A stretch of DNA of 41,668 nt from a virus. The stretch covers positions 1-41,668 of the IMG/VR virus record IMGVR_UViG_3300042198_000072. One strand, written 5' to 3'. The notes under the pieces were generated by a model, which did not search any database, was not told where the DNA came from, and was given only the letters and a program-made list of their open reading frames with translations. This document shows positions 1 through 41,668 of the stretch, in pieces. The position numbers and the translations under genes are program-made. How positions within the stretch are numbered: the first letter of the stretch is position 1; each line of letters opens with the position of its first letter.

Positions 1-127
1 CTCGCACGCTCGACAGGTCGCCCGGCGGGCTTGGTAGGCATTCCAGGGGACGATACGACCGCCCCGCCAGAGGTAGCGACCGACCGCCAGGGCCAGGGAG
101 AGGATCATCGCCGCAAGCGTCAGCCGC
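1..127. repeat. Terminal direct repeat, left copy (circular closure)
   Basis: These 127 bases are identical to 41542-41668. A gene runs in frame across the join, so the repeat most likely marks a circular or circularly permuted molecule. A length of exactly 127 matches a common assembler k-mer, so it is probably an assembly overlap and not a biological terminal repeat. Confidence 0.93.
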
Positions 128-333
128 CGGCGGTTTTTCGAGTAGACCGGAATCGGGGGAAAGAGAGCCGCTTCAATGTACTGCCTGAACAAAAACCACG
201 GATTAACCCCGTTTTTTTCTATGCAAAGCTGGCATCCGTGATCGGACACGATGATCGAATTGTCCCTTAGTCCCGTGCAGTTGTGGCGATCGGGTCCAAG
301 GGTCACACGACGACGACAGGGAGGGAGAGGCAT
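1..333 (-). CDS. Cys-rich membrane-anchored protein, 5' part (continues at 41541)
   Basis: This is the start of a 181-residue protein that is split only by the contig ends. It begins at ATG 333, overlapping by one base (TAATG) the stop of the tail gene at 333-1841, so the two are translationally coupled. It continues in frame from position 1 into 41541 and stops at 41329. The N-terminal 75 residues hold a DHGCQLC segment and then a basic stretch leading into a single hydrophobic helix (about residues 70-86, LTLAAMILSLALAVG). After the join come CxxC-type pairs resembling a small zinc ribbon. No function is recognised. Its position at the end of the tail operon suggests a virion or assembly accessory. 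Confidence 0.7.
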   Translation of the reverse strand, partial: MPLPPCRRRVTLGPDRHNCTGLRDNSIIVSDHGCQLCIEKNGVNPWFLFRQYIEAALFPPIPVYSKNRRRLTLAAMILSLALAVGRYLWRGGRIVPWNAYQARRATCRACE

Positions 334-1841
334 TAGAGGGGCTCCACTAGAAAATCGCATCCAAAAACGCCGTTGTTTGGCCCGCCGCCGAAGCTATTGG
401 TAGACGTGTTTCCGAATCGACGACAATCAGGCGTGTATTCTCGTGTTCTCCACGTTTGCGGGGGAAAACTTGTTAGGCTGCTATCTTGCCAACACGTCGA
501 AGGGTCCGTCACATATGGGCCAGGGTTGTAGTTATTACAGACCGCTATTTCATTTGGGACCGGGGTCGGTTGGGCCGCCAGTAATCCAACCGGGTCACAC
601 AACCAACCAATGGGGGTACATCCAGTAAACCCGCAGGGGTTGGGCGGGGGGATCGGGTTGGATTGAGAGTAGGTTGTTGCTGGTACGTTTAGGCTCCCGC
701 CGATAATATCGCCAATCCGGTCGGTTGTCGCTGTCCGACGATGCCGGAAAGATCCGACGAACTCATGATTTAACGCACCCGTGCATGGGTAAGGCGTGAT
801 CGTATGCCGGACTCCAACACGATGAGAGCCCGAATAACCCGAATTATTGACACCGTTTCCAATTCCGCTTGTGTATGGGTTGAAGTTGAAATTAGCGCCT
901 TTCCCGCCGGTGAAAGGGGACGCCTCCCAATTTCCTGCGCTGCTTGGGAAGTCCGTCGACGAATAGCTGGCTTGCTGGACAACCCCATCGTAAGCCGTCA
1001 TTACTGTGCGATTGATGACCCACTCCGCGACCGACCCATCAAAATCGGACTTGTAGTTGCACTGAATCGGGTCAGCGGGAGCCTTACATCCCGAGTTGCT
1101 TGCATTCGAGCACCCGCCAGCAAAGGTTGTTGTTTGCGTTGCCCGGTATCTTAACTGATTAGGAAGATCTTCTTCCTTAACAATCGGCTGGCATCGCCCG
1201 TATAAACTAAGACCAAAGAGAAAGTAGTTCGCACATCCCGACGTTACATCAAAAGATCCTTCGGCCCGGTACATTCGCAAAATTGGGCAAATCCCAGGCC
1301 CTCGCGAATAGTCCAGCTTCCAGTAAAGGTCGATAGTCTTCATACCATCTGTGACGTAGAGCCTCCAAGGGTAAGCCCTGACAAGGTACGACCTCCAGCC
1401 TTGAAAATACGCCGGAACTGCAATTGCCGGCAATGGGTTCCCAGTCGAGAGATCAAGCGGGCCGCTATACTGCTTGGTTTGAAAATAGATCTTTAGTTGT
1501 TTGTCGTTTCGGATTCGCTCGCCCGTTTGGGTCGTTCCGTCAAAACTGAATTTTACCATGTATGAATCGTTGGTGTTTCGGCCGCCAAAGATCGCTGGCA
1601 GAACTAGGCCCATATAGCAAACGGCATCTAATACGCCGTTTTCTGTCCAAATTACTGTTTGGGCCTCTCGATTCCCACCCCAAACCGGGAGCGGACCGGA
1701 TGTCGTACACCCAGGAAAAGGGACTTGGTAGGCAATCGTCGGGCAGATCGGGACCAGGTTGACCGAACTAGGAGGGAACGACGACAGGCTGGGGGGAGGA
1801 TCGACCTCGACTTCCGCGCAGCACGCCCCGACGATGCCCAT
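333..1841 (-). CDS. Cys-rich tail tip / receptor-binding candidate
   Basis: The predicted protein has 502 residues and 19 cysteines spread over its length, which is high for a phage virion protein. It is also rich in Pro, Gly, Asn and Ser, especially towards the C-terminus. There is no coiled coil or obvious signal peptide. It starts at ATG 1841 directly after the TAG of the preceding tail gene and is followed by a TAATG-coupled gene. It lies after the tape measure and tail-tip genes, where siphophages usually carry receptor-binding proteins. Parts of the gene are visibly richer in A and T than neighbouring tail genes, suggesting recent acquisition. No family is recognised, so the tail-tip role rests on position. 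Confidence 0.6.
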   Translation of the reverse strand: MGIVGACCAEVEVDPPPSLSSFPPSSVNLVPICPTIAYQVPFPGCTTSGPLPVWGGNREAQTVIWTENGVLDAVCYMGLVLPAIFGGRNTNDSYMVKFSFDGTTQTGERIRNDKQLKIYFQTKQYSGPLDLSTGNPLPAIAVPAYFQGWRSYLVRAYPWRLYVTDGMKTIDLYWKLDYSRGPGICPILRMYRAEGSFDVTSGCANYFLFGLSLYGRCQPIVKEEDLPNQLRYRATQTTTFAGGCSNASNSGCKAPADPIQCNYKSDFDGSVAEWVINRTVMTAYDGVVQQASYSSTDFPSSAGNWEASPFTGGKGANFNFNPYTSGIGNGVNNSGYSGSHRVGVRHTITPYPCTGALNHEFVGSFRHRRTATTDRIGDIIGGSLNVPATTYSQSNPIPPPNPCGFTGCTPIGWLCDPVGLLAAQPTPVPNEIAVCNNYNPGPYVTDPSTCWQDSSLTSFPPQTWRTREYTPDCRRFGNTSTNSFGGGPNNGVFGCDFLVEPL

Positions 1842-2243
1842 CTATACCGTCTCCAGGTCTTCGCAGTCGTAAGCCGTCAACACATGGACGAGACCGCGTT
1901 TCCCTGCTCCGATCGGCTTTCCCGCCCCGAGCTTTTTCCCGACCAGTATCCGATTCCGGTCCCTGACCCTGACCTCTCGGCCCGTCTTCGCCCAGCCCGT
2001 CCCGTCCCATATCTGAACCTCCGCGTCGGCCGTCCCGCCTCGGACCAACTGCGTTTTGAGAACCGCCTCGACCTCGTCCGCATCGTTCACCATCGAAATA
2101 GCCAAGCCCGTCGCATCTCGACGGATCGCGAGCGGTGGGGAGACCGAGATCGACAAAAGCGAATTGATCGCGTCTACCAATGTATTGAGATCGGTAGCCT
2201 TGAGAACCGACCCCTTGCGGAACTGCGGGAGCTTCGACAGCAT
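1842..2243 (-). CDS. Small tail protein
   Basis: The predicted protein has 133 residues. Its N-terminus (FRKGSVLKATDLNTLVDAIN) resembles the opening of many small phage tail-tip and fibre-associated proteins, in which a short 'G..L.A..LN.L' helix is common. The rest is a mixed, charged domain with no recognised motif. It starts at ATG 2243 after a GGGGGG-type ribosome binding site and ends with TAG immediately before the ATG of the next gene. Co-transcription in the tail operon supports a virion role; a specific function cannot be given. Confidence 0.6.
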   Translation of the reverse strand: MLSKLPQFRKGSVLKATDLNTLVDAINSLLSISVSPPLAIRRDATGLAISMVNDADEVEAVLKTQLVRGGTADAEVQIWDGTGWAKTGREVRVRDRNRILVGKKLGAGKPIGAGKRGLVHVLTAYDCEDLETV

Positions 2244-2255
2244 GATCGGCCCCCC

Positions 2256-3035
2256 TTAGAACGGCAGGATAGAAGCAAAAGATGTCGACTCATAGGGGAG
2301 CGGACTAAGCAGTTCCCAGTCCCCCGTCTTGGGATTGACGAACTCGTTCCATTTCTTGGTTCGGTATGCGAATTTCAGGTCGACGTCCCAGGCCGTGATT
2401 CCGTTGGAGGTAAACCGCCGGCTCGCCCCGGCCGAGGTAAACAGGAGCTTGCCCGTCGGAAAGCCTTTGAACTCGCTGCTATTCACCATCCCCATCGCGT
2501 CGATAATCGTCGCGACGTCGAAGTCTCCCCATTCGCTGATCTTCAGAGACCAGACGGCCGACCCCATCTGTTTTCCGAAGTTTTCATCAAGGATCGTCCC
2601 GTCGGGGAACGTGTAGGTTCCCTTCGGGATGGACACCATCTGGGCCGAGATGTCGAGATTCTCTTCGACGTAGGTTAATTCTTCGGGCTGGTCTTCGTCG
2701 GCTCCCTCGGGAGTCTGGTAGCCGATCGTCACTAGGCAATCGGTAAACCCGACCGTCTTGGTATCCCCCGCGTCATAGCTCTTGCCGATCGGCTGCACGC
2801 GAAAGGTCTTCGCAAAACAGGGAGTCGGAATCCAAGGGTGTTGGGCTGGGCTTCGCCGGGTCGGGGTTGGGGTCCAGGCCCCTTGAATGATCCCGCCCAT
2901 GACGTCGTTGGCGAATGCGAACCGATCCGCCCAGCGAAGCTTAAACGTCCGCTCGGCCGACCACTTTCCATCGGAGAGGCTCTCAGTCCCCGACTTGTGG
3001 ATCTCGGTAAACGGGACCAGTGTCGGTAGCGTCAT
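2256..3035 (-). CDS. Distal tail / tail-tip protein
   Basis: The predicted protein has 259 residues and is soluble, with many aromatic and beta-rich stretches. It follows the tape measure gene directly with an ATGA start/stop overlap at 3032-3035, the position normally held by the distal tail protein in siphophages. No conserved motif is recognised, so the assignment rests on gene order. An alternative is another baseplate hub component. Confidence 0.55.
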   Translation of the reverse strand: MTLPTLVPFTEIHKSGTESLSDGKWSAERTFKLRWADRFAFANDVMGGIIQGAWTPTPTRRSPAQHPWIPTPCFAKTFRVQPIGKSYDAGDTKTVGFTDCLVTIGYQTPEGADEDQPEELTYVEENLDISAQMVSIPKGTYTFPDGTILDENFGKQMGSAVWSLKISEWGDFDVATIIDAMGMVNSSEFKGFPTGKLLFTSAGASRRFTSNGITAWDVDLKFAYRTKKWNEFVNPKTGDWELLSPLPYESTSFASILPF

Positions 3036-4933
3036 GCCAGCACCGCCCCCGCTGGAGATTCAGCGATTTTTTCGAGTAGCTTCGTCTGTTTTTGGGCTTC
3101 CGTGACCTGCTTTTCGCGCTGCTGCTCCGCCTTCTTTTCGCCGGCCTTTGTCGAAGCCCCCTGGAGCTTCTCCCAGAACGCCGCGACGTCGGTAATGGCG
3201 ACCGCCTTCTCTTTTTTTCCCGCTGTGTCGGCCTTGGCCGCGACCTTCTTCTGGTCGCCTGGTCCTGCCGCCGGCTCCTCCTTGTCGAGACCGGCCGCCT
3301 GGGCGATCAGCTTTCCTTGTGCGTCTCGACGCTGGGCGATCCGCTGCTCCCGCTTGGCCTCGCGCGTGTTCCACTGGGAATCGAGCGCGTCCAGCTCTTT
3401 TCCGAATCGCTCCCTGGCCGACTGCGTCTGGGCCTCGACCAGGTCGGGGAGTCCTTCGAGCTGTTCCGCGACCCCTTCCATCAACGGCTTAAAGTCGACG
3501 TTGAAGTCCGCCAATAGGTTGCCGCTCAGAATTTCGCCGATGTAGGTACCAATCGATGTAGCAAGGTTGCCAATGTTGGTGCCGAGGTTTTCCATCAACT
3601 GCATGACAGCGCCAAAGGCTGCTGAAGCGAAGGCGGGGAAGTCCTGAAAGACGATCTGAGCGTTCGCGATGAACGCCCCGAGCATCTCGACCAGGTTCAA
3701 GCCGAAGTTTTGAGCGTAGATCCAGACGTATTGAAAAGACAAATCCCAGTTTCGGATCGCCGCCGCGACCGCTTTGGCTTTGTCGATGATCCAGTCCCAG
3801 ACCGAGCCGATCCCGTCTCCGACATCAGACGCCGTCAGCCCGACCGCATCAAGAGAACCAATAACGACATCCCAGAGAACGCTACCGAGGGCCTGGGCCA
3901 TTTCGAGGATCGCCCCGAAGGTAGCTTGCCCGATCTCCATCACGACCCCGAGGGTATCGCTCATGACGGAGAGAGCCCCGTCGAGCGTCCCGAGGATATC
4001 GACCCCATCGAACCAGGAGAGAAACGTTTCCGCGATCTGCTGCCCGCCATCGATCAGGGGAGCGAACCAGTCCGCGACCGACTGGAGCCCCGCGACGACA
4101 TTTTCGCCGGCCCGCCTGACGCTTTCTTCCCAGCCATCGGAGCCAAAGATCGCCGTCGCCCGATCAACGCCGGCCTTGATGATGTTAAACATGGGCTCGC
4201 CGAAGACTCGGAGAGTATTGTTTACCCCGTCAGACATCGACGACATCAGGCCGTTAAACGTCTTCGCCTGCTTGTCGGTCATCCCTTCAAAGCGACCCAT
4301 CGCGTTTTCGAACTCTTTCCAAACCTCCGTACTGCTCGCCCCGGCCTTGGTCATCTGCTCCAGCTTGGCCCGTGAATCGACCGACAAAACGCCCAGCTCC
4401 GACATTCGCTGGGCCGCCTCGCCGAAAGGCTCGCCGGCTTGAATCTGCTGATACGCTCGACTGACCCACATCCCTAGCTCGGAGATGTCGACGCCGGCCG
4501 CCGCCGCCATGTCGCCGGTCATCCGAAGAACCTTTTGATGTTCCTCGGCTGGGATCTTGGCCATTTCGAGTTGTTTACTCGCCTGGAGAATTCCAGGCAG
4601 TTCAAACGGAGTTGTTGCCGCGAACGTGTTTAGATCCGCGATCCGCTTCTTCGCCGCGTCAGCCGATCCGAGTAGAACCTCCAGCGAAACCGCTGCCTGC
4701 TCGTAGCTGGCGTTTGCACTGATCATCGCCCCGGGGATCGATGCGACCGCTCCCGCGATCGAAGAGAATCCCGCCGCAATCGCGTTACCCGCCGCGATCT
4801 CCGCGACCCGTTGAAGGCTCCCATACGCCCCGCGAGCGACCCCCTCGACGGACTTCATCGCCGACCCGACCGCCGACGCACCACGGGCCGACAGTTGGAC
4901 GTAAGCGTCGAGAACCTTACGCTCGGCTACCAT
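3032..4933 (-). CDS. Tail tape measure protein
   Basis: The predicted protein has 633 residues from ATG 4933, which has GGAGG 8 nt upstream. An ORF extension to 5032 exists but lacks support. The N-terminal region has the tape-measure signature: a small helical start, an Ala/Gly-rich membrane-like stretch (AAGNAIAAGFSSIAGAVASI), then a segment close to 'FAATTPFELPGILQASKQLE', which is typical of this family. The C-terminal third is highly charged and helical (Lys/Gln/Glu-rich). It follows the frameshifted tail assembly chaperone, the standard order in long non-contractile tails. At about 0.15 nm per residue it predicts a tail near 95 nm. Confidence 0.88.
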   Translation of the reverse strand: MVAERKVLDAYVQLSARGASAVGSAMKSVEGVARGAYGSLQRVAEIAAGNAIAAGFSSIAGAVASIPGAMISANASYEQAAVSLEVLLGSADAAKKRIADLNTFAATTPFELPGILQASKQLEMAKIPAEEHQKVLRMTGDMAAAAGVDISELGMWVSRAYQQIQAGEPFGEAAQRMSELGVLSVDSRAKLEQMTKAGASSTEVWKEFENAMGRFEGMTDKQAKTFNGLMSSMSDGVNNTLRVFGEPMFNIIKAGVDRATAIFGSDGWEESVRRAGENVVAGLQSVADWFAPLIDGGQQIAETFLSWFDGVDILGTLDGALSVMSDTLGVVMEIGQATFGAILEMAQALGSVLWDVVIGSLDAVGLTASDVGDGIGSVWDWIIDKAKAVAAAIRNWDLSFQYVWIYAQNFGLNLVEMLGAFIANAQIVFQDFPAFASAAFGAVMQLMENLGTNIGNLATSIGTYIGEILSGNLLADFNVDFKPLMEGVAEQLEGLPDLVEAQTQSARERFGKELDALDSQWNTREAKREQRIAQRRDAQGKLIAQAAGLDKEEPAAGPGDQKKVAAKADTAGKKEKAVAITDVAAFWEKLQGASTKAGEKKAEQQREKQVTEAQKQTKLLEKIAESPAGAVLA

Positions 4934-5198
4934 CCTTGCCCGCCTCCCGTTCTCGTCTGCGTTTCCGCCGCTCTCGGGCGATTTCAAAGACTCGCGATTC
5001 GCTCGGCTGGAACTTAGTCGCGATCCAAACAAGCTGGTACGGGGTTAGCCGGAGAACCCCCTCGACGTCAATCTGGTTCGCGAAGCACTCCCGCAATAGC
5101 TTGCGATGCCAGGCAAAGTCGGCTTCTCCGCCATCGGCGACGTCGTCCGCCGATAGCCTTAAGTAGGGTCCGCCTCGCCCGCCGCGACCTCCATCTGT
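4917..5198 (-). CDS. Tail assembly chaperone, frameshifted extension (gpT-like)
   Basis: This -1 frame opens where the preceding chaperone gene (5159-5581) ends and overlaps the tape measure start by 17 bases. It would be reached by a -1 ribosomal slip on the six-A run at 5203-5198 (minus-strand reading C AAA AAA C). The product would be a fusion of about 221 residues: 128 from the upstream frame plus about 93 here. The extension is charged, with a final basic run rich in Arg, Glu and Lys. It has no ribosome binding site of its own. The layout is that of lambda G/GT, known across siphophages. The exact slip site is inferred. Confidence 0.65.
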   Translation of the reverse strand, partial: TDGGRGGRGGPYLRLSADDVADGGEADFAWHRKLLRECFANQIDVEGVLRLTPYQLVWIATKFQPSESRVFEIARERRKRRREREAGKDGSRA

Positions 5199-5581
5199 TT
5201 TTTGACACCGATGAAGTTGTCCATCGTCACCAGGTCGAAGACCCGCTCTAACTGAATCCCCGGATGTTCTCGACGGAGAGATAAAAACAAGGCATAGCGA
5301 ATGCCCGCCAGGGACTTCATTCCTCCCATGACCTCTTCGGACGACATCTGGGAGCATTCTTCATAGGCTCGATCGATCAGTCTCGTTTGAACCTGCGGAT
5401 CGGCTCCGCGCGTCGCCTCGATCACGTCCCGAAGCTTCTGGTACCTGAGCCATCGGACGCACTCTTCGACTTCGCCCAGGTTGAGAGGCTTGAACGCATG
5501 GACCGAGCCATCGGCCAGCTTGATCGGCATCGACGCCCCCAACAGGGACGCAATCCGATCCTGTTCGTTCATGTCGCCCAC
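5159..5581 (-). CDS. Tail assembly chaperone (gpG-like)
   Basis: The predicted protein has 140 residues from GTG 5581, with AAGGA six bases upstream; an ATG three codons in is the alternative. It is acidic and helical, opening with a short beta segment (PIKLADGSVHAFKPLNLGE) as in many tail chaperones. It sits between the tail tube candidate and the tape measure. Its last 13 or so codons overlap a -1 frame that continues to 4917, the classic two-product arrangement in which the short form and the frameshifted form coat the tape measure during tail assembly. Confidence 0.75.
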   Translation of the reverse strand: MGDMNEQDRIASLLGASMPIKLADGSVHAFKPLNLGEVEECVRWLRYQKLRDVIEATRGADPQVQTRLIDRAYEECSQMSSEEVMGGMKSLAGIRYALFLSLRREHPGIQLERVFDLVTMDNFIGVKKQMEVAAGEADPT

Positions 5582-5621
5582 GGGTGTTCCTTTGCTTCTG
5601 ACGGGAAAACGGGTTGATCAC

Positions 5622-6020
5622 TTAGACCAGCTCATAGTCCCCTTGGGACTTCCAAGAGAACGTGTACTTGACCGCACCGGAGACGCCAGACATGAGATCT
5701 AGCTCCGTCACCATCGCCTTGAGCGAAGGAATCGTCCGGCCGGTATAGAGGACGTTTAAGAGCGTTACTTCGGCCCCCGCTCGAATACCAAGCGATCCGG
5801 CTGGAAAATTGTCGTCATCCAGTACGCACTCGCAAGAGCCCTCCAAGCGAGTCGGTCCTGCGACCGATTCCCCTTTGCCACCGCTCCGCGCGTTGGTGAC
5901 GTCGTCTTCGTTGAGTAAGACTTCCTTGACGTTGAACGTCTTGCTCGGAAGCTTGTACCCCGAGATCTGGACGTAGCCCTCTTTGCCGTGCTTGTAGTCG
6001 GCCGACAATCCCTGGACCAT
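5622..6020 (-). CDS. Tail tube-like protein
   Basis: The predicted protein has 132 residues, beta-rich and without membrane segments. It starts at ATG 6020 behind GAGGG. Its size, and its position directly before the tail chaperone, fit a tail tube or tube-associated protein of the XkdM/gpV-like type, in which the tube protein precedes the chaperone. I see no diagnostic motif, so this is based mainly on synteny. The neighbouring 171-residue protein at 6081-6596 is the competing candidate for the major tube subunit. Confidence 0.55.
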   Translation of the reverse strand: MVQGLSADYKHGKEGYVQISGYKLPSKTFNVKEVLLNEDDVTNARSGGKGESVAGPTRLEGSCECVLDDDNFPAGSLGIRAGAEVTLLNVLYTGRTIPSLKAMVTELDLMSGVSGAVKYTFSWKSQGDYELV

Positions 6021-6080
6021 TTTTCAGCCCTCGCTATTTGGTTCCGCTCGTTCCTGTGCTGCTCGATCCGGAATGGTTGC

Positions 6081-6596
6081 TTATGCGACTCCAAGAATGG
6101 CGATGTCGTAGATGACCGTGTTCGCCCCTGAGTCGATCTTGAGGATGTCGCCGGTCGACGCCGTCACCGTCCATCCTTCATTGGATGCCAGGACCAGGAC
6201 GCCACCGGGAGGAATAACGACGATATCACTGGCATTCCCGAACGGGGTAGCGAACGCATTCGACGCCGCCCCGCCTACCAGGAGATTCCGGTCGGCCGTC
6301 GTCTCTCGGTTCTGGATCACGATCGCCTTGATCCTGGAGAATGAGATCGTCTGGCCGAAGCGGTTAGAGAGCGCCCCCGCCAGGTCCAGGTTCTCCGACG
6401 TCGCCGCGAGTGTTCGCTGGTCGGTAAACTTGTTGTTGATGTTGAGAGTCGCGCCCGGGGTATTGCCCGTGCCAAACGCAATTTCATAGTTCACGTCCAG
6501 CTTGTCGTCGTCGACCGCTGCTCCCAGGTCGCCGGCTTCCGTCACCTTCGAATTCAGCGAGACCCCGAGGCTCCCGCTTGCCTTGCTGATCGCCAT
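6081..6596 (-). CDS. Tail or head-tail structural protein
   Basis: The predicted protein has 171 residues with a beta-rich, low-charge composition rich in Asn, Thr, Ala and Gly, typical of virion surface or tube subunits. ATG 6596 follows an AAGGGGG ribosome binding site. It lies between the tail completion gene and the tube candidate at 5622-6020. It could be the major tail protein itself; sequence alone does not decide between the two. Confidence 0.55.
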   Translation of the reverse strand: MAISKASGSLGVSLNSKVTEAGDLGAAVDDDKLDVNYEIAFGTGNTPGATLNINNKFTDQRTLAATSENLDLAGALSNRFGQTISFSRIKAIVIQNRETTADRNLLVGGAASNAFATPFGNASDIVVIPPGGVLVLASNEGWTVTASTGDILKIDSGANTVIYDIAILGVA

Positions 6597-6598
6597 TG

Positions 6599-7012
6599 TT
6601 AAGCCCCCTTGTTGTGCTGTAGCCAGTAACGCATCAGGAAACGCCCCAGATAGACGTCTCCCGCTCCGTCGTCGTCAATCCCATAGGTCGGGTCCGCCTC
6701 GACCTGAGCCCGCAGGACGTCGACGACGCCGTCCCCGGGGGTGTAATCCTCCAGACAAACCAGAGCCCGCTCGGTCAAGGTCGCGACCTGGTTGTCCATC
6801 TGCTCGCCCGCGATCGTTACCGAGACGACCGACTGGACCAGCACCGTATCGCGTGCCGTCTCTTCCCGCGTGCTGTCCTCGCTGGCGACAATGCACCATG
6901 GCCGAGGCGTCCCGACCGGAGCCCGCAAGAGCCAGACCGATAGGCCGGACTCCCGAATCGTCCGGTCTTCGACCAGCCGCTCCCGAATCCAGGCCGCTAG
7001 TTCCCGCCTCAC
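6599..7012 (-). CDS. Tail completion / tail terminator protein
   Basis: The predicted protein has 137 residues. The start is GTG 7012, overlapping the upstream stop as GTGA at 7009-7012. The N-terminal helix (RRELAAWIRERLVED) followed by an alternating beta domain resembles tail terminator (gpU-like) and neck proteins of siphophages, which are encoded immediately after the HK97 gp10-like gene, as here. The family call is inferred from order and general fold composition. Confidence 0.55.
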   Translation of the reverse strand: MRRELAAWIRERLVEDRTIRESGLSVWLLRAPVGTPRPWCIVASEDSTREETARDTVLVQSVVSVTIAGEQMDNQVATLTERALVCLEDYTPGDGVVDVLRAQVEADPTYGIDDDGAGDVYLGRFLMRYWLQHNKGA

Positions 7013-7401
7013 GAATACTTCCCCGCCGCCAGTTGACGGATCACGTCGATCTCTTGGTTCAACGTCGACACCATCCAGGGCCTTGGCTTGATGTAGCGCG
7101 TCCCGACCTCCAACCAGAAACCGTAAATCACGTTCTGGGGGACGCCCGCCTTACCGATCAGCTTCGCCCGATCGATCTGCGTCCCGATCCCTTGCTGGAG
7201 CGTTCCGCGTCGTTTTCTCGGGGGCTCGCCGGGGTTGCTCGCTTCGTAGATGACCCCCTTTTTGCCCCGCCCCTTGTTCGCGCTCTTGCCGACCTTTGCC
7301 TTCATCTTCGAAGCAAGATGGAGCGTAGCCGCGACGATCCCATCCGCCGTGACGCTATTTAGCTCTTGCATTGCTTCGGGAATGTAGCTTTTGAACGTCA
7401 T
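7009..7401 (-). CDS. HK97 gp10-like head-tail joining protein
   Basis: The predicted protein has 130 residues from ATG 7401, which overlaps the upstream stop as ATGA. A basic central segment (KSANKGRGKKGVIY) followed by 'GFWLEVGTRYIKPRPWM' matches the usual HK97 gp10 / minor tail layout of an N-terminal helix, a basic loop and a conserved 'E.GT......PRPFM/WM' ending. These proteins join heads to tails. A longer upstream reading of the same frame to 7695 exists but lies wholly inside the upstream gene and is discarded. Confidence 0.75.
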   Translation of the reverse strand: MTFKSYIPEAMQELNSVTADGIVAATLHLASKMKAKVGKSANKGRGKKGVIYEASNPGEPPRKRRGTLQQGIGTQIDRAKLIGKAGVPQNVIYGFWLEVGTRYIKPRPWMVSTLNQEIDVIRQLAAGKYS

Positions 7402-8060
7402 GGCTGGCGCGAGACCTCCAGCTCCTGGAACTCGCCCAACTCCCGAGGCAGGACCGAGACGACCCGATAACGGACGCCGTTGACGTCGAACCAGATCGAC
7501 GGACCCCAATCGATCGAAAGGGTCTTGCCGACGACCAGGAAGATTCGGTCCTCGATCGTCCGCCGCCCCTGCTCGATCCGCTCGCTGTTCTGCGCCCGCT
7601 TGATCGCGCACGGAACCGACGCCGCGATCAGCCGCCGCCGCAAGATCGGGGCTCCCATGCCGTCCGCTTCGGACGTATCCAAGAGAATCGAGCATGTCGC
7701 CGCCCCCGTCGTCGACAGCTTTGGCTGGCGGGCGACCATCCGGTACCGCGTGTGCAATGTTGCATGAGCCGATTCGAGAATCTCGAACTCTCCCGGGAAC
7801 TGCGAGTCATTGACCGCCAAGATATCCCCTGGCTCGGGAATGAATCCCGCGAGCGAATTCTCCGCGATCGAGACGATCACGTCCCCCGTCCGGTACTTCC
7901 CGCCGCTGGCCGCGACCTCGCGGAAGTTGACCTCGCGCACAATCCCCCGAGGGGACAGGACCGAGTCCGATAGCGACTGGACAACAGACCGACGGACCAG
8001 GACGGTAAACTGGCCGTCCATGACCGCATCGTCCGTCGAGATGTCCAACAGCTCGGGCAT
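7398..8060 (-). CDS. Head closure / connector protein
   Basis: The predicted protein has 220 residues. The N-terminus (ISTDDAVMDGQFTVLV) carries the acidic 'DD...DG/AD.F' start often seen in head closure proteins encoded after the capsid genes. It contains a central stretch with GDILAVNDSQFPGEFEI, typical of small beta-barrels. It starts at ATG 8060 behind GGGGGTAACGG and is coupled to the gp10-like gene by ATGA. The connector role comes from gene order. Confidence 0.55.
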   Translation of the reverse strand: MPELLDISTDDAVMDGQFTVLVRRSVVQSLSDSVLSPRGIVREVNFREVAASGGKYRTGDVIVSIAENSLAGFIPEPGDILAVNDSQFPGEFEILESAHATLHTRYRMVARQPKLSTTGAATCSILLDTSEADGMGAPILRRRLIAASVPCAIKRAQNSERIEQGRRTIEDRIFLVVGKTLSIDWGPSIWFDVNGVRYRVVSVLPRELGEFQELEVSRQP

Positions 8061-8063
8061 CCG

Positions 8064-8300
8064 TTACCCCCTGAGTACCTGCGAGAATCCGCTCCCCTTG
8101 GTTGTCGATGTCGAGCCCGCCAGCCGAGCTAGTTCTCCCGTCGCCCAGTCGATTTCCGACTTCAAGCGCTCCATGTACTCCGCCCAGCTCACACTTTGGC
8201 CGTCGATCGAATAGGTCGGCTTTGGTGCCGCCAAGACCGCCGCCAGGTTGTCGGCCGCTCGATCGCGGATCAGCGTCAGAGTTGCGACGTCGTAGGGCAT
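8064..8300 (-). CDS. Small head-tail connector region protein
   Basis: The predicted protein has 78 residues, mostly helical, with a tryptophan-containing core (SVSWAEYMERLKSEIDWATGE). The start ATG 8300 overlaps the upstream stop as TGATG. Short helical proteins at this position are common between capsid and connector genes of HK97-like phages. No family-specific motif is visible. Confidence 0.6.
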   Translation of the reverse strand: MPYDVATLTLIRDRAADNLAAVLAAPKPTYSIDGQSVSWAEYMERLKSEIDWATGELARLAGSTSTTKGSGFSQVLRG

Positions 8301-8614
8301 CAGATCACCAGCGGTTGATTCGCGTCATCCTCGGCCGTCCCGTCCGCCGGAGCCGGCTCGCTTGGCGTCGGCTGGGGATCAGTCTCCCCCGTCTCTCCTG
8401 TGATCTCGCGAACCGACCAGGGCTGGCGGGTCGTGATGAAGTTGAGACGCTGCCGGTACTCTTCGCGGGCCTCTTGCTCGCTTTCAGCCTCGATCACTTC
8501 GGGCCGCAGGGTCTGAACCTGAACGATCCACTTTCGAGGGGCCGCGACCGCGACCGACTCGGAGTTGATCTCTTCCACCGGATTGGCCGCCGGCTCGGAC
8601 TTTTTCTTCGCCAC
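8300..8614 (-). CDS. Small acidic protein downstream of the capsid gene
   Basis: The predicted protein has 104 residues from GTG 8614, preceded by GGAG at seven bases. A longer frame to 8716 would run back through the terminator hairpin and into the capsid stop, so the short form is preferred. It has a basic start (AKKKSEP), a central helix rich in Glu and Arg, and a Pro/Glu/Ala-rich tail that looks disordered. Function unknown; its position suggests a head or head-tail accessory. Confidence 0.6.
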   Translation of the reverse strand: MAKKKSEPAANPVEEINSESVAVAAPRKWIVQVQTLRPEVIEAESEQEAREEYRQRLNFITTRQPWSVREITGETGETDPQPTPSEPAPADGTAEDDANQPLVI

Positions 8615-8647
8615 TGCTCGACTCCATTTCTCCCGACGGAACGACAA

Positions 8648-8679
8648 CGGGCCGGCCAGCCTCGCGACCGACCGGCCCG
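8648..8679 (-). terminator. Hairpin after the major capsid gene
   Basis: Read leftward, a strong GC hairpin (arms about CGGGCCGGTC and GGCCGGCCCG around an eight-base region) lies 25 bases after the capsid stop, followed by TTGTCGTT, a weak T-rich tract. It probably attenuates transcription so that the capsid message is more abundant than the tail messages; it could also be an RNA-stabilising hairpin. Confidence 0.55.
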
Positions 8680-8703
8680 CTTTCCCGTCGAGCTTCCCTA
8701 GTG

Positions 8704-9903
8704 TTACGCTCGGCAACGAATGACCGCCCGAGGCTCCAGGACGACGGGAGTCCCGCGTTCCGAAACCTTGAAGCGAACCGCCACGTCTTGCTTAAACTCG
8801 GCCTCCGAATTCTCGGGGGCTCGACTGATGGTGATCGGCCAGTTTTCGACATACCCGAAGGCGCGGGTCAGATCGCCATAGAGCCAGTAATTCGCCGCGT
8901 TGGCAGCCGCAACACCCGAGGCGATCACCTGACGGTACGCCTGGGCGCTAGTGAAATACTGGATTCCCGCGACTGGGTTGGACGCCACGGTCAGAGATCC
9001 GCGAGCTGCGAGAGCTGGGACCGACTGAACCTGGATCGCGTTAAAGATCGTCTCGGCCGTCTTCCTCTTGGCTGGCATGACCAAAGCATGTTTGGCCATG
9101 ATGTCCATCGGGTCGCCCGTCGTCGGATCGAGCATTTGGCCCAAAAGGGCCTCGCACTCGTCGACGTCATTCCATGTATCGAGGGCATTCGAAGCGATAT
9201 CGTTGATCCAGGGGGTCGACGTCTGGTAAGAGCCGTAGGTCGTCCCCTTATAGATGTAGCTTACTCCCTGGTTGGGAGCCGACGTCAGTCCGTACATCGT
9301 GTCGAGGATTCGCTTTTCCTTGCGACGACCGAGAGCCTCCCCGAGTCGAGCCGAAACCGACCCCAGAGCCCCCGTTCGATCAAAGAAGATCGCTTCCTTC
9401 GAGATCGCGAGAATACGGGCGCGCTTCTCGGTCTTGACCGACTCGATCTCCTCGTCGTCGATCGTCGCGTAGGGGATGTCTTCGAGCTCATGGATCGCCG
9501 TCGCGAACTGATCGGGGACGCCGCCCAGGCCCGGCATACGCTCTCGCTCCAGTCGGCTCGAAATCGTCTGGGCGATGCGAGAGGCGACGAACTCGGGGGA
9601 AGTGTAGCCTTCCTTCAATCGCGAGAAAATTACCCGGCTGGTCAAGGCGGAAAAAGCCGTCATGTCGAGGGCCGACTCGCTTTCAAAGAGCGAGACGCCG
9701 GCCTTGGGGCTCAACATATGAAAATTGTCGTTTCCGCCGGGGACCAGCCCTCGGAACGCCTCCTCCAGCGAAAAATCTTCGACGCTGAATCGGTCCGACT
9801 CCGTCAAGAGTTGGGCCAATTCGATCGACGCCTTACGATGCCCGCCGGCCTGATATCCGCCCAGGGCGCGAACTCGCTTCTGGATCGTCTGATGACTGAT
9901 CAT
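8704..9903 (-). CDS. Major capsid protein
   Basis: The predicted protein has 399 residues from ATG 9903, which is preceded by AGGAAG. The frame extends further to 10062 but overlaps the decoration gene. The N-terminal 60 residues are helical and charged, followed by a long mixed domain, as in HK97-fold capsid proteins whose N-terminal arm or delta domain is processed. It has the standard neighbours: a protease-scaffold gene and a decoration protein upstream, and head closure genes downstream. A promoter at 11480-11508 and a hairpin after the stop bracket this three-gene head block. Confidence 0.85.
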   Translation of the reverse strand: MISHQTIQKRVRALGGYQAGGHRKASIELAQLLTESDRFSVEDFSLEEAFRGLVPGGNDNFHMLSPKAGVSLFESESALDMTAFSALTSRVIFSRLKEGYTSPEFVASRIAQTISSRLERERMPGLGGVPDQFATAIHELEDIPYATIDDEEIESVKTEKRARILAISKEAIFFDRTGALGSVSARLGEALGRRKEKRILDTMYGLTSAPNQGVSYIYKGTTYGSYQTSTPWINDIASNALDTWNDVDECEALLGQMLDPTTGDPMDIMAKHALVMPAKRKTAETIFNAIQVQSVPALAARGSLTVASNPVAGIQYFTSAQAYRQVIASGVAAANAANYWLYGDLTRAFGYVENWPITISRAPENSEAEFKQDVAVRFKVSERGTPVVLEPRAVIRCRA

Positions 9904-9965
9904 TTTCACGCTTCCTCGCTGCTCGACGGGAAGCCGAAAAGATCTCTTGATGATTCGAACGATCG

Positions 9966-10430
9966 TTACGCCAGAGCCTGGGTACCGTCCAAGACGATTC
10001 CTTGAATCCAAACCCGGACGGTCGTCGTATTCGCCCCGTAGTGTCGGGTCACTCGACCGCACGCCAGGGCCGCCGCGACCCCGCCGACCACGATCTGGTT
10101 TTCCAGGTTATTCCCGCTCGCCTTGGCGGGACCGACCAGAGCCCCGATCGCGAACTGGGCCGCCGCACAATCGAATTCGAACTCGCCCTGGCTGGCAATC
10201 GTCACCTTGCCCGCTTCGCCGGCCGGCTTGCTGGTCAGAGCGACACCCAGGAAGATATCGTGGGCTGCGGTCTGAGTCGTCGCCAGGTTCGTATCCCAGG
10301 TCACACTCGCCGCCGGGATTGCCTTCCCCGAAGACAAGTAAACCAGGTCGCCCGCCGTGATCGCGACCCCAGAGTCGACGTCTACGACTAGGGTCGGGTT
10401 GGTCTCGCCGCCGATGTATTGAGTCGCCAT
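9966..10430 (-). CDS. Capsid decoration / cement protein (DUF2190-like)
   Basis: The predicted protein has 154 residues, almost free of charged clusters and rich in Ala, Gly, Thr and Val. The pattern 'GDLVYLSSGKA', then 'FLGVALTSKPAGEAGKVTIASQGEFEF' with a later Ala/Gly stretch, is the signature of the small beta-barrel cement proteins encoded next to major capsid proteins. They trimerise on the outside of the shell. It starts at ATG 10430. Confidence 0.8.
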   Translation of the reverse strand: MATQYIGGETNPTLVVDVDSGVAITAGDLVYLSSGKAIPAASVTWDTNLATTQTAAHDIFLGVALTSKPAGEAGKVTIASQGEFEFDCAAAQFAIGALVGPAKASGNNLENQIVVGGVAAALACGRVTRHYGANTTTVRVWIQGIVLDGTQALA

Positions 10431-10493
10431 TCCTTCTGTCCTCGCTGCTCGATCAGGTCCGAACCGTTACGCCTCTTTGTGTACCCGCCTGGC

Positions 10494-11432
10494 TTATCGC
10501 CAGATTGTTTCGAGTTTCTTCACATCCTCGACCAGGTCGGACTCGGCCAGACCTTCGGCCGTTTCGACCGACTGCGGACCTTGCCCGCCCGAGGCAGGTC
10601 GGTAAACCGCCGCCCGATCTTTGATCAAATCCGACCAGCGAGAGTCCTCGGCCGAGACCAGGCTTTCAAGGAAAACCTCCGTAACCGCATCCTTGGCCAG
10701 CTTGGCGTCTTCGCAAGCTTTGCGCGCCTTGGCTGCTCGCTCGATCTTGGCTTCTTTGGCTTGGTAGACCTGGAGCGACTCGGTCAGCTCCGCGACATTC
10801 TTTTCGAGTCCCGCGACCTTGCCCGCCTCGGCTCGGTCGGACTCCATCGCCTCAACCAGATCCGGTCGGGCCTTTTTCAACTCGTCGAAGGTCAGCTTGG
10901 CTAGGTCCGTCATCTCTTCGCCCCCTGGCTCGTTTTCGCTCTCAAAGAGTCCTTTAGTCGTCGCTGGGTCGGCCACTAGGTCGACACTCTTTACCGATTG
11001 GATCGACTCGATCACCTGCTCCCCGCCGGACCAGGTCGACACCCCAAGGACATGATGGGAGAAGCCGAGACCGTTCGGGTCGTTCTCCGCCCACCATGCC
11101 AGACTCTTTGCAAGCGGATGTTCCGGGTTGTACCTGAACCGCTCGGCATAGAGCCCGTCATTCTCCTTGAAGTACACACCTTCCAGTCGACCGATCCGGT
11201 CTCCCAGACCTCGCCCCTTGCTGGGGTCGTCGACATGATCGACGTTCACCTTCGCACCCTCGTAGAGAGTTACCGCTTCCTTGAGGGCCTGCGGGAGGTA
11301 TCGTCGGTTCTTTCGGGGAGCCGCCAAGCCGACCAGCTTCACGTTCTCAATGATTCCGGCTTCGCGGTTGACGGCCGAGGGCCTGGACGTCGCCGCCTCT
11401 CGGATCTCGATCGTCGCCCGCTGCTGGGTCAT
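10494..11432 (-). CDS. Prohead protease fused to scaffold
   Basis: The predicted protein has 312 residues. Residues 1-170 look like a prohead maturation protease: a conserved VNVDHVDD segment carrying a His, a GLGFSHH segment with Ser and His, and a closing 'VKSVDLVADPATTKGLF', which is a common protease-domain ending. Residues 175-312 are charged and helical with likely coiled coil (VAELTESLQVYQAKEAKIE), fitting a scaffold. Protease-scaffold fusions directly before decoration and capsid genes are common. It starts at ATG 11432 and is the first gene after the promoter at 11480-11508. Confidence 0.78.
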   Translation of the reverse strand: MTQQRATIEIREAATSRPSAVNREAGIIENVKLVGLAAPRKNRRYLPQALKEAVTLYEGAKVNVDHVDDPSKGRGLGDRIGRLEGVYFKENDGLYAERFRYNPEHPLAKSLAWWAENDPNGLGFSHHVLGVSTWSGGEQVIESIQSVKSVDLVADPATTKGLFESENEPGGEEMTDLAKLTFDELKKARPDLVEAMESDRAEAGKVAGLEKNVAELTESLQVYQAKEAKIERAAKARKACEDAKLAKDAVTEVFLESLVSAEDSRWSDLIKDRAAVYRPASGGQGPQSVETAEGLAESDLVEDVKKLETIWR

Positions 11433-11462
11433 CGCTTCCCCTGAGAATCAACCCAATCAGTT

Positions 11463-11472
11463 ACTGATCAGT
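11463..11472. promoter_or_regulatory. Palindrome at the expected start site of the capsid promoter
   Basis: The sequence ACTGATCAGT is a perfect ten-base palindrome lying just downstream of the -10 element at 11480-11485, where a repressor or activator could act. GATC is very common in this genome, so the site could be coincidental. Confidence 0.3.
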
Positions 11473-11479
11473 CGAGGGC

Positions 11480-11508
11480 ATTATTGAAGAGGGCGTCAAG
11501 AGGGTCAA
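11480..11508 (-). promoter_or_regulatory. Leftward promoter for the capsid operon
   Basis: The minus strand reads TTGACC (11508-11503), 17 bases, then AATAAT (11485-11480). Both boxes differ from the sigma70 consensus by one base. It lies between the small gene at 11519 and the protease-scaffold start at 11432. Confidence 0.7.
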
Positions 11509-11518
11509 TGCGATTTTA

Positions 11519-11854
11519 TCAGGCTTGTTTTCCGTAGTAGCGAGAGACGGGGATCTCTTGGGGGATGAATTCGTCCCTCGAAAGGGCTTCCCCCGCATCT
11601 CGGACAATCCGGCAAATGATGGGGTCTTGAATCCACTGGCCTTCAATGACCTGTGTATAACCCTTGGGCATCTTGACGACCGTTTCGGGGTAGCTATCCC
11701 CTTCCAAGTCGTTGACCAGGACCGCGTCGATGCCGTTCGCCAAGAGCTTTTGCCATTGAAGGGCAAAGATGTAGGTCTTTTTGTCGTCGGTCCTGATCTT
11801 GACGGAAGCCGTTCCCCCTCCTGACAGGAACCACTCGATGACTATCGCTTTCAT
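11519..11854 (-). CDS. Small protein coupled to the MuF toxin-like gene (candidate immunity protein)
   Basis: The predicted protein has 111 residues from ATG 11854, which overlaps the stop of the giant MuF gene as ATGA, so translation is coupled. An ORF extension to 11908 is discarded. It is a soluble alpha/beta protein with no signal peptide or membrane segment. Central stretches (YIFALQWQKLLANGIDAVLV, then GDSYPETVVKMPKGY) do not match a virion family I know. It is separated from the capsid genes by its own promoter region, so it belongs with the MuF gene. In polymorphic toxin loci the gene in this position is usually the cognate immunity protein. That role is inferred from position only. 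Confidence 0.65.
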   Translation of the reverse strand: MKAIVIEWFLSGGGTASVKIRTDDKKTYIFALQWQKLLANGIDAVLVNDLEGDSYPETVVKMPKGYTQVIEGQWIQDPIICRIVRDAGEALSRDEFIPQEIPVSRYYGKQA

Positions 11855-14800
11855 GGCTTTGGCTCTTTTCTCGGCTCGCCGCGTTTGATATCCCCGATAA
11901 ACTCGCACTCCAAGCCGTCGAGCATAACCGTCAACTCGTTCTCTCGGTCGGCCAGAAAAAGGCAGTCATTTTCCGATCCCGGCCCCACCATATAGGCACC
12001 AAAAACACGATGGAGAGGGACTTTTGGATAATGAATTGCCTTCCCCCCATAAACCTGGACGTAATTAGTCAGGCTGCAACTCTCCAGCGGTCCCTCTTTC
12101 GTCTTTCCCCGATCGCCCGGCTTTAGGTCAGGAATTGTCTTTCCGTCGAGCCCCTTGAAGTTTTTGTCCAAAGCGCCCTTTTCATGGGTCCGCACCAGGG
12201 AGAGGGTCTTTCCGTCCTTCGCCTTGTAGGGAATGTCTGTTTTTCTGAGCATCTCATAAGTGAACGAATGCCAGGCCGCGATCGCCGTCTGGAGATCATT
12301 CTCGGGGATCTTCTTTAGAGATGCCTGGTAGTTCGCCCTCGGGACTTTGCCGGTTGGATCTTTGAGATCCCCCCAGAAATAGTCCTTAAAGTCGGCTTTT
12401 CGGTCCTTCGTCATGGCGACCTTGATCGCCGCCGGCACCCCCGACCAGGAACTCCCCCCCTGCTGCTTGAAATACTTCGTCAGCGTCCCCCACATGACGG
12501 ACCCGTTGGGCAATCCCTCGATATACTTCTGGACCTGATGCCCGATCGAGTCCCTCCCCCGGAGATGATCCCAGGGCTTGCCGTTCTCGTCGACCAGGTT
12601 GTAATTGTGGGAGCGCTTGTTCGACCTCATCGATTTTGGTAGCTGGTCGCTGATCCCGCTGTTTCGAATCCCCAGCGTATGCTCGCTGAACTTGTCCCGA
12701 TAGTCTTCGCTCCACTTGTCAGACTTGATTGTCTCGTCCACGTCAACCAGGTCCGCGAACTGATCGAGCCGAGCTTTCAGCGTCTCGACGTTTTCGGGGT
12801 TGGCCGCTTTCAGGATCTCCTTTCGGTTGGCCAAGACCTCGCGCATCTGGCGAACCCGCTCATCGTGCGTGAGATCGGAAAAGATCTTTGCCCGTATCTG
12901 ATCATGGGCCGAGGATGACCGCTTCAGACTCCAGAGATCGGTCGGGTACTCGTTCCAGTCTTTGGCGTCCTTTAGCTTCCCCTGGGCTCGGAATCGCATC
13001 GACCCGCCGACGTCGATCCTCCAGACCTTCCCATCCCCATCGACCAGGACGTTATCGCCGTTAGCCCCGACCGCGTCCCAGTTCCCCAGCAAAGCGTCGG
13101 CTGCAAACCCCTTGCGGATTTCCGCCTCGGCTTTGTCCCGCTCTTTAGAACTCAGAGCCCCCAGTTCTTTCCCTTCGATCCATCGGGAAAGCTTCGCCGG
13201 ATTGCCATCGGGTCCGTCGTAGAGATGGGAGTCTGGGATCGCGACACCCATCGACCGATAGACCTCCTCGGTCGCGAACTCCTCCCGAACATGCTCGGGA
13301 GAGTTTCCCTCTTTGAGAACCCACTTGTTCCCTTTCTCGTCCTCGACCAGTTTCGCCCCGGTCGAGCCCCCGAGGGATCGAACGACCTTTAGGCTCCGGG
13401 GATCGTCGGGAAAACCTTTCGGCTTGGGCTTGATGATTGGGGCCGTCTTCGCCGTAAACGCCCCCGGCTTGCTGGGCTTCCCCTTGGCCGCTGCCGGTGG
13501 GGTCGGTTGGCCCGGTACCTTCAAAGGCTTCGCCTCGGGAGGCTTGCCGCCACTGACCGATTCCTTGGCCCCCTTTTTGGTCGCGAACTTCTGGCCCGTC
13601 GGGCTTACCCACTCGACCTTCGGCTTCGTCCCTTTTCCGGGGGTCGATACTTTGGTCCACCCTGGGCCGATGTCCGAAGCGGGGACGACCGTCGGCTGGG
13701 TCGGCTGGACGATGGGAGCCTTGGCCACCGGCTTGGGGGATTCGATCGGATCGAGTCCGACCGGCTCCAATAGGTTCCCGAGATCCTGGGGGGATGGGGC
13801 CAGAAACGACTTCTTTCGGATCTCCGCGAGCTGCTCCCCTCGGAGATCGATCACGTCCTGGACCTGCGCCCGCTTGGCCAAGAACCGACCCATATCCATT
13901 TTTTGGATCTTTTTGATCGATCGAAGAGACCCGAACTCATCGACGAAATCCGCCCAGGTCGGGGAGTTGCCTGGCCCCAGCTTCGCGAGCACCGCCTGGT
14001 ATCGCTTGGCGCCGACGACCGCCCGCCGCTCGGCTTCGCTCGCCTTGCCGAACCACTGCGAATAGACAAGCGGGTCCATGATCGGCCCCGCCGCCGACTC
14101 GAACTGCTTGAGTAGGTCGGGATTCTTTTGGATCTGCTTGGGGGGACGGATAACGGGGGAGTAATAGCACCGGCAGTTATAGTCATCGGGAAGACTCGGC
14201 CGGGTTGCCCACTCTTGCGTTCCCTTGGTGTAGATCTTCCCGTTTCGGAACGCATGCTCGGGCCGAACGGCGACATCCATTGTGGCGTTGATCTGGACCC
14301 CGGAAACGACCTCTCCCGCGTCGTCATAAACCTGATCGTTCGCCTCAGCCGAGACCCTCGCTACTTCCATCCTGGCGATCCGCTGGGCCGAGACCTTAAC
14401 GTTCTGCATTTGGGGGAGGATCTCTTTCATAACCGCGTCGACCCCCCTCCCCTGACTGATCGCGTTGGCGATCTTCGCGCTCATCTGCTCGGGGTCGGCG
14501 ACCAGCTTCGACGTCTTCTGAAGCCGTTGCTGCCACGTCATCTGTTCGCCGAAGACGTTCATCGGCTTGTCGACCAGTTGGCGGACCTTTTCGGCCGACG
14601 GGCTGGGGAAGACGTACCGCTTGAGGATCTCCTTTTTCTTCGCCTCGGGGAACTTATGGAACCCCTGCTCCCACCAGTCGGCCAAAGAATCGGGAGCCCC
14701 GACCTTAATCGCCCCCTTCGCTCCTCCCAATGCCTGGACGTCATCCAGGACCGAGGGAGGCAAGATACCCTTGGTCGACTTGATCCGCGCTTGAATCCAT

Positions 14801-15354
14801 TTTGATAGGCCGTCCGGCCGGAGACTCGGGGGGGCCGAATTCAGGAGCTTCAAAATCAAAGACGCCGACCCCGTCACCCCGAGGGCTTGGCCCGACTTGG
14901 CCAGGTTGTCCTTTTCCTCTTGGGTCAGGTTGAGGGCCTTTTTTAAGGCGATCGCCTGCTCCATTGTGTACTTGATCCCTTCCAATTCCATGAAAGGAAC
15001 CACGCCCGGCCCGTCGCTGCCGAGCTTGGAGAGGGCAACCCAAGAGAGCTGTTCGCTCGGCAGGCCGTCTAGGAACGCATGCGCCGCCGAGTCGTACGCC
15101 CACTGCGCCGCCGACCAGATCTGGGCTCCCGCCTCGCGTTCCAGGTCGCCGACGAACTGGGCCAGCTCATCCAGGACGATCAAGCGGATCGATCGATGAT
15201 CACCCTTCGCCCCCCGGAGCCGGTCGACCATTTTGACGACCCGGACCTGGGCCGATGTTCCGACGTCGCCCGCCGCCTGGAGCATTCGAACGCGAACGAC
15301 CGCCTGGCGGACCCCGATCGAGGACGCCAGACGGTCGGTCAGTAGGTCAGCCAT
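11851..15354 (-). CDS. MuF minor head protein fused to kinase-like and ADP-ribosyltransferase-like domains
   Basis: The predicted protein has 1,167 residues, against about 300-500 for a plain MuF head protein. Residues 1-310 are helical. Residues 320-400 carry the MuF end signature: RIARMEVARVS, then the PEHAFRNGKIY segment, then DDYNCRC near 391-396. Residues 515-650 form a Pro/Lys-rich linker holding a short GW..K..VEWVSPTGQKF motif. Residues 655-850 look like a HipA/PI3K-type kinase: GGSTGAKLV, KWVLKEG, LLGNWD, DNVLVD and RIDVGGSMRFRAQG. Residues 1040-1155 look like an ADP-ribosyltransferase: R1055, S1092-C-S1094 and E1138-N-E1140. MuF proteins are packed in heads, so the C-terminal effectors could be delivered to the host. 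The domain calls rest on motif reading. Confidence 0.8.
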   Translation of the reverse strand: MADLLTDRLASSIGVRQAVVRVRMLQAAGDVGTSAQVRVVKMVDRLRGAKGDHRSIRLIVLDELAQFVGDLEREAGAQIWSAAQWAYDSAAHAFLDGLPSEQLSWVALSKLGSDGPGVVPFMELEGIKYTMEQAIALKKALNLTQEEKDNLAKSGQALGVTGSASLILKLLNSAPPSLRPDGLSKWIQARIKSTKGILPPSVLDDVQALGGAKGAIKVGAPDSLADWWEQGFHKFPEAKKKEILKRYVFPSPSAEKVRQLVDKPMNVFGEQMTWQQRLQKTSKLVADPEQMSAKIANAISQGRGVDAVMKEILPQMQNVKVSAQRIARMEVARVSAEANDQVYDDAGEVVSGVQINATMDVAVRPEHAFRNGKIYTKGTQEWATRPSLPDDYNCRCYYSPVIRPPKQIQKNPDLLKQFESAAGPIMDPLVYSQWFGKASEAERRAVVGAKRYQAVLAKLGPGNSPTWADFVDEFGSLRSIKKIQKMDMGRFLAKRAQVQDVIDLRGEQLAEIRKKSFLAPSPQDLGNLLEPVGLDPIESPKPVAKAPIVQPTQPTVVPASDIGPGWTKVSTPGKGTKPKVEWVSPTGQKFATKKGAKESVSGGKPPEAKPLKVPGQPTPPAAAKGKPSKPGAFTAKTAPIIKPKPKGFPDDPRSLKVVRSLGGSTGAKLVEDEKGNKWVLKEGNSPEHVREEFATEEVYRSMGVAIPDSHLYDGPDGNPAKLSRWIEGKELGALSSKERDKAEAEIRKGFAADALLGNWDAVGANGDNVLVDGDGKVWRIDVGGSMRFRAQGKLKDAKDWNEYPTDLWSLKRSSSAHDQIRAKIFSDLTHDERVRQMREVLANRKEILKAANPENVETLKARLDQFADLVDVDETIKSDKWSEDYRDKFSEHTLGIRNSGISDQLPKSMRSNKRSHNYNLVDENGKPWDHLRGRDSIGHQVQKYIEGLPNGSVMWGTLTKYFKQQGGSSWSGVPAAIKVAMTKDRKADFKDYFWGDLKDPTGKVPRANYQASLKKIPENDLQTAIAAWHSFTYEMLRKTDIPYKAKDGKTLSLVRTHEKGALDKNFKGLDGKTIPDLKPGDRGKTKEGPLESCSLTNYVQVYGGKAIHYPKVPLHRVFGAYMVGPGSENDCLFLADRENELTVMLDGLECEFIGDIKRGEPRKEPKP

Positions 15355-15358
15355 TCCG

Positions 15359-15586
15359 TTAGCCCGTTATGTCCGAGTCCATTTCCTTGTGTCGAATAAT
15401 GTCCAACTCTTCTGCCCCGATCTCGCATGGGAGCATATTTCGCTCGGCCATCTTGATTAGCAAACCGTCGAGAACCCGAATAATATCACGCCGACAAACC
15501 TTAGCCGCGATCCGCTGCTCCTTTGCGGTTCCCGGCAGGTCGTCGGCAGGGGCGAAGCAAACCAGAACCTTTCCGACCGTCCTCAT
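15359..15586 (-). CDS. Small protein between portal and MuF genes
   Basis: The predicted protein has 75 residues, an alpha/beta mixture with two internal Cys residues (KVCRRD and LPCEIG) and an acidic end. ATG 15586 overlaps the upstream stop (ATGA), and the gene ends five bases before the MuF start, so it is part of the head operon. No family recognised. Confidence 0.6.
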   Translation of the reverse strand: MRTVGKVLVCFAPADDLPGTAKEQRIAAKVCRRDIIRVLDGLLIKMAERNMLPCEIGAEELDIIRHKEMDSDITG

Positions 15587-15798
15587 GAGTCGACCTCCAG
15601 CGGAAGGATACTGTCCAGGAGCCGGTCCGTAATCGTCTCCCGGAGATCCAGGGCCGACTCGGGGGAGATATCAAGGCTCTTCGTCATCTGCTCCAATTGA
15701 TGAATTGCCACCGGCATCACCTGAGCCAAGACCGTCGCCCGATCCAGGAGAGCCAAGATCTCCTCCCGTTGGGAGTTGTGCGTGACTTCCATCTCCAT
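15583..15798 (-). CDS. Small acidic protein overlapping the portal C-terminus
   Basis: The predicted protein has 71 residues, helical and acidic (QREEILALLDRATVLAQ). It starts at ATG 15798 behind AAAGGG and overlaps the portal gene by 128 bases in a different frame. It is coupled to the next gene by ATGA. The coherent helical composition, ribosome binding site and coupling support it as real even though the overlap is long. Function unknown. Confidence 0.6.
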   Translation of the reverse strand: MEMEVTHNSQREEILALLDRATVLAQVMPVAIHQLEQMTKSLDISPESALDLRETITDRLLDSILPLEVDS

Positions 15799-17275
15799 TA
15801 AACGACCCTTTCATTGGTTGCGGCAAAGAGAGAGGACTGGCGAATTCTGGGGCCGCCTCTCGCTCGGCCTGGATATTGGCTTCCTCGGTATCGTTGTCGT
15901 AGCCGACCTTCGCCCGCCACGTCTTGACCGATAGCACCCCGTTTGTCTTTTCGATCTGGAACCGCTCGGCATCCTCCTTCCCGTTGCGGACTTCGAGGCT
16001 TGGCGGATTTCCCTCGATGTTGATCATCTCTTCCAGGTTGCTCGGCAGGTCTCCCCGCTCGATCGCCAATCCGATCGCCCGCCAGATCAGGTCCACGTCT
16101 TCTTTCATCTGTTTGACCTGGAGCCGACCGAACCGACGGATGCCCGGAGACTCTGCGACCAGGATCGACGAATAGTTGCCGTTCGACGCATCGCCGGAGA
16201 TCATGAATTCCGCCATCGCGTTGGCGACCCCGACGGCCCTGAGCTCGCTTTGGACGATCTTGTTCCCGCCGTCGACGTCGACCTTCGCGGTGGGGAATTC
16301 GACCTCGGTATCCGCGTCCAAATCCCAGATCGTCCCCGGCTTGAGACTCGAAAAGCTGGTCGTCTTGCCGCTGGCATCGGTCGAGGTATAGCTGGCCTGC
16401 GCGTTGATCATCTGCTCCAACTCGACCGCCGACTTCCGGGACTTGCGGACGGCCGCGATCGCCGCCTGGGCCGCGAAGACGATCGACATATTTTTTCGCG
16501 TCGTATGGACCCGCTGGAGGAAGGGCTCCAGGGCATAGAGCATCGGAAACCCGCGTTTCTCCCCTTCGTCGGTATTCTTTCGGTGTTGGATCAGCTTGGC
16601 ATCGACCGGAACCCCGTCGACCCAGTATCGCCGGACATCCTCGACGTCCCCGGGAGCTGTCTCGATCCCCCATGAATAGTGGGCCTCTTGCCGCCCGTCG
16701 GGCCGCTTTACCTGCCCCGGCTCGACGTATCGCAGCACCGGCAAGCCGTCTGCGTCGTCCTGGAAAATGCGGATAAAGACTTCGCCGTCTCGATCCTCTC
16801 GCCGCCTGGCCGTCACCTGACGATTCCACCATCCGACCTTCTCAAACCAGGCTTTGAGCCAAGAATCAACCAGGTCCGACGCCGCGCGATGATCATTATC
16901 CTCGGGGTCGACCGGGGACGCTGCGTACTTAATCCCCGTCCCGACGACGAATGAGATCGAATTCTCCAGGATCGATATTGCGTGCGGATCGTACTTTGCC
17001 AGATATCTTGCCGTCTGCCGAGCCCGGGCCAGATCATCCTCGGTCTTGATCAGACCCGTAAACGACTCGCCGGCCGTGTCGTCGCTGATGTCCAGCCACC
17101 GCCGGCCGTCTGGCCCCAAGTGCGCATCCATCGGATCGACGTAGTTATCCAAGAGCCCTTGAGATTCTTCGATCCGATGAAGCGCCTTAACCTCGATCCG
17201 AAGCCTGGCTAGCTCCGCCTCGGCTCTCGCGTGCTGGAGCTGGTCGGTCAAGGTTGGTCGCTGCTGGTCGATCAT
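15671..17275 (-). CDS. Portal protein
   Basis: The predicted protein has 534 residues. The order terminase, portal, MuF fits. The body reads as a lambda/HK97-type portal: a helical start, 'ARYLAKYDPHAISILENSIS' followed by FVVGTGIKY, 'GEVFIRIFQDDADGLPVLRYVEPGQV', and later the clip/stem region 'AVGVANAMAEFMISGDASNGN'. The C-terminal 45 residues are Gly/Ser/Asp-rich and look disordered; that part is overprinted by the small gene at 15583-15798. It starts at ATG 17275 behind AGGGG. Confidence 0.88.
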   Translation of the reverse strand: MIDQQRPTLTDQLQHARAEAELARLRIEVKALHRIEESQGLLDNYVDPMDAHLGPDGRRWLDISDDTAGESFTGLIKTEDDLARARQTARYLAKYDPHAISILENSISFVVGTGIKYAASPVDPEDNDHRAASDLVDSWLKAWFEKVGWWNRQVTARRREDRDGEVFIRIFQDDADGLPVLRYVEPGQVKRPDGRQEAHYSWGIETAPGDVEDVRRYWVDGVPVDAKLIQHRKNTDEGEKRGFPMLYALEPFLQRVHTTRKNMSIVFAAQAAIAAVRKSRKSAVELEQMINAQASYTSTDASGKTTSFSSLKPGTIWDLDADTEVEFPTAKVDVDGGNKIVQSELRAVGVANAMAEFMISGDASNGNYSSILVAESPGIRRFGRLQVKQMKEDVDLIWRAIGLAIERGDLPSNLEEMINIEGNPPSLEVRNGKEDAERFQIEKTNGVLSVKTWRAKVGYDNDTEEANIQAEREAAPEFASPLSLPQPMKGSFNGDGSHAQLPTGGDLGSPGSGDGLGSGDAGGNSSIGADDEEP

Positions 17276-17314
17276 CGCTGGCCCCTATCATCATCAGGTC
17301 GGGTCATCCTACCG

Positions 17315-18805
17315 CTAGATCGCTCCGGGTACAAGCAGACGCACCATCGGACGCCCGGAACTTTTCGCCGACGTCTCCCGTCGCCAGAGCCGAACCAGCA
17401 TTTCCAGCGAGTCCGGCCCGTCGTCATGCTGCCCCATCGGAAAATCTCTCAATTGATCCAGTAGCTTTTCAACCCCAGCCACGCCCCGCCGGAAGAGGAT
17501 CTTTTTGTCGGCCAGTAGACCCGTCAGTCCGGCCCGTATGCGAATGATCTTGTTCTCCGTATTGACCACGCGAACCAGCTTAAAAGAGATCCCCCGGGAC
17601 TCGGCCGCCTGCTGGATCTGATCGGCCAATAGGTCCGCGAACTGGTTGGTCTCGACAATCGCCGCGTGGATCTGATGATCGGCCGCGATTCGGACAAACT
17701 GGTCGGCCAGGTTGGCGATCGAGATCCTTTCCAGCCGGGCCGAGACAAAAAGCCTTTCGCGTGTCGCATAGCCGAGGGTAATCGCCTGGTAATCGCCGGC
17801 CCGGTCGGACTTCCCCTTGCTCGGGTCCAGGGCCATCATTCGGAGAACGACCTCTCCCGAATCGGGCCATTCGGTAAACCGTTCGGAGAAATATTCCTCC
17901 GGCCATTCGGACCCCTCGGGATTCCGGGGGTCTTGCTGGTACAGAGCCCGCCACCAGTATTCACCGACTTGGCGACGGATCTTTACCAATGCCGACGTAT
18001 CAAACCGATCAGACCAAAGAGCCTCCCCCGGACGCCGGCCGATCGGGTCATCATCCTTGGCGATCGCCGGCAGAACTAATAGCCGGAGCCGTTTTCCTGG
18101 GGTCTCGGCTAGACTCCGAAGGTATTGTCCGACAAGGTCGTCTTGATGCCATCGCGTCATGACGATGACGATCTTTCCGTTAGGCTCCAATCGCGTCAAA
18201 GCCGTCGAGGCGAACCAGTCCCAAGTCTTCCGCCGATAGGTTGGGCTGGCCGCTTGCTCCGCGTTCTTGATCGCGTCGTCGACGATCAGGAGATTCGCCC
18301 CCTTTCCGGTCAGGGGTCCGCCGACGCCGACCGACATCATTCCTCCGCCGGCCGTCGTTTCCCAATGCGAGACGCTAGAGACGTCGGGCCGGACCCGGAC
18401 CCCGAAGACCGTCTCCCCGTGCTGCTCCAGTAGATCCCGGCCCTTTCGGCCGAACGTCTCGGCAAAGGTCGCTTCGTAGCTAGAAAGAACGACCCGATGG
18501 GTCGGGAATCGGCCGAGATACCACGGTGGGGTAAACTTGGAGATCAGCTCGCTCTTTCCGTGACGGGGAGGCATTGAAACGATGAGGACGTCCGAACGAT
18601 CCTCGACTAGGTCGACCAGCTCCTGGTCGAGACGCTGAATATGGGGAGGCTCCAGCCAGACGCCGCCGGTCGCGAGCCGGGCGAACTCACTCGGAGATCG
18701 GGGGAGATCCGGCCGGCACGTCGACGACGAAACCAGTTCCCCGATCAGTTGATCGGCCAAGTATTCGGGCAAGGCGATATCCGACGCGCGAAAGGACTTG
18801 CCCAT
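17315..18805 (-). CDS. terL: Terminase large subunit
   Basis: The predicted protein has 496 residues from ATG 18805, preceded by GAGG; a longer frame to 18829 exists. The ATPase domain has Walker A MPPRHGKS (residues 78-85), then a Walker B LLIVDDAI (172-179), and a coupling segment TRWHQDDLVG. The nuclease domain starts around MMALDPSKGKSD, with a conserved Asp in an RNase H-type fold. It packages DNA into proheads through the portal encoded next. The start overlaps the small terminase gene by about 119 bases. Confidence 0.93.
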   Translation of the reverse strand: MGKSFRASDIALPEYLADQLIGELVSSSTCRPDLPRSPSEFARLATGGVWLEPPHIQRLDQELVDLVEDRSDVLIVSMPPRHGKSELISKFTPPWYLGRFPTHRVVLSSYEATFAETFGRKGRDLLEQHGETVFGVRVRPDVSSVSHWETTAGGGMMSVGVGGPLTGKGANLLIVDDAIKNAEQAASPTYRRKTWDWFASTALTRLEPNGKIVIVMTRWHQDDLVGQYLRSLAETPGKRLRLLVLPAIAKDDDPIGRRPGEALWSDRFDTSALVKIRRQVGEYWWRALYQQDPRNPEGSEWPEEYFSERFTEWPDSGEVVLRMMALDPSKGKSDRAGDYQAITLGYATRERLFVSARLERISIANLADQFVRIAADHQIHAAIVETNQFADLLADQIQQAAESRGISFKLVRVVNTENKIIRIRAGLTGLLADKKILFRRGVAGVEKLLDQLRDFPMGQHDDGPDSLEMLVRLWRRETSAKSSGRPMVRLLVPGAI

Positions 18806-19373
18806 CCTTAACCTCTTCCCGAAGGGCAACCAACGTTTGCTGAATCAACAGATACGCCCGCTCAGCGCTGATCTGTTGTCCGAGCTGCTCCAGTCGCTTC
18901 GATTCGTTTTCGACCAGCCTCCCCTTTTTGACCGCCAGCTCCGCGATCTCATCGTAAAGGTCGGCCACGCTCGAAGTCGCTTCGATCGCGTCCAGTAGCT
19001 CGGAGATAGTCTCCTGGTTGGCCCCTTTTTCTGATCTCACCCGACCAGCCAGCCGCCGAACCGTCCCAAGATACTGACTGGGAGACACCCCAGGACGAGA
19101 GACCATATCTCGGATCAGTCCTTGGATCAGCGCGATCTCTTGCCGGAGAGACAGAAGATCGGGGTCGGCCGCCGCCGCTTCAAGGTGCCCCGTCAGGTTC
19201 TCGGGACAACCTGCGACCGAGTAGCGACCGTGTTTGTAGGCGTGATGAGTCGGACCAGCGGGGACCGACGCCCCGCCGTGTAGCCGACACCTGGTACGAC
19301 CCTTGAGAGGGGGGAGTTTACAGGTCCGGTCTTTCCCCCGGAGCTTCGCCCCGCAGGCCTTTTTCTCGCTCAT
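18687..19373 (-). CDS. Terminase small subunit-like protein (HGG motif)
   Basis: The predicted protein has 228 residues. The N-terminus has the small treble-clef signature common in phage and prophage proteins next to terL: C..K, C-K-L-P, C-R-L-H-G-G (to residue 34), followed by a GPTHHAYKHGRYS segment. The remainder is helical with a probable coiled coil (residues 130-200). Position directly before terL supports a DNA recognition role as small terminase. The C-terminal part overlaps the terL start. Confidence 0.75.
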   Translation of the reverse strand: MSEKKACGAKLRGKDRTCKLPPLKGRTRCRLHGGASVPAGPTHHAYKHGRYSVAGCPENLTGHLEAAAADPDLLSLRQEIALIQGLIRDMVSRPGVSPSQYLGTVRRLAGRVRSEKGANQETISELLDAIEATSSVADLYDEIAELAVKKGRLVENESKRLEQLGQQISAERAYLLIQQTLVALREEVKDGQVLSRVGYRLARILGRSTDRGTGFVVDVPAGSPPISE

Positions 19374-19638
19374 CCTGGAATTCTCGCTCGACGTCAGAGA
19401 TCAGGTCCGGGTCTTCCATGATGTCGATCAAGGACGCCTGAACCAGCATTAGGTCGGAATGGATCGCCGCCAGGGCCGCGCTGGTATCCTGGCCGCCGGG
19501 AATCCGATTGGTCTTGCTGATGATACCGGGGAGGACTCGGATCATGTTTTCGAGCCGAGGGATCGCCGCGATGATCCTTTCCCCCATCGTCACTTCGGCC
19601 CGGCATGGGATAAACTTTTCATAGTAGCCGCCCATCAT
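19318..19638 (-). CDS. Small helical protein between tailspike and terminase
   Basis: The predicted protein has 106 residues, amphipathic and helical (AALAAIHSDLMLVQASLIDI), with a charged C-terminus. It starts at ATG 19638, or 19635 in the TGATG overlap with the tailspike stop, and overlaps the following terminase small subunit gene by about 55 bases. No recognised family; co-transcription suggests a packaging or virion accessory. Confidence 0.55.
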   Translation of the reverse strand: MMGGYYEKFIPCRAEVTMGERIIAAIPRLENMIRVLPGIISKTNRIPGGQDTSAALAAIHSDLMLVQASLIDIMEDPDLISDVEREFQDEREKGLRGEAPGERPDL

Positions 19639-21800
19639 GCCACCCCTCGCACAAATCCATTTGATCCGGCGCTAGGCGACGACCCGCTGGCGGGGACACC
19701 CGAGCCCGTCGAGATATTGAGGACATCGAACGGGCCGATCGATGGGACGGCCGGACGCCGCCGGCCAAAAAAGTCGTACTCGGGAGCCGGCGGGGTATCG
19801 GACTTCGTCGGGAACGGGACCGCCGCCCCGGCCGCCGCCAGGGGACTCGATGGGTCGATAGAGTAGCTCCCGATAAAGAGACGGCGGGCCGAATCATTCC
19901 CCCCGGAGAACGCCCCGAGATCGGGGTAGGTATTGTTCGCCGTCGCAAGGTTGACCAAGCCTGGGGCCGCCCCGAAGGACAACCACGGGGACGAGTTGGC
20001 CGTTGCACACCCGGCAATGGCGATATTGGCCAGGGAGTTGGAATCGTTCTTTGTTGCCGACCCGAACGTATCGCGAGAGAGCCAGCCCTCGATTCCCGAA
20101 CCGCTGGCCGCCGTCCCCGTGTCCCGCCACCGATCGCAGATAATGACCGTATTCCCGATCCTCAACAGATCCTGCCCGTAGCGATTGTCGAAATGGAACC
20201 GGCCCGCCGCTGGATCGCTGGTATGCCCGCGAACGATGACCAGGCAATTGATCAGCCGAGGACCAGCCGCCGGAGCCGAGAGCATTTCAAACAGACTGAC
20301 CGTATCGCCCCCCTCGCATTCCAGATCGAAAATCGTGTTGATGTAGACCCCGTTCGCCTCGGAGATCAAGCGGTTCGGAGTCCCGCCCGTCCAGGTCTTG
20401 CGAACGTAGAGATGGGAGTTGATGAAGACAAAGAAGGGAGAGCCCGTGACCGGGGTCACTGACCCCGTTGTCCGGTACCTGGGCATTTTGAAGTTGATGA
20501 AGAAAACGCGCTGCGCTGCCGGGTTGGTCGCCGATAGCCCCGCAAAGAGCCAGCCGCCGGCGGACGAATTCGCCCAGGCAAGATCCGGTCCGCACGCCGT
20601 CGCCCGGTTGCTTGACGTTCGCTGATCGAGGATCGAGCAGTCGACCATGAGAGCCAGGTTGATCGGGTCGGTCGGGTTGGCCGCCGCATGGCCAAAGAAG
20701 CCTTTGGCGCCGCTCGCTGCTCCGAAAGCGACGTTACCGCCGACTCCTCCCCAGTTGTGAGGGAGAGCCCCGAACCGAACGACACAGTTTTTGAAGACGC
20801 ACTCTTGCTGAGCCGATCCCGCGTACGTGTTGAAGAAGGTCAGCCCGTTGATCTTGTTGTAGCCGAACCCAGCGATACAGTTTTCGGCGATATGCGTCCC
20901 GCCGATCCCGCCGGGCTCCTGAGAGAAGGTATGCGCCCCGTGATAGTAGCTCTCGCAATCGGAGATGTAGCACACATGCTCGGCTTCCGCTGCAGTCCCG
21001 CCTGCGATGTTGCGGACGCCGGATACGTTCGCGTTGGTCGTCGCGTTGAGACCCTGCGAGCCGGCCCCCCATCCATCGAAGCGAAGACCGTCGACCCAGG
21101 TCCCCGTCGATCCGTTTTGAAGCCGGATACAGTCTGGCGGATCGGCCGCCACCGGGACCGCCTCGATATTCAGACCGTTCGGGTTGACCCCGCCGAGGTT
21201 GATGTAGACCGTCCCCGAGTTGACAAAGAAGCTAAAGCTGGTTGCCTCGCAATTCGCCTGGCTGTTGTGAGCCAAAAGGGGAGTCAGAGGGTCGGTCTCA
21301 ATCCGAATGAATCCGACCGTCGTCGCCCCGCTCGGGTTGTTTGTCCCCGTCCCAGGAACGCTGGCGCTGTACGTGTTCCCACTGACCAGCGTCCAGGACG
21401 ACCCCGCCAGCCACCGAACGGTAAAATGACTTAGGATCGGCAGGTCGCTTTCGAAGTTGCCCAGCGGTCCGTACGATCCGAAATGAATGTTCGGGGCCGT
21501 CAGCAAAAGACCCGTCGCCGACCGAAAGGTATCCCCCCGCCGAAAGAGGAAAGAGTAATTCCCGCTGGGATTCGATCCGATGTGACTGATCACCTTTGCG
21601 TAGGTCAGCCAGGGAGTCGACGGGCTGGTCCCGTTGTTTGAGTCGTTCCCGTTGGCCGCGATGTAGTACGCCGTCGGCCTCTTGAAAGTGCATTGCCGCT
21701 TTCTTCGAGAGATGTACTCATCGCACCACCGCAAAAAGGCGCTGGTATGGGGAGCTGGCCTTGGGCCGCAAAGAGTTTCGGCAGTCGTGATTGTCGGCAT
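19635..21800 (-). CDS. Tailspike with right-handed beta-helix (pectate-lyase-like)
   Basis: The predicted protein has 721 residues. After a 45-residue N-terminal part comes the hallmark opening of secreted or virion beta-helix proteins: 'YYIAANGNDSNNGTSPSTPW' followed by a 'FRRGDTFRS' segment. A long Gly/Asn/Ser-rich series of short strands follows. Such proteins bind or degrade surface polysaccharides. No catalytic residues can be assigned. It is encoded far from the tail genes, upstream of the terminase. It starts at ATG 21800 behind AAGGGGA. Confidence 0.78.
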   Translation of the reverse strand: MPTITTAETLCGPRPAPHTSAFLRWCDEYISRRKRQCTFKRPTAYYIAANGNDSNNGTSPSTPWLTYAKVISHIGSNPSGNYSFLFRRGDTFRSATGLLLTAPNIHFGSYGPLGNFESDLPILSHFTVRWLAGSSWTLVSGNTYSASVPGTGTNNPSGATTVGFIRIETDPLTPLLAHNSQANCEATSFSFFVNSGTVYINLGGVNPNGLNIEAVPVAADPPDCIRLQNGSTGTWVDGLRFDGWGAGSQGLNATTNANVSGVRNIAGGTAAEAEHVCYISDCESYYHGAHTFSQEPGGIGGTHIAENCIAGFGYNKINGLTFFNTYAGSAQQECVFKNCVVRFGALPHNWGGVGGNVAFGAASGAKGFFGHAAANPTDPINLALMVDCSILDQRTSSNRATACGPDLAWANSSAGGWLFAGLSATNPAAQRVFFINFKMPRYRTTGSVTPVTGSPFFVFINSHLYVRKTWTGGTPNRLISEANGVYINTIFDLECEGGDTVSLFEMLSAPAAGPRLINCLVIVRGHTSDPAAGRFHFDNRYGQDLLRIGNTVIICDRWRDTGTAASGSGIEGWLSRDTFGSATKNDSNSLANIAIAGCATANSSPWLSFGAAPGLVNLATANNTYPDLGAFSGGNDSARRLFIGSYSIDPSSPLAAAGAAVPFPTKSDTPPAPEYDFFGRRRPAVPSIGPFDVLNISTGSGVPASGSSPSAGSNGFVRGVA

Positions 21801-21809
21801 GGTATCCCC

Positions 21810-22115
21810 TTAGTTCCCGATCGCGACCTGGCACGATCCCGAGGTATGAGCCGTGCAAGATAGACGCCAGTCGTTCATCCCGACCGCGTCGAATTCCTGC
21901 TGGAGAGGCATGTCGGCATTCGTCCAGCTTCGGATTGTCTCCCAAGCTGTTTTAGATGTCCCGACGGTAAACCGTCGTTGAAGAGCGATCGTCCCAACAA
22001 ACGCACCACTATTGGTCGCCGACACCTGGACCGAGTTGCCACCAAATGAGACCGTCCCGTTATTGTCCGACGTCGCCTGGTTTACACCATCGATCAACCG
22101 ACTTACTGCCGCCAT
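21810..22115 (-). CDS. Small beta-rich virion-associated protein
   Basis: The predicted protein has 101 residues. The pattern 'GTIALQRRFTVGTSKTAWETI' and then 'WRLSCTAHTSGSCQVAIG' at the C-terminus resembles small jelly-roll or decoration-like proteins found beside phage fibres, where a short 'LQR.....W.......' motif precedes a 'YR...T..TSG...V.L' ending. It lies between a hypothetical gene and the large tailspike. Probably a virion surface or fibre accessory. Confidence 0.55.
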   Translation of the reverse strand: MAAVSRLIDGVNQATSDNNGTVSFGGNSVQVSATNSGAFVGTIALQRRFTVGTSKTAWETIRSWTNADMPLQQEFDAVGMNDWRLSCTAHTSGSCQVAIGN

Positions 22116-22118
22116 GTC

Positions 22119-22364
22119 TCACCCTCGCTTTTTCTGACCTCGATAGATCCGGGCTCGACGGAGATCAAGATCTCCCACGTACACCCACTGATCGGTACCA
22201 TTCTGCTCGCCCCAGCGCCAAAGGCAAATAGGCTCAATCTCTTCGACGCTGTAGCCTGATACCCCGACCGCCTTGGCCGCTCGCTTATAGATATCCTCCT
22301 GGCTGGCCCCCAGCGTCAATAGGAGAATCTCCCCGCGAACAAACCCAGTCAGTCGCCAATTCAA
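22119..22364 (-). CDS. Small hypothetical protein
   Basis: The predicted protein has 81 residues. The start is TTG 22364 with AGGAAAAG upstream. It contains two Trp pairs and many charged residues with no recognised motif. It is sandwiched between two tailspike-like genes, so a virion accessory role is possible. Confidence 0.5.
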   Translation of the reverse strand: MNWRLTGFVRGEILLLTLGASQEDIYKRAAKAVGVSGYSVEEIEPICLWRWGEQNGTDQWVYVGDLDLRRARIYRGQKKRG

Positions 22365-22372
22365 GGCTTTTC

Positions 22373-23842
22373 CTACCTACGGGTGACAAAGTCGATCGCG
22401 TTTTGAGCCTCGACAAACCGACGGATATTTCGCGTTTCGCTTGCCGAAATGTACCGCCTTCGGTCTTCCATTGGGCGGACCAGTTGGACGACACCACCCA
22501 GCGTTAAGTCTCGATAGAAGCACTGGACGAAATCATTTTCTATCGACTCACCAAAAAGCCAGATACCGCTCTTCCCGTTTTCAAACCGACACCGATCGAC
22601 GATGTTCTGGCAAATCGCATTGCCGACCCGGATCAAACCTGAATACTGCCCCAGAGATCGGTCGAGATTGAGGAACGCTAGGGAGCCCGTGATCGTCGCG
22701 TCCTGCGTCAGCCTCGCCCACCGATCACCGCAGACGACAAACATCCCCGCTCGGAGCATCCGCGTTTTTACGTTCTCCGGGGTGTCCGCGTACATATTGA
22801 CGACGCCCGCCGTCCCGTTGACCAGCCCCAAGCCGTGCGCCGCCTCGACCGCCTCCCAGAGAATAGCCCCCTCGGACGCCCCAACAGAGTAGCCCGTCCC
22901 GATTGAATCACATTCAAAAAACGCTGTTCGGTAATAGGGAGCCCCCCAGGGAGTCCCCGTCCATCCCCGATCGATCCCGTCGAAGACGCCGTGAACGTGT
23001 AGATTCTCTTCCCCTAGCCCCATCCGGCCCGCCCATCCAGCCCGCCACTTTCGGGGAGAGGATACACGATACCGATAGAACACGTTTCGCTTGGACTCAC
23101 ACCACAAGTTGCAATGAAAAGCCATGTCGGCACAAAAGTCGACATCCGAAAAGGTAGAGTCGGTAACGCTTAGGTCGCCACCATAGAACCCAGCGCCGCC
23201 CGGCTTGCGGTTGATGATCTGGACCGCGTCGACTTGAATCCCGGCGCCCGATCCTCGGACAGCGACCCCGGCCGTGATCTCCGAAGCGTTCCCCTCTTCG
23301 ATCACAATCCGGCCATTGGTCAGCCGAGATCCAGACTGAAGGACGATAGCCGCTTTCTCGGCCGCCAGAGAGATATCGCTCGGGACGATGATCGTCTTGC
23401 CTTCAAGATCAAGCGTCCCATTTGCCGCGACTACCGTCGAGGATGCCAGGCCCTCGGTCGCTCCGCCTGTTTGAATGATCGAACGCCTGGGCCGGGCCGC
23501 CGGGATGGTCATCGAGGCGATTGCCTTCTGGCCATCCCCTCGGGTGATTGTCAGCCGATAGTTTCCCGCCGACTGCCCAGGAGGGAGCCAGAAGCGATTA
23601 ATCCGATCGATTCCGCGATGGGGGTCGTCGTGCAGGTTGGCAAACCCAGACGCCCCGGATAGCCGCTCCCAAGTGATCGCGACCGCGTCCCCGTAGCTTC
23701 CTCCCCCCAAGTCGGGCTCGATTGTCGCTGAATTCGAGATACTCGAATCGGCCGCACTTCGACCCGAGGGCCAAAGACCCTTTCCGCAGACCCAGAGCTG
23801 GGACCGATCCCCCTGGATGATGCGCGTCCACCATATTTCCAC
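22373..23842 (-). CDS. Second tailspike-like beta-helix protein
   Basis: The predicted protein has 489 residues from GTG 23842, preceded by GGAGGG. The N-terminal 130 residues form a beta-rich module (QLWVCGKGLWP, then a Gly-rich segment). From about residue 150 on, short strands in the style of 'TLDLEGKTIIVPSDISL', 'GRIVIEEGNASEITAGVAV' and 'IQVDAVQIINRKPGG' indicate a right-handed beta-helix. The C-terminal third is richer in aromatic residues, as in receptor-binding or enzymatic tips. It differs from the 721-residue spike, so the phage appears to carry two. Confidence 0.7.
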   Translation of the reverse strand: MEIWWTRIIQGDRSQLWVCGKGLWPSGRSAADSSISNSATIEPDLGGGSYGDAVAITWERLSGASGFANLHDDPHRGIDRINRFWLPPGQSAGNYRLTITRGDGQKAIASMTIPAARPRRSIIQTGGATEGLASSTVVAANGTLDLEGKTIIVPSDISLAAEKAAIVLQSGSRLTNGRIVIEEGNASEITAGVAVRGSGAGIQVDAVQIINRKPGGAGFYGGDLSVTDSTFSDVDFCADMAFHCNLWCESKRNVFYRYRVSSPRKWRAGWAGRMGLGEENLHVHGVFDGIDRGWTGTPWGAPYYRTAFFECDSIGTGYSVGASEGAILWEAVEAAHGLGLVNGTAGVVNMYADTPENVKTRMLRAGMFVVCGDRWARLTQDATITGSLAFLNLDRSLGQYSGLIRVGNAICQNIVDRCRFENGKSGIWLFGESIENDFVQCFYRDLTLGGVVQLVRPMEDRRRYISASETRNIRRFVEAQNAIDFVTRR

Positions 23843-23933
23843 GTCTCACACCCTCCCGGGCCAAGCAACAAAAGCACCGCGACCATTGCGGCAATGCAAG
23901 CGAGACAAACCCAGTCCCCGGCCCGCTTCCAGG

Positions 23934-24167
23934 TCACCGAACACAACGCCCGCCCGGGCAGGGGGAAAAGGACCGCGACTGATACACCGGGTAGCTGGTT
24001 GCCTCCCGGATCTCGACGGGGGTCGATTCGATGAATTCGGCCCGCTCGATCGGCCTGACGACCTTCGGAGCACAAAAGGACCACACCGCCGGCTGCTTAG
24101 TTGCTCGCCCGCAGAATGACCAGGTTGGATCAGCCGCTAGTAACGCCGCCAACAAAAGAGACGCCAT
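23934..24167 (-). CDS. Small exported Cys-containing protein (lysis region)
   Basis: The predicted protein has 77 residues from ATG 24167, with AAGGGGG five bases upstream. Residues 1-17 (MASLLLAALLAAD) look like a signal peptide. The mature part has Cys pairs (FCGRA, FCAPK, CPGGRC) and may be disulphide-bonded in the envelope. It follows the papain-like peptidase gene, so it may act in lysis (outer spanin-like) or be an exported companion. The role is inferred from position. Confidence 0.6.
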   Translation of the reverse strand: MASLLLAALLAADPTWSFCGRATKQPAVWSFCAPKVVRPIERAEFIESTPVEIREATSYPVYQSRSFSPCPGGRCVR

Positions 24168-24177
24168 ACAAACCCCC

Positions 24178-25104
24178 TTAAGCAAAGACCCAGGAAAGAT
24201 CCTGACGCTGAAAGCCTGGGGTTCCGCTCACGACAAACGAGTCCCTTTGTCCTAGCATCTTGTCGCAGACCTCGGGGCGAACCAAAAACGTCCCACCGTC
24301 GAGGACCAGCTCGCGACCATCCTCTAGCTCGACCCGATGGTCTCCCCCGAGGTAGTCCCCCCAGGAGTTCCGACATACGGCCGCCGGCCGATTCCCCTTC
24401 ACGACGACGACACCCCGAAAGCACATGCAATGCGCCCAGGTGCCCGATGGAGCGCAGAACCCGAGGGAATCCCGACGCATCGCGAAGCCTTGCATTGAGC
24501 AGACCGCGACGTCGTAGCCGTTACTGGCCGCATCGGCCATCTGCTGAAAGGTCGTCGCCAGGGACACGTCCTTAACCGGCTGGTCCTTCGCCTTTGCCTC
24601 GAGCCAGTCCGGCACCCCTCGACCAGGAGCCCCCCAGCGGGCCGCCAGGTCGTCGTTCTCGCTGGTCAGATCGACCGTATCCGATCCGTTCTGGTAGGTC
24701 GTCCGGTAAACCAGTCCGCGAGATAAGAGCCACTTGGCCGCCCACGCGCCGACCGAACCGTCCCCACTGATCCGACCTCCCCCGATCTCGACCCGAGAGC
24801 CGCCATAGATCGGTTCGTCGGCCACCGGATATTTCCATTCCTCATTTTCGCCCCGCAGGCCGATATCGAGGATCAAAGCGTCTTCAGCCGCAAGCCCAAA
24901 CCCCTTGGAGACGCACACTCCGCGCCGCTGCTTGCGGATCGGAAGCCGACGGCCGACCACCTTCTCTTCGAACCATCCCGCGAAGTGGCTGGTCTTGCCG
25001 TCCCATGTCCCATTGATCGGAGTCCCGATCAGCTCCGGGGTCGGGAGGGTCGATACCACCCGCTCGACCTCTTTCGGATCATTCACCCAGCCGCCGAAAT
25101 TCAT
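24178..25104 (-). CDS. Papain-like (C1-type) cysteine peptidase, putative lysis protein
   Basis: The predicted protein has 308 residues from ATG 25104 (TGATG with the upstream gene). The catalytic set reads Cys64 (RGVCVSKG), His225 (TWAHCM) and Asn246 in the motif NSWG, the order and spacing of papain-type peptidases. The region 'EPIYGGSRVEIGGGRISGDG' is strongly reminiscent of a group of phage peptidases I associate with planctomycetes. There is no signal peptide, so export would need a holin-type lesion. It lies in the lysis region, where an endolysin is expected, and no peptidoglycan hydrolase is seen elsewhere. Confidence 0.78.
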   Translation of the reverse strand: MNFGGWVNDPKEVERVVSTLPTPELIGTPINGTWDGKTSHFAGWFEEKVVGRRLPIRKQRRGVCVSKGFGLAAEDALILDIGLRGENEEWKYPVADEPIYGGSRVEIGGGRISGDGSVGAWAAKWLLSRGLVYRTTYQNGSDTVDLTSENDDLAARWGAPGRGVPDWLEAKAKDQPVKDVSLATTFQQMADAASNGYDVAVCSMQGFAMRRDSLGFCAPSGTWAHCMCFRGVVVVKGNRPAAVCRNSWGDYLGGDHRVELEDGRELVLDGGTFLVRPEVCDKMLGQRDSFVVSGTPGFQRQDLSWVFA

Positions 25105-25847
25105 CACCGGCCCCCCTCCGTGTAGTGCAGAATACCCGTCTGGATCTCGCCGAACGCGATTGCCTGGTTTTCGAAGGTCGCGTCCCGGCCTGTCAGCTTG
25201 GCCCCTGTTTGCTTGGCCAGGTCATTGAGGACCGATCGGATCGTCTCTTCGTCGGGCCTTCCGTCGATCAGGACCGCGTTCCGATCCCGTACCGCGAAGA
25301 TCGCGGCCTGGGTCGAGACAAACTTCCCATCTCGGATTTCCTTGGCGACATCCCCGAAGACGCTGGCGATCTTGCGAGAGAGACCCTTGTCAAAGCCGGC
25401 TGCCTTGAACGCGAGCCAGGCTTTGGGAGCCAACCCGAACCGACCCAGATCTGGCCCCTTGTCGGGATCGACCGGACCAGGCGGGACGGGATCAATGGCC
25501 CCCTCGATCTCGATAAACCGCTTCAGTTTGGTTAGGGAGAAAGGACGCTGCTCGTTCCCCGAAGGGCCGACCATCAGAACTTTCAGCTCGTACCGACCAG
25601 GAGCCCCAACCAGGAGGACGCCGTCGTTAGCTGGGGTAAACTTCGTCGCGAACTTCCGCGACCAGTCAGGAGCCGACCGATCATCAAGCGGTATGATCTC
25701 CCAGTCGAACGTCGACCGGTCGACCCCTTCGCCCACCAGAGACCACTCACCGAACGTATCGCGACTGATCTTGTCTGGTCCGTTGATCGAGACGTCGGCC
25801 GAGGCGACCGACGCTAGCACCACCGCCAACCAAATCGCCCGACGCAT
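25104..25847 (-). CDS. Exported protein of the lysis/host-envelope region
   Basis: The predicted protein has 247 residues from ATG 25847, with AGAGGCG upstream; the ORF extension to 25862 would use TTG. Residues 1-17 (MRRAIWLAVVLASVASA) are a clear signal peptide. An immunoglobulin-like beta domain seems to follow (FDWEIIPLDDR, GVLLVGAPGRYELKVLMVGP), then a Pro/Asp linker and a helical C-terminal half. Similar exported proteins occur near the papain-like peptidases in this type of phage. Function not known; possibly an envelope-acting lysis factor. Confidence 0.6.
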   Translation of the reverse strand: MRRAIWLAVVLASVASADVSINGPDKISRDTFGEWSLVGEGVDRSTFDWEIIPLDDRSAPDWSRKFATKFTPANDGVLLVGAPGRYELKVLMVGPSGNEQRPFSLTKLKRFIEIEGAIDPVPPGPVDPDKGPDLGRFGLAPKAWLAFKAAGFDKGLSRKIASVFGDVAKEIRDGKFVSTQAAIFAVRDRNAVLIDGRPDEETIRSVLNDLAKQTGAKLTGRDATFENQAIAFGEIQTGILHYTEGGR

Positions 25848-25860
25848 CTGTTCGCCTCTC

Positions 25861-25911
25861 AAAAATGGGGATGACCCCTGAAGCCGAAAGGGTCGGAAGG
25901 CTCCAGGGGTC
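25861..25911 (-). terminator. Intrinsic terminator after the membrane protein genes
   Basis: Read leftward, an eight-base GACCCCTG/CAGGGGTC stem with inner AGCC/GGCT pairing (25911-25873) is followed by CCCCATTTTT (to 25861). It lies just after the stop at 25920 and before the next gene, so it would limit read-through from the promoter at 26661-26688. Confidence 0.65.
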
Positions 25912-25919
25912 GGGGTGAT

Positions 25920-26273
25920 TTACTTGAGCAAAAGGGGCAGGATGTACTTTGCAACAAACTTCGCCGCCGCCAGCAACAAAGCGGGATTGATCCCCCCTGA
26001 GATCTGGACGCTGGGAGGATTGAGGGCCAGCTCCGAGCATTCCCGACCGACCTGGCGGAAAGCGTCCTCTTCGTTCATCGGAGTATCCCCGATCACCGGC
26101 GGGCCACCGGCGGCATCGGCCGCGAGCTTCGCGCCGTAGCCGACGACGTTGTAGGCCGCTTCGATCGCCTGCGGAGCATTCTCAGACAGCGTCCCGGCCG
26201 TGAAGAACCCGAAGAGATCCGAGACCGCTCGGACCGGGACATCCTGGGGAAAACCGACTTCATAGCGTGCCAT
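25920..26273 (-). CDS. Membrane-associated protein, holin candidate
   Basis: The predicted protein has 117 residues. The C-terminus is one hydrophobic helix (NPALLLAAAKFVAKYILPLLL). The N-terminal 90 residues are soluble and mildly acidic. ATG 26273 overlaps the upstream stop as TAATG. A small membrane protein next to another membrane protein in the lysis region suggests a holin or pinholin, but a single C-terminal helix is unusual for a canonical holin. Confidence 0.5.
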   Translation of the reverse strand: MARYEVGFPQDVPVRAVSDLFGFFTAGTLSENAPQAIEAAYNVVGYGAKLAADAAGGPPVIGDTPMNEEDAFRQVGRECSELALNPPSVQISGGINPALLLAAAKFVAKYILPLLLK

Positions 26274-26629
26274 TATTTGGCCCCTTTCTCTTTGATCTGC
26301 TCGACTAGGACTAGCCTCTCTTGACGCATCGACTCGACGATCTCCAAAAAGGATTCCGTAAGTCTTTTGGTCATTTCCAAATGGTTGGAACGCTCGGCCT
26401 CGAAGATCTGGGAAAAGGCTTCTCGTGTGTTGTCGCGTTCTTTGGAGTCATGAGCTTGAATCAAAGAAATGATCTGCTTGTGTTGATCGATCAGGACGGG
26501 GGCCGCATAGAAGATGCCGTAGCAAACGACCGCGAGCATAGAAACAGAGACGACGGTCCCGGACTCTCTTCGTCCGAGCCACTCAACAACCTTGTCGATA
26601 GTTCCCTTGGCTAGCTCCGTCGGGGACAA
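26273..26629 (-). CDS. Membrane protein with coiled coil (holin/spanin candidate)
   Basis: The predicted protein has 118 residues from TTG 26629, supported by AGAGGAG eight bases upstream. One transmembrane helix (about residues 25-46, TVVSVSMLAVVCYGIFYAAPV) is followed by a long charged helix with coiled-coil character (residues 50-112). This topology suits an inner-membrane spanin or an antiholin-like regulator. It is the first gene after the promoter at 26661-26688. Confidence 0.55.
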   Translation of the reverse strand: MSPTELAKGTIDKVVEWLGRRESGTVVSVSMLAVVCYGIFYAAPVLIDQHKQIISLIQAHDSKERDNTREAFSQIFEAERSNHLEMTKRLTESFLEIVESMRQERLVLVEQIKEKGAK

Positions 26630-26660
26630 ACCGCGTCTCCTCTGCCATCATGGCCGAGGC

Positions 26661-26688
26661 ATTGTACCGACCAGCGTCTGATCTGCAA
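26661..26688 (-). promoter_or_regulatory. Leftward promoter before the lysis genes
   Basis: The minus strand reads TTGCAG (26688-26683), 16 bases, TACAAT (26666-26661). It lies 32 bases before the first lysis-region start. Confidence 0.6.
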
Positions 26689-26708
26689 GGTCGGTTAGAC
26701 GGAGATCC

Positions 26709-26951
26709 TCAAAACTCCACTCTCGGACCCCAGAAAGAATTCATCACATTCGCGGCTTCGCACTCCACGTCGGAGAACCAAGCAAAGGCGATACCATTGA
26801 TGAATTCGATCGACACCACCGCAAAGTATCCATCAGAACCGGACTGGTTGAAAATTAAATAGTGCTCGCTTGGAGACCACACCCGATACCATCCCTCCTC
26901 AGTGGGAGGGGTTTGGGTGTAGCCGGGTGGGGGTGTTGGCTGGTCAGTCAC
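26709..26951 (-). CDS. Small phage accessory protein
   Basis: The predicted protein has 80 residues from GTG 26951, which has AGGAGG six bases upstream; an extended frame to 26984 has no such support. The sequence starts TDQPTPPPGYTQTPPTEEGW and continues as a short beta domain (YRVWSPSEHYLIFNQSGSDG), as in small phage early proteins. Its start overlaps the shifted-frame end of the pentapeptide gene. Function unknown. Confidence 0.55.
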   Translation of the reverse strand: MTDQPTPPPGYTQTPPTEEGWYRVWSPSEHYLIFNQSGSDGYFAVVSIEFINGIAFAWFSDVECEAANVMNSFWGPRVEF

Positions 26952-27331
26952 GCGGCACCTCCTTTCGCTGCAACCGACCATCAATCAATAGCCACCCATC
27001 AAATGATGATGTTGCCAAAGACCCACTCAGATTGGACCCACGCAGATCGGCCCCATTCAGATCGGCCCCAACGCAGATCAGCCCAACGCAGATTGGACCC
27101 ACTCAGATCAGCCCAACGCAGATTGGACCCACGCATCGACCATTGGGGTAGCACGTTGTGCTCCCACGCCCAACCCAAATACTTCCTCCATTCCGCACGC
27201 ACCAGAAATTCCTGGTGCTGCGGGGTGTACTCGGGAATATCGACCCGATCGCCAAACTCAGCGAGAAATAGTTCCTTCGCTGATTCACACGCCTTCAGGT
27301 TGATCAACTGATCGATTGTAATTGTTAGCAT
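26944..27331 (-). pseudogene. Pentapeptide-repeat protein with a one-base frameshift
   Basis: The original frame (27331-26999, 110 residues) opens with a helical N-terminal region and then pentapeptide units RGSNL, RWADL, SGSNL and RWADL, each coded by 15 bases. The fifth unit is 16 bases long (CGTT followed by GGGGCC), and after it the frame degenerates to GRSEWGRSAW and so on. Removing one base restores NGADL, RGSNL and SGSL, and the reading continues to a stop at 26944 that overlaps the GTG start of the next gene (GTGACTGA). The restored protein is 128 residues. It is probably a frameshifted or slippage-regulated pentapeptide protein; a sequencing error is possible. Confidence 0.65.
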
Positions 27332-27654
27332 CTCGGAACCTCCGCTCGCGGGCCGAAGGCGGTAATTTGATCAACAATCACGTCACGATAGTAGCGTGAA
27401 CCATCCGACTTCCACCGCATTAGTACACAGCCGCCAGACGACGTAATCTGGACGCACAAATATCGAAATTCTTCGTACTCACACCACCACCCCACGCCCC
27501 ATCCCTCCGGCTTCTCCGTCGGCCAGGGAGCGTCGAGGGAATGGAACTCGATGCGGACAGGCTTGTCGTCTTGCTTCACAGTAACGGCAAAGATCCGATC
27601 GATAACCTCACACAACATCGTGTGCTCGTCGTAGATAAATTCGCTGATCTTCAT
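27325..27654 (-). CDS. Small accessory protein
   Basis: The predicted protein has 109 residues from ATG 27654 (a GTG one codon upstream is alternative), behind GGGGTG. It is rich in aromatic residues, with a WWCEYEEFRYLCV stretch suggesting a compact beta fold. Its end overlaps the pentapeptide gene start by seven bases. No family recognised. Confidence 0.55.
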   Translation of the reverse strand: MKISEFIYDEHTMLCEVIDRIFAVTVKQDDKPVRIEFHSLDAPWPTEKPEGWGVGWWCEYEEFRYLCVQITSSGGCVLMRWKSDGSRYYRDVIVDQITAFGPRAEVPRC

Positions 27655-27723
27655 CACTCACCCCTTTCCTCGATCTAAACCGATCCCTCAAATCCCTTAA
27701 ACGGTCTCCAGTCGATGACAGGG

Positions 27724-27963
27724 TTACTTGCCCAACTCGGCCAAGATCTGTCCCAGCATCCGCAGGGAGGGTCGGGCTCGACCTAGCTCGATCGACCGCA
27801 GCATGTCGTAGGAGCATCCGACCCGCTCCGCGAGTTGTCGCTGGGTCCATCCGTGCCGCTGCCGGATCTCCCGCAGACGCTGGCCGAGGGTCTGATAGAC
27901 CCCTTCGATGTCTTGGACGACCTGGGCCGCCGCTTTGGGCTCCATTAGCTCGACTCCGTTCAT
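27724..27963 (-). CDS. XRE-family helix-turn-helix regulator
   Basis: The predicted protein has 79 residues. The HTH is clear: LREIRQRHGWTQRQLAERVG, then CSYDMLRSIELGRARPSLRML, the standard Cro/C1 pattern. It starts at ATG 27963, overlapping the upstream stop. It is encoded at the distal end of the replication operon, which suggests an autoregulator or late control role; the target is unknown. Confidence 0.85.
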   Translation of the reverse strand: MNGVELMEPKAAAQVVQDIEGVYQTLGQRLREIRQRHGWTQRQLAERVGCSYDMLRSIELGRARPSLRMLGQILAELGK

Positions 27964-28325
27964 TCGCTCGCCTCCGCCTTCACAATTGGCCCCCGCAGGG
28001 CCAGAAATTTCCCGACCGGGTCATCCCAACCTTGATAAACCGGAATCCCCAGATCCCGAGCAAAGCGAACCTCTTGGTCGGCCCCGGGGGAAGGTCCAGG
28101 CAATCGGATCAGGTCGGTACACTGCCGGACCCACCGCAGGCATCGACGGAGCCACCAGTCGTACTCGTGGGGGTATACCTGGTCCCAGGGATGCCCCTCG
28201 ACGATCGGGGAATAGGACAAGATCCCCGCTACCGCGAGTCTCTCTTGCTCCAGTTGGTGTTGGGCATATCGCCGGGCTGGGTCGTCCGAATACGGACCCG
28301 CCAAGTAAATCAATGGTTCTCTCAA
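27960..28325 (-). CDS. DUF4406/DUF1937-like (nucleoside deoxyribosyltransferase-like) protein
   Basis: The predicted protein has 121 residues from TTG 28325, overlapping the RuvC-like stop as TTGA with GGAG seven bases upstream. It shows the family's core: an N-terminal IYLAGPYSDD loop, a helix with 'AVAGILSYSPIVEGHPW', a YDWWLRR helix, the TDLIRLPGPSPGAD segment and EVRFARDLGIPVYQ. Family members bind nucleotide-type ligands and are common in phage nucleotide metabolism; the exact substrate is not known. Confidence 0.75.
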   Translation of the reverse strand: MREPLIYLAGPYSDDPARRYAQHQLEQERLAVAGILSYSPIVEGHPWDQVYPHEYDWWLRRCLRWVRQCTDLIRLPGPSPGADQEVRFARDLGIPVYQGWDDPVGKFLALRGPIVKAEASE

Positions 28326-28795
28326 TGCGCCACTCCGTCAGCCAGAGCCAGTCCTAGATCGAAATTCCCATAGTCGAGAAGCCAGAGCGCGTCGGCGTGA
28401 TTGTCATCGATCACGCTCCAGCCCCGCCGTCGGGCCGCCTCGATCATGTCGGGCTTTTTTGCGTTCCCCCTCCCCGTCGCGTGCTTTTTGATCGTCGAGG
28501 GAGAGTAGCCCTTGCAATCGACGCCCCGCTCTTCGCACCAGAGTTTGAGGACGCCTTGCAGCTCCACTTGGATTAAGGCTCCGTTCATCCGGCCCTGCCC
28601 GTAGATGTTGGCCGACTCGAAGACGACCAAACCGAACGATTCCGATCGGTATAGCTCGGAGAGCTTCGCCCGGAACCTGACCAGACGCATCCCCCCGGAT
28701 TCGTCCCTCTTGATCGAGAGATCCCAAACCCCCGACAATTCGGGAGAAAGAGCCCATCCGCACTTCGTTGCGATGTCCAACGCCAAAATCGTCAC
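28322..28795 (-). CDS. RuvC-like Holliday junction resolvase
   Basis: The predicted protein has 157 residues from GTG 28795. RNase H-fold motifs: LALDIATKCGWA (first Asp), LVVFESANIYG (catalytic Glu), YSPSTIKKHATGRGNAKKPD (basic DNA-binding loop) and DDNHADALWLLDYG (final Asp pair). Length and motif spacing match phage RuvC-type resolvases, which resolve branched DNA before packaging. It follows the initiator operon with a four-base spacing. Confidence 0.85.
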   Translation of the reverse strand: MTILALDIATKCGWALSPELSGVWDLSIKRDESGGMRLVRFRAKLSELYRSESFGLVVFESANIYGQGRMNGALIQVELQGVLKLWCEERGVDCKGYSPSTIKKHATGRGNAKKPDMIEAARRRGWSVIDDNHADALWLLDYGNFDLGLALADGVAH

Positions 28796-28799
28796 CCGT

Positions 28800-29519
28800 T
28801 CACCCCTTTTCTTCGATCTTAACTGGCTTAATCCGATTCGTGACCGCTCTCAGCGAACCACCAAATCGAGCCTGTAGCTCGTCGTGGCATTGATCGACCC
28901 TTCGCTTCTCATCTGGCGATAAGTCCCAAAACGACCTTTCCATCATCCCGACTGGCTGGGGTTGTTCCGTTCCGCTGATCCGCCACTTCGGTCCCCACTC
29001 CCTTACTACGGTGTCGAGTACCTCCCTGCTCATCCCCCCTTCCTGACAGCAACACCGAACCGAATGGACTCGACGTAGTGCGTTGTCCGGGAAGTTGTGC
29101 GACCTCCAGACCCACTCCACGACTCGCACGCGATTGCCTGTCCCAGGGTCGAGCATCGTCCAATAGGGGGCCGATCCGATAAACACACCGCACGCCCCCG
29201 TATCGCGGCAGTAGACACATTGGTAGGCTGCTTCGCCGTGCTTGGCGAATTCCCGCCGGACTGACGCCTTGGTGTCGATGTCGCGGGCGATCCGCCAGAC
29301 CTCGACCACATGCCGTTCGGCCCTAGGGGTCGTTTCCATCATCAGGATCTGATCGGTAGCCGCCTTCGCCGCCTCCAGCGTCAGACCGCCGATCATGCCC
29401 GTAATCCGGTCGGCCGTTACCGCCGCCTCGGCGTCCGACTGTTCGTCCAGAAATCGTTTCCACGACCCGAACGTCGCCTTGTGGTACACGATCCACTCTG
29501 TTAGCTCGGTGCTTGTCAT
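28800..29519 (-). CDS. Zinc-cluster protein after the initiator (helicase-loader candidate)
   Basis: The predicted protein has 239 residues. The N-terminal 70 residues are helical (SWKRFLDEQSDAEAAVTADR), followed by Cys clusters CVYCRDTGACGVF and VRCCCQEGG that probably bind zinc. The gene overlaps the O-like initiator by ATGA and precedes the resolvase, the usual position of a helicase loader. No Walker ATPase motif is seen, so a lambda P-like non-ATPase loader or another replication accessory is the most that can be said. Confidence 0.55.
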   Translation of the reverse strand: MTSTELTEWIVYHKATFGSWKRFLDEQSDAEAAVTADRITGMIGGLTLEAAKAATDQILMMETTPRAERHVVEVWRIARDIDTKASVRREFAKHGEAAYQCVYCRDTGACGVFIGSAPYWTMLDPGTGNRVRVVEWVWRSHNFPDNALRRVHSVRCCCQEGGMSREVLDTVVREWGPKWRISGTEQPQPVGMMERSFWDLSPDEKRRVDQCHDELQARFGGSLRAVTNRIKPVKIEEKG

Positions 29520-30616
29520 CGTCTCCCCCTCAGCGCTTCAATGACGGTCGTCGGCTTGGTCGGCGCCGCCACCCCCTTGTCGTGATACTTCCTCTCCAAG
29601 ACCGCCAGCCAGTTGTCGTCCCGCAGGAGCCAGTCGAGGCTCGCCCGAAACGGGGGAGATCCGGCCTTGCCCGGCACCCGGCCGCACAAAAACCCGCTCT
29701 CGGGGATCATGGCGATGATCTCCCTCCACCGACGGGCGAACTGATCCGACCGGAGACACTCGCGCAGCTTGTGGAGCCTTCCCCCGAGAATCTCGACCGA
29801 CTCGTTCAAGCCGGCTTTGGCCGCGATCGCGTTCCACTCCGCGACGATCTGGTCTTTCACGATGAAGGGATTCCGGCTGGGGTCGACCGCTTCGTTTGTC
29901 GACTGCGGAAGATGCGAGAGCTTGCTGGCGACATCGTCGGGATTGTCCCCGAAAACGTCTTTCATGCTCCTTTGGAATTCATTGGTGAGGGGAGGGGGAC
30001 TTTCCTCCTCCTTCCCTGGTAGGGTTCTATTGGTAGAGTTCATTGGTAGAGTTAGGGTCTCAGCGTGAGACCCCTCCCGTCTCAGCGTGAGACCCCTACC
30101 CGTCTCAGCGTGAGACCCCTCCCGTCTCAGCGTGAGACCCCTACCCGTCTCAGCGTGAGACCCCTCCCGTCTCAGCGTGAGACCCCTAGATTCGCTTTGT
30201 GGTCTCACCATGAGACCTATAGACGTCTCACCATGAGACCCCTCAGTAGTGGTCTCATCATGAGACCTCACCCCCTTTTCTTTGGCCTTGGATCGATTCA
30301 GGTTCCGAAGCCGTCGGGCGTCGAGCTGGTAGAGATTCGACGACGGTTTCCCAGCTTCGTTTGTCCGCCGCTGGTAGCTCACGACGCCGATCTCCCGCAG
30401 ACGTCCGATCGAGCGATGAATTGAGGCGCGCGAGCAACAGCAAAACGTTTGCATCCTCGCCCAACTCGGGAACGACTGGCCCCGACCGTCGGCATGGGCC
30501 GCCAAGCAGATCAGGACCAGCTTTTCGGTCGGACTCAATCTCAACTCACCATCCCCGACCACGCCCTGGGCCAGTGCGCACCATTGCCAGCCGGTCATCT
30601 CCTGTTGCCGATCCAT
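29516..30616 (-). CDS. O-like replication initiator with internal iterons
   Basis: The predicted protein has 366 residues. Residues 25-90 form a winged-helix domain (LSPTEKLVLICLAAHADGRG, then SFPSWARMQTFCCCSRASIH and IGRLREIGVVSYQRR). The middle (about residues 115-190) is a repetitive linker coded by the iterons and reads as a 15-residue repeat with GLTLRREGSHAETGR. The C-terminal third is helical and may contact the loader or helicase. As in lambda O, the origin appears to sit inside the initiator gene. It lies downstream of recT and is ATGA-coupled to the next gene. Confidence 0.78.
   Translation of the reverse strand: MDRQQEMTGWQWCALAQGVVGDGELRLSPTEKLVLICLAAHADGRGQSFPSWARMQTFCCCSRASIHRSIGRLREIGVVSYQRRTNEAGKPSSNLYQLDARRLRNLNRSKAKEKGVRSHDETTTEGSHGETSIGLMVRPQSESRGLTLRREGSHAETGRGLTLRREGSHAETGRGLTLRREGSHAETLTLPMNSTNRTLPGKEEESPPPLTNEFQRSMKDVFGDNPDDVASKLSHLPQSTNEAVDPSRNPFIVKDQIVAEWNAIAAKAGLNESVEILGGRLHKLRECLRSDQFARRWREIIAMIPESGFLCGRVPGKAGSPPFRASLDWLLRDDNWLAVLERKYHDKGVAAPTKPTTVIEALRGRR
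30057..30266. repeat. Nine iterons, putative replication origin
   Basis: Nine 15-base palindromes: six identical GTCTCA-GCG-TGAGAC at 30057, 30079, 30102, 30124, 30147 and 30169, and three variants with CCA or TCA centres at 30202, 30225 and 30252. The six are spaced 22/23 bases apart, two helical turns, so an initiator could bind all on one face. They lie within the gene for the O-like initiator. Confidence 0.82.
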
Positions 30617-30632
30617 GACGTCCGCACCTTCC

Positions 30633-31610
30633 CTAGTTGGTCCGCTCGATCATCCGCTCCAATGCCGCCGGCTGGTCGGCCGTCGGCAGTTGACAAAGCT
30701 GGTCGTACTCGCTCTTGTCGATCACGCCGGCCGTCATGGCCTTGAGAACCTGTAGATGAGGCTTGTTTGGTGGGGCGTCCGCGTCGAGAATCTCCCCCTC
30801 GACGGAGACCGACTCAACAGGAGCGGACTCGGGCAACAGAGAATCCGTCAGAACGTCGAGACTCGACCGCCCGCCGGCCGCCTCGATTACGACCGATCTC
30901 GGCTTCCCCAGGTCGAGCTCTTCGCGCTCATCGATCGCGACCGCTTGCCGGAGATCATCCGAACAAGGAAGAGTCTTGCAAAGCCGACGGATGACCGTCT
31001 TTTTGGCCATCGCGACGTAATGATTCACCCAGGGAGACCCCGGCTTGCTCCCCGCCTTCGACATCGACCGAATCCGATCGACGTCCTTTTTGCTCATCAC
31101 GTCAAATTGTGTCACCCCACCAGCGAGCCAGGCGATAGCGTAGACATGGGTCAACGATGCCGGGATCTCGTCTCCCGCCGGCTTGTGCTTGACGTAGGGA
31201 TTAGTCCCGTAGTCGAAATCGAATTCGTCACCCCCGAAGACCGCCCGAGATTCGACTTTGAGGATCGAGCCCGACCGCCGAACCAGCTCCAAAAATCCCT
31301 GATATCCGATCACCAGTTGGCACTCGAACGTTCCGGCCTGACTGTTTCGAAACGGGATCAAGTAGGCATGGCCCAAGTGGTTATTGGGAGACAAACCCAG
31401 CTTGGTGCATTCGATCAGCGAACCGACCAGGCTCGCTTGGGTACACTCCAACAGCTTGGGGGTCTCCCGGATCGCCATCGCGCACAATTCCAGCGCTCGC
31501 TCGACCGGAATATGCCGAGGCAGAAGCCGAGCCATTGGCTCCCGATACGGTTCCAGAAGCTTGGCGACCGTTGCCGCCCGATCTGACCCTTTAACGACTT
31601 GCGTCCCCAT
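30633..31610 (-). CDS. recT: RecT-family single-strand annealing protein
   Basis: The predicted protein has 325 residues from ATG 31610 (TAATG with the exonuclease stop); a longer frame to 31742 lies inside the exonuclease gene and is discarded. RecT core motifs are visible: LCAMAIRETPKLLECTQASL, LGLSPNNHLGHAYLIPF, CQLVIGYQGFLELVRRSG, then SPWVNHYVAMAKKTVIRRL and CKTLP. It anneals ssDNA produced by the paired YqaJ exonuclease, for recombination and replication restart. The C-terminal 80 residues are acidic and less conserved, as usual. Confidence 0.92.
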   Translation of the reverse strand: MGTQVVKGSDRAATVAKLLEPYREPMARLLPRHIPVERALELCAMAIRETPKLLECTQASLVGSLIECTKLGLSPNNHLGHAYLIPFRNSQAGTFECQLVIGYQGFLELVRRSGSILKVESRAVFGGDEFDFDYGTNPYVKHKPAGDEIPASLTHVYAIAWLAGGVTQFDVMSKKDVDRIRSMSKAGSKPGSPWVNHYVAMAKKTVIRRLCKTLPCSDDLRQAVAIDEREELDLGKPRSVVIEAAGGRSSLDVLTDSLLPESAPVESVSVEGEILDADAPPNKPHLQVLKAMTAGVIDKSEYDQLCQLPTADQPAALERMIERTN

Positions 31611-32506
31611 TATTTCACCCCTTTTCGTCTGAGAACTCGGTACTTGCTCGCTTTGGCGACGTACTCGCCCCGCTCTTGCGTTTTCCAGCTCCAAACCGTC
31701 CCGTCGGGAAGCTTTCCGTAGGTTGCCCCCGCCAATCGGCACTGGATTTCCGCTTGAAGATCCTTCTTTTTCTTTTCCAGCTCCGAGAGGGTCGCCTGGA
31801 CGCTGACCAGCTCCGCGTCGATCGCCAGAACCTCGGGACCGAGATCGATCACCGCCCCGGAATCGTCCGGGTGAAGGCGTTCCAGAGCCTCGGCCAGGTC
31901 GACCGAGGGCCTTTCCTTCGGCGGGGTCTTCGACTCGACGGCGAGCCAGAACTCCAGCTCTCGCATGAGCAAAACCGAGAGAAATCGAGGATTGGGCTCG
32001 ACCGCGAACTCCCGGTAATCACTCCCCCCGATCAGGACCGCGACGACTCCCCAGGAGTAGCCCGTTACCATGAGTTGATGTTGGACCTGGGCTTGGACAT
32101 GTAGGGGGGGCTCGACATCCCAGGCCGACGCCATCCGCTCAGACGTCGTCTTCACTTCGAGGACACCGGGAGTCCCGTCCTGCTCGATCCTCCTGTCCAA
32201 TGTCGCGAATAGGAACGGATACTCGCCGTGCCGCTGAATCGCGTACTTCCCAGGGTTGGACGTCTTAATCTCGGGATGCCGAGCCCGGTACTCCGCCGCG
32301 ACGACCGCCTCCAGCTTCTGGCCGAAAGCCATCTGCCGGGTCATCTTCTGGGTCGGCTCGATCAAGCCGGTCTTGATTCCCCATAGTTCGGTCGGACCCA
32401 TCCAAGGGGAGACCCCGAGGACCGCCGGCGCATCGCTCGCCCCGATCCCATCCTGACGTTTCGCCAGCCACCGATCGCGACTGGTCGGTTTTGCTGCGTT
32501 ACTCAT
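31610..32506 (-). CDS. YqaJ/lambda-type exonuclease
   Basis: The predicted protein has 298 residues. Motifs: GIGASDAPAVLGVSPW (N-terminal), 'LFATLDRRIEQDGTPGVLEV' then KTT (catalytic Asp plus E-x-K), and QAQVQHQLMVTG (conserved Gln helix). The C-terminal third is a coiled-coil extension (VQATLSELEKKKKDLQAEIQ). It degrades 5' strands to feed RecT. ATG 32506 overlaps the CsrA-like stop as ATGA, so the two are translationally coupled. Confidence 0.9.
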   Translation of the reverse strand: MSNAAKPTSRDRWLAKRQDGIGASDAPAVLGVSPWMGPTELWGIKTGLIEPTQKMTRQMAFGQKLEAVVAAEYRARHPEIKTSNPGKYAIQRHGEYPFLFATLDRRIEQDGTPGVLEVKTTSERMASAWDVEPPLHVQAQVQHQLMVTGYSWGVVAVLIGGSDYREFAVEPNPRFLSVLLMRELEFWLAVESKTPPKERPSVDLAEALERLHPDDSGAVIDLGPEVLAIDAELVSVQATLSELEKKKKDLQAEIQCRLAGATYGKLPDGTVWSWKTQERGEYVAKASKYRVLRRKGVK

Positions 32507-32670
32507 GCGACCCCCTTTTCTAGCTCGCCGCGAACGATCGGAACAGACCGATCGGCGACGATCCGAAGTTGGACCTGACCCCGACCGACCTTCATAACCA
32601 CGACCTCAACCCCACCGATCACGACCGACTGACCCGTCCGCCGGGTCAAGGTCAAAGCGCCCTTTTCCAT
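32503..32670 (-). CDS. csrA: CsrA-family RNA-binding regulator
   Basis: The predicted protein has 55 residues from ATG 32670, behind GGGAGGG at 32677-32683. It aligns along its length with CsrA: LTLTRRTGQSVVIGG (strand 1, carrying the Arg equivalent to R6), VEVVVMKVGRGQVQLRIVAD, then RSVPIVRGEL, where the Arg matches CsrA R44, the second RNA-contact residue. It has a four-residue N-terminal extension and a C-terminal helix shorter than the bacterial protein (about 61 residues). CsrA binds GGA motifs in leaders; its own ribosome binding site contains GGA. It could silence host or phage messages, or set lysogeny. Confidence 0.85.
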   Translation of the reverse strand: MEKGALTLTRRTGQSVVIGGVEVVVMKVGRGQVQLRIVADRSVPIVRGELEKGVA

Positions 32671-32694
32671 TGATCACCCTCCCAGAGTTGAATT

Positions 32695-32712
32695 GCCGGG
32701 ATGCCGCCCGGC
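32695..32712 (-). promoter_or_regulatory. Hairpin in the csrA leader
   Basis: Arms GCCGGG and CCCGGC with a six-base loop lie 25 bases before the csrA start. On the minus strand the stem is followed by the GGGAGGG ribosome binding site. It may be a leader structure involved in autoregulation or simply a processing hairpin; it is not followed by a T tract. Confidence 0.4.
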
Positions 32713-32824
32713 GCGCTCACCACTACCGACGTTCGCCCCAATCCGTCACTGGACCAACCCAGGGCCAGCACGCCGGAGATTGACTAGGCTGGAGAAGGTG
32801 ACGCCCCAGCCTGGAGGGGTTGGA

Positions 32825-33367
32825 TCAAGACCCGAACTTTGATCGGTAATGACTAACAACCGCGACCGCGTCGACCGGCCCGCGAACCCGGAGAGTCCAG
32901 TCGAGATAGCCCTCCAGAGTCTCGCCACGCTTGGCCATCCAGTCGTTTGGGTGACGCATGCCGGCCAGTATTTCCCGGTTCGCCTCGACCCACTCACGAC
33001 AAGCGGGAAGTTCGGCATTCGCCCGGGCGATCGCCGCGTCCAGTCGTCGCTTCCGTGCGGCGCGGGCCAGATCCCGTTTCCGTTCTCGCTCGACCGACTC
33101 GACCAGGGGGACCAGCTTCGGGTCGTAGGTCTTGCGGACGCAATCGGAGCCGACGACAAACCGCCTCCCGTCGGCGGACTCGATAACGCATTCGTACATG
33201 ATGCCGGTCCCGCAGTAGTCGCACGTTCCGCCCGGCTGGGAATGCCCCGGACAAGCCGAGTAGATGTTCTCCCGCATCGCGACGAACGCGAACGGAGCCC
33301 GGCCGAGACCGGCCTTTTCGAAGGGATGGACCTTAACCTCTTGATCGATTGTTGCTGGCTGGCACAT
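32825..33367 (-). CDS. Zinc-finger early protein
   Basis: The predicted protein has 180 residues. The central part has CPGHSQPGGTCDYCGTGIMY, then CVIESADGRRFVVGSDCVRK, a four-Cys zinc-binding module common in early phage genes of recombination loci. The C-terminal 90 residues are helical and basic (KRDLARAARKRRLDAAIARA). It is the first gene downstream of the promoter at 33446-33474. Exact function unknown. Confidence 0.72.
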   Translation of the reverse strand: MCQPATIDQEVKVHPFEKAGLGRAPFAFVAMRENIYSACPGHSQPGGTCDYCGTGIMYECVIESADGRRFVVGSDCVRKTYDPKLVPLVESVERERKRDLARAARKRRLDAAIARANAELPACREWVEANREILAGMRHPNDWMAKRGETLEGYLDWTLRVRGPVDAVAVVSHYRSKFGS

Positions 33368-33445
33368 GCTCGACGTCTCCAGATCCTGGTCCCGATCAAC
33401 CTCTCTTTTGGGTTGATCGTCCAGACCAGTTATTGATCTGTAGAA

Positions 33446-33474
33446 ATCTTACCGATCAGATGACGATCGGTCAA
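33446..33474 (-). promoter_or_regulatory. Leftward early promoter with operator
   Basis: The minus strand reads TTGACC (33474-33469), 17 bases, TAAGAT (33451-33446). The spacer and both boxes are overlapped by an inverted repeat, ACCGATC (33451-33457) and GATCGGT (33465-33471) with 7 bases between. It drives the recombination and replication operon. The same half-site recurs at 40594-40635, so both promoters may answer to one repressor. Confidence 0.72.
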
Positions 33475-33558
33475 GGAAGGAAACGACAGAATTCACCCGC
33501 GCGCGAAGGGAGACGCCGCAAAGGTCGGAGATCTTGAGAGTTGAGATCGGGAAAGTTT

Positions 33559-34008
33559 TCAGAGGGATCGGAAAATCGACTCGATGACTGACCGGACAGC
33601 TTGGATCTGGACCGCTGAACCAGCCCGAAGAATAGAAGAGAGCATTATTCCTAGTTCAATATCGGTACTTATCGCCGGAGGCTCGATCGGCTGGAATTCC
33701 TGGGGAGAAGGGGCCGATTCGCCGGTCTCGGGATGGACCAGGAGCCCGGGGACTTCTCGACGGAAAAGGTCGTTTGCGTTGTAGATTCGCAGCACCTTTT
33801 CGAGAACCGCCGACGTTTCGCCTTTCAGATGATTCTTTGGTCCTCGAAGCGTATCGAAGACTCTCCGCGACAGATGGGGACGGAGATCGTCAAGGGTCAT
33901 CCCCAGACGATCCAAGCAGGCCGATAGGTTCCGCTGGAAGCTGGCCGCCTTGATCGGGTCGAATGCTCGACGATGACCGCCGCGAATCGTCTTTTTCTTT
34001 GCCGCCAT
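33559..34008 (-). CDS. Candidate lysogeny repressor
   Basis: The predicted protein has 149 residues from ATG 34008, behind GGGGTGAG. The N-terminal half is helical with an XRE-like run (FQRNLSACLDRLGMTLDDL, then HLSRRVFDTLRGPKNHL). The C-terminal part has a Pro-rich hinge and then a hydrophobic helix bundle (SSILRAGSAVQIQAVRSVI). It lies between the integrase region and the leftward early promoter, the expected place for a phage repressor. The HTH is not a textbook match. Confidence 0.6.
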   Translation of the reverse strand: MAAKKKTIRGGHRRAFDPIKAASFQRNLSACLDRLGMTLDDLRPHLSRRVFDTLRGPKNHLKGETSAVLEKVLRIYNANDLFRREVPGLLVHPETGESAPSPQEFQPIEPPAISTDIELGIMLSSILRAGSAVQIQAVRSVIESIFRSL

Positions 34009-34107
34009 AGCTCACCCCAAAACTAGACGCCAGATTGTAGATCATTGTTTGGCCTCGATACCCGACTGCCAGGGTCTATTTTGCCTATCCTCACATTGGT
34101 AAAGATA

Positions 34108-34136
34108 TTGCATATCATCCAGCCGGTCCCAATAAT
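34108..34136 (+). promoter_or_regulatory. Rightward promoter before the YqaE-like gene
   Basis: TTGCAT (34108-34113), 17 bases, AATAAT (34131-34136). It lies 30 bases upstream of the ATG at 34167 and points towards that gene, the attP site and the integrase, so it may also supply integrase message. Confidence 0.6.
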
Positions 34137-34166
34137 GGCCAGGGTCTTTTGAAGAAAGGGCTTCCT

Positions 34167-34367
34167 ATGGGGATTCTGCTGGCTCTGTTTGCTCCGCCGA
34201 TCTCTCTGTTTGCAAGTGGTCGTCCGGGCTCGGCTCTTCTGTGTCTGGTCCTCCAGCTTACGCTGATCGGCTGGATTCCGGCCGCGATCTGGGCCGTCGT
34301 CGCTCGCTCGGAGTCGATCGCCGACAAGCGGGCCGACCGGATCATCTCGTCCAGCCGCCGGACGTAG
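34167..34367 (+). CDS. YqaE/Pmp3-like small membrane protein
   Basis: The predicted protein has 66 residues from ATG 34167, behind GAAAGGG; an ORF start at TTG 34149 is less likely. Two hydrophobic segments (residues 2-13, ILLALFAPPISL; residues 25-46, SALLCLVLQLTLIGWIPA) with the family's PP and GWIPA motifs match YqaE/Pmp3 proteolipids, which affect membrane potential. The C-terminus is charged and extended. It has its own promoter, on the opposite strand from most genes, beside attP, so it resembles a lysogenic conversion (moron) gene. Confidence 0.75.
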   Translation: MGILLALFAPPISLFASGRPGSALLCLVLQLTLIGWIPAAIWAVVARSESIADKRADRIISSSRRT

Positions 34368-34635
34368 ATCATGCTGGACAAATGCTGGACGTTTTTGATC
34401 GCGGATGACCAAAGAACAATAGAGCCGTCCAGCCCGTTTTCTCATTTCAGCCAGTGTTTTCGATGAAAACGAATACTCAGCCGTGATCGACCTTTAGATT
34501 CAGGTTCTGGTGGGGTAACACCCGTGAAGGTTCGAGTCCTTTCTTCGGCAATGATTACGGGATAAGGCTTTATGGAAAACCAGGGGAGGGAAGATCGGGT
34601 TATCGGCGATCAATTCCGCTGGACGCATGCTGGAC
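34349..34635. promoter_or_regulatory. Six GCTGGAC sites around attP (candidate integrase arm sites)
   Basis: GCTGGAC or its complement occurs at 34349, 34373, 34384, 34427, 34618 and 34629. Two pairs (34373/34384 and 34618/34629) are spaced exactly 11 bases and flank the tRNA-Leu core on both sides. This is the layout of integrase arm-type sites in lambda-like attP regions. Confidence 0.65.
34494..34550 (+). other. attP core: 3' half of tRNA-Leu(CAG)
   Basis: The sequence has the 3' half of a tRNA-Leu: anticodon stem, loop TTCAGGT with anticodon CAG (34501-34503), stem TCTGG, a GGGTAACACCC variable arm, a T arm with GGTTCGAGTCC, and an acceptor end CTTCGGCA (to 34550) without CCA. No matching 5' half (GCCGAAG) or D arm lies upstream, so this is not a functional tRNA gene. 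It is the expected attP core for a phage that integrates into the host tRNA-Leu gene and restores its 3' end. Confidence 0.85.
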
Positions 34636-34650
34636 GACCGGGCCAGCGAA

Positions 34651-34716
34651 GCGCGGGGAATGCGCGGAGAAAGCGCGGAGAAAGCGCGGAGAAAGCGCGG
34701 AGAAAGCGCGGGGAAA
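34651..34716 (+). repeat. Six 11-base tandem repeats just before the integrase start
   Basis: Six copies of GCGCGG(A/G)GAA(A/T) run without interruption; the middle four are identical. The last ends two bases before the GTG at 34718. Because 11 is not a multiple of three, gain or loss of one copy changes the reading frame of any upstream start. Confidence 0.9.
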
Positions 34717-34717
34717 C

Positions 34718-35887
34718 GTGAGGAGCATCCACCGCGACCCGAGAACGGGGAAGTTTTTTACCCGGTTCCGATTCGCCGGCCGGCGGGTGATGATCTCCTA
34801 CGGTACCGACCAGAAAAAACGGGCCGAAGAGATCCACCGCCGGGCCATGTCGAAGCTTTGGGAGCTGGAGAACGGGATCACCACCATTCCCCCAGGTCAG
34901 GAGATCGCCGACTGGCTCCTGGGCCGATCCCCGTCGCCGACCCGGACCCTTGAAGACTCGATCCAAGCTTATCGGGATGCGAGAGCCGAGGGGACGCATG
35001 CCGTATCGACGGTCAAGACCGAAGACCTCCATCTAGGACACTTAGGACGGATTCTGGGGTCAGCCCCCGTCCAGTCGATCGCGCCCAGACACTTGGCCGA
35101 GTATCGGGACCGCCGGCTGGCCCAGGTCTCGGGAGCCACGGTAAGAAAAGAGATCTCGACGTTTCGGGTTCTTTGGAGATGGGTCGTCGGGCAGTCGATC
35201 GCCCAGGGGTCCGATCCATCCGCCGGCCTGGCCATCCCCAAGCCTCCCAGGGCCGAGCCCTTCCGCACCTTGGCCGACGTCGAAAGGATGACCGAGGGAC
35301 TCGACGACACCCAGGCCCAAGCCTACTGGGACTCCTGCGTCTTGGTTGCGGGAGAATTGTCGGAGTTGCTCGCCGTCGTCGACCATCGGGCTCCCCATTG
35401 GATCAAGGGAGCGATCTACGCATGCGCTCTCGCTGGGGTCCGGCGGTCCGAATGGATCAGATCCCGACCCGAAGACTGGGACATCGGACGGGGGACGCTG
35501 ATCGTCCGCGAGAGAAAACGGGTCAAGTCTCGACAGGGGTCCACCCGAACCGTCGCGATCCATCCGACCCTAGACCGGGTCATTCGCGAGCATCTGACCA
35601 AGCACCCTGGCGGGTCCGTCATGTTCGGTCTCGATCCGTCAAAACGGATCACCCGCGACCAGGCCGTCCACTATTGGCGGGAGATGTTCCGAGGGTCTCG
35701 CTTCGAGAGGCTTCGAGGCTATCACGTTTTGCGTCATTCGTTCGCCTCAAACCTGGCCGCCGCCGGGGTCCGGGCCGACCTGATCGATCGCTGGATGGGA
35801 CACCAGACCCAAGAGATGCGAGAACGCTACCGACACTTCTTCCCCCAAGAGGAAACAGAGTCGATAGCGCGGCTTGATGTCCGATAG
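34718..35887 (+). CDS. int: Tyrosine recombinase (integrase)
   Basis: The predicted protein has 389 residues from GTG 34718; the upstream tandem repeat supplies a GGGG-type ribosome binding site. The N-terminal 65 residues are a basic arm-binding-type domain (SIHRDPRTGKFFTRFRFAGR). A SAM-like core-binding domain follows (about 75-170). Catalytic residues: R242 (GVRRSEW), H336 and R339 in HVLRHSF, H362 (WMGHQ) and the nucleophile Y371 (RERYRHF). It catalyses integration at the adjacent attP. It is read on the plus strand, opposite to nearly all other genes. Confidence 0.93.
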   Translation: MRSIHRDPRTGKFFTRFRFAGRRVMISYGTDQKKRAEEIHRRAMSKLWELENGITTIPPGQEIADWLLGRSPSPTRTLEDSIQAYRDARAEGTHAVSTVKTEDLHLGHLGRILGSAPVQSIAPRHLAEYRDRRLAQVSGATVRKEISTFRVLWRWVVGQSIAQGSDPSAGLAIPKPPRAEPFRTLADVERMTEGLDDTQAQAYWDSCVLVAGELSELLAVVDHRAPHWIKGAIYACALAGVRRSEWIRSRPEDWDIGRGTLIVRERKRVKSRQGSTRTVAIHPTLDRVIREHLTKHPGGSVMFGLDPSKRITRDQAVHYWREMFRGSRFERLRGYHVLRHSFASNLAAAGVRADLIDRWMGHQTQEMRERYRHFFPQEETESIARLDVR

Positions 35888-35930
35888 CTGGCCGCCGGGG
35901 CGGGGGCGACCGGTTGATCGGTAGGACGGG

Positions 35931-36278
35931 TTATCGCGTCAGGTAATGCTTGAGAATTTCCGAGACAGGCGTATCGTAATTGCAGACCGAGTAAATCGGG
36001 TTGCCGCCTGTCCATCGCTCAGCTAGATCGTCGGGATGTATGTCGTCCGTCATTCTCTCGACGGCCTGGACGATGTCGTCAGGGGACGCGCCTGCATCGC
36101 GGAATTCGGCTGCGACCGATGGCTCCCATACGCCGATCCGGCACCACAGATCGACATCGGCCGCGCTAAATCCCGCCTCCGCCCATGCCTCGGACATGTC
36201 AGCAACATCGTTGCCGGCGAATCGGTCGCCGTGGCCATCGAGCACTCGCCCGATCTCGATCACATTCATCTCGCTCAT
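35931..36278 (-). CDS. Small acidic protein near the integrase
   Basis: The predicted protein has 115 residues from ATG 36278, preceded by GGAGAG; the frame extends to 36305 without support. Two copies of a motif of the type 'W..AGF....V..W...G' (SEAWAEAGFSAADVDLW and AAEFRDAGASPDDIVQAV) suggest a repeated helical unit like those in small planctomycete and actinobacterial proteins. It is transcribed towards the integrase gene. Function unknown. Confidence 0.55.
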   Translation of the reverse strand: MSEMNVIEIGRVLDGHGDRFAGNDVADMSEAWAEAGFSAADVDLWCRIGVWEPSVAAEFRDAGASPDDIVQAVERMTDDIHPDDLAERWTGGNPIYSVCNYDTPVSEILKHYLTR

Positions 36279-36324
36279 CTCATCTCTCCATGTTGCCGAG
36301 GCCATCGCGGCCCCGGGCTTGTCC

Positions 36325-36462
36325 TCACTCTTGTTCTTCCTGTCTCTCGTAACCGATCATCGAAAAGAACACCGATGCCCACATCGCGACCTCGGAAAAC
36401 GCGGCCTCCCGGTGGGTCGCGTCAGCCAGGCCTCGGAGAATTCGGTCGATCGTCGTAAGCAT
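36325..36462 (-). CDS. Small protein upstream of the acidic gene
   Basis: The predicted protein has 45 residues from ATG 36462, with AGGAAA upstream and a promoter-like TTGACA at 36519-36524. It has an amphipathic helical start (MLTTIDRILRGLADATHREA) and a hydrophobic C-terminal part (AMWASVFFSMIG). No homologue recognised. It is kept because promoter, ribosome binding site and downstream gene line up. Confidence 0.45.
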   Translation of the reverse strand: MLTTIDRILRGLADATHREAAFSEVAMWASVFFSMIGYERQEEQE

Positions 36463-36496
36463 TTCGTCTCGTTTCCTTTCTCGTCTCGACAGATTT

Positions 36497-36524
36497 AATG
36501 TACCCTCTTTTATTCGGATGTCAA
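36497..36524 (-). promoter_or_regulatory. Leftward promoter of the divergent switch
   Basis: The minus strand reads TTGACA (36524-36519), 16 bases, TACATT (36502-36497). The -35 is perfect; the -10 is moderate. It faces away from the rightward promoter at 36571-36579. Confidence 0.5.
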
Positions 36525-36570
36525 CAAAGAAAACTGGAAAAATTTGTACCCCGGAAAATTTCTTCGGATA

Positions 36571-36579
36571 TGCTATAAG
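36571..36579 (+). promoter_or_regulatory. Extended -10 promoter of the ribbon-helix-helix gene
   Basis: TGCTATAAG is an extended -10 element in an AT-rich stretch 36 bases before the GTG at 36615. No good -35 is visible, which is normal for extended -10 promoters. Confidence 0.45.
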
Positions 36580-36614
36580 GGACGACGATCGATCTAGGAG
36601 CCGGGAGGGAGAGA

Positions 36615-36824
36615 GTGAAGACTCAGACTGAACCAGTTCGACGCGGGCGCCCAGCGATCAGCCCCGAGCAAAGGAAGACAATCACGCCGACGTTCCGGGT
36701 CAACTCTGACGAGCTGTCCGAAATAGTCCTGGCCAGCCATTTGGCTGGCCAGGGGTTGTCGACATGGATCAGGGAGACGCTACTCCGGGCCGCCCGGCGG
36801 GCAAACCGAGCCCCGAGGGAATAG
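36615..36824 (+). CDS. Ribbon-helix-helix DNA-binding protein
   Basis: The predicted protein has 69 residues from GTG 36615, behind GGGAGGGAGAGA. It has a basic start (RRGRPAISPEQRKT), then the strand TPTFRVNSDELSEI, and helices LASHLAGQGLSTWIRETLLRAARR, the pattern of Arc/MetJ and relaxosome-type RHH proteins. It is one of the few plus-strand genes and faces the leftward small genes, so it may be part of the lysis/lysogeny switch. Its 3' end overlaps the convergent HTH gene by 45 bases. Confidence 0.75.
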   Translation: MKTQTEPVRRGRPAISPEQRKTITPTFRVNSDELSEIVLASHLAGQGLSTWIRETLLRAARRANRAPRE

Positions 36825-37079
36825 GAGCATCAGCCGCCGGACTTCGGCATCGGGGATCGTCCGCCGGCCATCCACTTTGACCGAGTCAATCTTCCCCCGC
36901 TGGATGCGACACCAAAGGGTAGCCGTACTGACGCCGAGCTTTCGGGCCGCGTCTTGGATCGTCCAGTTCTTTTCGGGAAGCGGGAGACGGCCGTCGATCT
37001 GATCCCGAAGCCGGTTGACCTCATGGATCAAAGCGTCTACCTTTTGAATCAGCGGGTCCAGAGAAAGGCTATTGCTCAT
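36780..37079 (-). CDS. HTH_17 / excisionase-like DNA-binding protein
   Basis: The predicted protein has 99 residues. A helical N-terminus (DPLIQKVDALIHEVNRLRDQ) is followed by the MerR/excisionase-type motif NWTIQDAARKLGVSTATLW, then RIQRGKIDSVKVDGRRTI. The wing and helix order match small Xis-like proteins. It could be the excisionase partner of the integrase. It overlaps the upstream gene start by 11 bases. Confidence 0.78.
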   Translation of the reverse strand: MSNSLSLDPLIQKVDALIHEVNRLRDQIDGRLPLPEKNWTIQDAARKLGVSTATLWCRIQRGKIDSVKVDGRRTIPDAEVRRLMLLFPRGSVCPPGGPE

Positions 37080-37422
37080 GCGCCGCCCCTTCCTGAAGCC
37101 TCATCGCCCCTTCTTCCCAGACGGCGCAGCAAAGGGAATAGTAAGCAGAGTCTTCCCCATGGAGGGCCGCCACTTCGTGTTTGAAGTTGCTGTAGTCGAC
37201 TTCTCCGGCCAGTTCCTGGATCAGCTTCAACCACTCATCGAACGACAGGAGAACCCGATACCTGTAGTCGGAGTCCGACGTCTCGATGATCTCGACGTCC
37301 TCCCGATAGAGTAGCTGGGCGATCTGTTCCAGGGTCTTTCGGACCCGCGCCCGGACCTGGAACTGGTCGGATCTCTTCCGCTTGACGACCGACAAGAGCC
37401 CGTGAGTTGTAAAGAGCCACAT
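37069..37422 (-). CDS. Conserved YDNFK-type small protein
   Basis: The predicted protein has 117 residues. It matches a widespread bacterial family of unknown role: a start MWLFTTHGLLSVV, a charged VRARVRKTLEQIAQ segment, 'YRVLLSFDEWLKLIQELA' and the signature VDYSNFKHEVAALHG, ending in a helical C-terminus with a Trp. Members often lie in phage and plasmid early regions and are frequent in planctomycetes. No function can be named. Confidence 0.7.
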   Translation of the reverse strand: MWLFTTHGLLSVVKRKRSDQFQVRARVRKTLEQIAQLLYREDVEIIETSDSDYRYRVLLSFDEWLKLIQELAGEVDYSNFKHEVAALHGEDSAYYSLCCAVWEEGAMRLQEGAAHEQ

Positions 37423-37441
37423 TGCTCACCCCTTCCGTTCG

Positions 37442-37573
37442 TTACCATGTTCGACCGATCACCAGGCCGAGCCCGAACGCCGCCGGGATCAGCCACAAAA
37501 GAAACGCGACGACGATCCCGACGCACCCGGTCGGCCCGTCCTCGTCTTCTGACATCGTGTCACCGCGAGCCAT
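37442..37573 (-). CDS. Small single-span membrane protein
   Basis: The predicted protein has 43 residues from ATG 37573, with AGGAG eight bases upstream; an alternative ATG at 37606 with GAGG also exists. It has a short acidic start (DTMSEDEDGPTG) and one hydrophobic helix (IVVAFLLWLIPAAFGLGLVI). Possibly an early membrane-acting factor or superinfection-exclusion peptide; no function can be assigned. Confidence 0.55.
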   Translation of the reverse strand: MARGDTMSEDEDGPTGCVGIVVAFLLWLIPAAFGLGLVIGRTW

Positions 37574-37667
37574 CGCCGCTACTCCTGGATTGAATTCGCT
37601 GATCATGAAAACCTCGCCATGCCCTGCCGAGACTCGCCCAGACTGGCTTGGCCATTCCACGCATGTA

Positions 37668-38174
37668 TCAAGTTGTTTGCTTAACTGATTCGCTTCCCAG
37701 CAATCGAGGATCGGGAAACGAGAGCCCGACGACTTTCCGCAGCTTGTCGGCATCCCCAAACGATCGCGCGTCTGTTGCCGCTGCGACAACGCCAAAGTGG
37801 GCTTGCGAAAGGAGCGCCTTGGCTCGCTGCGATTCGTCGAGATTATGCTGAAGAGCGATTCCGGCAATCCGTCGGCCTCGCTTGGCCTGGCGATGAAGCT
37901 TCCGTCGACGCATGTCGACCATGTCCATTAGGTCATCAGCCTTCGCGAGACGATAACCGACTCCCGAGATCAGCGAGAACGAGACGCCATAGATCCGTTC
38001 GATCTGCCGATTCAATCTCCACACGATCCCGACTAACTTTTCGTGATCAATGCCGAGACGCCGCTCCAGTTCCGTGAACTCAAAAACTCGATCGTAATCG
38101 CGAGCCTCGATAGTGGGGATCAGGATCGACCTCAGAACGCCCGCCTCGGAGTTTTCCCCGACGTGTAATAGCAT
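37668..38174 (-). CDS. Winged-helix-like regulator of the early operon
   Basis: The predicted protein has 168 residues from ATG 38174, preceded by AAGGGTGAGGAA; the ORF extension reads through the leader repeat at 38195-38222. The region 'ERRLGIDHEKLVGIVWRLNR' and then IYGVSFSLISGVGYRLA resembles a winged helix ending in the GVGYRL turn of OmpR-type domains. The C-terminal half is basic and helical. Probably DNA-binding, target unknown. Confidence 0.55.
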   Translation of the reverse strand: MLLHVGENSEAGVLRSILIPTIEARDYDRVFEFTELERRLGIDHEKLVGIVWRLNRQIERIYGVSFSLISGVGYRLAKADDLMDMVDMRRRKLHRQAKRGRRIAGIALQHNLDESQRAKALLSQAHFGVVAAATDARSFGDADKLRKVVGLSFPDPRLLGSESVKQTT

Positions 38175-38194
38175 TTCCTCACCCTTAAAAGATT

Positions 38195-38222
38195 CCTTGC
38201 CTTGTGATGCCGGGCCTTGCCT
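38195..38222. repeat. Leader repeat copy 1 (28 bases)
   Basis: This 28-base block, containing two CTTGCCT-type elements around TGTGATGCCGGG, recurs exactly at 38896-38923. Both copies lie in the 5' leaders of leftward genes, 21 and 27 bases before their starts. In both, the upstream open frame is in phase with the gene and reads RQGPASQGK. Confidence 0.8.
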
Positions 38223-38311
38223 TGACTTTCCAAGCCTCGACACGACTAGACTCGTCAAGACTTTCCGATCCGCGACCTGCCTAGCCAAGCCCGTCCACGC
38301 CGATTTTGGAG

Positions 38312-38869
38312 TTATTCCCAATCGATCTGTGTTACCTCAAATCGACCATAGAGACCGTTTCGCTCGGGTCTCCATCGTCCAACCCCTACGAACATGCCCG
38401 CGTTTTTGCAGACCCGCTCAAAGATCTCGGGAGTAATTCGATCGTCAAAAATGGTGAACTGAACGGAGCCACGCCACTTGCCCGCCGGAGCAACAGGGAA
38501 CGTTTTCCATACTCGCTTTCCGCCGCCCGCGACCCCATCCGAAGGGACGAAAAGAGTCTCCCCCGTTATCTCATCCTCCCGGATACCGATCGGAACCGGG
38601 TCAGGCACCGGCGCGACGCCAGCCTCAAAAAGCTTCGTAAAAGTCTTTTGCTTTTCGAGCTTGATCGAGTCGTAACGATTGGCCGCGACCAATGCCAGCT
38701 TGAACGCCATCGGGGGGATACACCATTCCCCATTCTCGATATGAGCCCTCTCCCTCCAGCATCGATCCTCGTATTGATCATGAGTCTCTTTGCTGCGCCT
38801 CTCGGACCGAAACCCACACGATGAACTAAACGGAACCAAACCCACAAAATGAACCCTTGCCGTTCTCAT
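38312..38869 (-). CDS. Phage early protein with a G.GRWRP...G..GRF motif
   Basis: The predicted protein has 185 residues from ATG 38869, preceded by GTAGGAGC. The C-terminal end 'NAGMFVGVGRWRPERNGLYG', then RFEVTQ, matches a motif shared by early proteins of many temperate phages near recombination genes. The middle has a hydrophobic APVPDPVPIGIREDE stretch. Family function is unknown. Its leader contains the repeat at 38896-38923. Confidence 0.65.
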   Translation of the reverse strand: MRTARVHFVGLVPFSSSCGFRSERRSKETHDQYEDRCWRERAHIENGEWCIPPMAFKLALVAANRYDSIKLEKQKTFTKLFEAGVAPVPDPVPIGIREDEITGETLFVPSDGVAGGGKRVWKTFPVAPAGKWRGSVQFTIFDDRITPEIFERVCKNAGMFVGVGRWRPERNGLYGRFEVTQIDWE

Positions 38870-38895
38870 GAAAATGCTCCTACGGGTTGAAAGAA

Positions 38896-38923
38896 CCTTG
38901 CCTTGTGATGCCGGGCCTTGCCT
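38896..38923. repeat. Leader repeat copy 2 (28 bases)
   Basis: An exact copy of 38195-38222, placed in the leader of the gene at 38312-38869. Similar G/A-rich, C/T-rich short repeats are seen in early operons of other phages; here only two copies are present. Confidence 0.8.
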
Positions 38924-38966
38924 CGCCCAGCCTCGCCGCGACCAGACGGACCCGGTCATGTTCGTA

Positions 38967-39806
38967 TCACTGCCCCCGCTTGCGTCGTCGCCAGAACGCC
39001 TCCATCGCATCTTCGATCCGCTCGGCCTTGGCCTTGCCGATGCCGTCGAGATCCGCGAGCTGCTTCCCGCTGGCCGTCCACGCCGCTAGGTCGCCGATCG
39101 TCTCGATCTCCCGCTTTCGCAAACACGCCAGGACCGCCTCGGAGACTCCTTTCTCCCCCTCGGCCAGGACGTCGATCGCGACCGCCTTCCAGGATTCATC
39201 CTCAGCAATCGCCCGCCGGCAGGACTCTTTGACCTGGTCAATCATGGCCTGGATCGCGGACTCATGACCGGACGTCAGATAGGCCGATCGCTTGTCGGTC
39301 GGTTGCTTGTCCAACCAGAGACCCATCTCCCCCAGGTTGGTGATCGGGTAGTCCTGCTGGATCGTCTCGATCGCGTTCATCAGGTCGGAATCAAAACCGA
39401 CCTGGGCGATTGGCGTCTCCATCGTGACCGGCTCGCCCGTGCGATGCGCGGGCGGTGGCGTGCTGGCAGATCCGTTGACCTGGACGTCTCCGTCGAGGGG
39501 GAGATTCTGCTCCCCGTCCCAGCCCTGGTCGATCAGGTCGGCCAAGAGCTGCTCGATCCGCTCCCGTCGCTTTTTTGCCAGCTTAAACTCGCCTTGCCAT
39601 TTCGTTTCCAGCCTCATCTCTTCGCGGATCTTCCGGCGCAGGGCCTCGATCTCTTCCAAGTGGGCCAGCTTCTTTTTCAAGATCGTCTCGGCCTGGTCGG
39701 CCGCCTCTTGGGAAAGATCCCCGTCCGGCGGAAGGGTCTGGTCGACTTCGTCCGATACCGAGAACTCGGGATCGATCACGTCCTGATCTTGCTCGACAGT
39801 AGACAT
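38967..39806 (-). CDS. Coiled-coil protein with helix-hairpin-helix end
   Basis: The predicted protein has 279 residues. It has an acidic start, then a charged coiled coil (QAETILKKKLAHLEEIEALR, then RKIREEMRLETK). Residues 200-275 are helical, ending in 'DLAAWTASGKQLADLDGIGK' and AKAERIEDAM, a clear helix-hairpin-helix (GIGKAKA) that usually binds DNA backbone. It may support recombination or repair in the early operon. The next gene upstream (HTH) overlaps its start. Confidence 0.65.
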   Translation of the reverse strand: MSTVEQDQDVIDPEFSVSDEVDQTLPPDGDLSQEAADQAETILKKKLAHLEEIEALRRKIREEMRLETKWQGEFKLAKKRRERIEQLLADLIDQGWDGEQNLPLDGDVQVNGSASTPPPAHRTGEPVTMETPIAQVGFDSDLMNAIETIQQDYPITNLGEMGLWLDKQPTDKRSAYLTSGHESAIQAMIDQVKESCRRAIAEDESWKAVAIDVLAEGEKGVSEAVLACLRKREIETIGDLAAWTASGKQLADLDGIGKAKAERIEDAMEAFWRRRKRGQ

Positions 39807-40015
39807 TATTCGTGTCCTTTCGTGACCACGAGACCCAGCGAAACCGCAACCCGAACGAGAGACGCCGCTGGCACGTCCTCGCCGTTTAGAATCCGTTTAA
39901 TCGTGAAGGTCGAGCATCCCGCCCGATCCGCAAGATGACTGATCGAAACCCTTTCACAGCGGGCCGCCAGGAGCTGGCGCACCAGCCCCGGCAAAATGGG
40001 ATTGGTCTCAGTCAT
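39806..40015 (-). CDS. Small Cro-like HTH regulator
   Basis: The predicted protein has 69 residues from ATG 40015, in a TGATG overlap with the upstream stop; a GTG one codon earlier also reads. The HTH is clear: VSISHLADRAGCSTFTIKRI, followed by LNGEDVPAASLVRVAVSLGL. It is the second gene of the operon driven by 40594-40622. It could be the Cro-type counterpart of the repressor at 33559-34008. Confidence 0.75.
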   Translation of the reverse strand: MTETNPILPGLVRQLLAARCERVSISHLADRAGCSTFTIKRILNGEDVPAASLVRVAVSLGLVVTKGHE

Positions 40016-40542
40016 CACATCACCACCGCTTCGGTCGCTTCGATTGCTTTAACCGGCTGGGAATCGTCTACCATGCCCCAGACGATCGACCGCAGATCCT
40101 CGGCGACCGATCGGATCTGATCGGAGCATCCCGGATACCCGCGATGAAAAGAAATTGACTCGATCCGATCCAGCAAGTGATCGATTCTGACGACCCGGTC
40201 CTGGATGACCTCGGCTAAGATCTCCCGAGCAGCCTCGATACTCGGGGTGTCTTGATTGGCCTGGGGGAGCCCGAGATCGGTCGACTGTAGGACCGACTGA
40301 CGGACCCCCTGCCCGTTTAGGACGTCGCCCAGATCCATGTATGGCATCGCCTCGACCCGCGTCAGGGTAACGCATCGGCCGTACCATTCCGTGCTAGGGT
40401 GTTTGTCCGCGACTTCCCTAGCAATCCGGGATTGCCGGTCGTATTCCGACCGAGCCAGAAGGAGATCAGAAAACCACCTTTGCGAGATCGACCCGCGCAT
40501 CAGCACCGGCCACCGAACCAAATAAGCGACATGATTGACCAC
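40015..40542 (-). CDS. First gene of the rightmost early operon
   Basis: The predicted protein has 175 residues from GTG 40542, with GGGGTGAATC upstream. It is soluble and helical, with a basic segment (ARSEYDRQSRIAREVADKHP) and an acidic middle. No family recognised. It lies immediately downstream of the strongest regulated promoter, so it is expected to be expressed first after induction. Confidence 0.6.
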   Translation of the reverse strand: MVNHVAYLVRWPVLMRGSISQRWFSDLLLARSEYDRQSRIAREVADKHPSTEWYGRCVTLTRVEAMPYMDLGDVLNGQGVRQSVLQSTDLGLPQANQDTPSIEAAREILAEVIQDRVVRIDHLLDRIESISFHRGYPGCSDQIRSVAEDLRSIVWGMVDDSQPVKAIEATEAVVM

Positions 40543-40593
40543 GATTCACCCCACCAACTAGGACCAAACTCGACCGATCAATTCGTTACTCAA

Positions 40594-40622
40594 TCTATAT
40601 CAGATCGGTACTGATCGGTCAA
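40594..40622 (-). promoter_or_regulatory. Leftward early promoter with operator repeats
   Basis: The minus strand reads TTGACC (40622-40617), 17 bases, TATAGA (40599-40594). GATCGGT occurs at 40603 and 40613, ten bases apart inside the promoter, and ACCGATC at 40573 and 40629. The pair 40613-40619 / 40629-40635 is a perfect inverted repeat over the -35 box with a 9-base spacer. It drives the genes from 40542 leftward. Confidence 0.75.
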
Positions 40623-40651
40623 GATATTACCGATCTTTTTCTGGTCGGTCG

Positions 40652-41329
40652 TTATCGGTAGGAATCGGTCTGGTAGAGTCGATCGAAAATGAAATGCCCG
40701 CCGAAGGTCTCGTGATGTCGCCCGCCCGGCTCGCTCATGAGCCATAGTTCCGCCCACAGCCTCGGATGATCACCCCCCGGCCAGCCCCAGGGAGCCGGCT
40801 CGGGCCGTTTGAGTCTGGAGAGCCATTCCCCGCGAGCCCACCAGAAATTCCCGCCGTAGTGCGGGGTGTTGCTCGGAACCAGCCAGCACCCGACAGAGTC
40901 GTAATCGGTCAGCCAAGAGACCGCTTGTCGCCATCGGCCGACCAAATGGTACGCCATGATCCGCCGCCACCGATCGCGTCCCCGCCGGCCGGACCATTGG
41001 CAAGGAATGTCTGAGGAGGATGCACTGGCCCCCTTGAGATGAAGGTACAGGTAGGACGCTTCTGGGTCGGATTGGGCATCAAGCCAGAGCTGGTACAGGG
41101 TCGGGTATTCGTAGGTCGCCCGAGGATCGGCCCCCGTGACAATCTCCCGCCATTTCGGCTGTCCTCGCCACGGAAGGTACCGCCGGCAGTCGTCGCCCGT
41201 CAGAACCGCCGTCAGGTCGCTTGCCGCGTCATAGAGACCGGAACCGTCGATCTGCCCCCACATCTCCCCCGCGATCTCGCGCCAGAAGTCGCCCATCATC
41301 GGGCAATGCAAGTAGACCCGTAGTCGCAT
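40652..41329 (-). CDS. Glycosyltransferase-like protein (end of tail operon)
   Basis: The predicted protein has 225 residues. Recognisable blocks are YLYLHLKGASASSS, RWRRIMAYHLVGRW, SWLTDYDSVGCWLVP and HYGGNFWWARGEWLSRLK, the set seen in a family of GT-A-like sugar transferases (the 'HFSGNFWWA' group) from bacteria and large viruses. The N-terminal half would hold the nucleotide-sugar site. ATG 41329 overlaps the upstream stop as TGATG. A role in glycosylating virion or host surface molecules is inferred; activity is not proven by the sequence. Confidence 0.6.
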   Translation of the reverse strand: MRLRVYLHCPMMGDFWREIAGEMWGQIDGSGLYDAASDLTAVLTGDDCRRYLPWRGQPKWREIVTGADPRATYEYPTLYQLWLDAQSDPEASYLYLHLKGASASSSDIPCQWSGRRGRDRWRRIMAYHLVGRWRQAVSWLTDYDSVGCWLVPSNTPHYGGNFWWARGEWLSRLKRPEPAPWGWPGGDHPRLWAELWLMSEPGGRHHETFGGHFIFDRLYQTDSYR

Positions 41330-41668
41330 CAGTCCCCCGAGACAATCGGCAGGTCAGGAGGATTCGGAGATGATCCGCACCCGCACCCGTTGTAGCTCGG
41401 CATCTTGCCCGTCAAATCGGTCGGCATTGTCAGGCTTACCGCCTCCCAGCGGGGAGGATCATCAGGGCATTTTTCGGCTGGGAAGAGGGCTTTCAGCGGA
41501 AGGTAGCATCCGCATAGGCCGCACCGCGAACCCTTGACATGCTCGCACGCTCGACAGGTCGCCCGGCGGGCTTGGTAGGCATTCCAGGGGACGATACGAC
41601 CGCCCCGCCAGAGGTAGCGACCGACCGCCAGGGCCAGGGAGAGGATCATCGCCGCAAGCGTCAGCCGC
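41329..41668 (-). CDS. Cys-rich membrane-anchored protein, 3' part (starts at 333 across the junction)
   Basis: This is the C-terminal part of the 181-residue protein that starts at 333. It reads in frame to the window end; 41542-41668 duplicates 1-127. It contains the end of the hydrophobic helix (ILSLALAVGRYLW), then YQARRATCRACEHVKGSRCG and LCGCYLPLK with a final EKCPDDPPRW. The C..C, C..CGC, CP..RW pattern resembles a small zinc-ribbon family (DUF6171-like). As a linear ORF it would appear to start at 41649, but that is an artefact of the cut. Confidence 0.7.
   Translation of the reverse strand, partial: RLTLAAMILSLALAVGRYLWRGGRIVPWNAYQARRATCRACEHVKGSRCGLCGCYLPLKALFPAEKCPDDPPRWEAVSLTMPTDLTGKMPSYNGCGCGSSPNPPDLPIVSGD
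41542..41668. repeat. Terminal direct repeat, right copy
   Basis: Identical to 1-127. See the left copy: it indicates a circular map with the duplicated stretch counted once. Confidence 0.93.

Follow-up and report, generated by a model that had tools for sequence, protein, structure and literature searches.

Integration of tyrosine integrase elements at the anticodon loop of tRNA genes is a recognized class of tDNA site (Williams 2002, as cited in PMC4383910), and the corresponding anticodon subsite of tDNA islands is subsite A of Islander (PMC4383910). Use of this subsite is consistent with the 7-bp overlap logic of lambda-type attachment sites (PMC8371274). In the open literature, no paper devoted to tRNA-targeting integrases of planctomycetes was found. 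The locus described here lies within a phage record of 41,668 nucleotides, analyzed whole and referred to below as the window. Positions 34494-34550 of its plus strand constitute, with a probability that we put at about 95%, the core of a temperate-phage attP for tRNA-Leu(CAG), with the strand exchange and the host that are set out below.

The window has identical 127-base ends (1-127 and 41542-41668), which suggests a circular assembly; this overlap equals a common assembler word size and need not reflect a real terminal repeat. Since the record closes on itself, the attachment site is internal and unoccupied. Profile matches to terminase, portal, Mu F-like head protein and tape measure genes mark the virus as a tailed phage. 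A replication initiator is encoded at 29516-30616, and adjoining genes for a RecT-like annealing protein and a RecE/YqaJ exonuclease lie next to it on the minus strand (30633-32506). A candidate excisionase is found at 36780-37079, also on the minus strand (HTH_17; phrog_66, excisionase and regulator).

The 34494-34550 segment matches the 3' part of a tRNA-Leu(CAG), from the anticodon arm to the discriminator base, lacking the 5' half. The anticodon stem (34494-34498 with 34506-34510, TTAGA/TCTGG) contains two G-U pairs and encloses the loop TTCAGGT (34499-34505; anticodon CAG at 34501-34503), which would be the center of the strand-exchange region. There follow a 15-nt variable arm with a stem of its own (34511-34525), a feature of class II tRNAs; a T arm, GAAGG-TTCGAGT-CCTTT, with the loop TTCGAGT (34526-34542); the acceptor 3' strand CTTCGGC (34543-34549); and the discriminator A at 34550, the CCA end not being encoded. 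ARAGORN calls no complete tRNA anywhere in the 41,668 nt and Rfam reports no RNA family above threshold in the window, and the segment is therefore a half gene, as the preliminary description had proposed; the phage nowhere supplies a 5' half, the 5' flank being unrelated sequence. A structural pattern of the half tRNA, specifying the 5-bp anticodon stem with U33, the variable-arm stem and the 5-bp T stem, has a single match on both strands of the window and none in 60 mononucleotide shuffles. The start that had been assigned, 34494, is correct to the base as tRNA anatomy; however, candidate host genes have CCAGA in place of the phage TTAGA, and so the sequence common to phage and host probably begins at 34496.

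The adjoining gene (34718-35887, plus strand) encodes a 389-residue tyrosine integrase with a GTG start (PF00589, 1.6e-16; phrog_1, 3.4e-42). An alignment to 1aih matches its HxxR, GH and Tyr motifs to those of the HP1 integrase, and the gene is intact. The earlier count of 168 bases from the half tRNA to the integrase, from 34550 to the GTG at 34718, is accurate. Between attP and the integrase start, 34649-34713 consists of about five tandem copies of the 11-base unit GCGCGGAGAAA. Short repeats flank the core on both sides. GCTGGAC occurs 13 times on the two strands of the phage, of which six fall in a 421-bp stretch around the core (binomial P 1.7e-9), and all three copies of ATGCTGGAC and both copies of TGCTGGACG in the phage are located around the site. 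Direct tandem copies with 11-bp spacing are found on the plus strand in the left arm (ATGCTGGACAA-ATGCTGGACG, 34371-34391) and in the right arm (CGCTGGACGC-ATGCTGGACG, 34617-34636), and the repeat search gave two inverted copies of GCTGGACG on the minus strand (34348-34355 and 34426-34433). This layout has the look of arm-type integrase sites, to which the integrase would bind.

The host site was sought with a 52-base core pattern in the IMG/VR contigs and in 84,980 GTDB species genomes, and the exact core was present in none of either. A loosened pattern gave no match in IMG/VR and 11 loci in the genomes. All 11 are intact tRNA-Leu(CAG) genes, from which the identity of the phage half is clear. 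The nearest gene, in JAIELF010000046.1, is identical to the phage core at 51 of 55 bases, and its four differences compensate each other in pairs, one pair in the variable arm (G-C to A-T) and the other in the T stem (A-T to G-C). The genome carrying it (JAIELF01) is probably that of an uncultured planctomycete. In the interval 172-1561 of locus L008, on this contig, a distant integrase of 415 residues (27% identity) precedes the intact tRNA-Leu(CAG); it stops some 60 bases short of the tRNA 5' end, an unusual side for an integrator into the 3' half. Joining host 5' halves to the phage 3' half in silico yields an ARAGORN call of tRNA-Leu(CAG) at four of four host loci; with the 5' half from JAIELF01 every position of the acceptor stem is paired, and no tRNA is called in the phage site by itself. 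With the paired positions of the core left open, a search of 398 genomes from the class of JAIELF01 finds similar tRNA-Leu(CAG) genes in two genomes only, both members of the same three-genome order as JAIELF01; 294 genomes of the phylum contain no core with three or fewer mismatches. Relatives of the phage terminase reach 48% identity in that class, and the three-genome order itself contains none. No lysogen of this phage with attL and attR was found in IMG/VR or in the 84,980 genomes. The expectation that the host attB could now be located is thus realized in part: a closely similar tRNA-Leu(CAG) gene is in hand, but neither an exact match nor a gene flanked by the prophage, the check that had been proposed, was obtained. 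The most likely host appears to be an uncultured member of the Planctomycetota, a host group that has been sampled sparsely.

The integrase points to the same phylum. Close relatives are absent from IMG/VR, and relatives are encoded in 10 of 392 Planctomycetota genomes (E <= 1e-40), in 80 of 398 from the class to which JAIELF01 belongs (E <= 1e-45, at most 41% identity) and in none of 198 from another phylum (E <= 1e-30). Intact tRNA genes precede the integrase in the same orientation at 45 of the 82 loci examined; the gap to the integrase match is 118-463 bp, with a median of 186. A genome of 6-7 Mb has an estimated 60 or so tRNA genes, so that chance neighbors would be expected at well under 1% of loci. 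The neighbors are predominantly tRNA-Leu (27, with anticodons CAG 9, GAG 8, CAA 5, TAG 3 and TAA 2), followed by Ser and Gln (6 each), Asn (3), Lys (2) and His (1). No intact upstream tRNA was seen at the other 37 loci, five of which are cut by a contig end; three of the 37 have a differently arranged tRNA-Leu, some show a 3' part only, and none has a tmRNA beside it. At L197, L190 and L185 a Leu-like 3' part alone lies 165-193 bp upstream of the integrase, the layout of the window attP inside bacterial contigs. One integrase subgroup (L107, L109) faces the tRNA-Leu 3' end from the opposite direction, its integrase ending 140-146 bp away and hence inverted relative to the usual layout.

Target labels on the integrase tree require 45 changes, compared with 50.7 when shuffled and a minimum of 13. 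Since the relatives swap targets so often, among Leu, Ser, Gln, Asn, Lys and His, kinship of the integrase alone would not predict Leu(CAG); moreover the window integrase is on a long branch (2.19), and the targets of its relatives are by themselves no proof of tRNA-Leu(CAG). A tentative picture, to which we give slightly less than even odds, is that the phage is an outlier of a large Planctomycetota integrase family in which the geometry has stayed constant, with the tRNA 3' end some 120-250 bp before the integrase gene, and the targets have moved repeatedly, mainly among Leu isoacceptors; an altered anticodon-loop overlap may suffice for a change of target.

Four members of this integrase family are found in 49-57 kb elements integrated in planctomycete tRNA-Leu genes (G155, G366, G580 and G447; loci L111-L116, L199-L201 and L205-L207). 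Each shows an intact tRNA-Leu and a displaced 3' copy: TAG with the copy 50 kb away in G155, TAG at 57 kb with a 55-nt exact repeat in G366, CAA at 50 kb in G580, and TAA at 49 kb in G447. In all four the displaced copy begins within the anticodon stem and takes in everything 3' of it, the portion of the tRNA that the phage also carries. Around the break, attL and attR agree only over tRNA positions 29-46 in G155 and 31-46 in G580, and in these two elements the variable arm differs between the two 3' halves, which would place the crossover in the common block around the anticodon loop; as read from the junctions, both elements have swapped the host 3' half for their own. The large ORFs sampled from three of the elements belong to kinase, helicase and DNA methyltransferase families and include no match to phage structural proteins, and the four thus look like genomic islands. 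Integrase aside, none of the 14 phage genes tested has a detectable counterpart in the four.

Taken together, members of the integrase family use five Leu anticodons (CAG, GAG, CAA, TAG and TAA), which raises the question of whether the core also serves at other tRNA-Leu isoacceptor genes, the anticodon arm alone being recognized. This seems improbable, because the displaced copy and the intact gene agree in their anticodon in every resolved element, and because a 7-bp overlap that includes CAG would be mismatched at the other genes. It is somewhat less probable still that the half tRNA is what remains of an old attR, or a host fragment captured by chance, with the true attP elsewhere. The lack of any observed lysogen would fit such an origin, as would those relatives, L197, L190 and L185 among them, that likewise have only a tRNA 3' part beside the integrase; but the distance of 168 bp agrees with the attL geometry of the relatives (median 186 bp), the arm repeats flank exactly the 34494-34550 site, and the stems are intact with changes compensated relative to the nearest host gene, which favors continued selection on the half tRNA. 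The perfect T-arm and acceptor features of the 3' half might be taken for part of a split, permuted or phage-encoded functional tRNA for lytic growth, a very remote prospect given an acceptor strand that has no partner and a phage with neither a 5' half nor a whole tRNA to provide one.

The attP reading of the preliminary description is accordingly upheld by a half tRNA next to an intact integrase, by the flanking arm repeats, by restoration of the tRNA in silico and by the four integrated relatives. In the proposed mechanism the tyrosine integrase, assigned by family and motifs, would bind the arm repeats on both sides of the core, and strands would be exchanged inside the anticodon arm between attP and the host tRNA-Leu(CAG), as suggested by the sequence and by the four integrated relatives. 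Integration would join the host 5' half to the phage 3' half and so make the tRNA gene whole, with the integrase just downstream of the restored gene, and the original 3' half of the host would be carried to the far end of the prophage. An attachment site, an integrase orientation and a probable host phylum are in this way fixed for a complete metagenomic phage that came with no host, together with a concrete and checkable attB sequence, AGATTCAGGTTCTGGTGGGGTAACACCCGTGAAGGTTCGAGTCCTTTCTTCGGCA. The integrase-attP pair could also be tried for site-specific insertion in planctomycetes.

Compared with the described systems, the locus shares with the anticodon-loop tDNA class an attP bearing a 3' tDNA fragment that starts in the anticodon arm, an adjoining integrase, a gene that integration would restore, and integrated relatives that consist of an intact gene and a displaced 3' fragment. 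With the four planctomycete elements it has in common the integrase family (29-37% identity), the geometry and the break in tRNA-Leu; it differs in that their targets are TAG, CAA and TAA isoacceptors whereas the phage half is CAG. The proposed mechanism does not differ from that of the anticodon-loop class, and what is new is the 5' flank of the phage core, the arm sites and the integrase sequence. It is ordinary tDNA-targeted integration, a known phage strategy, here in a little-studied lineage.
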